Of a stretch of 36,072 nucleotides of DNA, positions 1-36,072 are shown piece by piece. The stretch lies in IMG/VR virus record IMGVR_UViG_3300037502_003935, positions 1 to 36,072 of that record. One strand, given 5' to 3'. Position numbers and translations under genes: made by a program. Each line of letters opens with the position of its first letter. The stretch's first letter is position 1. Below the pieces are notes generated by a model. It searched no databases, was not told the origin of the DNA, and worked only from the letters and a program-made list of their open reading frames with translations. Source of the DNA: a virus.

Positions 1-40
1 TTTCAACGCCATGGTTTAACTGAGCCGAACTTCTCATTTC

Positions 41-1087
41 TTATTTCTTGTTAAGATTATAACCCTCTCCTATTAGCTTGAGCTGCATACGAGAGTTAAG
101 TTTTTCTTCAAATCTTTCTTTTGTGGTTTTGACAACAAAACCTTCTCTAAGATGTTTGCCCCCTAACAAAGTTAAGCCTTCGGCATGTTGATACATCTCA
201 GTTTTATTAGTCCATTTTCCTCGATACAATTCAGGAACAATGTCTAATTGTAGATCAGAAGTAATTTTTAAAAAATCATCATAATCTAAGTATCTTCTAG
301 ATTTACTATTGAAGATATCAAAGAATCTAATTCTAGTTTCATTCTTACCCGACACTACTTTAGTATCATATAAAAATCCTTTTTGGAGCCCATAAATTTC
401 TCCAAAAAATACCAAATTAGGATATGATTTTAATTTTTCTTCTAAATTATATCTAATTGCAATATCCCACCAAGAATCACCTCCATCTTTTCTTTTATAA
501 AGGTTTCTTGATTTAACCCACAACTTTTCTCCATCAAAACAATAAGATGAAGATGCCCCATGAATTTTCTCAGTTAAAACAATTTCTTCGTCTGGCAGTA
601 GACAATTTATATATTGTCTTAACCCAGAGATATCATAGTATGGAATACTCCATCCTACTGGAGATTTTTCTGTTTTACCAGGCTGGATTTTAGCGGCTCT
701 TTCTTCTTCCTCTTCTTCAAGTTTCTTTAAAGAAAGAGTTTCTACTAACGAATCTCCAGGAGAAAGATTGCTAGGAACAGATACTAGCATTCCCTGACTA
801 TATATATTTCTAATTTTTTTAGCCCTAATTGTTCTGTATTTTTCAGGGACTGAACCTAAAGAATATTTAGGAGTTCCATCTTGTTTAGGGCACAGAAAAT
901 AAAATTGTTCAGTATCTGGAACTACTGTATCTATAGCAAGATAACCTGACAAATCTCCAACGCGATATTCATCTCGTTTAACTACAACTGGATAGTCTCC
1001 TAATACAGTAACAATATCTAAAGCATCGGCAAAAGGATGAGTTTCTACTTTTTCTATTACTACTACTTGACAATTCCAGTCTGACAT
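41..1087 (-). CDS. RNA ligase, Rnl5/DRB0094-like
   Basis: Probable ATP-dependent RNA ligase that seals nicks or breaks in RNA. The nucleotidyltransferase motifs are all present: motif I TEKIHGAS (residues 172-179, predicted AMP-accepting Lys174), motif III FFGEIYG (227-233), RIRFFDIF (252-259), motif IV EGFVVK (315-320) and motif V LKLIG (336-340). The first ~115 residues, with HPFADALDI and an OB-like pattern, precede the catalytic domain, as in the Deinococcus DraRnl (Rnl5) type rather than T4 Rnl1 or Rnl2. An acidic linker (EEEEEER, 124-130) joins the two parts. The start has a strong AGGAG site seven bases upstream. Phages use such ligases to repair tRNA or RNA cut by host defences; this role here is inferred. 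Confidence 0.9.
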   Translation of the reverse strand: MSDWNCQVVVIEKVETHPFADALDIVTVLGDYPVVVKRDEYRVGDLSGYLAIDTVVPDTEQFYFLCPKQDGTPKYSLGSVPEKYRTIRAKKIRNIYSQGMLVSVPSNLSPGDSLVETLSLKKLEEEEEERAAKIQPGKTEKSPVGWSIPYYDISGLRQYINCLLPDEEIVLTEKIHGASSSYCFDGEKLWVKSRNLYKRKDGGDSWWDIAIRYNLEEKLKSYPNLVFFGEIYGLQKGFLYDTKVVSGKNETRIRFFDIFNSKSRRYLDYDDFLKITSDLQLDIVPELYRGKWTNKTEMYQHAEGLTLLGGKHLREGFVVKTTKERFEEKLNSRMQLKLIGEGYNLNKK

Positions 1088-1095
1088 AATTTCTC

Positions 1096-1302
1096 CTATA
1101 CTTTATAGGCGTAATTTACTATACACCAATCTTCGACGCATTCTTTCTTAGAATACGTATTATCTACATGCTCTTTCCCAAACTTTTCTACCATTTTATT
1201 ATACCAGTAATCAAAATAACTGTCAAGAATTTCTTGCTCAGAAAATGTTCTGATTATTGAATTACCTAATTCATCCATATCTAAAAAAGAATAATAGTTC
1301 AT
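1096..1302 (-). CDS. Hypothetical protein, 68 aa
   Basis: Not recognised. An acidic, aromatic-rich small protein (many Tyr, Phe and Trp) with two Cys near the C-terminus (ECVEDWC). It sits 8 bases upstream of the RNA ligase gene on the same strand, so the two are probably co-transcribed. The ~87 bases upstream (1303-1389) hold no gene that I can see. Confidence 0.6.
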   Translation of the reverse strand: MNYYSFLDMDELGNSIIRTFSEQEILDSYFDYWYNKMVEKFGKEHVDNTYSKKECVEDWCIVNYAYKV

Positions 1303-1389
1303 ATTAACTTTGATTTTTAATTGAAATTAAAACTAAGAAACTAGTAATGGTAATCCAAATTTCAAATTTAAAAAATAAAATCTGCATTA

Positions 1390-1965
1390 TCAGATATCTT
1401 TCATTATTTCGTTTCTAAACTTAGAAAGATTTGATAAGTGAGAATTGTTAATTACTTTATTTTTCTTTAAGGCTACAGGTGCCCAATTTTTATCAATTAT
1501 TTTTTTATTTTGTAATTGAATTATTTTTGCAAATAAATTTGCAGGATCAGAAGATGAACTCCATTCAAATTTATTATTTTTTTGCCGCATGTATTGCCTA
1601 TTTTGCATAGTTGATTTAACTGTATCTAAATCCTGATACATACTAGCAAAAATAAACTCTAAAGCGCAAGTTAATTCCTCTTCTTCTTGAGCCTCTTTTC
1701 TGGCTAAAGGTTTATTAGGATTTAATTGCTCCATAGTTTTATTATAAACAAATGGGCTTTCGTCTGGACCATATCCTAAATAAAAATTAATATACTTCCT
1801 ATATTTCTTAGGAGACATAATATAATGAGCAATCTCATGTAATAGATCGTGCTCTGGCAATCCTTTTGCGTTTACTTGCGTTCCATCCCAATTAAAATAA
1901 TCTTTAGGAGATCTATCATAATTAATTGGCACTCCATAAACTTTAGCAATTACTTTGTGGTCCAT
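1390..1965 (-). CDS. HExxH putative metallopeptidase
   Basis: Predicted zinc-dependent peptidase-like protein. It carries LLHEIAHYI, an HExxH motif preceded and followed by hydrophobic residues, near residues 42-50, with a Glu-rich helix (EAQEEEELTCALEF) that could supply the third zinc ligand. The domain is short (about 190 aa), as in many phage zincins. I chose the ATG at 1965, which overlaps the upstream stop as TGATG and has AGGA five bases before it, over an in-frame GTG three bases upstream. The substrate is unknown. Confidence 0.65.
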   Translation of the reverse strand: MDHKVIAKVYGVPINYDRSPKDYFNWDGTQVNAKGLPEHDLLHEIAHYIMSPKKYRKYINFYLGYGPDESPFVYNKTMEQLNPNKPLARKEAQEEEELTCALEFIFASMYQDLDTVKSTMQNRQYMRQKNNKFEWSSSSDPANLFAKIIQLQNKKIIDKNWAPVALKKNKVINNSHLSNLSKFRNEIMKDI

Positions 1966-2228
1966 CACAGTCCTAATACCTCCATGCCGTACTCAGTAAT
2001 AGAAAATCTGTTGTCAGATAGAATCTGACCAGACTTTACTTGTTGTCGCATTAGAATTAAATGCTTACAGGTTTTACCTCCACGATAAGAAAAAGATGGA
2101 CAATTACAAGTCCATCTTACTCCATTCCCATTTTCTTTTTTAGATTTCCCTACTCTAGAAATTCTGTAAGGAATATCTTTATTATCGTTTGTAAAACTCC
2201 ATACCAAAGTAACTGTTTCTTTATCCAT
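1965..2228 (-). CDS. SWIM-type zinc-finger protein
   Basis: Small protein with WTCNCPSFSYRGGKTCKHL around residues 39-57: the CxC...CxH ligand pattern of SWIM zinc fingers, which bind DNA or proteins. Nearly the whole protein is this finger, so it is likely an adaptor rather than an enzyme. The ATG start at 2228 is preferred over an in-frame TTG because of AAGG upstream. Its stop overlaps the start of the metallopeptidase-like gene by one base, which suggests translational coupling. Confidence 0.7.
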   Translation of the reverse strand: MDKETVTLVWSFTNDNKDIPYRISRVGKSKKENGNGVRWTCNCPSFSYRGGKTCKHLILMRQQVKSGQILSDNRFSITEYGMEVLGL

Positions 2229-2237
2229 CAAAATGCC

Positions 2238-2603
2238 TTATAGAAAAATTAAATAATTTTTTAATTTATTAATTGTTTTTTTCCAATTTTTTAAATCTGG
2301 ATCGATATAAGGAAGCACTTGATACTGAGAAGGTAAGTGATATTTTTTGTGATATAAATCGCTACACCCAGTATAAACAATAATTTTTTCTAAATCAAAA
2401 TCCCATTTAAAAGTTAAATTTTTTCTTTCACTAAGAATAATTGATTTAATTTCTTCTCCATAAGAGAAGTGTGGATGATCTTTCCATGAAAAAGAAATTT
2501 TATGATCTATTCTAGATAGACATACTTTTCTTTCTACAGAATGCAGATCAACATATTGCATGACGCCATTGCATATAGGGCAAGAAGTAGGTATTTTTAA
2601 CAT
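2238..2603 (-). CDS. Zinc-ribbon-like protein, paralogue of 2743-3081
   Basis: Function not recognised. The N-terminus MLKIPTSCPIC carries a CxxC knuckle at residues 8-11, followed by a mixed basic and aromatic body. The protein at 2743-3081 has the same plan (CPVC at 8-11, similar length, FDL...K near the C-terminus), so the two look like diverged paralogues on either side of tRNA-Tyr. Confidence 0.6.
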   Translation of the reverse strand: MLKIPTSCPICNGVMQYVDLHSVERKVCLSRIDHKISFSWKDHPHFSYGEEIKSIILSERKNLTFKWDFDLEKIIVYTGCSDLYHKKYHLPSQYQVLPYIDPDLKNWKKTINKLKNYLIFL

Positions 2604-2653
2604 TTATAATACAATTATTTTAATAAAAAAAATGTGATTATTAATTTTAATAT

Positions 2654-2740
2654 TGGTGGGAAGTGATGGATTCGAACCACCGTAGCCTTTACGGCAACGC
2701 GTTTACAGCGCGTCCCCTTTAACCACTCGGGTAACTTCCC
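2654..2740 (-). tRNA. tRNA-Tyr (anticodon GTA)
   Basis: Read on the minus strand, a 7-bp acceptor GGGAAGT pairs with ACTTCCC, the anticodon loop is CTGTAAA (GTA) on a 5-bp ACGCG/CGCGT stem, and there is a long variable arm and a TTCGAAT T-loop. The discriminator is A and a CCA tail is encoded (2654-2656). All parts of a type II tRNA-Tyr are present and intact. Confidence 0.95.
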
Positions 2741-2742
2741 AA

Positions 2743-3081
2743 TTAAAGTAATATTTTTGCCGTATTATGTTTCTCTATAATAGAGAGAAATTGATATTTC
2801 AAATCAAATAAATTTGGCTCAAAATAATTTAAACTTACTCTTTGAACAATATTTTTATCTATTAAAAATAATAGGGTTAATGACTGTTCATTAACTACAT
2901 GCCAGCTAATGCCGCATTTATTTATGATGGCATAAATATTTTGTATTTGATCTTGCTTATTAGCTTCTAAATAAAAGACATGTCCTTCATTATTAGAACA
3001 GATATATTTATACTTTTCCAAGTAAAATACTCTGGTAAGATGTGTGTCACACACAGGACAGCTTTTAATTAAGCTTAACAT
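2743..3081 (-). CDS. Zinc-ribbon-like protein, paralogue of 2238-2603
   Basis: Function not recognised. N-terminal CPVC (residues 8-11) and a later Cys-containing turn (YICSNNEGH) suggest a small zinc-binding head on a ~90-residue body. It resembles the protein at 2238-2603. It ends only 2 bases before the 5' end of tRNA-Tyr, so the tRNA is probably processed from the same transcript. A 32-base palindrome lies just upstream of the start. Confidence 0.6.
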   Translation of the reverse strand: MLSLIKSCPVCDTHLTRVFYLEKYKYICSNNEGHVFYLEANKQDQIQNIYAIINKCGISWHVVNEQSLTLLFLIDKNIVQRVSLNYFEPNLFDLKYQFLSIIEKHNTAKILL

Positions 3082-3097
3082 ATTATTTTTTATCTTT

Positions 3098-3129
3098 CAT
3101 ATTACCCTATAATATTATAGGGTAATATG
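3098..3129. repeat. 32-base perfect palindrome
   Basis: The 16-base half CATATTACCCTATAAT is followed directly by its exact reverse complement, centred between 3113 and 3114. It lies between the stop of the 44-aa gene (3150) and the start at 3081. There is no T-tract on either side, so it is not a standard intrinsic terminator. A dimeric-protein operator, a hairpin or a divergent promoter core are the options. Confidence 0.85.
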
Positions 3130-3149
3130 AAGTGGGTATGAGATATTAT

Positions 3150-3284
3150 TCAATAATAGTTTTGATTCCGCAATCTAATATTACGCTCTTCCTTTAGGAA
3201 GGAAATTTCTTCTTCTAATTTTTTAATTTTCTTTTCTAGCTCTTCTATTTTAGCTAGATATACATTTTCTTGTTCTTGAGACAT
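3150..3284 (-). CDS. Small coiled-coil protein, 44 aa
   Basis: A short reading frame of Glu, Lys and Leu/Ile with clear heptad spacing (IEELEKKIKKLEEEISFLKE, residues 13-32), predicted to form a single alpha-helical coiled coil. Its ATG directly follows the TAA stop of the winged-helix-like gene (TAAATG), so it is likely translationally coupled to it. It may act as an oligomerisation partner of that regulator; this is inference. Confidence 0.6.
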   Translation of the reverse strand: MSQEQENVYLAKIEELEKKIKKLEEEISFLKEERNIRLRNQNYY

Positions 3285-3482
3285 TTAATTTACCATCTTA
3301 TTATCAGAAGATAAATGCTGACCCACAGCATATCCAATATCTGTTAATTGATAATAAACTTCTCCATCTTTAATAAAAGATGTAACTAAACCCTTGTTAA
3401 TCATTTCTGCCATCGCAACTTCAAATTCAATTGAGTTGAGATTCAGATCTCGCTTAGTAAAAGGGCTCTTAGGATTAGACAT
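3285..3482 (-). CDS. Small winged-helix-like protein
   Basis: 65 residues. Residues ~18-55 (IEFEVAMAEMINKGLV, then DGEVYYQLTDIGYAVG) match the helix-turn-wing pattern common in small winged-helix regulators: an E.A...M...GL turn, then a DG.VYYQLT.IG wing. It is a candidate DNA-binding transcription factor. Copy 1 of the dispersed hairpin element lies ~50 bases upstream of its start. Confidence 0.5.
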   Translation of the reverse strand: MSNPKSPFTKRDLNLNSIEFEVAMAEMINKGLVTSFIKDGEVYYQLTDIGYAVGQHLSSDNKMVN

Positions 3483-3513
3483 GATATTAACTTTCTTAGT
3501 TAGAGAACTGTTC

Positions 3514-3553
3514 GCTCACCTTAGCCACCGCCTACCAGCAGATGGGAGAGGCT
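3514..3553 (-). repeat. Dispersed hairpin element, copy 1
   Basis: Holds the invariant core TACCAGCAGATGGGA at 3533-3547. The flanks AGCC (3523-3526) and GGCT (3550-3553) can pair across an internal loop. The accessory block (CTCACCTTA) precedes the core on the plus strand. It lies between the stop at 3566 and the minus-strand start at 3482. Confidence 0.8.
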
Positions 3554-3565
3554 ACCCTAATTGCA

Positions 3566-3997
3566 TTATGGTTTACAGGCGTAACATGTGTGCATTCCAT
3601 CTTTTCCATCTGATGATGCATAGCTGTTATAACTATTACACTTACGGCAAGTAGCTCCTGTTGTAGAAGCGGGAAAGTTAAATGATAGTTGATTTGTTCC
3701 AGACAATGTAGGGATATTCGCCTTAGCAGTCGTAGTTTCAATTATATTGAATTTTATTGTATTAGAAAAATTTATTTCTAAAATTGCTTTCCTATATTCT
3801 TTGTTAAGAATTAAGTTTCTAATATTGTTAGAAACAATGGTATCTAAATTAGAAAAATCTATTTCTTTACAGAAAAGATAGCAAGCTTGCTGATAAGCAG
3901 ATTCTTCGCTATTGTATAGCGGAATAGGGTCTGACTCATGTCTCCAAATAGAATAACCCTCATCTTTATAAGCTATTTTAACTAAATATTTATTCAT
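3566..3997 (-). CDS. Protein with C-terminal zinc ribbon
   Basis: About 143 aa, function not recognised. The C-terminus holds CRKC...HTCYAC, a four-Cys zinc ribbon; the N-terminal ~110 residues are a mixed domain beginning MNKYLVKIAYKDEGYSIW. An in-frame ATG lies 15 bases further upstream, but the site GAGGAAAT sits just before the ATG at 3997, so that start is preferred. Confidence 0.6.
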   Translation of the reverse strand: MNKYLVKIAYKDEGYSIWRHESDPIPLYNSEESAYQQACYLFCKEIDFSNLDTIVSNNIRNLILNKEYRKAILEINFSNTIKFNIIETTTAKANIPTLSGTNQLSFNFPASTTGATCRKCNSYNSYASSDGKDGMHTCYACKP

Positions 3998-4157
3998 TAT
4001 TTCCTCTTCCATAATTAAAGATTATTAAAATATAATATATGTGAAATATAATAAAAAACCAAAATAAGTATTTTATACTACCAGTAGTAGTGGCAACGAC
4101 AGCAAAACAAACAGATAAGTTCATAACTAATGCAGGAAGCACGTTTTCTTTATTCAT
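3990..4157 (-). CDS. Small membrane protein, 55 aa
   Basis: Mostly hydrophobic with two likely membrane segments (VLPALVMNLSVCFAVVA and YLFWFFIIFHIYYILIIF), ending in a short polar tail. The start MNKEN at 4157 overlaps the stop of the 37-aa gene by one base (TGATG) and has GGAAAG upstream; a longer start at 4172 would lie inside that gene. Its end overlaps the next start. Function unknown. Confidence 0.55.
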   Translation of the reverse strand: MNKENVLPALVMNLSVCFAVVATTTGSIKYLFWFFIIFHIYYILIIFNYGRGNNE

Positions 4158-4270
4158 CAAAAAACTTTCCATTTATTATCTTGGTAAAAAGAGTATCCGT
4201 CACAATGACGATAAACAGCATCAATAGAATGCTCTTCTTTTAAAGATCTAATAAATAATCTTGTTGCCAT
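4157..4270 (-). CDS. Short protein, possible truncated ATR/DGY phage family, 37 aa
   Basis: Begins MATRLFIRSLKEE and holds AVYRHCDGY. This resembles the N-terminal half of a small phage family that begins ATRxxIG and carries YxHxDGY. Here the protein ends 10 residues after the motif. It has an excellent AGGAAAG site five bases before the ATG and couples to the next gene by TGATG, so it looks expressed rather than decayed. The family match is from memory of the pattern only. Confidence 0.55.
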   Translation of the reverse strand: MATRLFIRSLKEEHSIDAVYRHCDGYSFYQDNKWKVF

Positions 4271-4291
4271 ATAACTTTCCTTTATAGCTAG

Positions 4292-4363
4292 AGCAGGCGA
4301 CAAGACTCGAACTTGCAACAACGAGAATGGAAATCTCGGATTCTACCATTGAACTACGCCTGC
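4292..4363 (-). tRNA. tRNA-Gly (anticodon TCC)
   Basis: On the minus strand the acceptor GCAGGCG pairs with CGCCTGC, the anticodon loop TTTCCAT (TCC) closes on a CGAGA/TCTCG stem, and a T-loop TTCGAGT is present. The discriminator is T, and CCA is not encoded. It reads GGA codons, which are common in this AT-rich genome. Confidence 0.94.
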
Positions 4364-4413
4364 GAACTAAAAATTAATATAACGCAAATATGTAATAATC
4401 ACGTATCTATAAT

Positions 4414-4878
4414 ATGAAAAAAAGCATTGCTACTAGAATAACTTATTTAAAAAATATAACTGCCGAAGTTACTAGCGAAGAAGCTAAATATGACTTTGAC
4501 AGGTGGTTTGATTCATTAGACCCAACTGATGGAAAAAATCCAGGAAAAATACCTGAAGTTACATCTACAAATAATCGTTTTCAACCTTTTGCTAAAAGAC
4601 CTGCAGGAAGTCCAGTTCCTATTTGTTTAGTAGCTTCTACTAAGGCTACACCTAGTAAAAATTACTTATTTAGCGAAAATGCTTTCGTTTTTTACTTTGG
4701 AGATATTCCAGGATATCCAATGAGCAGGGCTGAGTGCATGGCGGAAGCTAAAAGGCTTCTAAAAAAATACACATATTTTAATGAGACAGATTATTATCTA
4801 GAATTAGTGAGTTATGAAAATGTTGATAAACAAATCAACAGAAATTACACAATGTGTATTGCTGTATTTGCACACTAA
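4414..4878 (+). CDS. Plus-strand hypothetical protein, 154 aa
   Basis: Not recognised. One of few plus-strand genes, set alone among minus-strand genes. It begins MKKSIATRITYLKNI and has a polar, Pro-rich middle. No Shine-Dalgarno site is visible; instead TCTATAAT runs directly into the ATG, so the message may be leaderless or have a very short leader. Its end overlaps the convergent gene at 4875 by four bases. A late or virion role is possible but unproven. Confidence 0.65.
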   Translation: MKKSIATRITYLKNITAEVTSEEAKYDFDRWFDSLDPTDGKNPGKIPEVTSTNNRFQPFAKRPAGSPVPICLVASTKATPSKNYLFSENAFVFYFGDIPGYPMSRAECMAEAKRLLKKYTYFNETDYYLELVSYENVDKQINRNYTMCIAVFAH

Positions 4879-5102
4879 TCATCTATAGTATAATTTATAC
4901 TAATTAGATGTTTGTTCTCAAGCCAAATATAAATAGTTTTAACTAGATCTGGATTTTTTTCTAACAAATTAAGAAGGCTGGTTACTGAGGCTCCGTTTCT
5001 TAACGTAAGCTTTTGAAACCAGCCTTTATATCCTAATTCTTCTGAAAGTTGACATAGATCTTCTACAGCAGCTGCGCCTTTGATATGTAACTTTTTATTC
5101 AT
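4875..5102 (-). CDS. Hypothetical protein, 75 aa
   Basis: Not recognised. Contains a Leu-rich helical stretch (VTSLLNLLEKNPDLVKTIYI) and ends NYTIDD. Overlaps the gene upstream by an ATGA junction (5099-5102), so the two are likely translated together, and overlaps the convergent plus-strand gene at its end. Confidence 0.55.
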   Translation of the reverse strand: MNKKLHIKGAAAVEDLCQLSEELGYKGWFQKLTLRNGASVTSLLNLLEKNPDLVKTIYIWLENKHLISINYTIDD

Positions 5103-5344
5103 AAAACTTTTAAGTATTTTAAATATTTAATTAAAGTTTCTTGAGCTAGCTGCTCATTTATTGGTTCTGTCCCAGAATAAATTTTCTCTAATTCCCACAC
5201 TTTAGGATATTTGTGATACACACCTAAAGTGTCAAAATATGGATCATGTACTACTAAATAGTCAGTACCATTGTAATTAGATTCTAATAAAATTATGTAT
5301 CCTACATCTAGAACATCAGATTTATTATTAAAATATCTTTCCAT
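5099..5344 (-). CDS. Hypothetical protein, 81 aa
   Basis: Not recognised. Acidic and Tyr-rich, with LDVGYIILLESNYNGTDYLV as a probable beta-rich core. It starts 17 bases from the divergent plus-strand gene at 5362, so a compact divergent promoter must lie in or near that gap. Translationally coupled to the 75-aa gene downstream. Confidence 0.55.
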   Translation of the reverse strand: MERYFNNKSDVLDVGYIILLESNYNGTDYLVVHDPYFDTLGVYHKYPKVWELEKIYSGTEPINEQLAQETLIKYLKYLKVL

Positions 5345-5361
5345 AAAGATACATTATATGT

Positions 5362-5940
5362 ATGAAATACAATAAGTTAATTAAAAAAGCAAATTATTAT
5401 TATTTAATAACTATTAGCAATTATAGACAAGATGCAAGAAAAGCTCCTTCATATTATGAAGATGTTTCTGTATACGACCCTCAATTAAAGGAAGAGTCTG
5501 AATACTCATATAGTAGAGGGTTACAGCCTCAAGATGTGATTAAAATAACAAATATTGAATGGTTAGGAGATACAGAATTTTATGTATCTTTTGATTATAA
5601 AGATCCGGAATATGCAGATTTCTCTAAAGAGAGAATAAAAGTAAAATGCGAATCAGCATATGTAAAAAGTATTGATCCAGCTGACAATAAAGATACATCA
5701 GTTGCCAAAGCAAACATTGCTAATATTATAGCTAATTCTATTTTAGCTAAAGCTGCTTCTATTAGCAATGAAGATCTTTCAAATGAAGATCTTTGGTATC
5801 TAGATTGGATAGTTATTCCTAATCCTAAGAAAGATATTGATGCATACAATAAAACATTAATAGCTTATCAAAGCTATATATTAGCTGAGTATAGCGATGC
5901 TATAGATAGCTTAATATATAAATCATATTCTTTAAATTAA
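5362..5940 (+). CDS. Plus-strand hypothetical protein, 192 aa
   Basis: Not recognised. Begins MKYNKLIKKANYYYLITI and is rich in Tyr, Asp and Ser, with an Ala-rich helix (VAKANIANIIANSILAKAA) in the middle. As in the other plus-strand genes, an AT-rich box (ACATTATATGT) abuts the ATG and no clear ribosome-binding site is seen. It overlaps the convergent minus-strand gene by nine bases. Confidence 0.65.
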   Translation: MKYNKLIKKANYYYLITISNYRQDARKAPSYYEDVSVYDPQLKEESEYSYSRGLQPQDVIKITNIEWLGDTEFYVSFDYKDPEYADFSKERIKVKCESAYVKSIDPADNKDTSVAKANIANIIANSILAKAASISNEDLSNEDLWYLDWIVIPNPKKDIDAYNKTLIAYQSYILAEYSDAIDSLIYKSYSLN

Positions 5941-6384
5941 AGAAATTGTTAATGCTTTAAACTTCTTTGATAAAGAAGTAAGAAATTTTCCATCTACATC
6001 TAGAGAAACATAATCGTCTCCCTGCATTCCTTGCTCAGTATAATCTAAGTCGCTGGGTTTAAAATTTAAACCGTAATTTTTAAAAGCTACTCTCAGCTCT
6101 CGAACAAAAAGACGATCTGTATAAATCAGACCATATTTATTATAATTCCAAGATTTAGTAGAAAAATAAACTCTGAGTTCTCCACGAGCTTTTTCATCTT
6201 GACAGATGAAATCTGAAAATTCTTCATGGTAAAAAACAAGTTCTGCTTTAGTGAGCAATACTTTTCTTTTTTCCTTTGACCAAAATCCTTTACCATCAGT
6301 ATGGCATACTGCTTTGAATTTTGGTAAAGTGATAGTATATTTTTTAAAATTGGGATTAGATATTACGGCTAGTAATTTGCTCAT
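5932..6384 (-). CDS. Hypothetical protein, 150 aa
   Basis: Not recognised. A basic protein with alternating aromatic and charged segments (GFWSKEKRKVLLTKAELVFY; YVSLDVDGKFL) that suggests an alpha/beta fold. An intrinsic terminator sits just upstream, so this gene needs its own promoter or reads through it. The start has no strong ribosome-binding site. Confidence 0.55.
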   Translation of the reverse strand: MSKLLAVISNPNFKKYTITLPKFKAVCHTDGKGFWSKEKRKVLLTKAELVFYHEEFSDFICQDEKARGELRVYFSTKSWNYNKYGLIYTDRLFVRELRVAFKNYGLNFKPSDLDYTEQGMQGDDYVSLDVDGKFLTSLSKKFKALTISLI

Positions 6385-6406
6385 ATATAATTATATTAAC
6401 AATTAC

Positions 6407-6444
6407 AAAAAAAGCTTGGAGGATATTGCTATCCTCCAGGCTTT
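6407..6444 (-). terminator. Intrinsic terminator
   Basis: On the minus strand a ~15-bp stem (AAAGCCTGGAGGATA paired with TATCCTCCAAGCTTT, one G-U pair) closes a GCAA loop and runs into seven T residues. It lies just after the stop at 6457, so it ends transcription of the 6457-7518 gene group. Confidence 0.88.
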
Positions 6445-6456
6445 TAAAGTTACATT

Positions 6457-6711
6457 TCACATATGACGAAGATGCTCTGCTCGTTGAGCTTCTGTCATTT
6501 CATTCCATTCTTTCAGACCTTGAGCAGTAGCGTTAACTTCTTTAACGATTTCCCAACCATGACCTACTTGAACTTCCTCTACTTGACCGATTTCTTCATT
6601 ATACACTCTAGCAGTATAAAAACGATCACGAGTTTTGATTACAATTTTGTGAACTTTTTCTCCAGGTTCACTCAGCTTTCCACTAACTTGACAAACAAAC
6701 ATATCACTCAT
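6457..6711 (-). CDS. Hypothetical protein, 84 aa
   Basis: Not recognised. Residues 1-50 look beta-rich (VHKIVIKTRDRFYTARVY); the C-terminus is a charged helix (WNEMTEAQRAEHLRHM). It overlaps the preceding gene by eight bases and is followed by an intrinsic terminator, making it the last gene of its unit. Confidence 0.6.
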   Translation of the reverse strand: MSDMFVCQVSGKLSEPGEKVHKIVIKTRDRFYTARVYNEEIGQVEEVQVGHGWEIVKEVNATAQGLKEWNEMTEAQRAEHLRHM

Positions 6712-6946
6712 CCTCCTCGTCTCGACGACGACGTTGTTTAGGTGTTGGTTCTGCGCCAGGAGCGTAAAAGAATTTTTCTAGACTAGCCCCATGAACAGAA
6801 TATGTATCATCACCGAACTCTACTACGAAATACTCATCTGTATTTTTTACACGAGCAATCACTTCTCCAACTTTACTAAAAAGTTGTGAGCGACCTACAT
6901 GCTTTACTCTATCACCAGGCATAAACAAATATTTTGAACTAAACAT
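6704..6946 (-). CDS. SH3/KOW-like small protein with basic-acidic tail
   Basis: The segment MPGDRVKHVG...GEVIARV...YFVVEFGDDTYSVHG resembles a small SH3-like or KOW barrel, as found in nucleic-acid-associated proteins. The tail RRRRDEEDE is strongly charged. A strong AGGAG site lies seven bases upstream, in the same AGGAGAAATTATG leader as the RNA ligase gene. The fold assignment is from pattern only. Confidence 0.55.
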   Translation of the reverse strand: MFSSKYLFMPGDRVKHVGRSQLFSKVGEVIARVKNTDEYFVVEFGDDTYSVHGASLEKFFYAPGAEPTPKQRRRRDEEDE

Positions 6947-6954
6947 AATTTCTC

Positions 6955-7269
6955 CTATTTAAACACTGCCAGTTTTTGTAATTTTACTTTTTTATGTGAT
7001 AATCCTGTAAGCAACCATTCACTACCCACCTCTATCCTACGTGTAGAGTGAATATAAATTGGTTTGCCCCAAGCTCGTTTATAAGCATTAACATGACGAA
7101 TAACATCTCCAGATTTATTTTGATAATGCCATCCTTTTCCTTTTAAGGCTGGCGGATTGCTTCCAACTACTACTTTAATTGGACAAGTAGATCTTTTTGC
7201 ACCAGCAACCTCTCTAATCCATTTTCTTAGTAATTTGGAAACATCAGTATTAACACTTACTTTTTTCAT
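6955..7269 (-). CDS. Hypothetical basic protein, 104 aa
   Basis: Not recognised. Very basic (Lys/Arg-rich at both ends: VSKLLRKWIREVAGAKRS; LSHKKVKLQKLAVFK), with a Trp-Tyr core (GKGWHYQNKSGD). Such charge fits a nucleic-acid-binding protein, but no named domain is visible. It belongs to the unit ending at the terminator at 6407. Confidence 0.55.
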   Translation of the reverse strand: MKKVSVNTDVSKLLRKWIREVAGAKRSTCPIKVVVGSNPPALKGKGWHYQNKSGDVIRHVNAYKRAWGKPIYIHSTRRIEVGSEWLLTGLSHKKVKLQKLAVFK

Positions 7270-7278
7270 GACTTACAA

Positions 7279-7518
7279 TCAGCCTTTGCCGCGAGAATTC
7301 TTAGTAGCTTGTGCAGATGCGCGAGCAATATTTAGATTCTTTTCTGTTCGCTCTTGATTATGAAGACCCTTTTTCATTTCAAACCAAGTAGAAGCTACTG
7401 TATCTCCAGCAGCCACCAGCTTCCTAGCAAACTGCTTTAGTGAAAGTCCACGACCTTCTTTGTGCCATCGTGCTTTAAGTTGCTGCCCTGCTGTCGCTGT
7501 ACCTACTGTGTTACTCAT
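7279..7518 (-). CDS. Hypothetical basic protein, 79 aa
   Basis: Not recognised. Basic and helix-rich; the middle (LSLKQFARKLVAAGDTVASTWF) could be a helix-turn-helix, and the C-terminus is Ala-, Lys- and Asn-rich. First gene of the 7518-6457 unit, with AAGGAG upstream. The ~140 bases before it (7519-7660) hold no gene, only AT-rich sequence and a small GCGC hairpin. Confidence 0.5.
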   Translation of the reverse strand: MSNTVGTATAGQQLKARWHKEGRGLSLKQFARKLVAAGDTVASTWFEMKKGLHNQERTEKNLNIARASAQATKNSRGKG

Positions 7519-7660
7519 AATACTTACTCCTTGTAATAAATTATTGGGTGCAAAAAGCTAACTAACTTAATTGCTAGTTAACTGAATATAAAATTTTTAT
7601 AAAAAATGTCAAGCCGAACAATAAATAAAAAAAATCAGTGCGCCTACATAGCGCATAAAA

Positions 7661-7834
7661 TCAATTAATACCAAACAGATCTAAACTAGAATCGCCAGTC
7701 AAACCAATTATAAATTGGTCCGCCTCTTCAAGAGAATCAAATTCACCAGCACAAACTGGAAACGGTGATGCTTCCTGATAAGCATTATTTTCATAATCAA
7801 TTGCTTCAATTTCTACCCAGACTTTATACTTCAT
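7661..7834 (-). CDS. Small acidic protein, paralogue of 25665-25823
   Basis: 57 aa. Begins MKYKVWVEIEAIDYEN, with FPVCAGEFDSLEEADQFI in the middle. The protein at 25665-25823 matches it closely (FKVWVKIEAVDDEN; FPVCVGEFASLEEADQAI), which supports both as real genes. Function unknown; the pattern suggests a small beta-beta-alpha domain. A GAGGG site precedes the ATG. Confidence 0.65.
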   Translation of the reverse strand: MKYKVWVEIEAIDYENNAYQEASPFPVCAGEFDSLEEADQFIIGLTGDSSLDLFGIN

Positions 7835-7866
7835 ATTTCCCTCGTCCTTTATAAAAATAAAAAATT

Positions 7867-8448
7867 TTAATCATTATCTTCTAAATCTTCTTCTGCTTCA
7901 ATTTCTCGAAGATACTCTATCTCTGATTCTGCTAATCCATGATCTAATTCTTTAACTGCCTCTTCTAATTCATCGGCATTTGAATACTCAAAATATTCAT
8001 CATTAAAATGACCATCTGAACCAGTAGCGGTTCCAAGAAACTTACATCCAGACTCGAAATATTCTAGATGTAATTCTAGACCCTGACCCTTATACTTTTC
8101 ATAAAGCTTTTTAAAAGCTTCTACTGGCGGACTCCAAGCAGAATCAAAAAGAGTATAAATGGTAAACGTACCATCACCATTTTCATCCATAGCTAGATTT
8201 TCAATGGGACCAATGTCCCACTTAGTTCCCCAGTTAGCAATCTGCCAATCATACCAATCTTGGAAACCATATTTATCTTTATTATGGATAGCTTTTTCTT
8301 TGTCATTAAATTTAGCAGGAGACTCAGTATCTTTCAATTCTTGCGGGCAAGGAAACATCTCCTGCAAAGAAAGTTTTGTCTCTAGAATCTCACTAATCAC
8401 ATTCTTAGGACCAGTCAAAGTAACTTGATTACTACACCAATTAGGCAT
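7867..8448 (-). CDS. Api92-like protein (YubB ferredoxin-like fold)
   Basis: Begins MPNWCSNQVTLTGP, the hallmark N-terminus of the Api92/YubB (DUF1281-type) family, and has the later W.I.NWGTKWD and FDSAWSPPVEAF segments typical of it. The family is common in phages and plasmids and adopts a ferredoxin-like fold; its function is unknown. The length (193 aa) is usual. The C-terminus here is a long acidic tail (EIEAEEDLEDND). Confidence 0.85.
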   Translation of the reverse strand: MPNWCSNQVTLTGPKNVISEILETKLSLQEMFPCPQELKDTESPAKFNDKEKAIHNKDKYGFQDWYDWQIANWGTKWDIGPIENLAMDENGDGTFTIYTLFDSAWSPPVEAFKKLYEKYKGQGLELHLEYFESGCKFLGTATGSDGHFNDEYFEYSNADELEEAVKELDHGLAESEIEYLREIEAEEDLEDND

Positions 8449-8460
8449 TCTAATATTCCT

Positions 8461-8748
8461 TTAAATTAAAATATATAATTGTAAATATCGTTCAAAATCT
8501 TGTTGAGAATTAACAGAAATTAACTCCCCATAATAATACCATTTATCTTCGCCATTATTTGTTTCAATGGCAGGACCATCTAATCTATGACGAATTCCAT
8601 TAATATAATATTCTCTACGATGTAACATTTCAATAGCAGGACCATCTTCTCTGTGAAAATTTCCATCCTGATAATAGAAAGTATCTCCTGCCAAATTACA
8701 CATCGTATACTTTCCATATAAAGTACAACTAGAAATATTATTTGCCAT
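8461..8748 (-). CDS. HREDGPA-repeat protein
   Basis: 95 aa with two copies of a beta-hairpin repeat: FHREDGPAIE (about residues 32-41) and HRLDGPAIE (about 54-62), each preceded by an aromatic strand (YYQDG, YYING). This HRxDGPA repeat occurs in many phage and bacterial proteins, often in longer arrays, and resembles MORN-type repeats. Function unknown. Confidence 0.7.
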   Translation of the reverse strand: MANNISSCTLYGKYTMCNLAGDTFYYQDGNFHREDGPAIEMLHRREYYINGIRHRLDGPAIETNNGEDKWYYYGELISVNSQQDFERYLQLYILI

Positions 8749-8761
8749 ATCGCAGATTTAC

Positions 8762-8785
8762 ATGAAGATGAAGATGAAGATGAAG
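8762..8785. repeat. Short tandem repeat (ATGAAG)4
   Basis: Four perfect copies of ATGAAG between the gene starting at 8748 and the stop at 8798. On the minus strand it reads CTTCAT repeats in the leader of the HREDGPA gene. Probably a slippage tract; no function seen. Confidence 0.9.
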
Positions 8786-8797
8786 AATAAAAAATTA

Positions 8798-9034
8798 TTA
8801 CTCATCAGAAATTTCATCATATTCTGGAGCTAACCAACCCTCTACATTCTCTAGTGCTTCAAAAATAGTTTTGCAACCTTTGGTGGCTGGTAAAGGAGTA
8901 TCACCTTCAACACATCCCCTCAACCACCAAACATTGGTTTTCCAATCTTTCTCTAAAAAAACTTTATCGGTGGGAGTGACGCACAGAACTTTAGCTAAAA
9001 GTTTTAATCTAGCATTAAGACCTAAAATGCTCAC
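8798..9034 (-). CDS. Hypothetical protein, 78 aa
   Basis: Not recognised. Trp-containing mid-section (WKTNVWWLRGCVEGDTPLPA), then a helix and an acidic tail (APEYDEISDE). Its start overlaps the helicase stop by an ATGA junction (9031-9034), so its translation is probably tied to the helicase. Confidence 0.6.
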   Translation of the reverse strand: MSILGLNARLKLLAKVLCVTPTDKVFLEKDWKTNVWWLRGCVEGDTPLPATKGCKTIFEALENVEGWLAPEYDEISDE

Positions 9035-10491
9035 TTACCACTCACCAAAAACAGTTGCTTACGAGCCCTAGTATAAGCCACATAAGCCAAATTGTTTTCC
9101 TCTACTCCCTTACCAATCTTGTAAGTATCCTTCAACATAAAGACCCTATCTCGCTCCAATCCCTTTGCCTTATGAGTAGAAGAAAGAATCACTCGATCCT
9201 TATCATCTCCATCCTTAAACAAATGATTGATATTATCACGAACCTCATCCAAGGTCTTAGCTCCATCACAAAGAACTCGCAAACATTCTGCCTTATCAAC
9301 AATAACAGAAGAATCTCTACGAATCTTTGTCAATCGCTCAACCTCAGTATTTTCATATTCTTCCAACCAAGACAAAAATTCAGTAACCGTCTTTTTATTA
9401 GACTTCTTAATTAGAGAAGTCAATTGTTGACCCATATCTCGACCTTGAATATTAGCAGGGACCCTAGCCTTCAACAAGGCTAGACACCACTTAATCAGTG
9501 GAGCATTAACACGGCTCAGAATAAAATCTCCAGGCTTAACCAAATGCTCCATTTGGTTAATGGCAATTTCATCTACTGAACCTTCTTCGGCATTAGGTGC
9601 TGCTTCAATTTCTGGCACAAGAGTTTGTGCAATTGAAACAATACTCTTAGCACAACGATAAGTAACGCTAAGAGGCATTCGCTTAGAGCCAAGCCGTTCC
9701 ACAATATTATTGATTGCGTTGCTATCTGCCCCACGGAACGAATAGATAGCCTGATTTTGATCGCCTACCGAAATAATACGACCACTATCACTAACAGAAT
9801 TAAGTGCTAGATTAATCTGAGCACTATTCAGATCTTGGGCTTCGTCAATAAAAACCATTCCATACTTATCAAGACGAAGATTCAAAACATTGGGAAGCCA
9901 AATCATGTCATCAAAATCGACACGATTAGTATCTTTCTTAGTCGCTTCCATCACCTTAAGAACAGTGGTGGTAAATTGTTCACGAGTATCAGAACAAATA
10001 TCTACCTGATGACGATCAATAATCTCATCAATCTCTTGTGGAGAATTTGCAAGATAACCCTTAGCCAAGGAAATTGCTTTGGCAAGATTATTACGCAATT
10101 CATAATTATCTTCATCCCCACGATCTGCCTTAATATAAGAATCAAGCTTCTTAGAATCAGGCTGACCAATCTTGGGAAAAGACCTGCGACAAGCCGCGTA
10201 TCCCAAACCATGCAACGTTTTCACTGTAACTTCAGAAGGGGCACGAGCTTCAAGCTCAGTCTGAATAGACTTATTAAAGGCACACATCAAGCTATTCTTA
10301 TTTTTAGGAACATAGTAAAACCCTTCTACAATAGTAGAAGTCTTGCCAGTTCCAGCCAAAGCATCAACCTGAGTATTGCCACTACCATTGGCAATGTCAT
10401 TAAAAATATCTTGCTGAAACTTAGACCAAGATCGCATAATACGAGGCTGCTTAACCGCTTGAGGCTTATTGAAAGAACGATTGTATGCCAT
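9031..10491 (-). CDS. UvrD/Rep-like superfamily 1 DNA helicase
   Basis: ATP-driven DNA-unwinding enzyme for replication, recombination or repair. Motifs in order: Q-like FQQDIF (25-30), Walker A ALAGTGKT (44-51, Lys50), Walker B FIDEAQD (214-220), motif III GDQNQAIYSFRGAD (243-256), the YRC Arg (279), motif V STHKAKGLE (438-446) and motif VI VAYTRARKQL (471 on). At 486 aa it is shorter than cellular UvrD, with reduced 1B/2B insertions, as is usual for phage versions. All catalytic residues are intact. The start follows a purine-rich leader (AAGGTAATACCATG). The next gene is translationally coupled to it. Confidence 0.93.
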   Translation of the reverse strand: MAYNRSFNKPQAVKQPRIMRSWSKFQQDIFNDIANGSGNTQVDALAGTGKTSTIVEGFYYVPKNKNSLMCAFNKSIQTELEARAPSEVTVKTLHGLGYAACRRSFPKIGQPDSKKLDSYIKADRGDEDNYELRNNLAKAISLAKGYLANSPQEIDEIIDRHQVDICSDTREQFTTTVLKVMEATKKDTNRVDFDDMIWLPNVLNLRLDKYGMVFIDEAQDLNSAQINLALNSVSDSGRIISVGDQNQAIYSFRGADSNAINNIVERLGSKRMPLSVTYRCAKSIVSIAQTLVPEIEAAPNAEEGSVDEIAINQMEHLVKPGDFILSRVNAPLIKWCLALLKARVPANIQGRDMGQQLTSLIKKSNKKTVTEFLSWLEEYENTEVERLTKIRRDSSVIVDKAECLRVLCDGAKTLDEVRDNINHLFKDGDDKDRVILSSTHKAKGLERDRVFMLKDTYKIGKGVEENNLAYVAYTRARKQLFLVSGK

Positions 10492-10511
10492 GGTATTACC
10501 TTTAATTTATT

Positions 10512-10706
10512 TCAAATCTTAGTGTTGTTAAAGTACAGAGCAATTTCAAAAAAGATTTCTGGAATATCATTCCTATCATAGGCATCCATCATATGGCAAG
10601 TTTCTTCAGCCAATCCAGTGCAATTAACTTCACCAGTAAAAGGATCAATATGATTACGAGCCAAGGTTCGCATCATCTTCTTAATCTTGATTTTATCCAA
10701 CTTCAC
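10512..10706 (-). CDS. Hypothetical protein, 64 aa (GTG start)
   Basis: Not recognised. A basic N-terminus (KLDKIKIKKMMRTLARN) is followed by an acidic, helix-rich half. The start codon is GTG, overlapping the DUF5522 stop as GTGA, with AAGGA upstream. Lies just upstream of the helicase in the same unit. Confidence 0.6.
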   Translation of the reverse strand: MKLDKIKIKKMMRTLARNHIDPFTGEVNCTGLAEETCHMMDAYDRNDIPEIFFEIALYFNNTKI

Positions 10707-10849
10707 TTTACAGTATCCTTTTCTTTATCTTTAAACGGACAATTTTTACATTTAGAATTACAGCAATAACCGCGAGCTAAAAGAAACTCACGAGTAAATA
10801 CCATTTTGGTATCTTCCCAAATATAATCAATTCCTTCAATTAACTTCAT
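10703..10849 (-). CDS. DUF5522-like small Cys-rich protein
   Basis: 48 aa. The order LIEGIDYIWED, MVFTREFLLARGYCC and KCKNCPF (Cys29, Cys30, Cys34, Cys37) fits the DUF5522 family, a ~50-residue protein with a conserved RGYCC...CxxCP cluster, possibly metal-binding. Function unknown. The start follows an AT-rich leader; the stop overlaps the next start as GTGA. Confidence 0.7.
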   Translation of the reverse strand: MKLIEGIDYIWEDTKMVFTREFLLARGYCCNSKCKNCPFKDKEKDTVK

Positions 10850-10889
10850 AAAACAAAATATAAAAATAAGATAACTGGCATCTCGCTGC

Positions 10890-10933
10890 TACCTTCACAT
10901 ACCACAGGCGGCTACCAGCAGATGGGAGGCTAC
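10890..10933 (-). repeat. Dispersed hairpin element, copy 2
   Basis: Invariant core at 10913-10927, preceded on the plus strand by the accessory block ACCTTCACATACC. The immediate flanks do not pair well in this copy, so it is one of the weaker hairpins. It lies ~65 bases upstream of the DUF5522-like gene start. Confidence 0.75.
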
Positions 10934-10947
10934 ATCTTAATAAGATA

Positions 10948-11013
10948 TTAATCTTTGAAGATTAAAGCAACCAAAGACAAAGTAACAAATATAGTTAAAA
11001 AAAGAGTTAGCAT
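10948..11013 (-). CDS. Possible 21-aa membrane peptide
   Basis: ATG-initiated frame that encodes almost only hydrophobic residues (MLTLFLTIFVTLSLVALIF then KD). Single-span membrane peptides of this size recur in this genome (18127, 18778). No good ribosome-binding site, so this is tentative. It begins one base after the stop of the next candidate. Confidence 0.3.
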   Translation of the reverse strand: MLTLFLTIFVTLSLVALIFKD

Positions 11014-11014
11014 C

Positions 11015-11110
11015 TTATCTTAGATTATCTATAATAACAGATAAAATTAGTGTTGAATATAGTAACAATAATACTATTATTTCTTCTTTAGAACGAGTTC
11101 TATAAATCAT
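11015..11110 (-). CDS. Possible 31-aa membrane peptide
   Basis: Begins MIYRTRSKEE, followed by a hydrophobic stretch (IIVLLLLYSTLILSVII) and a short tail. Tentative: the ribosome-binding site is weak. Together with the 21-aa frame it fills most of the 275-base gap between 10850 and 11124. Confidence 0.33.
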   Translation of the reverse strand: MIYRTRSKEEIIVLLLLYSTLILSVIIDNLR

Positions 11111-11124
11111 TAGAATAATTTATA

Positions 11125-12243
11125 TCAAAACATATATCTTATTCTACTATATGGGGTAATTTTTTCAATTAAATTATTCATAATCTTTTTTAGATTAGAT
11201 TTGTCAGATCTAGAATAACTTAATACATTTGGCTTGTTCCACTTAGGAACTAAGTGTAACGGACCATTAACCATTATATTATGAGCTTTAGGCACATATT
11301 GTGAAATAGGTTCAAACATTTTCTCACTATGAGTAAGAAAAATAATCTCATATGCCATCTGAGATTTTGCCCTAGTAGAAAGAGTATCATTCACTAAATG
11401 TAGTAATTCCTCATACTCTTTTTCAAAATTATCTGTCACTACAATAGGGCTAAGATTAATGTGTACCTCAAACTCAGCGTCTACTAGTTTATTAACTGCT
11501 ACCAGCCTATCATTAATCTTACTGGTATTTTGTTCTAGTATTTGTCGATGGTGCTCTGGCATCAATGATAATCGAATCCTGTGCTTATCAGGATACTTAC
11601 AGCCCTCAATAAAATTATTGATTTCTGCTGATTTAGTAGCAAAACTAGTCATTACATTTTTGGTGTGCTCAGCAACCAAATTCATTACTTCTACCATATG
11701 ACCATGGTAAGATGCATGCAATGTAGTGCTATTGCTAGTTACTACATCACTATCACATCCAAGATCAATAGTAATCATTTTATTGTGTCTAATATCCCTA
11801 CGACGTTCAAAAAACTTTTTAGTTTCTTTAAAGAATTTTTCTTCGCAAAGATCTTGGTTCTGATCTATATATTCAGATAACTCAACTACTTTAAATAAGT
11901 CATTATAAATTTTAAGAAAATTATTAGGGTAATTTCTTTCTGTATAGCAATATGAACACCCAAATTTAAAACAACCTTGTTCCATCATCTGAGATGGAAG
12001 AAAGTCAGTAGACCTACCGTTACAATCTAATCCCCATTTCGCCTCTCTTTTTAGAAGAGCAATATACTTTTTCTTTTGTGGAAATCGATCTTTAGGATTA
12101 AGAGAAATTAAATTATAATCTGGATTAGTTACTTGAGTGTTTTTAGTAATAGTAACAATTTTGCTTGTTGGATTAGCAATTTTTAAATTTTGAGCTAGAG
12201 GAGAATTAGTACAATCTTTGTGGATGAAAAGAGTATGTTGCAT
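11125..12243 (-). CDS. Radical SAM protein, spore photoproduct lyase-like
   Basis: Predicted radical S-adenosylmethionine enzyme. The cluster motif is in GCFKFGCSYCYTER (Cys91, Cys96, Cys99), which would ligate a [4Fe-4S] cluster; SYCY is typical of the SPL-like group. Note that the spacing is Cx4Cx2C rather than the usual Cx3Cx2C. A later segment ITIDLGCDSDVV and the overall length (372 aa) fit the SPL-like phage proteins. SPL repairs UV-damaged thymines; other members modify other substrates, so DNA repair is only one option. The gene is divergent from the plus-strand gene at 12280. Confidence 0.7.
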   Translation of the reverse strand: MQHTLFIHKDCTNSPLAQNLKIANPTSKIVTITKNTQVTNPDYNLISLNPKDRFPQKKKYIALLKREAKWGLDCNGRSTDFLPSQMMEQGCFKFGCSYCYTERNYPNNFLKIYNDLFKVVELSEYIDQNQDLCEEKFFKETKKFFERRRDIRHNKMITIDLGCDSDVVTSNSTTLHASYHGHMVEVMNLVAEHTKNVMTSFATKSAEINNFIEGCKYPDKHRIRLSLMPEHHRQILEQNTSKINDRLVAVNKLVDAEFEVHINLSPIVVTDNFEKEYEELLHLVNDTLSTRAKSQMAYEIIFLTHSEKMFEPISQYVPKAHNIMVNGPLHLVPKWNKPNVLSYSRSDKSNLKKIMNNLIEKITPYSRIRYMF

Positions 12244-12279
12244 TTTTAAAATTATATGCTAATAAGATTATATTTTTTT

Positions 12280-12972
12280 ATGAAAAAAATTTTAAATAAA
12301 AAAGAAATTATTTCTTATATAAAGAAATATGCTGCTCAATTAAACGCTAAAGAGCAGACTTTATTACAGGTAGGTAAGTCTGTTGCCTTTATAATAAGGA
12401 AAATAAATGAAAAATGGAAAGGTGGTAATATCCCTGCTCCAGTAAAAACTATACAAGATAATTTGTCTGAATCTTTAAAATATTTATCTTCTAGCAATGT
12501 TCTGGTTAAAGAACCGGCAACTAATAAAACTAATTATCAGTATTACTCTTCTTTGATTGATAATATCTATAGCAATATACAATCTTTGCGTTCACAGCAA
12601 GGAATTTCTGATTTTGATCCAGAAGAAAATATACAATATTTTATTATGTGGATAGACCAAATTCTTCCTTATTTAAGTTACGCAAAGACATCATTGTCTG
12701 CTAATGAAGAATATCTAGCAATAGATAAAGAGTTTCAAAAAAATCTTTATAAATTATATAAATTACCTATTGGACCAAATACTATAGACGGCAAGCTAGG
12801 TCCTCAGACTATGGAATTAATAAACAAGGCTCGTAAAAATTTATTAACTCCTCCATATTTTAGTTTAGAAAACTTAAACGAAAGAGTTAAAGTTGCGCTA
12901 CAATATCCTTCTGCCAAAGAGTATATAATACAAGAGTGGGGAAAAGAGGCATTACCCCGTGCAGGATTTTAA
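12280..12972 (+). CDS. Plus-strand protein with peptidoglycan-binding-like segment
   Basis: About 230 aa. The C-terminal part (YKLPIGPNTIDGKLGPQTM, near residues 160-180) matches the IDGxxGPxT core of type 1 peptidoglycan-binding domains, which hold wall hydrolases on murein. The rest is helix-rich and unrecognised, and no catalytic domain is visible. This could be a virion or lysis accessory protein. I chose MKKILNKK at 12280; an ATG at 12256 lies only 13 bases from the divergent start. No Shine-Dalgarno site is visible; TATATTTTTTT precedes the ATG. Confidence 0.6.
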   Translation: MKKILNKKEIISYIKKYAAQLNAKEQTLLQVGKSVAFIIRKINEKWKGGNIPAPVKTIQDNLSESLKYLSSSNVLVKEPATNKTNYQYYSSLIDNIYSNIQSLRSQQGISDFDPEENIQYFIMWIDQILPYLSYAKTSLSANEEYLAIDKEFQKNLYKLYKLPIGPNTIDGKLGPQTMELINKARKNLLTPPYFSLENLNERVKVALQYPSAKEYIIQEWGKEALPRAGF

Positions 12973-12974
12973 TA

Positions 12975-13163
12975 TTATTCCTCTAAAGGAAAAACAGAAA
13001 TAAACTCCCACTCTGAATCAGGAGTTCCTCGCCACTCGACTTGCTTATTTTTAATTTTCTCAGCAGCAAGAAAAATAACTTCTCGATGACTAAAGGCAGA
13101 AATTAAAAGATTAGCCTCTGCATCTCCAGAAACTAAACTGACTTCATACATTTTAGGTTTCAT
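12975..13163 (-). CDS. Hypothetical protein, 62 aa
   Basis: Not recognised. Small acidic protein with pattern YEVSLVSGDAEANLLISAF then HREVIFLAAEKI, a beta-alpha layout like that of the neighbour at 13167-13349 (YEVYFKNSEG...APSKEEAKKIF). The two may be diverged paralogues. Confidence 0.55.
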   Translation of the reverse strand: MKPKMYEVSLVSGDAEANLLISAFSHREVIFLAAEKIKNKQVEWRGTPDSEWEFISVFPLEE

Positions 13164-13166
13164 AAT

Positions 13167-13349
13167 TTAATCTTCAAAAATATCTGTAGAAGTGGGAAGA
13201 ATATAAAAAATATCTACATTTTCATTTATCTTATTTGAGAATATTTTTTTAGCCTCTTCTTTAGAAGGGGCTCTTACATAATATAGTAAAGGAACCCCTT
13301 CTGAATTTTTAAAATAAACTTCATACAAGTAATCATTTAGATCTACCAT
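13167..13349 (-). CDS. Hypothetical protein, 60 aa
   Basis: Not recognised. Layout YEVYFKNSEGVPLLYYVRAPSKEEAKKIF resembles the small 'A.s.eEA' domains common in phages. I chose the ATG at 13349 because GAGG lies six bases before it; TTG and ATG codons further upstream lack such spacing. It overlaps the cupin gene end by 17 bases. Confidence 0.55.
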   Translation of the reverse strand: MVDLNDYLYEVYFKNSEGVPLLYYVRAPSKEEAKKIFSNKINENVDIFYILPTSTDIFED

Positions 13350-13686
13350 AATCATCCTCAATCCTTACTACATCATCTAATTCTGATGTAGAGACTTCTA
13401 CTAAAAAAGTATCATTAATGGCAGACATTCTATGTACCATTTTAGGTGGAATATGATATGTCTGACCAGGATTTAATATTATTTGATCTAGTGATTCTTT
13501 TTCTTTACCAATTTCAAGAAGAAGCTTCCCGTCTCTTACTAAAATAGTTTCTTCTTTAAGATTATGGTATTGAAGCGATAAGCGTTTTCCAGACTCAATA
13601 AATAAAATTTTTCCAACATACTTATCAGTATGAGCCCAAATTTCTTCATGTCCCCATGGCTTTTTAATAAATTTAATTGTGTTCAT
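13333..13686 (-). CDS. Cupin, mannose-6-phosphate isomerase type II-like
   Basis: A single cupin of 117 aa that resembles the C-terminal isomerase half of ManC/AlgA-type enzymes: KPWGHEEIW (9-17), RLSLQYHNLKEETILVRDG (35-53), the PGQTYHIPP turn (73-81) and VEVSTSELDDVVRIEDDYGR at the end. Predicted metal ligands Gln39, His41, Glu46 and His85 are all present. It likely binds or isomerises a phosphosugar or related substrate; a role in glycan or nucleotide-sugar metabolism of the infected cell is inference. AAAGGAG precedes the ATG. Confidence 0.8.
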   Translation of the reverse strand: MNTIKFIKKPWGHEEIWAHTDKYVGKILFIESGKRLSLQYHNLKEETILVRDGKLLLEIGKEKESLDQIILNPGQTYHIPPKMVHRMSAINDTFLVEVSTSELDDVVRIEDDYGRSK

Positions 13687-13721
13687 CTTACTCCTTTAAG
13701 AGTAATATATCAATCTTGATA

Positions 13722-14432
13722 TTATCCTGCTAGGAGTTTAGCATTTGAACCGCTAGTCATGTGCTGACCAAAATGAATAGAATTGCCCCTATTCTTGCCA
13801 GCACTATATGCATCATGATCAATCTTCATAGAAGATTGAACTCGACTACTGCGTAGATTGTGCAATCTATTCATCATTTCAATTGCCTCTTGTTCGCGAG
13901 CATCAATTTTAATAATTGAATTTTCTGAAGCGTTTTGCTTAGCTTCTTCTCGTGACTTATTCAATTGCTGTCTAACACCTGCCACAAATCCTTGACAATA
14001 AGAAGAAGCGAAAACTTTCCCCTTACCACGAGCTTCATTATCAGAAAGTCGTTGACACTCCAGCATCAACCAATTAAACATATACTTAGCAATATTAATA
14101 TCACTAGTACGACCAACCAACTTATAACGAGAAGCTTTTCTGCCATTAGGGTAATGGGCGGAGTTAAATACTGCGCATCCATAGTGCTTAGCCAGCACCA
14201 ACACCAAACTACTCTTCCAAGGAGTAATTCTGCCTGTCTCATAAATAAAATCATTATCCTCAATAAGAGGATCAATTTCATTTTCGGCAGTAAACAAATC
14301 CGCTTCTGACAAACGATATTGATCAATCAGTTTATTAGCTGCTGCGGCAGCTGCCGCAGCCTCATTGGCATTACTGCTATTAGTTAGCGCCAACAGCTTC
14401 TTAACTTTAGAAATAACTGAATCGTAATTCAT
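13722..14432 (-). CDS. DUF2786-family protein
   Basis: N-terminus VISKVKKLLALTNSSNANEA followed by an Ala run and ANKLIDQYRLSEADL is the DUF2786 signature (residues ~6-45). The middle (WKSSLVLVLAKHYGCAVFN...YKLVGRTSDINIAKYMFNWL) is the associated domain found in phage copies. Function unknown; common in phages and mobile elements. Length 236 aa is normal. The eight-Ala tract (GCx codons) is a possible slippage site. Confidence 0.8.
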   Translation of the reverse strand: MNYDSVISKVKKLLALTNSSNANEAAAAAAAANKLIDQYRLSEADLFTAENEIDPLIEDNDFIYETGRITPWKSSLVLVLAKHYGCAVFNSAHYPNGRKASRYKLVGRTSDINIAKYMFNWLMLECQRLSDNEARGKGKVFASSYCQGFVAGVRQQLNKSREEAKQNASENSIIKIDAREQEAIEMMNRLHNLRSSRVQSSMKIDHDAYSAGKNRGNSIHFGQHMTSGSNAKLLAG

Positions 14433-14452
14433 AATATATTCCTTATCTATTA

Positions 14453-14788
14453 TCAGCTATGAATGTGACCGTCTTGCTCTACACCAACAAACATCCCATT
14501 AATATTAAAGCTCCAATAATTATCCAGTGAATGATAAATCATTTTAGAAAAAATTTCGTCTGGATTTTTAAAAGCTTGTCGAATTGCTTCTTGTACATTA
14601 GGCAATGGAATCATTTTCCAATATTGGAGAGATAGCATCTCCTTAAAATGATGATTGCAAATCGGAATAGGCTCACAGCCTTCTTTACCAAAAATACGAG
14701 GGTCGTGGCATACTGCCATACCAACAGCCTCATTATCATCAGGAGTAGGGTTACCAGCCTTATCAATCCACTGAATTTTGCACTTCAT
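14453..14788 (-). CDS. Hypothetical protein with possible Cys/His metal site
   Basis: About 111 aa starting MKCKIQWID. Contains CHDPRIF...CEPIPICNHHF, a cluster of Cys and His that could bind zinc. An ATG at 14842 would overlap the upstream gene and add a basic leader; I prefer 14788, although no strong ribosome-binding site marks it. Family not recognised. Confidence 0.55.
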   Translation of the reverse strand: MKCKIQWIDKAGNPTPDDNEAVGMAVCHDPRIFGKEGCEPIPICNHHFKEMLSLQYWKMIPLPNVQEAIRQAFKNPDEIFSKMIYHSLDNYWSFNINGMFVGVEQDGHIHS

Positions 14789-14819
14789 AATTGAATATTT
14801 ATTCTTAAATAAGAATATC

Positions 14820-15368
14820 TTAGAAAGAAGGGACAATCTCAAGTTTATGTGCAGAAATCTTCTGCAAACTATCAGAAGAAATCTTAAACTGCCTAAACTT
14901 TGAAAGAGGCGTCATCATCCTCAGATGATCTTTAATTACAGTAAGAGGGTTCTTATTTCCAATCTTTTTACTATAGCCTGGAGTAATTACGTTTTTATGA
15001 ACAACTGCCCCATAAAGATACAAAGCGCCTGTCTCTTTATGCTGCTTTAGCCCTTTGACAATCTCTCCAGTTTCAGAAATAACTGAAGAATAATGCTTAT
15101 CTGCAAGATGATTCTTAGCTAGAGATGCCTGATAACCGCTAAGTAGTTCATCCATAGCTTGGACCTCAAGCTTAGATTTAGGAGAATAATTATTATTATA
15201 ATCGCTTAGAATACTGAAAGACCTTTTCACAGCAGAATGATAACTGATATGAAATACAAGATTATAATTAGCAACTTCTCCAAGTTCGTTTTTATAATGA
15301 TGAAGTTGAATGAAAGTAGAACAAGGGCGAATCTTAGCAAATGTATTAATAAAATTAATTTTATTCAT
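14820..15368 (-). CDS. Hypothetical protein, 182 aa
   Basis: Not firmly recognised. Basic, with beta-rich first half and a helical end; the C-terminal segment LTVIKDHLRMMTPLSKFRQFK looks like a conserved phage motif, but I cannot name the family. AAGGA sits before the ATG, and hairpin element copy 3 lies ~50 bases upstream. Confidence 0.6.
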   Translation of the reverse strand: MNKINFINTFAKIRPCSTFIQLHHYKNELGEVANYNLVFHISYHSAVKRSFSILSDYNNNYSPKSKLEVQAMDELLSGYQASLAKNHLADKHYSSVISETGEIVKGLKQHKETGALYLYGAVVHKNVITPGYSKKIGNKNPLTVIKDHLRMMTPLSKFRQFKISSDSLQKISAHKLEIVPSF

Positions 15369-15394
15369 GACGAATCCTTTAATTTGTGAAGTTA

Positions 15395-15437
15395 GCCTTC
15401 ATACAAGTGAAGCGCCTACCAGCAGATGGGAGGCGCT
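15395..15437 (-). repeat. Dispersed hairpin element, copy 3
   Basis: Core 15417-15431 with a perfect 6-bp stem: AGCGCC (15411-15416) pairs with GGCGCT (15432-15437). The accessory block GCCTTCATACAAG precedes it on the plus strand. Lies in the leader of the gene starting at 15368. Confidence 0.85.
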
Positions 15438-15459
15438 CCAAATAATATAATTTATATAA

Positions 15460-15810
15460 TTACGGTTTGTCTTTCTCGCAAAGAATCCAAAAATCTTCAC
15501 AAGCATAATAATCAATACCTTGAGCACATTCTGGCGTGTAATAATCCATATAGCCACATTCTTCAGGACAATCCTCATAAGTATTACACTGGCATTGGGC
15601 AATTAGATTAGCTAATTGTTTTGCAGCAAAACATGCTTTATAAAAATCATCAGGTCGCCTAAGCTCAGAACAATGAAGGCAATCTGGGTCATCTTCTTCT
15701 ATTGGATGAGGATCTACTAAATCTGTCCAAGTAAAATTATTCTCTGTAGGAGAAATGTTTTCACATGCAAAAATAAAACAAAAAAATCCAATAAATTTTT
15801 GGTATTTCAT
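15460..15810 (-). CDS. Cys-rich putative lipoprotein
   Basis: Begins MKYQKFIGFFCFIFACENIS: a short basic n-region, a hydrophobic core and a lipobox-like FIFAC with Cys16 as the candidate lipid-attachment site. The mature part (~100 aa) is acidic and holds about ten Cys (CLHC, CFAA, CQCNTYEDCPEECG, CAQG, CEDFWILCE), suggesting disulfides in an oxidising compartment. It would be exported to the periplasm or envelope of the infected cell. Lipoproteins made by phages can block superinfection or shield receptors; that is only a hypothesis here. Confidence 0.65.
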   Translation of the reverse strand: MKYQKFIGFFCFIFACENISPTENNFTWTDLVDPHPIEEDDPDCLHCSELRRPDDFYKACFAAKQLANLIAQCQCNTYEDCPEECGYMDYYTPECAQGIDYYACEDFWILCEKDKP

Positions 15811-15889
15811 AATCTAATAATTAGAGCAATGTCTAGCACACTTATAGTAATTCTTACTATTTGAACTTCTGTAATTTTACCGTAATAGA

Positions 15890-15909
15890 GCGTACTTTGT
15901 TAAGTACGC
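15890..15909. repeat. Perfect hairpin, 8-bp stem
   Basis: GCGTACTT, loop TGTT, AAGTACGC, in the 156-base gap 15811-15966, which holds no gene that I can see. No T-tract follows on either strand, so it is not a typical terminator. Confidence 0.75.
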
Positions 15910-15966
15910 ACCAATCAATGTATTTGATACATATACATGACGATACTTTAATCTAAAAGTTTATAA

Positions 15967-16158
15967 TTAAAAATACTTATGCAAGTCAGCCCGACTCTTA
16001 TTAAGAGCATCAAAATATTCTTGAGGAGTCCATCCAGACTCTTCAATCATTTTATTGTGGGCTTGTTGTCTTTCAGCCATTAATTGATAATACTTAGCCG
16101 TATATTCTGAAGAAAGCTGATTAAGCTTTCTAAGCAGAGTATTAAATGATAGCTTCAT
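15967..16158 (-). CDS. Hypothetical helical protein, 63 aa
   Basis: Not recognised. Almost wholly helix-forming (LRKLNQLSSEYTAKYYQLM; RQQAHNKMIEESG), ending LNKSRADLHKYF. ATGA overlap with the upstream zinc-ribbon gene indicates coupled translation. Confidence 0.55.
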   Translation of the reverse strand: MKLSFNTLLRKLNQLSSEYTAKYYQLMAERQQAHNKMIEESGWTPQEYFDALNKSRADLHKYF

Positions 16159-16496
16159 GCTTTGCCTTTGTGATTAGTAGGATTAAATCCTTGCACAGTT
16201 TGGAAACTAATGGCAGGTGTAGTAGACAAATGATTTCCTAACTGACAACTCTTACCTTTGTTAAAACCACTGTTATTACGCCAAAAGCTAATATAATTAC
16301 TTTTATCTTGCTCAGTATTAAACTTTAGAATAGTAGCTTGAGCTTGTTTGCCATCAGCAGCTTGCACACCAGCATATTTAACAACATGCTCTTCACTACA
16401 GTCAGGACAAGTATTAATGCGACCTCCAACACGAATTTTTTCCGTAGAATGAAGATCAAATTCAATATCACATTCAACGCAATTCATAATACGCAT
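16155..16496 (-). CDS. Zinc-ribbon protein, ~113 aa
   Basis: The N-terminus MNCVECDIEFDL...INTCPDCSEEH holds two Cx2C knuckles, a classic zinc ribbon. The rest (ADGKQAQATILKF, polar Asn-rich end) is unrecognised. I chose the ATG at 16496, with GAG upstream; an ATG at 16487 is possible and an upstream TTG less likely. Confidence 0.6.
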   Translation of the reverse strand: MRIMNCVECDIEFDLHSTEKIRVGGRINTCPDCSEEHVVKYAGVQAADGKQAQATILKFNTEQDKSNYISFWRNNSGFNKGKSCQLGNHLSTTPAISFQTVQGFNPTNHKGKA

Positions 16497-16504
16497 AAAT
16501 AATC

Positions 16505-16747
16505 TCAATCAATATCAGGATATTTAGTCACATTATCAGGGTGAGCCACTACCAAACTAACAAATCCAGCAGTAGCCCCACTCTCACTCATCAAATAACC
16601 AACACTATTATTAGATAACTCTACCACATAATAATGGTTAGGTTGTTGGTCTACAATTCTTTGAACAATAGCTGTTCCACGAACCCAGCCAATCGCCTCA
16701 TTTTCCATACCTTGATCAAGGTATACTTTACATCCAAAAGGAATCAT
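16505..16747 (-). CDS. Hypothetical beta-rich protein, 80 aa
   Basis: Not recognised. MIPFGCKVYL, GWVRGTAIVQRIV, HYYVVELSNNSVGYLM suggest a small barrel (SH3-like). The ATG at 16747 is used; an upstream TTG at 16759 overlaps the preceding stop. No clear ribosome-binding site. Confidence 0.55.
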   Translation of the reverse strand: MIPFGCKVYLDQGMENEAIGWVRGTAIVQRIVDQQPNHYYVVELSNNSVGYLMSESGATAGFVSLVVAHPDNVTKYPDID

Positions 16748-16755
16748 AATATTAT

Positions 16756-16911
16756 TCAATCATTATAATCAACATGCCACTTGTTCTTGTTCGGATTATT
16801 AATACGCTTCTGCTTAACATTCTTAGCAGAGCCGTTCTTATAAGAACCAGAATCACGAACAATCATATTGCGAGGCATCTTTTGCTGCCGAGGCTTAATC
16901 TTGCTACCCAT
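16756..16911 (-). CDS. Small basic protein, 51 aa
   Basis: Not recognised. Highly basic (MGSKIKPRQQKMPRNMIVRD...AKNVKQKRINN...KNKWH), likely nucleic-acid or ribosome contacting. I chose the ATG at 16911 (AAGG upstream); a longer frame to 17067 exists but would run inside the neighbouring gene in another frame and looks like a shadow. Confidence 0.45.
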   Translation of the reverse strand: MGSKIKPRQQKMPRNMIVRDSGSYKNGSAKNVKQKRINNPNKNKWHVDYND

Positions 16912-16930
16912 ATTACTTTGCCTTAAATAA

Positions 16931-17113
16931 TCAAAATGGTAAATCATCATAAACATCCATAGTCCGATATGGATAGTTATGACAAGGATTGTTAAATACA
17001 ACACATTCATGGTGACTAAGCAGCAATCGGACTTGCTGCAAATTTTCAAACTTATCCATCTCAACACAATTTAAATCATCATTGTAATTTTCAGTAATAA
17101 GAACTGGTCTCAT
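16931..17113 (-). CDS. Hypothetical protein, 60 aa
   Basis: Not recognised. Starts MRPVLITENYNDDLN and ends RTMDVYDDLPF; contains HHECVVFNNPC. The ATG at 17113 has a strong GGAG site five bases upstream, which decides the start and favours this frame over the competing one that overlaps it. Overlaps the end of the 131-aa gene by ~23 bases. Confidence 0.6.
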   Translation of the reverse strand: MRPVLITENYNDDLNCVEMDKFENLQQVRLLLSHHECVVFNNPCHNYPYRTMDVYDDLPF

Positions 17114-17486
17114 TTTTAACTCCAATAAATCCAATTTGAGAAGGATACATTAAAGGAATAATTTGCTCTGAAATTAACTCTTCCTCAGAGTCGAAAGCCT
17201 TTTGTTCATTTGTTGAATCATCAGAATTCAAAAATTGATGATATTCAAAAATATTCATATGAATACGATATGACTTTGTTAGTATCCTTTTATACAAAGT
17301 ACCCTTACTAGTGCAACCTAGAAAATATTCAGTTGCACCGCATTGACCTACTTTATAAAAAGATACCCCATTAATATGTGCATAAGAAACTAAATGATCA
17401 CGAAAGTAATTAAAGTCTCCGTTCCCACTGGTTCCTGACCTAATGTATTTCGCAGCCAACTCATAAACTAAAGTTTGATTATCCAT
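17091..17486 (-). CDS. Hypothetical protein, 131 aa
   Basis: Not recognised. Begins with a helix (MDNQTLVYELAAKYIRSG), then VSFYKVGQCGATEYFLGCTS, and an acidic C-terminal half. Overlaps the upstream 131-aa gene by eight bases. Confidence 0.55.
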   Translation of the reverse strand: MDNQTLVYELAAKYIRSGTSGNGDFNYFRDHLVSYAHINGVSFYKVGQCGATEYFLGCTSKGTLYKRILTKSYRIHMNIFEYHQFLNSDDSTNEQKAFDSEEELISEQIIPLMYPSQIGFIGVKNETSSYY

Positions 17487-17874
17487 CTACTTGACTCTCT
17501 TGATTTTCTTGCCACTCATTAAAAATATTTTCAGCACTATCTGAATACCAAGAATAAACTTCTTGCTGAATATAATAATAAATAGCAGCAGCCCCATTGC
17601 TATTCATTGGATTGTCTCCAAATCCAGCATTGTCATAAGCCTCAATTAAAGCAAACTTATGCAAATACCAAAGACCATCAATTTGATATGTATATACTGG
17701 AGTGCAAGAATCTACAATTTCATCAATCGCTCCATTGTAATTCAAATCATTAATATCTGGAAGCAGACTAGGCTTGTTAGCCTCAAGATAATCAACTAAC
17801 TCTTGCTTTACTTGATCAATAGCCGACTCAACACGCTCATCAAGATCGTCATTAATTTCAATTGTACGAATCAT
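17479..17874 (-). CDS. Hypothetical acidic protein, 131 aa
   Basis: Not recognised. Acidic, helical start (INDDLDERVESAIDQVKQEL) and an aromatic C-terminal half (YYYIQQEVYSWYSDSAENIF). Hairpin element copy 4 lies 52-76 bases upstream of the start. Confidence 0.55.
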   Translation of the reverse strand: MIRTIEINDDLDERVESAIDQVKQELVDYLEANKPSLLPDINDLNYNGAIDEIVDSCTPVYTYQIDGLWYLHKFALIEAYDNAGFGDNPMNSNGAAAIYYYIQQEVYSWYSDSAENIFNEWQENQESQVDG

Positions 17875-17901
17875 ATTTCCTTTGTAGTTGCCAGTTTAGC
17901 A

Positions 17902-17950
17902 AGCCTTACACCTATGGCACCGACCTACCAGCAGATGGGAGGTCAGTGCC
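17902..17950 (-). repeat. Dispersed hairpin element, copy 4 (best stem)
   Basis: Core 17926-17940 flanked by 10-base arms: GGCACCGACC (17916-17925) and GGTCAGTGCC (17941-17950). Nine pairs are Watson-Crick; the tenth (17921 with 17946) is a C-A mismatch on the plus strand but a G-U pair in minus-strand RNA. The accessory block CCTTACACCTA precedes it. This copy argues best for a minus-strand RNA structure. Confidence 0.9.
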
Positions 17951-17974
17951 ATATTAGCACTATAATAATTACTC

Positions 17975-18136
17975 TTAATTATTAAGTGATTGTGATTCTA
18001 ATGCCTTCTCTAGAAAGAGAAGGCATCTCTCAAAAAGCATAAAGCTATTTTTATAAGGACCAACCTGATCCCAGGTTTGCTGCTCTGCTCTGATTTCTTT
18101 AATCAGATCTTTAATTTGTTGATTAGTCAATGACAT
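17975..18136 (-). CDS. Hypothetical protein, 53 aa
   Basis: Not recognised. MSLTNQQIKDLIKEIRAEQ, then WDQVGPYKNSFMLFERCLLF: a small helical protein. Its start overlaps the end of the 27-aa membrane peptide gene by ten bases, suggesting coupling. Confidence 0.5.
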   Translation of the reverse strand: MSLTNQQIKDLIKEIRAEQQTWDQVGPYKNSFMLFERCLLFLEKALESQSLNN

Positions 18137-18210
18137 AACATTCTTTGAAAAAGAACACCAACCATAAAACCACTAATATATGCAATATAAATTGACTTGT
18201 CTGAATCCAT
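18127..18210 (-). CDS. 27-aa single-span membrane peptide
   Basis: MDSDKSIYIAYISGFMVGVL then FQRMLCH: a short acidic start and one hydrophobic segment with an SGxxxGV glycine motif. GAGG lies five bases before the ATG. The 28-aa frame at 18778 has the same plan (DK...SGLIFGV), so the two look related. Function unknown. Confidence 0.5.
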   Translation of the reverse strand: MDSDKSIYIAYISGFMVGVLFQRMLCH

Positions 18211-18268
18211 AAAAACCTCAACTAAAAGTTAAAATGTTTCCCCTTCTAATTAAGGCAGAACATCTGCT

Positions 18269-18595
18269 CTAACTGTCCCTATTAAAAATATCTGCAATCT
18301 CTTCTGTATTTAAAACTTCTTGAACTTCAAGAACCTCTACTGTTCCTAAAGTTTTACCATCCAAGATATCTTGAACTTCTTTCCTAGAAAGATTTGTTTC
18401 TACATAACGAAACAAACTTCCATCAGTCCAAATATAACTATGCTTATTCTTGAATCCAAAGCTTTCCAATAAAGAAGCGGCTTGCTTAGGATAACTATTT
18501 ATACGTGTCATCGCTATATCAGATAAATCATCTGGATGATCGTAATACGGTCCAGGATAATAAAAAGCAATATTATAATAATTCATATTATCCAA
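18269..18595 (-). CDS. Hypothetical protein, 108 aa
   Basis: Not recognised. Tyr-rich start (MNYYNIAFYYPGPYYDHPDD), a helix with KQAASLLESFGF, and an acidic end. Overlaps the upstream gene by eight bases. Confidence 0.55.
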   Translation of the reverse strand: MDNMNYYNIAFYYPGPYYDHPDDLSDIAMTRINSYPKQAASLLESFGFKNKHSYIWTDGSLFRYVETNLSRKEVQDILDGKTLGTVEVLEVQEVLNTEEIADIFNRDS

Positions 18596-18776
18596 TTCTC
18601 ATATATTGAACAGTATCTTGAATGTCAAAACTACTACCAATTACCGGTAGCAATAACTTATATATTGCTACCTCACAATTGTAAATTGTAGCTTGATGCT
18701 TAATATCATGTATTGAAGATGATTCTAAAATACTAAGAATCTTCTTAGAATTAAGATCTACAATCAAAAAAATCAT
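18588..18776 (-). CDS. Hypothetical protein, 62 aa
   Basis: Not recognised. Begins MIFLIVDLNSKKILSILESS, a strand followed by a helix. Begins one base after the stop of the 28-aa membrane peptide gene. Confidence 0.5.
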   Translation of the reverse strand: MIFLIVDLNSKKILSILESSSIHDIKHQATIYNCEVAIYKLLLPVIGSSFDIQDTVQYMRIG

Positions 18777-18777
18777 A

Positions 18778-18864
18778 TCAACGCATAAAATACATATGAG
18801 TATATGTTACGCCAAAAATCAAACCACTAGCAAACATCATCCACATATCTTTATCAAATTTCAT
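18778..18864 (-). CDS. 28-aa single-span membrane peptide
   Basis: MKFDKDMWMMFASGLIFGVT then YTHMYFMR, with one hydrophobic segment and an SGxxxGV motif as in the 18127 peptide. AAGGAG stands six bases before the ATG, good support for such a small gene. Overlaps the end of the DUF3846 gene by four bases. Confidence 0.55.
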   Translation of the reverse strand: MKFDKDMWMMFASGLIFGVTYTHMYFMR

Positions 18865-19187
18865 ACAGGCTCCTTAAAAGAAAACATTTTCATTAATGTT
18901 GAAATCTGCTTTTGATTCAAACTAATACAATTGCCATCTTTGTCACGACTAACGGCAAAGATGTTTCCTACCAATGGTCGCCCAGCAACCAATCTATTAA
19001 ATGGAAGATTCATCAATCTACCTTCCTCATTAACATAAATATCAATATTGTCAGGCATCATAATGCACTCAATATAGCCACCAACAATAGCTTGCATACT
19101 TTCTAGAGAATCTAGAATTTCTCTAACCTCAGGCTCTTTTCCCACTTCTGCAACTACAGCCTTAATCTTAAGTGCTACTTGCTTCAT
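18861..19187 (-). CDS. DUF3846-family protein
   Basis: Residues 28-80 hold the DUF3846 pattern: LESMQAIVGGYIE, YVNEEGRLMNLPFNRL and GRPLVGNIFAVS. The family is frequent in phages and conjugative elements and has no established function. Length 108 aa is typical. Both ends overlap neighbours by ATGA junctions, so it is part of a tightly coupled run. Confidence 0.8.
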   Translation of the reverse strand: MKQVALKIKAVVAEVGKEPEVREILDSLESMQAIVGGYIECIMMPDNIDIYVNEEGRLMNLPFNRLVAGRPLVGNIFAVSRDKDGNCISLNQKQISTLMKMFSFKEPV

Positions 19188-19351
19188 TCAATATTCTCCC
19201 AATATCCATTAATTGGCAAATTAAAAATATCTCTCTCATCTTGAGAAAAATATTCTACCTCTGAAATATTTACCCAACCATAATGGTTATTCCAATACAG
19301 CGGAATATTATCATCATCTAATTCTGACTTGCTACGAATCACATACTGCAT
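19184..19351 (-). CDS. Hypothetical protein, 55 aa
   Basis: MQYVIRSKSELDDDNIPLYW, then NNHYGWVNISEVEYFSQDE. This YVI...YW...GWV...F pattern recurs in small phage proteins of unknown function. The stop overlaps the DUF3846 start (ATGA) and the start overlaps the upstream gene by 13 bases. Confidence 0.55.
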   Translation of the reverse strand: MQYVIRSKSELDDDNIPLYWNNHYGWVNISEVEYFSQDERDIFNLPINGYWENIE

Positions 19352-19539
19352 ATAAGACCTTCCAAGTAAGAATTACATTCACTACATTTAGGTGCCATGC
19401 CTCCCCATTCGTCACCTTCATATATAGGAGAACCTCCCATATCACCTACATGATCTGAACAATCTTCACAAATAACACTAAGATCATATGCGTCTTGACT
19501 TGTGTCATATCCAATAATTTTTGGAAAATCTTTTTCCAT
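19339..19539 (-). CDS. Small four-Cys protein, 66 aa
   Basis: Two CxxC knuckles (CEDC and CSEC) separated by ~28 residues predict a zinc ribbon; ends YLEGLICSM. The ATG at 19539 (MEKDFPKII) is preferred over a TTG nine bases upstream. Function unknown. Confidence 0.55.
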   Translation of the reverse strand: MEKDFPKIIGYDTSQDAYDLSVICEDCSDHVGDMGGSPIYEGDEWGGMAPKCSECNSYLEGLICSM

Positions 19540-19540
19540 A

Positions 19541-19951
19541 TCAAGCAACCTCTACACAGTTACAATCAAAATCAGGCGGCTCCATATAGCTACCATGATA
19601 ATTACATTCATCATACTTCAGTGTGCGTTCCTTGCCATCATTACACATCACTCGGCAAGTAACACTACTACGATCACTGGAATGATTAATACGTACCATG
19701 GTATCCAATACTTCCTTTACTTCCACAGGAATAAAAGTTTCACATTCCAAGTAATATTCCTTCAGCATCTTGAGAATGCTATCTTTGTCATTCTTAAGAC
19801 GAATAGCAGCTTCCTCTTCTTCTTTAGCTAGAGAAGTGTAATAATCGTCCATTACTTGATCAACTTCTACATTCTCTGCTTTAGCTTCAGCATGCCAGAA
19901 TTCTGTAGCAGTCATACAAGGAACACCAAGAACAGGATGAGTATAAGGCAT
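19541..19951 (-). CDS. Hypothetical protein, 136 aa
   Basis: Not recognised. Acidic helical first half (TEFWHAEAKAENVEVDQVMD; KEEEEAAIRLKN) and a Cys-containing second half (CRVMCNDGKE; CNYHGSY; FDCNCVEVA) that might bind metal. AAGGAG precedes the start. Confidence 0.6.
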   Translation of the reverse strand: MPYTHPVLGVPCMTATEFWHAEAKAENVEVDQVMDDYYTSLAKEEEEAAIRLKNDKDSILKMLKEYYLECETFIPVEVKEVLDTMVRINHSSDRSSVTCRVMCNDGKERTLKYDECNYHGSYMEPPDFDCNCVEVA

Positions 19952-19972
19952 AACTTACTCCTTTATGTAAAA

Positions 19973-20158
19973 TCAACAATCTCGAATAATAAAATACTTA
20001 TTGCCAAACTTATCAAAGGCATAAGTAAACTTTTCTACTTCTAAAGTGTCTAGCGCCTTTTCTGGAACTAGCATCTTTAGATTGGCATTATCACTAGCTA
20101 CTTTCTGTAATCCAGCAACTAGTTCGCCATTTTGATATACTGAAAACTTCTTTTCCAC
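19973..20158 (-). CDS. Hypothetical protein, 61 aa
   Basis: Not recognised. Begins MEKKFSVYQNGELVAGLQKV and ends FGNKYFIIRDC, a mixed beta/alpha small protein. AAGGTGTGAAGTGG precedes the ATG. Confidence 0.5.
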   Translation of the reverse strand: MEKKFSVYQNGELVAGLQKVASDNANLKMLVPEKALDTLEVEKFTYAFDKFGNKYFIIRDC

Positions 20159-20178
20159 TTCACACCTTAAAACGGCAT

Positions 20179-20751
20179 TTACGCCTTAGTAATTTTTTTT
20201 AATCTTTTACGAACAGCATTATCAGAGCACCCTAACTCTTTACCTATCTTAAGTAAAGATTTTGTTTTAATCTCTTCCAGAAGATTAATGCTATCCCAGT
20301 CAATTTTTATTTTTGACTTATGAGCACAATCTAAGGAACAATACTTAGTTCTAGTATTAACTTCTTTATTACAATATGGGCAATGAGATTTTTGCTTATC
20401 TTTTTTAGACTCTTTAGATTTTTTAGTTAGAAAACTATAATCTTCATATAGTGAATTAAAAGTAGGATAATTTTCAGGAATCTCTCTGATTCCATCATGG
20501 ACTTCACTATGACAATTATGGCACAATAAAATACATTTTTTTATTTCTTTAACTATTGTTTTCCAACTTTTAATATTAGCTCTAACAGCTCCTAATCCAA
20601 AATCTTTTTCATTAGGATTTAGATGATGAAGCGCCAATGCGGCATTGCATTTATTATAGCCACAACAAGCACAAGCGCCTCCCATAGCTTCTATTATCCT
20701 ACTTTTAGTTTCTCTACGCCATTTTTTTACGCGCTCTGATTGTTTACTCAT
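20179..20751 (-). CDS. HNH endonuclease with zinc ribbon and HTH
   Basis: Free-standing HNH endonuclease, probably of homing type. From MSKQSERVKK: CACC knuckle (27-30), LHHLNP (His42, His43), CHNCH (77-81) and His85 form the zinc-HNH core; a second zinc ribbon follows (CPYC at 124-127, CSLDC at 138-142), then a helix-turn-helix-like end (SLLKIGKELGCSDNAVRKRL) for target recognition. The core is intact. It lies beside tRNA-Asn and opposite another HNH gene, a common setting for homing genes. The start at 20751 is preferred over an in-frame ATG at 20775. Confidence 0.85.
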   Translation of the reverse strand: MSKQSERVKKWRRETKSRIIEAMGGACACCGYNKCNAALALHHLNPNEKDFGLGAVRANIKSWKTIVKEIKKCILLCHNCHSEVHDGIREIPENYPTFNSLYEDYSFLTKKSKESKKDKQKSHCPYCNKEVNTRTKYCSLDCAHKSKIKIDWDSINLLEEIKTKSLLKIGKELGCSDNAVRKRLKKITKA

Positions 20752-20818
20752 ACTAACATAATAAAATATTAACATATTTTGTTAACTTTTTGTTATGTTG
20801 GTTAGAGTATTTTATTTG

Positions 20819-20902
20819 CTGTAGGGGTTGGATTCGAACCAACGACGGCATTTACGCATCTGGTTAACAGCCAGTTCCCTGCTTCCTCTCGGGTACCCTA
20901 CA
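20819..20902 (-). tRNA. tRNA-Asn (anticodon GTT), long variable arm
   Basis: On the minus strand: acceptor TGTAGGG with CCCTACA, D-arm CCCGAGAGG, anticodon loop CTGTTAA (GTT), a long variable arm of about 15 bases with a GTAAA-containing loop, T-arm GTTGG/CCAAC with TTCGAAT. Discriminator G, as expected for Asn; CCA not encoded. Type II architecture is unusual for Asn, whose tRNAs are normally type I. The body resembles the tRNA-Tyr at 2654, so it may derive from a Tyr-type tRNA. Confidence 0.85.
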
Positions 20903-20933
20903 AAATGTATTGTGTTACGATATATAATATATC

Positions 20934-21590
20934 ATGGCTAAAAGAAAATTAACAACATCTAGAAGAATATATTTAAAGTATAAAACGTCAGAAAAAAGAA
21001 GAAAATTAAAAATTAAATGTATTGAATACAAAGGTGGTAAATGTCAATTTTGTAATTATAATAAATCAGTAAATTCACTGGAATTTCATCATATTGATCA
21101 GGCAAGTAAAGATTTTAATATCTCTGATTATATGAGCAAGACATTTGCTAAAATTAAATTAGAGTTAGATAAATGTATCTTACTGTGTAAGAATTGTCAT
21201 TTATCAGAACATGAAAGAATCAGAGCCGTATCTAGAGAAGAAAATGACTCTGCTGCATACAGAATATATTTGAAAAGAAAAATTATAAAAGAAAAATTAG
21301 TTAATTACAAAGGTGGTTCTTGTATAAAATGCTCATACAAACAAAGCAATTCAGCATTATGCTTTCATCATATAGATAAGCAAAATAAATTATTTAGTAT
21401 AAATGGACATCATTTATGCAAAAAATGGGAAATTGTAAAACAAGAGTTAGACAAATGTCTGTTATTGTGCGGCAATTGTCATGGAGAAATTCATTCTGAA
21501 GAACATGAAAAAATGATGCAAGATTCCTATATTAGGATGCGGCAAGTTGTTCCACAGAAACAAACAAAAACATCTGTTAAGAAAAACTGA
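20934..21590 (+). CDS. Tandem double-HNH protein, ends at in-frame UGA
   Basis: 218 aa with two HNH units in tandem. Unit 1: CQFC (37-40), FHHID (51-55), CKNCH (85-89). Unit 2: CIKC (130-133), FHHID (144-148), CGNCH (179-183). Each is preceded by an RIYLK...YKGG segment, so the protein is an internal duplication. It diverges from tRNA-Asn. TATATAATATATC stands just before the ATG, with no Shine-Dalgarno site. Translation would stop at UGA 21588-21590, but the same frame continues for 34 codons into a zinc-ribbon tail (next entry). Confidence 0.75.
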   Translation: MAKRKLTTSRRIYLKYKTSEKRRKLKIKCIEYKGGKCQFCNYNKSVNSLEFHHIDQASKDFNISDYMSKTFAKIKLELDKCILLCKNCHLSEHERIRAVSREENDSAAYRIYLKRKIIKEKLVNYKGGSCIKCSYKQSNSALCFHHIDKQNKLFSINGHHLCKKWEIVKQELDKCLLLCGNCHGEIHSEEHEKMMQDSYIRMRQVVPQKQTKTSVKKN

Positions 21591-21695
21591 TTTCATTGCA
21601 ACAATGAAATTGTTGTTTATAACTCTAGAATAAAAGAAAGAAATTTTTGTTCCAGATCTTGTAGAGATGCCGTTCTTAATAAGAAGAAAGAATAG
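21591..21695 (+). pseudogene. Zinc-ribbon tail cut off from the double-HNH gene
   Basis: In frame with the HNH gene after its UGA: FHCNNEIVVYNSRIKERNFC then SRSC and a Lys-rich end to a TAG stop. If the UGA were UGU or UGC, the sequence would read CFHC...CSRSC, a normal zinc ribbon like that in the HNH protein at 20179. This suggests a point mutation or recoding. A perfect 8-bp hairpin (TTTCATTG, CAA, CAATGAAA) follows the UGA directly at 21591-21609. Confidence 0.65.
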
Positions 21696-21755
21696 TAATT
21701 ATTAAGCTAAATCGGAATAAACTTACTTTCTGACAATACTATATATCACATCATT

Positions 21756-22055
21756 TCAATAATGACCCCAATAATGAGCGAGACTATCAATTTTACTCGC
21801 TTTCTTTACTCCAGCCTGATAATCATCAAGCTCTTCATTAAACTCATCACCAACAGTCATCCTATACATTTGACCATCAGTATCAATCCCTACATAAAAT
21901 GTATGAGAAGAATTATGCCCCACAGGATAATATGTAATATTATCAAACTCTACACTAGAACTAGTAGTATTATAAGAAGTGTATTCTTGAGTCCACTTTT
22001 TAATAAAAGTATTACGTAAAGAGACTAATCTGTCTTTTTGATCGCTATCAATCAT
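21756..22055 (-). CDS. Hypothetical protein, 99 aa
   Basis: Not recognised. MIDSDQKDRLVSLRNTFIKK, then YYPVGHNSSHTFYVGIDTDG, an alpha then beta layout. The ATG at 22055 has AGGAG six bases upstream, which decides it over an earlier in-frame codon at 22076. Confidence 0.6.
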   Translation of the reverse strand: MIDSDQKDRLVSLRNTFIKKWTQEYTSYNTTSSSVEFDNITYYPVGHNSSHTFYVGIDTDGQMYRMTVGDEFNEELDDYQAGVKKASKIDSLAHYWGHY

Positions 22056-22069
22056 AAATACTCCTGTTA

Positions 22070-22258
22070 TCACCATTTAATATTAAGCAAGTCAATATCT
22101 TCTCGACAAGGAACATAATCTTCACATTCTTCATTAGAATGTGAATCTACACTAATAGAATAATCTGTAGAATTATTCTGCTCTAGCTCCTCTGGAAAAA
22201 AGAAATCCATAGTGTGTTGATACTGCTCATTCATAATATGAAGTAATTTATAACTCAT
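22070..22258 (-). CDS. Hypothetical acidic protein, 62 aa
   Basis: Not recognised. Acidic and Ser-rich middle (STDYSISVDSHSNEECEDYV), ends LLNIKW. AAAGG precedes the start. It lies just downstream of tRNA-Leu in the transcript direction. Confidence 0.5.
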   Translation of the reverse strand: MSYKLLHIMNEQYQHTMDFFFPEELEQNNSTDYSISVDSHSNEECEDYVPCREDIDLLNIKW

Positions 22259-22286
22259 ACTTACCTTTCTATATTAGAATAATAAA

Positions 22287-22373
22287 TGGTGCCGTCAACA
22301 AGACTCGAACTTGTACGCTCGCAATGAGCAGGAGATTTTAAGTCTCCGGTGTCTGCCATTCCACCATGACGGC
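22287..22373 (-). tRNA. tRNA-Leu (anticodon TAA), copy 1
   Basis: Acceptor GCCGTCA with TGACGGC, anticodon loop CTTAAAA (TAA) on GGAGA/TCTCC, long variable arm, T-loop TTCGAGT, discriminator A and encoded CCA (22287-22289). Reads UUA, a major Leu codon in AT-rich genomes. Confidence 0.95.
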
Positions 22374-22391
22374 TTATACTAATTATCTATT

Positions 22392-22658
22392 TTATAGTTG
22401 ACTTTCAAACCCAGTCTTAGATTCTACATGAGCAGAATCTATCTCATAGAATCTATTGGATTCTGGTGGAATATAATATTGCTTTAATTTTAAATTGCTT
22501 TTCTCTAACAACTCTCTAAACTTTTGCTCTGGTAAAGATTCTTTATTAGAATATCTTGACCAGTTGTGGTTTTCAGGATTAGACGCAAGGTATGCTTTTC
22601 GTTTTTCTGAAAGTAGTTTCTTTGTTTCTTCAGAATGACTTTTTCTATTATTAATCAT
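22392..22658 (-). pseudogene. Truncated VSR-like homing endonuclease with NUMOD3-like motif
   Basis: 88 aa. Residues 7-30 (HSEETKKLLSEKRKAYLASN) are a NUMOD3-type DNA-binding motif; PEQKFRELLEKSNLKLKQYY and RFYEIDSAHVESK match the first part of a VSR/EDxHD-type nuclease fold. The reading stops at GFESQL, before the rest of the catalytic domain. It is therefore a truncated, probably inactive gene lying between tRNA-Leu and tRNA-Arg, a typical landing site for such elements. Loss may have followed a frameshift or deletion. Confidence 0.65.
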
Positions 22659-22675
22659 AACGGTTAATTTAAATT

Positions 22676-22752
22676 TGGCGTCCCCGATAGGGCTTGAACC
22701 TATAGCCTACGGATTAGAAATCCGTTGCTCTATCCAATTGAGCTACGAGGAC
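22676..22752 (-). tRNA. tRNA-Arg (anticodon TCT)
   Basis: Acceptor GTCCTCG with CGGGGAC (one G-U), anticodon loop TTTCTAA (TCT) on ACGGA/TCCGT, T-loop TTCAAGC, discriminator G, encoded CCA (22676-22678). Reads AGA, the favoured Arg codon here. Confidence 0.95.
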
Positions 22753-22829
22753 TCACTCTTACTATATCACTATCGCCGAATATTTACTACTAAAAAATGA
22801 TTCGAACCTTTATTTCTTAGCTGCTCGGC

Positions 22830-22872
22830 GTCCTTACACTCTAGGCTAGGGGCTACCAGCAGATGGGAGCCC
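22830..22872 (-). repeat. Dispersed hairpin element, copy 5
   Basis: Core 22854-22868 with a 4-bp stem GGGC (22850-22853) and GCCC (22869-22872), preceded by the block GTCCTTACACTCTA. It sits between the gene ending at 22928 and tRNA-Arg, ~80 bases upstream of the tRNA, so here the next unit on the transcript is a tRNA. Confidence 0.85.
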
Positions 22873-22927
22873 GACCATTATATCCATAGGTCCTAAACTG
22901 GGAATTACTAATAATTAGTAATTTTTT

Positions 22928-23191
22928 TTACTTTGACTTAACCATTTTTAAGAAACTATCTTCTCCATGGTCTCCAGAATAAAGATAATCAATATGTCGC
23001 ATAATCTCTGCCATCTTTTTTAGATGTGGTATTTGCTGTTGTAGATAATTTATTACTTCTGGACTAAAGTTAGGGGCATAGTTATATTCATTAACTTTAT
23101 TATTATTTTTAATATCTGATTCAAGCTCATCGGCAAACTGATGCACTTGATAATAAATATAATTGCTTTGATTAAAATGACCGCCGCTCAT
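22928..23191 (-). CDS. MSGGHFN-family phage protein
   Basis: Begins MSGGHFNQSNYIYYQVHQF and ends with DYLYSGDHGEDSFLK: the start and the SGDxGExxF end are signatures of a small phage family I recognise by pattern, with unknown function. 87 aa, helix-rich. ATGA overlap with the gene upstream. Confidence 0.7.
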   Translation of the reverse strand: MSGGHFNQSNYIYYQVHQFADELESDIKNNNKVNEYNYAPNFSPEVINYLQQQIPHLKKMAEIMRHIDYLYSGDHGEDSFLKMVKSK

Positions 23192-23418
23192 TTTGCCACC
23201 AAATTAAAGTTAAGTCGAAGATAGGCAATTGCCCATTGTAAATTTTGCAATTCCACCAAAGCTCGTTCGGCTGACATCTGATTCAGATTAGACTCTAGAC
23301 TATTAACCCAGTCTTGAAGCTTATTTAAATCCATATCTTTAAGTTCAGGGTCTAACTCAAAAGCATATTCAGTTTGAATGCTAGAGCCGTCTTTATGATC
23401 TGCTGTAAGGACATTCAT
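23188..23418 (-). CDS. Hypothetical helical protein, 76 aa
   Basis: Not recognised. Acidic; a long helix LNKLQDWVNSLESNLNQMSA and another (ALVELQNLQWAIAYLRL) suggest a helical hairpin. Diverges from the plus-strand gene at 23463 across a 44-base gap. Confidence 0.55.
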   Translation of the reverse strand: MNVLTADHKDGSSIQTEYAFELDPELKDMDLNKLQDWVNSLESNLNQMSAERALVELQNLQWAIAYLRLNFNLVAK

Positions 23419-23440
23419 ATTAACTTTCAGGTGAATAAAA

Positions 23441-23451
23441 TTATATTATAA
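23441..23451 (+). promoter_or_regulatory. Candidate promoter box TTATATTATAA
   Basis: The 11-mer TTATATTATAA lies 11 bases before the plus-strand ATG at 23463. The identical 11-mer precedes the plus-strand gene at 32636 by eight bases. Similar AT boxes abut the other plus-strand starts. It may be a late-promoter -10 box; in such AT-rich DNA chance must be tested. Confidence 0.4.
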
Positions 23452-23462
23452 CAAGGATTAAT

Positions 23463-24212
23463 ATGTCTAGATCTACTTTTTTTAGAAAAACAATAATGGG
23501 CAAGATACCTGATCGGTATGAATTTAATCAATTATATGCTTTTGCATATACTCCTAGTGAGGAAGAAGTTAGGAAAAAGATGGATCAAGTTGCTCAAAAA
23601 AGAGCTAATAAAAATCTTAATCAGCTAACTTTAGAAGAATTAGAAAAAACAAAATCTCAATCCGATCAGTTGGTGGAAGAAGAATTAAATTTTTTTGAAA
23701 GAAGTGCTTTAGGAAGTGGTGGCATTGCAGAAGCGAAAAGATTAGCTAAAAAAATTCTAGATGAAGAAATAACTAAGAAAAAACAGTTAGTGGCTGCTAA
23801 CAAGCCTATTAGCCCTTTACCTACCGCTACTGGTCCTTTACCTAGTAAAACTGTTCCAACCACTATTCCTGGCGGTCAGGATAAGCCTAAACCGGCTTTG
23901 TCTGGTGGAAAAGATATTAGCGTTAGCTTAGAACAATTAATGAAACAATATGGAATAAATGTTAACTTAATTAACAATATGTTCGACGACGTTATTGACG
24001 TTGTGGCAGATACAATTAAATTTACAATAGAAGATTTGGATGTAATTGAGAAAGAATTACAGATAAGAGAATTAGAAGAGTCAAATCCTGATGATCCTAG
24101 GATTCAGGATTTGATTGATGAAATGCCCGATTCTCCTAATAAAAATTTTATTGTTAATATGTCAGATGAAGAATTAGATGCTATTTCTCAATCATCTGAT
24201 TTTGCTGATTGA
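23463..24212 (+). CDS. Plus-strand hypothetical protein, 249 aa
   Basis: Not recognised. Helical, charged N-terminal third, a Pro-rich linker (PISPLPTATGPLPSKTVPTT, about residues 119-138) and an acidic helical C-terminus (DVIEKELQIRELEESNPDD). Linker and layout suit a structural or scaffolding protein; unproven. AAGGA lies before the ATG. It ends four bases short of a convergent gene. Confidence 0.65.
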   Translation: MSRSTFFRKTIMGKIPDRYEFNQLYAFAYTPSEEEVRKKMDQVAQKRANKNLNQLTLEELEKTKSQSDQLVEEELNFFERSALGSGGIAEAKRLAKKILDEEITKKKQLVAANKPISPLPTATGPLPSKTVPTTIPGGQDKPKPALSGGKDISVSLEQLMKQYGINVNLINNMFDDVIDVVADTIKFTIEDLDVIEKELQIRELEESNPDDPRIQDLIDEMPDSPNKNFIVNMSDEELDAISQSSDFAD

Positions 24213-24216
24213 AAAT

Positions 24217-24708
24217 TTACATTTCTTTAATGTGTAGTTTGCTTTCTACCATTAATACAGTTTCTGTCAGAAAGAACTTAGTACCAGGATAAGAGGCTGC
24301 TAATCGGTAGATTTCTTTTTCTGCTAAATTTTTCTCTAGAAAACGATTACTAGGGCTAGTAGTAGTTAGACTATGAATCATCCAAAACTTTTCTGGTAAA
24401 ACCTCAGATTCTTTTTCTTCAGAATAATTTTCTTCCGACATTTTTTCATTATGAATATAATTCAAAACAGTGGAAGGGGCTGGGGTTTTAGCCTTACCGA
24501 GATTAGTTATATCAACTTTATGATAATATTTATTTTTCAAGTGGTTAGCCCAATTTTTGGCAGCATCTAAATTACTAAAAAATGGTCCTTTGCTAAAAAC
24601 TTTATTAAAGTTAATAGATAACTCAGAAGGTTTTGCAAAAGCAACAGTATATGCTTTTTTAGCATCAACTGTCCAAAAAGTAATATAAATTCCTTCATCT
24701 GCAATCAT
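24217..24708 (-). CDS. Hypothetical protein, 163 aa
   Basis: Not recognised. N-terminal domain MIADEGIYITFWTVDAKKAY, an acidic linker (MSEENYSEEKESE), and a C-terminal domain (FWMIHSL...SNRFLEKNLAEKEIYRLAASYPG) that looks like a small accessory domain common in phage proteins. The ATG at 24708 follows the upstream stop as TGATTATG; an earlier TTG was not chosen. Confidence 0.55.
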   Translation of the reverse strand: MIADEGIYITFWTVDAKKAYTVAFAKPSELSINFNKVFSKGPFFSNLDAAKNWANHLKNKYYHKVDITNLGKAKTPAPSTVLNYIHNEKMSEENYSEEKESEVLPEKFWMIHSLTTTSPSNRFLEKNLAEKEIYRLAASYPGTKFFLTETVLMVESKLHIKEM

Positions 24709-24710
24709 AA

Positions 24711-24911
24711 TCAAATATCTTTCTGCCAAGCAATGTTATAAAGCTCGTCTAACACATCAGACGTAATAGGTCCAATAGCAGTTGGAGGTTTATCAATTGA
24801 GATTGGCAGAATCAATATCTGATATGAATCAGTACTAGGATCATACTTAAGAATCTTGTTATTCAAGATTTTAGTAGAAATAGTGCCATCACAATTCTTT
24901 TTAATTTCCAT
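24711..24911 (-). CDS. Hypothetical protein, 66 aa
   Basis: Not recognised. Beta-rich start (MEIKKNCDGTISTKILNNKI) then SDVLDELYNIAWQ helix. One base separates it from the gene upstream (24913). Confidence 0.5.
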   Translation of the reverse strand: MEIKKNCDGTISTKILNNKILKYDPSTDSYQILILPISIDKPPTAIGPITSDVLDELYNIAWQKDI

Positions 24912-24912
24912 G

Positions 24913-25248
24913 CTAATCCTTAGTAACTCCTACTATAGTAAAGGCAGAACCATAAACATCAAGTATTCTACCGTCAAGATGTTTTAATACATCTTTAATT
25001 TCTGACTTTAAAGTAGAAACTAAATTATAATCATAATTAGCAAATTTACTTCCAATGTTCACTCCAATATAAACATTTCTGTAGAACAGACCTTCGTAAC
25101 ATACTTGGTTTTCTGCTAACCTAAGAAAACCATATGCTGGAGAAAAATAATTACCAATTGAAGGCGGGTTACTAGGAGTCAAATCTTGATATTGTTTATA
25201 TTTTAAAATAATATTTTCTAATTGTAACTTCGCTTCAGTTAGCAACAT
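24913..25248 (-). CDS. Hypothetical protein, 111 aa
   Basis: Not recognised. A helical start (AKLQLENIILKYKQYQDL), then YFSPAYGFLRLAENQ and RNVYIGVNIGS, alpha/beta layout. Three bases separate it from the gene upstream. Confidence 0.55.
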   Translation of the reverse strand: MLLTEAKLQLENIILKYKQYQDLTPSNPPSIGNYFSPAYGFLRLAENQVCYEGLFYRNVYIGVNIGSKFANYDYNLVSTLKSEIKDVLKHLDGRILDVYGSAFTIVGVTKD

Positions 25249-25251
25249 AAA

Positions 25252-25668
25252 TCATTCCTCAATAATAGAATCTACACTTCTTCCATAAAAAGAGGAAGGA
25301 GTCATTACCATAGGAGGACTAGTATTATAAATAAAATTAATATTAGGCTCTGACACTAACTTAAGTTTATCTACTGGATAAACTTCTAATTCCATATCAT
25401 ATGATTTTTCAAAGAAAGACTTTTCAGACAGTTTAATCCTAGCTGGATAAAATAGTGCTTGATAAGTTACAAAAACTCCACCATATAGATCATACAAATG
25501 ATCGCCAGGCTGCAAGGCAATCTTTTTATATTGATTGCCTAATACATTAGCCCGACCAATATAATGTTCGGTCTTATAACATCCAACTAAGATAAGAATA
25601 TCAAAACTACTAACTACTTCAAAGTAAGAGTTAGTAGTTACATCAGTTAGATTGTTTTTATACTTCAT
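25252..25668 (-). CDS. Hypothetical protein, 138 aa
   Basis: Not recognised. Beta-rich throughout (FEVVSSFDILILVGCYKTEH; KKIALQPGDHLYDLYGGVFV). Its start overlaps the stop of the 52-aa gene by ATGA, so the pair is coupled. Confidence 0.55.
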   Translation of the reverse strand: MKYKNNLTDVTTNSYFEVVSSFDILILVGCYKTEHYIGRANVLGNQYKKIALQPGDHLYDLYGGVFVTYQALFYPARIKLSEKSFFEKSYDMELEVYPVDKLKLVSEPNINFIYNTSPPMVMTPSSFYGRSVDSIIEE

Positions 25669-25823
25669 AGGCTGCTCTTACCAGTTAATTCTACAATTGC
25701 TTGATCAGCTTCTTCTAATGAAGCAAACTCTCCTACACAAACTGGAAAGTTTGAGGCGTCCTCAAAAAAATCGTTTTCATCATCTACTGCTTCAATTTTA
25801 ACCCAAACTTTGAACTTTAGCAT
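25665..25823 (-). CDS. Small acidic protein, paralogue of 7661-7834
   Basis: 52 aa: FKVWVKIEAVDDENDFFEDA, then FPVCVGEFASLEEADQAIVE. It shares the KVWV.IEA.D.EN and FPVC.GEF.SLEEADQ segments with the 57-aa protein at 7661, which shows that both are conserved genes. Overlaps the genes on either side. Function unknown. Confidence 0.65.
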   Translation of the reverse strand: MLKFKVWVKIEAVDDENDFFEDASNFPVCVGEFASLEEADQAIVELTGKSSL

Positions 25824-26332
25824 GCTACTTCCTTAGTAAGAAGATACTTAATTGATTCATTACCTTGTTCTTCAGCTTCCTTGTAGGAAAAGAAGCCATA
25901 ACAGCTATCAACTACATCTTTATTTTCATCCAAGATTCGATAGCCATACACTTCTCCTGAAGCGTACTGAGAATAAATATCTACTTCGTTTCGAAGGATA
26001 TTAATTACTTTTTCCTTTAGTGCTGGAGAGATTCGGTTTACTTTAAATTCATTGCGAATCTTTTCCTTACTAACATAAATAATACCAGATTGACCGCTAT
26101 CCCAAGGACAGCTAAATCCAGTAGTATTTAGCGCAATTCCACTATGGATATAAGCATACACTGGAAGAACGATGTTATTTTTATCCTTTTCAATTTCTCG
26201 CATTTCTTGCAAAGAAACTTGCTTATCGCCTAGCACATATCGAGAAGAGCTATATAAAATAGCTCCAAGGTTATCCCACTCACGAGGAGAAATAGGATCA
26301 TCATCATTCACAATTTCAAGAGAATATTGCAT
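25817..26332 (-). CDS. Phage family with HSG...FSCPWDSGQ motif, 171 aa
   Basis: Contains VLPVYAYIHSGIALNTTGFS, CPWDSGQSGIIYVSKEKI and a C-terminal DSCYGFFSYKEAEE. This combination marks a family I know from many phages and some mobile elements; its function is not established. Length and motifs appear complete. Confidence 0.75.
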   Translation of the reverse strand: MQYSLEIVNDDDPISPREWDNLGAILYSSSRYVLGDKQVSLQEMREIEKDKNNIVLPVYAYIHSGIALNTTGFSCPWDSGQSGIIYVSKEKIRNEFKVNRISPALKEKVINILRNEVDIYSQYASGEVYGYRILDENKDVVDSCYGFFSYKEAEEQGNESIKYLLTKEVAC

Positions 26333-26340
26333 TTTATTTA

Positions 26341-26526
26341 TTAAAGAAGAATAGATTTTTTGTTATTTGACAAAGCAACTTCAGGCTTTTCCAGCTCTAC
26401 TACAAAAGCATTTTTTAGATTATGCAAATTAGCATATTCAGCAGCAAGATCAGCATCAGCAAAAGGTCCATAAAACTTATATCCATCTACCAAATTACCA
26501 ATTACCAAAACAGCGGTCTTATTCAT
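26341..26526 (-). CDS. Small phage protein with FYGPFADADLA motif
   Basis: 61 aa. KFYGPFADADLAAEYANLH then VVELEKPEV: a small beta-alpha-beta domain that recurs in phages, with unknown function. AAAGGAG precedes the ATG. It lies just downstream of tRNA-Ile in the transcript direction. Confidence 0.6.
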   Translation of the reverse strand: MNKTAVLVIGNLVDGYKFYGPFADADLAAEYANLHNLKNAFVVELEKPEVALSNNKKSILL

Positions 26527-26559
26527 AATTAACTCCTTTGTAAAAGATTTTACTTATCA

Positions 26560-26633
26560 TGGTCGGGCGTGCTGGAATTGCACCAGCCTGGCAACTTTAT
26601 AAGAGTTGCAGCCTCAACTAGATGCAACGCCCG
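26560..26633 (-). tRNA. tRNA-Ile (anticodon TAT)
   Basis: Acceptor CGGGCGT with ACGCCCG, anticodon loop CTTATAA (TAT) on CAACT/AGTTG, T-arm GCTGG/CCAGC, discriminator A, encoded CCA (26560-26562). The T-loop is TGCAATT instead of the usual TTCRANY type, with G at position 55. UAU would read AUA, a frequent codon here; hosts mostly use a modified CAU tRNA for it. Confidence 0.85.
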
Positions 26634-26661
26634 AAATTTATTATTAAACAGTGTTAGATGC

Positions 26662-26706
26662 GACCTTCACTTATTAGGACAGCCTACCAGCAGATGGGAG
26701 GCTGCC
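26662..26706 (-). repeat. Dispersed hairpin element, copy 6
   Basis: Core 26685-26699 with 7-base arms GACAGCC (26678-26684) and GGCTGCC (26700-26706). One pair (26679 with 26705) is A-C on the plus strand but U-G in minus-strand RNA, again pointing to a minus-strand RNA. Block GACCTTCACTTATTA precedes. Lies ~30 bases upstream of tRNA-Ile. Confidence 0.9.
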
Positions 26707-26718
26707 ACTTAATATGCC

Positions 26719-26859
26719 TCACAGTTTCTGTGTATAACCAGAACTGCCCAATATCATTCTAGTTTCTGATCCATCACTATTATCTGTGACGACTACAAAT
26801 ACATCTCCATTACTATCTCGATCACCGAGTTTTTCTTCTTCTTCCTCATGATTCACCAT
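26719..26859 (-). CDS. Hypothetical acidic protein, 46 aa
   Basis: MVNHEEEEEKLGDRDSNGDV, then FVVVTDNSDGSETRMILGSS and YTQKL. Acidic start and a beta-rich middle. The ATG overlaps the stop of the upstream gene (ATGGTGA), which supports coupling. Function unknown. Confidence 0.5.
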   Translation of the reverse strand: MVNHEEEEEKLGDRDSNGDVFVVVTDNSDGSETRMILGSSGYTQKL

Positions 26860-27092
26860 CGATCTTGATCAACGGAATCCCTGAACACCCTTCGGATTGA
26901 ATTCATTTGATCTTCCAGTTTTTCCAGGCGATCCTCCAGCACAACCGCTTTGTTTCGAAGAGCCGTGATACATTCACGAGTATCCTTGTGATGTTCATGA
27001 AGTTCACCACAATAATCACACATGGAATCTTTGATGTATTGATTTAGTTCTTGTTTGTGTTTTGGTTTCTTGTAAGTTTTCTTGGTTTCCAT
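26853..27092 (-). CDS. Small CxxC / coiled-coil protein, 79 aa (higher-GC island)
   Basis: Not recognised. Basic start (METKKTYKKPKHKQEL), CDYC...HEHH cluster (possible zinc site, residues ~25-35), then a coiled coil (NKAVVLEDRLEKLEDQMNSI). Codon use is richer in G and C than in the flanking genes. First of several genes with that composition. Confidence 0.6.
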   Translation of the reverse strand: METKKTYKKPKHKQELNQYIKDSMCDYCGELHEHHKDTRECITALRNKAVVLEDRLEKLEDQMNSIRRVFRDSVDQDRW

Positions 27093-27124
27093 GATTCAAT
27101 CCTATCATCCACCCGTGGAACTTT

Positions 27125-27259
27125 TCACCCCACCAAGTGTTTATCGTGTTTGTGTTCAAATGTGAAAATCCATAGGAGGTTCAGTAGTGATGATCCAATG
27201 TACAGATAACCGCTATGGGAACTCGGAAATGAAAAACTCTTTGTTTCTTCTTGTTTCAT
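27125..27259 (-). CDS. Possible small protein, 44 aa (higher-GC island)
   Basis: MKQEETKSFSFPSSHSGYLY, then a hydrophobic IGSSLLNLLWIFTF and a His/Lys-rich end. GGGGAG lies five bases before the ATG, and the start overlaps the upstream stop by ATGA. No homology recognised; an opposing plus-strand frame overlaps it but has weaker support. Confidence 0.4.
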   Translation of the reverse strand: MKQEETKSFSFPSSHSGYLYIGSSLLNLLWIFTFEHKHDKHLVG

Positions 27260-27426
27260 GGTTTCTCCCCACAAAGTGCCCTGAGATACCGAATACCCGT
27301 TGCAAGGAATTGTTCCGGAATTTGTTTTGGAACCTCACCTTTCATAATTTGGTGAAGTTCACGTGGTTGAAATTCCTTCTCAACAGAATCACACCAATGT
27401 AGGATTCCTTCTCTATCAATTTTCAT
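27256..27426 (-). CDS. Hypothetical protein, 56 aa (higher-GC island)
   Basis: MKIDREGILHWCDSVEKEFQ, then PRELHQIMKGEVPKQIPEQF and LRALCGEKP: a helix-rich small protein. It lies in the same frame as the gene at 27454, separated by its UGA and nine codons. The ribosome-binding site is weak. Not recognised. Confidence 0.5.
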   Translation of the reverse strand: MKIDREGILHWCDSVEKEFQPRELHQIMKGEVPKQIPEQFLATGIRYLRALCGEKP

Positions 27427-27453
27427 GGGATATTGTTTGTGATTGAATTGATC

Positions 27454-27642
27454 TCAATCAACTTTCTCCTGAGATTTTAGAACAAGGCATCCTGATAGAA
27501 ATGTTTCACTCATCCGAACGATTTTTTCTCGAAGATTTTGAATACAGATCTTGGGGTTGATATGTTCACCAGAATCCAGATTATCTAGTGGTTCCAATTT
27601 TTCACCGCATTGAACACAATGCCCAATTTTCTTCTTCTTCAT
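27454..27642 (-). CDS. Small four-Cys protein, 62 aa (higher-GC island)
   Basis: KKIGHCVQCGEKLEPLDN gives a CxxCG knuckle (residues 9-12), and CIQ and GC further on may complete a zinc site. The leader GGTGAGGTGGTATC before the ATG closely matches that of the next gene upstream (GGTGAGGTGGAACC), so these island genes share a ribosome-binding leader. Confidence 0.55.
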   Translation of the reverse strand: MKKKKIGHCVQCGEKLEPLDNLDSGEHINPKICIQNLREKIVRMSETFLSGCLVLKSQEKVD

Positions 27643-27651
27643 GATACCACC

Positions 27652-27867
27652 TCACCATCCTACCTTCATCTCATCATTCACCAAAGTTTCAAGATCATCA
27701 AGTTCCTGGAACTGGGTATTGAGGATAGAAAGAACCCTTAAGATCCTCTTGGATGTGGTTCCCTTTGCGGTGCTTTTGATCCAGTGTTCATCATGAATTT
27801 TTTGAAGATCCAGGATCAACACATCGAGATCATGAATCACATCATTGATGTTCTTGGGGTTGCTCAT
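27652..27867 (-). CDS. Hypothetical helical protein, 71 aa (higher-GC island)
   Basis: Not recognised. Long Asp/Leu helices (INDVIHDLDVLILDLQKIHD; RILRVLSILNTQFQELDDLE) suggest a helical bundle. GAGGTGG leader shared with the gene at 27454. Right-hand end of the higher-GC stretch; the next gene returns to AT-rich codon use. Confidence 0.55.
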   Translation of the reverse strand: MSNPKNINDVIHDLDVLILDLQKIHDEHWIKSTAKGTTSKRILRVLSILNTQFQELDDLETLVNDEMKVGW

Positions 27868-27876
27868 GGTTCCACC

Positions 27877-28068
27877 TCACCACTCCAAGAGATGATCTAC
27901 AATCTCATCAATTTCAAATCCACGACTCAGTAGAGTCTCTACATTTTGCTTAATAAAATTAAGATCTTCAATCTCTTGAAAAGAGGCTGAATCTGAATAT
28001 TTAAATGATTCATTCATACGCTTAATAACGTGATTGACAATTTTTTGCAACAGAATATCTTGATTCAT
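27877..28068 (-). CDS. Hypothetical protein, 63 aa
   Basis: Not recognised. MNQDILLQKIVNHVIKRMNE and a Phe/Glu/Ile-rich second half ending IDEIVDHLLEW. The ATG at 28068 has AAGGAG six bases upstream, decisive over an earlier codon at 28095. Confidence 0.6.
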   Translation of the reverse strand: MNQDILLQKIVNHVIKRMNESFKYSDSASFQEIEDLNFIKQNVETLLSRGFEIDEIVDHLLEW

Positions 28069-28141
28069 ACGAAACTCCTTATTAGGTAGCAACAAGCTAC
28101 ACTAACAGCTTACCTGCGATAGATGATGGGCAAGAGACGTG

Positions 28142-28408
28142 TCAAACATAAAAACAAATTCTAGCCGCTCCATTCTGCCTTGCATTTAGCATGACAGAAT
28201 GTAAAACTTGTGGAGCAGTCTTTAGTACATTTTCAACAAACCATTCTTCACTTTCATCTAAGAATAGATGGTGAATAAACTCATATGCTTCAGTATGTTG
28301 AAAAGTACAAAAATTAATTAGCCAATGATGAATATCTCCATCTTCATTTAGCTCATCTTCAAAATCTTCAAGATTCACTTCTGCCAAAGTAGAAGTAGTA
28401 AATTTCAC
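28142..28408 (-). CDS. Hypothetical acidic protein, 88 aa (GTG start)
   Basis: Not recognised. Acidic first half (VNLEDFEDELNEDGDIHHWL), His-rich middle and a Cys near the end. The GTG start overlaps the upstream stop as GTGA and has AAGGAG before it. Confidence 0.6.
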   Translation of the reverse strand: MKFTTSTLAEVNLEDFEDELNEDGDIHHWLINFCTFQHTEAYEFIHHLFLDESEEWFVENVLKTAPQVLHSVMLNARQNGAARICFYV

Positions 28409-28581
28409 TTGTCTAACTCCTTATGTAAGGCATCAATTACAAATTGCCGGAACTTCTTGTTGCTCCAACGCTTCATGCCTAATATTCTCTTTAACTCAAT
28501 TTGAGTCTCAGAATCTAAATTAAAAATAATTTCTGCACCACCATTGGGTAAATCTTTAATTTCTAAAACTTCAAACTTCAT
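28405..28581 (-). CDS. Hypothetical protein, 58 aa
   Basis: MKFEVLEIKDLPNGGAEIIF, then LDSETQIELKRILG and RWSNKKFRQFVIDALHKEL: a strand followed by two helices, resembling ribbon-helix-helix-type small DNA-binding proteins, although this is only a layout match. Coupled to the next gene by GTGA. Confidence 0.55.
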   Translation of the reverse strand: MKFEVLEIKDLPNGGAEIIFNLDSETQIELKRILGMKRWSNKKFRQFVIDALHKELDK

Positions 28582-28634
28582 TATCGATCACCTATGGTAC
28601 GACAACCAATACATAGAAAAATAAATCATTTTAC

Positions 28635-28844
28635 TCACTTGGTCAAGTCACGAACTGCCCACAATGGCAAACTAACTGCTAACTTAGTATCCGCCGTCAT
28701 AAACTGAAAATCAGGATCAAATGCAATCAATACCCAACCAGTCTTATCAATGATAGGTTGTGCTAACTTATGCCAAGCATCTAGATAAGTATCTAGATCG
28801 TCTGTGTATTTGCCACCAGGCAATCTTCGTTGTTTCTTTTTCAT
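28635..28844 (-). CDS. Hypothetical protein, 69 aa
   Basis: Not recognised. Basic start (MKKKQRRLPGGKYTDDLDTY), then LDAWHKLAQPIIDKTGWVLI and AFDPDFQFM; an alpha/beta small protein. Three bases separate it from the gene upstream. Confidence 0.55.
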   Translation of the reverse strand: MKKKQRRLPGGKYTDDLDTYLDAWHKLAQPIIDKTGWVLIAFDPDFQFMTADTKLAVSLPLWAVRDLTK

Positions 28845-28847
28845 ATT

Positions 28848-29210
28848 TCAGGTTTCAGTTTGGTTAGCAATCGTATGAAGAATAACTTGATTGCTCTTGC
28901 TATCTCTAATAACTTCCATTGGCAATCGCATAATCTTTTTAATGTCATCTTCAAAGAAAGAAGCTCGAACCAATACCTTTTCCAAATACTGGAACTTAGG
29001 ATTCTTAGTATAAGAAAAGAAAATTGCAGGAGCCTCCTTAGGATTATATTGATCTTTCTTACAAAATCCAAAATCTTTTAGTACCAAACAATCTGGTCCC
29101 AGACCAATTTCATTACACCGCTGTTCTCTTGACTTCATTGCTTGAGTGATAATCTCATAAAGAAAAAAATCTTTCAAGACATGCTCAATACCAAAACTCT
29201 CAAAGTACAT
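28848..29210 (-). CDS. Hypothetical protein, 120 aa
   Basis: Not recognised. MYFESFGIEHVLKDFFLYEI, CLVLKDFGFCKKDQYNP and LVRASFFEDDIKKIMRLPME. The ATG at 29210 has GGAG six bases upstream; an earlier codon at 29240 is less likely. The D-F-G turn is shared with the next two genes upstream (VEDFG, IEDFGYW), hinting at common descent. Confidence 0.55.
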   Translation of the reverse strand: MYFESFGIEHVLKDFFLYEIITQAMKSREQRCNEIGLGPDCLVLKDFGFCKKDQYNPKEAPAIFFSYTKNPKFQYLEKVLVRASFFEDDIKKIMRLPMEVIRDSKSNQVILHTIANQTET

Positions 29211-29211
29211 A

Positions 29212-29595
29212 TCAATCTCCAATAGAATAAACGCTGCCACTAAAATAAAGTGTCACCCTGGTATCTTTATCTTCAGGATCAACACACTCTCGCTTTACTG
29301 GCTTATAAGAGGAATGACTGTGTAAAAGTTGTTTCAGCTTATCTTCAAAGCGAACTGCTGCCTTTTGCATATTTTCTAGATGTGAATATAAAGGATGCAG
29401 TCGGTAGGTGACGAAATATCCTGTTTCGTCAGTATACGCCGCTTGATATAAGGTAGTACCAAAATCTTCTACAATGATTGAATTGTAATCTAATCTGTAA
29501 TCTTTAGCACAAGATTGTGCTGTCTCCATTACTTTGCCCAGTAATTGATGAAGATGCGAATTCCAATTATTAATTGCAAAAGAATACTTAACCAT
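29212..29595 (-). CDS. Hypothetical protein, 127 aa
   Basis: Not recognised. MVKYSFAINNWNSHLHQLLG, SIIVEDFGTTLYQAAY, and QKAAVRFEDKLKQLLHSHSS; similar layout to its downstream neighbour. The ATG at 29595 follows GTAGGAGGTTGACA; the accessory block of hairpin element copy 7 overlaps this ribosome-binding site. Confidence 0.6.
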   Translation of the reverse strand: MVKYSFAINNWNSHLHQLLGKVMETAQSCAKDYRLDYNSIIVEDFGTTLYQAAYTDETGYFVTYRLHPLYSHLENMQKAAVRFEDKLKQLLHSHSSYKPVKRECVDPEDKDTRVTLYFSGSVYSIGD

Positions 29596-29599
29596 TGTC

Positions 29600-29646
29600 A
29601 ACCTCCTACACTATCAGGGCGACACTACCAGCAGATGGGAAGCCTG
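29600..29646 (-). repeat. Dispersed hairpin element, copy 7 (touches an RBS)
   Basis: Core 29626-29640; CAGG (29615-29618) and CCTG (29643-29646) can pair around internal mismatches. The accessory block CCTCCTACACTAT on the plus strand is, on the minus strand, ATAGTGTAGGAGG, which doubles as the ribosome-binding site of the gene starting at 29595. This copy could control translation directly. Confidence 0.8.
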
Positions 29647-29661
29647 GCTGTATTGCTTATT

Positions 29662-30099
29662 TCACCAACTGCTTTGATAATAGAATTTACTGTAAGGCGC
29701 CTGATCTACCAACTCCAGCGCCTTTTGACAAATATCCAAGGTATACTTTACGCTTTCAAAGTAATATTCATCATACTCTTGCGTACCAAAGAAAAAGCCG
29801 CCAACAGTAGGTAGCAATTTACTTGCCGCAGCATGATTATCCAATACCTTTTGACAAATATCAATTAAACATTGAAAATCTTCCTTACTAACATAATATT
29901 TAGCACAATCATCATTGTTATTTTGTACATTAAGTACAAACCAATTGTGAATATGATTTGCCTTACGCCAATATCCAAAATCTTCAATCACATAAACTGG
30001 GTTTTTAATTTCTAGTGCTGTCTGATTGTCCTTATGTTCAAACTTAGCATAGTAATCAGAAACATCAACCTTACGAGTCAAAAACATATCAAGTCCCAT
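29662..30099 (-). CDS. MGLDMFL-family phage protein
   Basis: Begins MGLDMFLTRKVDV and holds IEDFGYWRKANHIHNWFVLN, DDCAKYYVSKEDF and LLPTVGGFFFGTQEYDEYYF. This set marks a widespread but uncharacterised phage and plasmid family; the core is about 145 aa, as here. Motifs are intact. Hairpin element copy 8 lies ~55 bases upstream. Confidence 0.8.
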   Translation of the reverse strand: MGLDMFLTRKVDVSDYYAKFEHKDNQTALEIKNPVYVIEDFGYWRKANHIHNWFVLNVQNNNDDCAKYYVSKEDFQCLIDICQKVLDNHAAASKLLPTVGGFFFGTQEYDEYYFESVKYTLDICQKALELVDQAPYSKFYYQSSW

Positions 30100-30131
30100 T
30101 GATTTCCTCCTTATCTTGATTTTTGGCTGCG

Positions 30132-30171
30132 TACCTACACTCTAAGTGGGCTCTTACCAGCAGATGGGAGC
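30132..30171 (-). repeat. Dispersed hairpin element, copy 8
   Basis: Core 30155-30169, preceded by the block ACCTACACTCTAA. GCTC (30150-30153) pairs with GAGC (30168-30171), which shifts the stem into the end of the core. It lies between the genes at 30214 and 30099. Confidence 0.8.
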
Positions 30172-30213
30172 TGCAACATATTTGCGCTTTACAATAAAGT
30201 AAAGCGTAATAAC

Positions 30214-30405
30214 TCAGCTAAAAAGTGACCGGTTAATCTCAGCTGTAATCTGTGTATTTACCTGGAAACTATCATCCAAATAATCCCCATCTGGTAAAGA
30301 GCCATCTTCGTTTTCTACAATAGAAATTGCCTCCTCCATAGAGGATGCTTCTACTTCCAGAGTAGCAAACATTATCCATTCCACTGATACTTTGTATTTA
30401 CTCAT
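30214..30405 (-). CDS. DpnD/PcfM-like small protein
   Basis: 63 aa: VSVEWIMFATLEVEASSMEE, AISIVENE...LPDGDYLDDSFQVN. The pattern W...T.EVEA.S.EEAI....LP.G.YxDDSFxV matches a small family of plasmids and phages (DpnD/PcfM type) of unknown function. Confidence 0.6.
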   Translation of the reverse strand: MSKYKVSVEWIMFATLEVEASSMEEAISIVENEDGSLPDGDYLDDSFQVNTQITAEINRSLFS

Positions 30406-30589
30406 ATACTTCCCGCAATTGCACAGGATTATTTACATTAAATAATTCGCCTTCTTTAGGGTAATCTACCAAGTACAATGTATAATTGCTATACTGTTTC
30501 TTTAGACTATTAGCAAATACAAAAGAACCGCGAAATTGACGCAATACACATCTATTTTTATTGTCTACTAAAATAAATGAATAAATCAT
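30398..30589 (-). CDS. Hypothetical protein, 63 aa
   Basis: Not recognised. MIYSFILVDNKNRCVLRQFR, then SLKKQYSNYTLYLVDYPKEG; small beta-alpha-beta layout. Overlaps the next gene's start by eight bases. Confidence 0.5.
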   Translation of the reverse strand: MIYSFILVDNKNRCVLRQFRGSFVFANSLKKQYSNYTLYLVDYPKEGELFNVNNPVQLREVYE

Positions 30590-30596
30590 TTCTCAC

Positions 30597-30842
30597 CTAA
30601 TAAGTTGCTAATGCCAATCTAGCTTCTTCATCACTCAAAATCAAGTCAGTATCGCAATCTAAATAAGCATGATTTCCAGTACTAGGCTGCCAACAATACA
30701 ATAATCGCCTTCCACTCCTAGTATAAAATGGAACCTCACTTCCATTATTAGCCGGAATCCAATTGCCTTGCTGCCTCTTAGCCTGCAAACGATTCAACAT
30801 ATCAATTACTGATTCCATGTAATCAACATGAGCTTTACTCAT
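30597..30842 (-). CDS. Small phage protein, GNHAYLD family-like
   Basis: 81 aa. GNWIPANNGSEVPFYTRSGR, RLLYCWQPSTGNHAYLDCDT and ILSDEEARLAL form a pattern I have seen in several phage proteins; function unknown. The start overlaps the end of the upstream gene by eight bases. Confidence 0.6.
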   Translation of the reverse strand: MSKAHVDYMESVIDMLNRLQAKRQQGNWIPANNGSEVPFYTRSGRRLLYCWQPSTGNHAYLDCDTDLILSDEEARLALATY

Positions 30843-31221
30843 TTGTCACATCCACAGTATGTACTTCGTAAAAATTAAGATTGAAATAATTAAACAATTG
30901 TAGCCATTCTTCTTCAGAAGGCTCTACCACCAATTCCAAATTGCGCTCGCACAAAACCTCTTCTACCGACAAATTAAAATACTTCTTGCACAGCTTTTCA
31001 AAATCTTCATTTGGAGATAGTCGATACTCGTCTGTATAATATCCAATCTCACTAGTCTCAACTAGATTCTTAAAAGCCTGTACATTCAATTTGTCACAAG
31101 CTGTAACTGCCTTTTCCAAACTAGTATATGCAGTTCGTGGCAAACCTCCATCACCATTGCGGTAATAGTTGTTGTCATCATAATCAAAACCGACTTCACA
31201 CACAAGATAAATCTTATCCAT
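30835..31221 (-). CDS. Hypothetical acidic protein, 128 aa
   Basis: Not recognised. MDKIYLVCEVGFDYDDNNYY, TSLEKAVTACDKLNV, and a Glu-rich second half. The ATG at 31221 is preferred over a TTG six bases upstream. Confidence 0.6.
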   Translation of the reverse strand: MDKIYLVCEVGFDYDDNNYYRNGDGGLPRTAYTSLEKAVTACDKLNVQAFKNLVETSEIGYYTDEYRLSPNEDFEKLCKKYFNLSVEEVLCERNLELVVEPSEEEWLQLFNYFNLNFYEVHTVDVTNE

Positions 31222-31223
31222 TT

Positions 31224-31568
31224 TCAATCCACCTTAATTTCTGGCTTTCGTTTGCCGCCAATCATCCAATCTGCAATTGGAATATTATCCACCCAATCTT
31301 GAACCGTAGGAATAAATCCTAAATCTTGCACTACATGATCTTCTGCAATATCTCGAACAGAGATTACCTTGCCATCACTATTAGTGATAGTACTACCAAA
31401 GATTTTCTCTACCAAGAAAATGCCAAAAGTATTATGCAAAATAGCTCGATGCTGAATCTTGGCATAGGCTATCTTGCTACTGTCAAAGAAATCATGAATA
31501 GCCAAATAATCTTCTGGCTTGCCACCATACTTCTTCACACTATTCTTGGCATGAATATAAGGCTTCAT
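31224..31568 (-). CDS. DUF6915-family protein
   Basis: MKPYIHAKNSVKKYGGKPED, IHDFFDSSKIAYAKIQHRAI, FGIFLVEKIFG, and DHVVQDLGFIPTVQDWVDNI then PIADWMIGG are the conserved segments of DUF6915, found in many phages and of unknown function. 114 aa. The ATG at 31568 has AGGA upstream; a longer frame to 31634 adds a poor leader. Confidence 0.8.
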   Translation of the reverse strand: MKPYIHAKNSVKKYGGKPEDYLAIHDFFDSSKIAYAKIQHRAILHNTFGIFLVEKIFGSTITNSDGKVISVRDIAEDHVVQDLGFIPTVQDWVDNIPIADWMIGGKRKPEIKVD

Positions 31569-31587
31569 TGTAATCCTATTAGATAAA

Positions 31588-31812
31588 TCAGTTATGTTCA
31601 ATCTGAAAGAAAGATGGATCGCTGCCTTGATCAATTAAGGCTTGAGCCATCTTTTCAGATGAAAGAATCTCTACAGAAGAAATATCCCAAGCCCCACTCC
31701 AATCTCCAGATTCAATCTGCTCAGAAATCTCACTCAAAGAGCTTGGATGAATTTCATCCTCAGAAAGAATTTCTACAGTCACAATGGTCTTATAAAAACT
31801 ACGATTGCTCAT
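31588..31812 (-). CDS. Small acidic protein, 74 aa
   Basis: SFYKTIVTVEILSEDEIHPS, SEISEQIESGDWSGAWDISS. The E(I/V)LSE...IxxGDWSG pattern occurs in a small phage family of unknown function. Overlaps the HEYGH gene by 14 bases. Confidence 0.6.
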   Translation of the reverse strand: MSNRSFYKTIVTVEILSEDEIHPSSLSEISEQIESGDWSGAWDISSVEILSSEKMAQALIDQGSDPSFFQIEHN

Positions 31813-32260
31813 TTCCTACACCAATCCTTTTCCAAAGAGAAATAATTTGTTGTAAAGCCTCTACATTATAAGAATATCTGCCATATACAAATTGAGCAAA
31901 TTCTTCCGCAAATTCTTCTTCATCCCAAGGTCGAAGAAAAGTTTTGCCCATCCAATATTTGCTCAATAAATTTCTCAATTCCTGGTGTTCTGTTAACCAA
32001 GCATATTCAGCAATTACATGACCATATTCATGCAATACTGAAATAATAAACTCATCCGGTTGATCTAGCAACACTGGGCTTAACCAAAAAATAGGCTTAT
32101 TCCACCGATTAGTAAATTGCGATTGCCCACGATACATGGCTACCCATTCACTATTCTTAGGTTGCTTAATCTTAAGCTGGAAGCTATCTTTAATTCCATG
32201 CTTCAACAAATAACTATTTGCTCTCTGCTGAAGCTGCTTGGCTACATTAAGCTGGCTCAT
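31799..32260 (-). CDS. HExxH zincin-like protein, 153 aa
   Basis: Predicted zinc peptidase fold. IISVLHEYGHVIAEYAWL places HExxH at residues 77-81; the later helix DEEEFAEEFAQFVYG can supply a Glu third ligand, as in gluzincin-like proteins. PIFWLSPVLL before it is the usual edge strand. No secretion signal, so it would act inside the cell. Second HExxH protein of the window (other at 1390). Confidence 0.7.
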   Translation of the reverse strand: MSQLNVAKQLQQRANSYLLKHGIKDSFQLKIKQPKNSEWVAMYRGQSQFTNRWNKPIFWLSPVLLDQPDEFIISVLHEYGHVIAEYAWLTEHQELRNLLSKYWMGKTFLRPWDEEEFAEEFAQFVYGRYSYNVEALQQIISLWKRIGVGNEQS

Positions 32261-32272
32261 ATTGCTTATAAA

Positions 32273-32548
32273 TTAACTATTAGAGTAATAAGTACTAATT
32301 ACTGCCTGATAACCAATGCCGTTACTAGAATTAGTAACACCTAAACAAGCCCCCATACCTCCTGGAAAAAGACTTCGCTCATAATCAACAACATACTTAA
32401 TGCCATGATTAAAAGCTTCTTCTGGAGAATTAAATACTTCTGGTAGCGTTTTAGCAGAACTAGGAAAAGGATTATGAAAATTGTAATAAGGTCTACCATC
32501 TGCATATCGACCCACTGGCTTTAAATCTAGAATCTTAATGTCAGACAT
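32273..32548 (-). CDS. Hypothetical protein, 91 aa
   Basis: Not recognised. MSDIKILDLKPVGRYADGRP, FNSPEEAFNHGIKYVVDYER and Gly-rich end. The ATG at 32548 has GAGG six bases upstream, which decides the start. Confidence 0.6.
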   Translation of the reverse strand: MSDIKILDLKPVGRYADGRPYYNFHNPFPSSAKTLPEVFNSPEEAFNHGIKYVVDYERSLFPGGMGACLGVTNSSNGIGYQAVISTYYSNS

Positions 32549-32616
32549 TATAAACCTCAATTTTAGTTAAAAAATAATTGTGATTATACATATTTTTATA
32601 TACTATTAATTAAATC

Positions 32617-32627
32617 TTATATTATAA
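32617..32627 (+). promoter_or_regulatory. Candidate promoter box TTATATTATAA
   Basis: Identical to the box at 23441 and placed eight bases before the plus-strand ATG at 32636, followed by AGAGG. It suggests a shared promoter for the plus-strand genes. Confidence 0.4.
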
Positions 32628-32635
32628 GAGGCAAC

Positions 32636-33625
32636 ATGACATTAAACAATGTAATTAAAACAGCTTATAAATTCGAAGCTAAATATAATTTAAAATTAGC
32701 CAGTTATGGCTTAGGCTCTATTAGACCCGGATCAGCATATAGAGGATCTTCTGGGGCGATTGAAAAATCAAAATTTGAAAAAATTACAGATTTTGCTTCT
32801 GTAACTATTCCAGAATTTGAATTATTTTTAAAAAATATTATTCCAGCTTTAAAGCAAATGGAAAAAGAATATCAAAAAGCAATAAAGCTATCAGATAAAG
32901 GTCAGAATGATCTAGAAGGAATAGCTATTAATAATGGAATTGACTGGAAACAAGGAATGCCAATTCCAGAAGAATTAGAATCTGTTATGCTATCCTCTAT
33001 AATGAGAGTAGATCCTGTTAAAAATTATTTTACTAAAATAGCCAGCGCATCATCACTTAATTTTATTGCTACCAAAATTGCTTTAGCAAATCGACAATTA
33101 TCTTTTTTTGAAAGATTAAAAGATAAAGCCAGATCATTTTTTGGTGGTAAAAAGAGTGATGAGGAAATACCTCAAACAGAACCTGGTCCTATGCTGTCCC
33201 CTGGTCTTGATATGGATTTACAACGCAATAAGGCATTTGATCTTGAAAGTAAATTACAAGAAATGATGTCTTATGTAGACTCTTACATAGCTTTATATAA
33301 AAGCTTTTATTCCAGACCTACATTAGTAAAATTAAATGAACTAGTTACTCTAGCTCCAAAATTTAGAAAAATTTTTGAGAAAGTTAAAACTGAAGTTTCT
33401 CAGCTTAAAAACTTAGTAAGCCCATCTGAAAAAGATATAGAGTTACAATTTTTTAATGATGAAAGGACTTTAGAAAAAGAAGATTCTTTGAGCAAATCTA
33501 ATATAACTAGTATATGCTCACACTTAATGAAAGATCCAGATCTAACAGATCCTAATAACGTTAAAAGAGCAATATCTCTCTATAAGATATTAGAAAATAA
33601 ATTAAAATCTATTAATGCTTTATAA
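32636..33625 (+). CDS. Plus-strand hypothetical protein, 329 aa
   Basis: Not recognised; largest of the plus-strand genes. Helical and charged (FEKITDFASVTIPEFELFLK; YQKAIKLSDKGQNDLEG), with a Gly/Ser/Arg region (GSIRPGSAYRGSSGAIEK) near the start and a Phe-rich basic patch (FFERLKDKARSFFGGKK) near residue 160. Layout fits a virion or scaffold protein; not shown. AGAGG precedes the ATG. Confidence 0.65.
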   Translation: MTLNNVIKTAYKFEAKYNLKLASYGLGSIRPGSAYRGSSGAIEKSKFEKITDFASVTIPEFELFLKNIIPALKQMEKEYQKAIKLSDKGQNDLEGIAINNGIDWKQGMPIPEELESVMLSSIMRVDPVKNYFTKIASASSLNFIATKIALANRQLSFFERLKDKARSFFGGKKSDEEIPQTEPGPMLSPGLDMDLQRNKAFDLESKLQEMMSYVDSYIALYKSFYSRPTLVKLNELVTLAPKFRKIFEKVKTEVSQLKNLVSPSEKDIELQFFNDERTLEKEDSLSKSNITSICSHLMKDPDLTDPNNVKRAISLYKILENKLKSINAL

Positions 33626-33637
33626 GCAAAAAATATC

Positions 33638-34099
33638 TCAAAATAGAACATTAGAATCTAAATTAGAGAAATAATTACTGCTATCAAAGCAAGCCTTTAC
33701 TTTAGGCTCAAGCTTTTTAGCTGCACTCTCTACTGGAAGATTATTCCAAGCAATTAGCAATTGCTGCTCTTGCAACGGCTTATCTGCCAATTCAATTCCA
33801 AATTCATCAGTTTTCACATCAATCAAATGTTGAGTATAGTCACTATGACTCAATCCATTCTCTGCCGCCATCAAACAAAAACCATCACCTTCAGGATCAT
33901 TATCCATTTCCTGAATCATAGTATAAACATGATGAGATGCCAAAGTATAAGCTACAGAAAACAATTGGTCATGAAAATTAGTTTCATCATCTACGTAGCC
34001 AGATCCATTACAATGATAACAAGTATGGTGCTGCAACCGATCATCATAAAAAATTTCAATGCCTTCGCCATTGCAACTAACACAAATATGATTGCTCAT
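33638..34099 (-). CDS. DnaJ-type zinc-finger protein, 153 aa
   Basis: The N-terminus holds two CxxCxGxG units, CVSCNGEG (6-13) and CYHCNGSG (27-34): half of a DnaJ central zinc domain. No J-domain is present, so it is a free zinc-finger protein, possibly for protein or RNA binding. The C-terminal 110 residues are acidic and unrecognised. AAGGATT leads to the ATG. Element copy 9 lies 55 bases upstream. Confidence 0.7.
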   Translation of the reverse strand: MSNHICVSCNGEGIEIFYDDRLQHHTCYHCNGSGYVDDETNFHDQLFSVAYTLASHHVYTMIQEMDNDPEGDGFCLMAAENGLSHSDYTQHLIDVKTDEFGIELADKPLQEQQLLIAWNNLPVESAAKKLEPKVKACFDSSNYFSNLDSNVLF

Positions 34100-34129
34100 T
34101 ATTTATAATCCTTTATTGCTCTCTGCCGA

Positions 34130-34169
34130 CCATCCTCACTCTACCGTGCCACCTACCAGCAGATGGGAG
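34130..34169 (-). repeat. Dispersed hairpin element, copy 9
   Basis: Core 34154-34168 preceded by the block CCATCCTCACTCTACC. Immediate flanks pair poorly in this copy (only C34153 with G34169). Lies between the genes at 34180 and 34099. Confidence 0.75.
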
Positions 34170-34179
34170 CCCTCATAAA

Positions 34180-34452
34180 TTACTTGTTATCTACAGAGGG
34201 TTTATAGATATAAAAGTTTACCACTCCATCCAATTCATACTTGCCAAAACAATATCCCAACTTGCTCAATGCCTTTAACCATTGAGCATGAGCATCTTTT
34301 GCATCCCACCTTGCCTCATAACAATATCCAGCAACATAAACCCATGTTCCCTCTTTCTCAGGAAAACGTTTACCTTTATTGCTGCCAGATTTAATAATTG
34401 GCTGCGAAGAAATATTGTTGTATTTGTCTTTGCCAAGCTGAATAAATTTCAT
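34180..34452 (-). CDS. Hypothetical protein, 90 aa
   Basis: Not recognised. MKFIQLGKDKYNNISSQPII, TWVYVAGYCYEARWDAKDAH, then LDGVVNFYIYKP; alpha/beta. The ATG at 34452 follows the upstream TAG by one base. Confidence 0.55.
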   Translation of the reverse strand: MKFIQLGKDKYNNISSQPIIKSGSNKGKRFPEKEGTWVYVAGYCYEARWDAKDAHAQWLKALSKLGYCFGKYELDGVVNFYIYKPSVDNK

Positions 34453-34453
34453 A

Positions 34454-34609
34454 CTATTTATCAAAAAATCCTTGGCAAATTACTCGGCAACAAATTAAAA
34501 TCTGCTTAAAACGAGACTTCATTATTTCGAACTTAGGAAAAGCTAACAAAAATAATTTTGTACTACGCCATAAAAGCTTGTAACCACTAATTATCTTCTT
34601 GTTATTCAT
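34454..34609 (-). CDS. Small basic protein, 51 aa
   Basis: MNNKKIISGYKLLWRSTKLF, then LLAFPKFEIMKSRFKQ and LICCRVICQGFF: basic and hydrophobic, perhaps membrane-associated. AGGA lies six bases before the ATG. A 16-base TATA-rich palindrome is upstream. Confidence 0.5.
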   Translation of the reverse strand: MNNKKIISGYKLLWRSTKLFLLAFPKFEIMKSRFKQILICCRVICQGFFDK

Positions 34610-34616
34610 ACTTATC

Positions 34617-34632
34617 CTATAATATATTATAG
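34617..34632. repeat. 16-base palindrome, promoter-like
   Basis: CTATAATATATTATAG is a perfect palindrome ending seven bases before the minus-strand ATG at 34609. It shares CTATAATA and TTATAG with the 32-base palindrome at 3098 and resembles the TTATATTATAA boxes of the plus-strand genes. Possibly a promoter core. Confidence 0.6.
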
Positions 34633-34653
34633 TAATATACTAGATTTATTCAG

Positions 34654-34738
34654 TGCTCAGAAAGGGACTTGAACCCTTACGCTCGTAACGAGCAGGAGAT
34701 TTTAAGTCTCCGGTGTCTGCCGATTCCACCACCTGAGC
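34654..34738 (-). tRNA. tRNA-Leu (anticodon TAA), copy 2
   Basis: Acceptor GCTCAGG with TCTGAGC (one G-U), the same anticodon arm as copy 1 (GGAGA, CTTAAAA, TCTCC), long variable arm, T-loop TTCAAGT, discriminator A. CCA is not encoded. The acceptor and T-arm differ from copy 1, so the two are diverged paralogues or separate acquisitions. Confidence 0.93.
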
Positions 34739-34782
34739 AAATAATTAACAATATCTATAACAGTTGCCAGAACTAGAATTCT

Positions 34783-34802
34783 TCATGGATTTAAATCCAT
34801 GA
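34783..34802. repeat. 20-base perfect palindrome
   Basis: TCATGGATTTAAATCCATGA, at the end of the Ser-X array. It overlaps the stop of the last array gene (34791). No T-tract follows on the minus strand. Confidence 0.8.
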
Positions 34803-34856
34803 TTTAGAACATACCCCAGGTCTACTATAGTATTTTTTAAATTTACTTTTCTTCAT
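34791..34856 (-). CDS. Short member of the Ser-X array, 21 aa (last gene)
   Basis: MKKSKFKKYYSRPGVCSKSW then I. It keeps the MKKSK-KK-Y start of the array proteins but has lost the dipeptide body. GGAGG stands six bases before the ATG. Most distal gene of the array on the minus strand; possibly a decayed copy. Confidence 0.5.
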   Translation of the reverse strand: MKKSKFKKYYSRPGVCSKSWI

Positions 34857-35043
34857 TTTTTCCTCCAGACCTAGACCAAGAAATAGATCCAGATCCAGAC
34901 TTAGAATAACCGTGCATAGACTTAGCATCAGACCAAGAGCCAGATACAGACCAAACCCAAAATCCAGAACCAGATACAGACCAAGAACCAAGCCTAGACA
35001 TATATCCAGATTTATATTTTCTAGTATATTTACTCTTCTTCAT
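34843..35043 (-). CDS. Ser-X repeat protein (66 aa), diverged
   Basis: Starts MKKSKYTRKYKSGYMSRLGS; the body mixes Ser-Gly, Ser-Val and Trp units less regularly than its siblings and ends SRSGGKNEEK. A run of six A after GGAGG shifts the usual stop: instead of ending at the next ATGA, the frame runs 14 bases into the next gene. It is the most diverged full-length member. Confidence 0.65.
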   Translation of the reverse strand: MKKSKYTRKYKSGYMSRLGSWSVSGSGFWVWSVSGSWSDAKSMHGYSKSGSGSISWSRSGGKNEEK

Positions 35044-35294
35044 TTATATTCTCCAGACCAAGACCAATATCCATACCAAGACCCAGAACCAAAACCAGAA
35101 CCAGACCAAGACCAAGACCCAGAACCAGAACCAGACCCAGACTCAGAATCAGACCCAGACCCAGACCTAGACCAAGACCCAGAACTAGACCAAGACCCAG
35201 ACCCAGAACTAGACCTAGACCAAGACCCAGAACTAGACCCAGAACCAGACCCAGAACTAGACCAATAACTTTTCTTATATTTACTCTTCTTCAT
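35040..35294 (-). CDS. Ser-X dipeptide-repeat protein (84 aa)
   Basis: MKKSKYKKSYWSSSGSGSGS followed by ~30 Ser-X units with X mostly Gly, Arg or Trp, plus Asp, Glu and Phe; ends YGYWSWSGEYK. Ser is nearly always TCT and X mostly NGG or GGN, so the DNA is an imperfect hexamer array. No known domain; predicted disordered, basic, with Arg and aromatic residues regularly spaced. ATGA overlaps at both ends and GGAG in the C-terminal codons tie it to its neighbours. Confidence 0.75.
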   Translation of the reverse strand: MKKSKYKKSYWSSSGSGSGSSSGSWSRSSSGSGSWSSSGSWSRSGSGSDSESGSGSGSGSWSWSGSGFGSGSWYGYWSWSGEYK

Positions 35295-35491
35295 TTAGAT
35301 CCTCCAGATCTAGACCAATATCCATACCTAGATCCAGACCCAGACCCAGACCCAGATAAAGAACCAGACCTAGACCAAGATCCAGATAAAGAACCAGACC
35401 TAGACCAAGATCCAGACCTAGACCAAGACCTAGACCCAAAGCTAGAACCAGACCCAGACCAATAATTTTTCTTATATTTACTCTTCTTCAT
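35291..35491 (-). CDS. Ser-X dipeptide-repeat protein (66 aa)
   Basis: MKKSKYKKNYWSGSGSSFGS with units SR, SW, SL and SG; ends RYGYWSRSGGSK. The last codons TCT GGA GGA TCT AAA TGA contain the GGAGG site (35301-35305 on the plus strand as CCTCC) that starts the next gene six bases later. Same family, shorter body. Confidence 0.75.
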   Translation of the reverse strand: MKKSKYKKNYWSGSGSSFGSRSWSRSGSWSRSGSLSGSWSRSGSLSGSGSGSGSRYGYWSRSGGSK

Positions 35492-35766
35492 TTAGATCCT
35501 CCAGATCTAGACCCAGACCCAGACCAAGATAAATACAAAGACTCAGAACCAGACCAAGACCAAGACCCAGACCCAAACCCAGATAAAGACCTAGACCCAG
35601 ACCAAGACCTAGAACCAGACCCAGACCTAGAACTAGACCCAGACCTAGACCCAGACCTAGACACAGACCCAAACCCAGAACCAGAACCAGAACCAGACCA
35701 AGACCCAGACCAAGACCTAGACCAAGACCTAGAACAATAACTTTTCTTATTTTTACTCTTCTTCAT
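35488..35766 (-). CDS. Ser-X dipeptide-repeat protein (92 aa)
   Basis: Longest member. MKKSKNKKSYCSRSWSRSWS, a body of SG, SR, SW with SV, SL, SF and SE, ending SGSGSRSGGSK. Cys replaces Trp at residue 11. GGAGG at 35498-35502 (plus-strand CCTCC) and ATGA lead into the next gene. It is itself preceded by GGAGG (35773-35777), beyond the amber codon of the next gene upstream. Confidence 0.75.
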   Translation of the reverse strand: MKKSKNKKSYCSRSWSRSWSGSWSGSGSGSGFGSVSRSGSRSGSSSRSGSGSRSWSGSRSLSGFGSGSWSWSGSESLYLSWSGSGSRSGGSK

Positions 35767-35798
35767 TTATATCCTCCAGATCTAGACCAATATCCATA

Positions 35799-36011
35799 CT
35801 AAGACCCAGACCCAGACCAAGACCTAGACCAAGACCCAGAACCAGAACCAGACCCAGACTCAGAACCAGACCCAGACCTATACCAAGACCCAGCCCCAGA
35901 ACTAGACCTAGACCAAGACCTAGACCTAGACTCAGACCCAGATAAAGACCAAGACCTATACCAAGACAAAGACCTAGACCAATAATTTTTCTTATATTTA
36001 CTCTTCTTCAT
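35799..36011 (-). CDS. Ser-X repeat protein cut by an in-frame amber codon (70 aa)
   Basis: MKKSKYKKNYWSRSLSWYRS with a Ser-X body (SG, SR, SW, SE, one SA) up to WSRSWSGSGS. Then TAG at 35799-35801 replaces what is TGG or AGG in siblings; the frame continues with the family's normal ending YGYWSRSGGYK and a UGA at 35763-35765 that overlaps the next start. So one base change removes the last 11 residues, unless the amber is read through. Confidence 0.7.
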   Translation of the reverse strand: MKKSKYKKNYWSRSLSWYRSWSLSGSESRSRSWSRSSSGAGSWYRSGSGSESGSGSGSGSWSRSWSGSGS

Positions 36012-36072
36012 TTAGATCCTCCAGATCTAAAACAAGCAAAAGCACCAGACCCAGAAACAGACCAAGACCAAG
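36008..36072 (-). CDS. Ser-X repeat protein, partial (window edge)
   Basis: Only the last 20 codons are inside the window: WSWSVSGSGAFACFRSGGSK, ending in the ATGA overlap with the next gene. It has the conserved RSGGSK end, so the array continues to the right; the start is outside. Confidence 0.65.
   Translation of the reverse strand, partial: WSWSVSGSGAFACFRSGGSK

Follow-up and report, generated by a model that had tools for sequence, protein, structure and literature searches.

Dipeptide-repeat genes in phages and their predicted Sm-like partners

Sm-fold proteins commonly form RNA-binding rings, and some eukaryotic ones carry Gly-Arg tails: SmD1 and SmD3 have GR-repeat tails, and LSm4 is likewise an Sm/LSm protein with a low-complexity tail. 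The phage genes described here resemble these proteins in combining a (predicted) Sm fold with a dipeptide-type low-complexity partner, rich in Gly or Ser and bearing Arg and aromatic residues. They differ in that the phage tail is usually a separate gene, present in one to about ten copies, and is built of Ser-X or Gly-X units. The entry 3by7, an Sm/LSm-like protein from uncultured marine material, 'of putative cyanophage origin', is the best structural match of one of our partner families (family A, below), but its title mentions no dipeptide-repeat partner and it is missed by our sequence profile. Among the Sm-like partners, one subtype belongs to DUF6948 (PF22253), a domain of unknown function, whereas the other subtypes tested fall below detection. 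As for the repeats, SR proteins, FUS-type domains and the C9orf72 repeats offer likenesses in Ser-Arg or [G/S]Y[G/S] composition and in hexanucleotide-encoded dipeptide repeats; the proteins of our array, in contrast, lack the RRM expected of SR proteins (no Pfam domain is found in them), begin at ordinary ATG or GTG starts, and come from viral genes under selection. Finally, bacterial Hfq also has an Sm-fold core plus a disordered C-terminal region (PMC10590398), but the family libraries return no Hfq match for the phage proteins, and the phage tail, a strict dipeptide repeat, would be supplied in trans.

The array at the right end of the window

The window, by which we mean the whole stretch of DNA that was analysed, is an entire virus record of 36,072 bases, and the array at 34791-36072 reaches its right edge. 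It consists of six minus-strand genes and an edge fragment in direct succession, which we list together with two associated features.

About 36008-36072, minus strand: C-terminal fragment of a further Ser-X gene, off the contig edge (read from the sequence); C-terminus ...SVSGSGAFACFRSGGSK, ending RSGGSK before the stop codon; ATGA overlap with g6
35799-36011, minus strand: g6, Ser-X dipeptide-repeat protein of 70 residues with the start MKKSKYKKNYWSRS; in-frame TAG ahead of the conserved tail
35488-35766, minus strand: g5, Ser-X dipeptide-repeat protein of 92 residues
35291-35491, minus strand: g4, Ser-X dipeptide-repeat protein of 66 residues
35040-35294, minus strand: g3, Ser-X dipeptide-repeat protein of 84 residues
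34843-35043, minus strand: g2, diverged Ser-X protein of 66 residues
34791-34856, minus strand: g1, short remnant MKKSKFKKYYSRPGVCSKSWI of 21 residues, its start overlapping the end of g2
34745-34786, minus strand: possible further decayed start MKNSSSGNCYRYC, 13 codons (read from the sequence; weak)
35053-35980, minus strand: hexanucleotide tract (TCT-NGG type) encoding the Ser-X bodies (Tandem Repeats Finder)

The original prediction, made from the letters of the window, was of at least seven tandem genes running off the right edge; this is borne out when the edge fragment is counted, the six genes being followed by a further C-terminus that extends to the contig end. MKKSK-type starts are common to the array genes, and the conserved MKKSKYKK-type start that had been claimed occurs exactly four times in the record, compared with zero times for a reversed-pattern control. 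(Two loci with an exact start of this type, L001 and L002, were set aside as chance matches.) The Ser-X bodies that had been ascribed to the array as a whole are found in g3-g6, which have 66-92 residues and are plainly of this type; in g2 only part of the protein is Ser-X, and the 21-residue g1 has no such body.

At the three complete junctions g5/g4, g4/g3 and g3/g2, stop and start overlap as ATGA, and a GGAGG inside the last codons (RSGGSK) forms the ribosome-binding site (Shine-Dalgarno) of the next gene. In g6 the usual tail, YGYWSRSGGYK, continues after the in-frame TAG. Because TAG ends four of the 39 window genes checked, and because a CTA anticodon is absent from all seven tRNAs found in the window, this TAG is most likely a real stop. 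The view that these are real, paralogous coding genes is upheld, and selection acts on the Ser-X frame, as described below. The array is also open in other frames, Leu-Gly and Arg-Pro among them, but these have no start, ribosome-binding site or conserved ends; nor is any of them the better conserved, since they change residue between phages whereas Ser-X stays.

The array proteins are, as had been described, basic and of low complexity (net charge +5 to +13), with aromatic and Arg residues spaced by Ser and Gly. Their three commonest X codons are GGG (36), TGG (28) and AGG (21); Arg accounts for 0.25 of the NGG units, versus a family mean of 0.31, and the window uses GGT (17 X codons) more often than the family does. 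Searches of the repeat proteins against Pfam, PHROG and NCBIfam returned nothing useful.

A perfect 20-bp palindrome, TCATGGATTTAAATCCATGA, lies at 34783-34802 and spans the g1 stop codon, and a tRNA-Leu gene adjoins the array directly downstream. The seven tRNA genes of the window are those for Tyr, Gly, Asn, Leu (two), Arg and Ile. The window also holds an RNA ligase gene (41-1087, minus strand) and, unusually for a phage, a gene at 11125-12243 (minus strand) whose product matches spore photoproduct lyases (PF20903) with an E value of 1.3e-17.

The closest relative of the window is the virus contig G001 (361,490 bases), whose helicase is 89% identical to that of the window. It contains a complete five-gene array of the Gly-(Tyr/Asn/Asp/Ser) type (L046:907-2182), encoding proteins of the form MEEYFMLVG...(GY/GN/GD/GS)n...TVSRKR, and the ribosome-binding site AAGAGG lies inside the preceding gene's C-terminus, as in the window. 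Since this array of the same design is complete and sits about 34 kb inside its contig, the design is no product of a contig end. Near relatives thus keep the array design and not the dipeptide: the module is G-type in G001 and an S-type array in the window. Across 2.1 Mb of helicase-bearing relatives, such period-6 tracts occur only in the window, in G001 and in L041, where the contig edge cuts the tract. The G001 array adjoins homologues of window genes 30835-31227 and 31224-31634, and directly upstream of it stands the one family A (Sm-like) gene in 361 kb. The counterpart of this site in the window, 30100-30835, has neither a repeat gene nor an Sm-like gene, so that the position of the module differs even between close relatives.

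Repeat genes across phages and the gene upstream

Relatives of the window array are not easily reached by similarity. A search of the viral contigs through the neighbour gene at 33638-34099 yielded none, and a search by alignment of the repeat proteins gave 324 pattern matches with zero confirmed, probably because low-complexity sequence defeats tblastn. We therefore scanned viral contigs by pattern for Gly-X and for Ser-X, which returned at least 120 loci each; after filtering, the two scans contain at least 144 loci with ATG-started G or S dipeptide-repeat genes. Among the scanned loci are about 30 clusters of at least two genes with matching starts (a few in the wrong frame). For example, L259 has eight MRYLFEG/MRYLIVG genes, L241 has seven plus three of the MITKRSR type, and L284 has five with MKMIQKI/MKIIQKT starts. 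The search for such genes in other phages, which had been proposed as a check, has thus found them, and we conclude that the Ser-X and Gly-X genes form a widespread, previously undescribed phage family. In a literature collection that leaves out preprints and most subscription journals, neither the repeat proteins nor DUF6948 proved to be described, and the analysis came upon no experiment with any member of the family. Directly downstream of the eight-gene Ser-X array in L259 is a gene (3198-3875, plus strand) that by eye resembles QueE of the deazaguanine pathway.

The pair of genes described below also occurs in cultured phages. In Rheinheimera phage Barba (115 records; host strain BAL341) it comprises gp018 and gp017, MEPESLAIKITGNGYGNGYGYG...; among the four variants read, the lengths are 69, 71, 79 and 83 residues and change by 6-nt steps throughout. 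Pectobacterium phages Taid and Abuela, in which the pair adjoins a tail fiber gene, and Vibrio phage IKEMa6-1 carry it as well. The genes in Barba, Taid and Abuela are annotated 'hypothetical protein'. The Rheinheimera phage has a published transcriptome study, whose text does not name the genes of the pair (PMC9305737). In Chlorobiaceae phage CV-1-33 (L446:1477-1722), GenBank gene25 (MAMAMALAM...), downstream of a DUF6948-like gene, is probably the wrong frame of a Gly-X repeat gene.

When the neighbours of the repeat genes were compared all-against-all, two clusters dominated, each directly upstream of the repeat gene: family A, with 76 loci at a median distance of -3 nt, and family B, with 26 loci at a median distance of 3 nt. 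A gene of these Sm-like families lies within 200 bp and on the same strand in 61 of 71 G-type loci and 47 of 74 S-type loci. In order to avoid circularity, we also performed the reverse test, in which contigs were picked by the Sm-like gene alone. For family B (80 contigs), a Ser-X gene was present in all 75 contigs with downstream sequence (59 distinct by sequence); in 74 of the 75 it stands beside the Sm-like gene, nearly always within about 110 nt of the Sm stop. The exception is a single type, L408 and its near copy L411, whose Ser-X gene is 0.7 kb off or not adjacent. For the RGW type of family A (80 contigs), 76 of 79 had an adjoining Gly-X gene, redundant contigs included. Members of a further subtype, ADTGR, precede Ser-X genes in 12 of 12 cases checked, these having been drawn from the Ser-X scan itself. 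The subtype tracks the type of repeat, family B and ADTGR going with Ser-X and RGW with Gly-X. In one natural fusion (L137:4963-5622), a single ATG-started frame of 219 residues encodes both a DUF6948-like domain (E 5.8e-21) and, after it, a Gly-X tail. On the strength of the tight linkage, the match of subtype to repeat type and the fusion, we argue that both proteins act together. The repeat proteins do not stand alone but are one partner in a two-gene unit, the other partner being a predicted Sm-fold protein.

Family B genes also occur on contigs binned as a proteobacterium, Thaumarchaeota, Dependentiae and Patescibacteria (L441-L444), with an adjoining Ser-X frame in three of the four; these may be prophages or misbinned phage contigs.

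One family A subtype matches Pfam DUF6948 (L122, E 2.1e-21, 76.3 bits versus a cut-off of 27), and the Sm-like neighbours of L304, L282, L313, L046, L189, L262 and L318 gave no match to this domain. In profile comparisons, family B and the ADTGR subtype recognise each other (E 5.5e-10), as do DUF6948 and RGW (E 1.1e-6), while the links of DUF6948 to family B and to ADTGR are weak; one alignment, A6, proved too diverse to serve as a query and was dropped. The AlphaFold model of family B (pLDDT 90.5) has Foldseek matches that, among those listed, are overwhelmingly Sm/LSm proteins, the best being the archaeal Sm protein 1jri (VIA Z 10.6, 2.1 A over 72 of 74 residues); its matches in a viral library include DUF6948 proteins and the Barba phage protein. 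For family A (pLDDT 84) the best match is the Sm/LSm-like 3by7, at 2.0 A over 68 residues and with a Z of 8.9, which barely exceeds what models lacking a relative reach. Against the PDB, the family B sequence profile matched no chain and that of family A just one unrelated chain (E 0.74). Since sequence profiles do not reach the PDB entries, we treat the Sm/LSm fold of the partner proteins as predicted.

The window array shares two features of the Ser-X family: a basic-aromatic N-terminus followed by Ser-(Gly/Arg/Trp) repeats (compare MKKSKYKKNYWSRS with MLNKSKYKRYINSWS and MIKKSIYKRNIWS), and X codons that are mostly NGG, about one quarter to one third of these units being Arg. The starts closest to its own are MLNKSKYKRYINSWS and MLKKNKYKKYIRSSS in L366 and MIKKSIYKRNIWS in L304 and L356, and in all three loci the repeat genes lie behind a family B gene. 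Its membership in the family is thus suggested by N-terminus, composition and tandem layout. No Sm-like gene is found anywhere in the window, where the 5' end of the array falls off the contig; we predict this gene just past the right edge. Because its expected place lies off the contig, the link to an Sm-like protein is one step weaker for the window than for the family.

A proposed assembly and its main rivals

We propose that a small protein with a predicted Sm/LSm fold, drawn from one of several sequence families, would form an RNA-binding ring, and that the products of one to about ten closely spaced repeat genes would serve as tails of this ring, supplied in trans. These products are either Ser-(Gly/Arg/Trp) proteins with a basic-aromatic N-terminus or Gly-(Tyr/Asn/Asp/Ser) proteins, whose C-terminus is often basic. 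Their aromatic and Arg residues would act as multivalent stickers, spaced by Ser and Gly, through which rings, RNA and the repeat proteins themselves are held together in an RNA-protein assembly. This would probably happen at an early stage of infection, and copy number and repeat length would tune the valency. We give roughly even credence to this scheme, in which the window array would be a many-copy version. More tentatively, many tailed phages may carry a ribonucleoprotein system of this kind, in which Sm-like rings and dipeptide-repeat scaffolds form condensates on phage or host RNA. The original prediction had left open whether the repeat proteins form an assembly, coat something or bind nucleic acid; a predicted Sm-fold partner points to RNA and away from a coat.

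The rival that carries most weight, unlikely as we consider it, is a regulator or anti-host module: the Sm-like protein would block a host RNA machine, either in the way that Rof acts on Rho or by poisoning the Hfq ring, and the repeat protein would be an accessory binding the same target or RNA. Rof is indeed an Sm-fold inhibitor of Rho (PMC11018626), and the phage genes are small, fast-evolving and variable among close relatives, as the G-type array of G001 and the S-type array of the window illustrate. In relatives they lie in replication and recombination regions, near ERF-, SSB-, YqaJ-exonuclease- and helicase-like proteins (names by reading). However, the Sm families have no match in PADLOC, PHROG or NCBIfam, and a blocking role leaves unexplained both the match of repeat type to Sm subtype and the multiplication of copies.

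The same neighbours, together with the constant pairing with a predicted Sm-fold protein, argue against a virion or surface component, in which silk-like or adhesive low-complexity proteins would decorate or bundle particles. Alternating Ser/Gly-X could form beta sheet, and the pair adjoins the tail fiber gene in the two Pectobacterium phages, but we consider a structural role improbable.

If the proposed Sm-based assembly is correct, these phages hold a viral counterpart of the eukaryotic Sm-with-RG-tail design. The two genes are neighbours in well above 100 phage contigs, cultured phages included, and were overlooked because similarity searches fail on low-complexity sequence and pipelines label both 'hypothetical' or choose a wrong frame. 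Being small and genetically tractable, the system makes it possible to ask whether Sm rings and low-complexity tails cooperate beyond the eukaryotes, and whether RNA is gathered into assemblies by phages.

Selection on the protein frame

In the contigs chosen by family B, the main Ser codon is TCT at 26 loci, TCG at 23, TCA at five, AGC at three, and TCC and AGT at one each. The X residues of these contigs are Gly (35%), Arg (26%) and Trp (25%), and 87% of the X codons are NGG, even in GC-rich phages. An NGG codon encodes Arg when its first base is A or C, and these two bases swap between phages (r = -0.78). The Arg share (A+C) has an SD of 0.116, hardly above the binomial expectation of 0.101, while that of A alone is 0.18 and that of C alone 0.16; the two alternative pairings of bases vary more than the Arg pairing (bootstrap P 0.0006 and 0.0002). 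Because the Arg share is steady across the codon switch, and because all six Ser codons are used, we conclude that selection acts on the Ser-X protein. In the G type, CAY (His) makes up 1.4%, versus about 38% TAY, 27% GAY and 18% AAY, and the search pattern allowed His. The repeats thus show cleanly, in natural sequences, how selection acts on low-complexity composition: the Arg share is nearly fixed while codons change. Avoidance of Cys (P 0.004 in the window, P 0.82 in the family) is not relied on.

These patterns bear on the notion that the hexamer array is itself the functional element, as DNA or RNA, and the open frames a by-product. The regularity of the hexamer, the nearly invariable NGG and the uniform Ser codon within an array would suit such an element; however, there is no common DNA motif, since Ser is TCT, TCG, TCA, TCC, AGC or AGT depending on the phage, the Arg share is constant across the codon switch, the start codon and N-terminus are kept, a repeat is fused to a folded domain, and the window array has no G-quadruplex-type motif, so that we find the notion very hard to credit. 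Equally implausible is a tolerated, functionless runaway expansion of microsatellites in small genes, which fits the 6-nt length steps among close Barba phages (69, 71, 79 and 83 residues) and the decay at array ends (g1, g2) but not the result of the two independent reverse scans, in which almost all Sm-like genes had a repeat gene next to them, the constant composition, the conserved termini or the rarity of His in the G type.

Selection on the protein alone does not explain the near-constant NGG or the uniform Ser codon within an array, whose dominant codon has a median share of 1.00; our guess is that the uniform Ser codon and the third base of NGG reflect recent expansion of blocks of units. 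The dominance of NGG at X and the uniformity of the Ser codon are seen in S-type arrays generally, for example in L372, L383 and L404.
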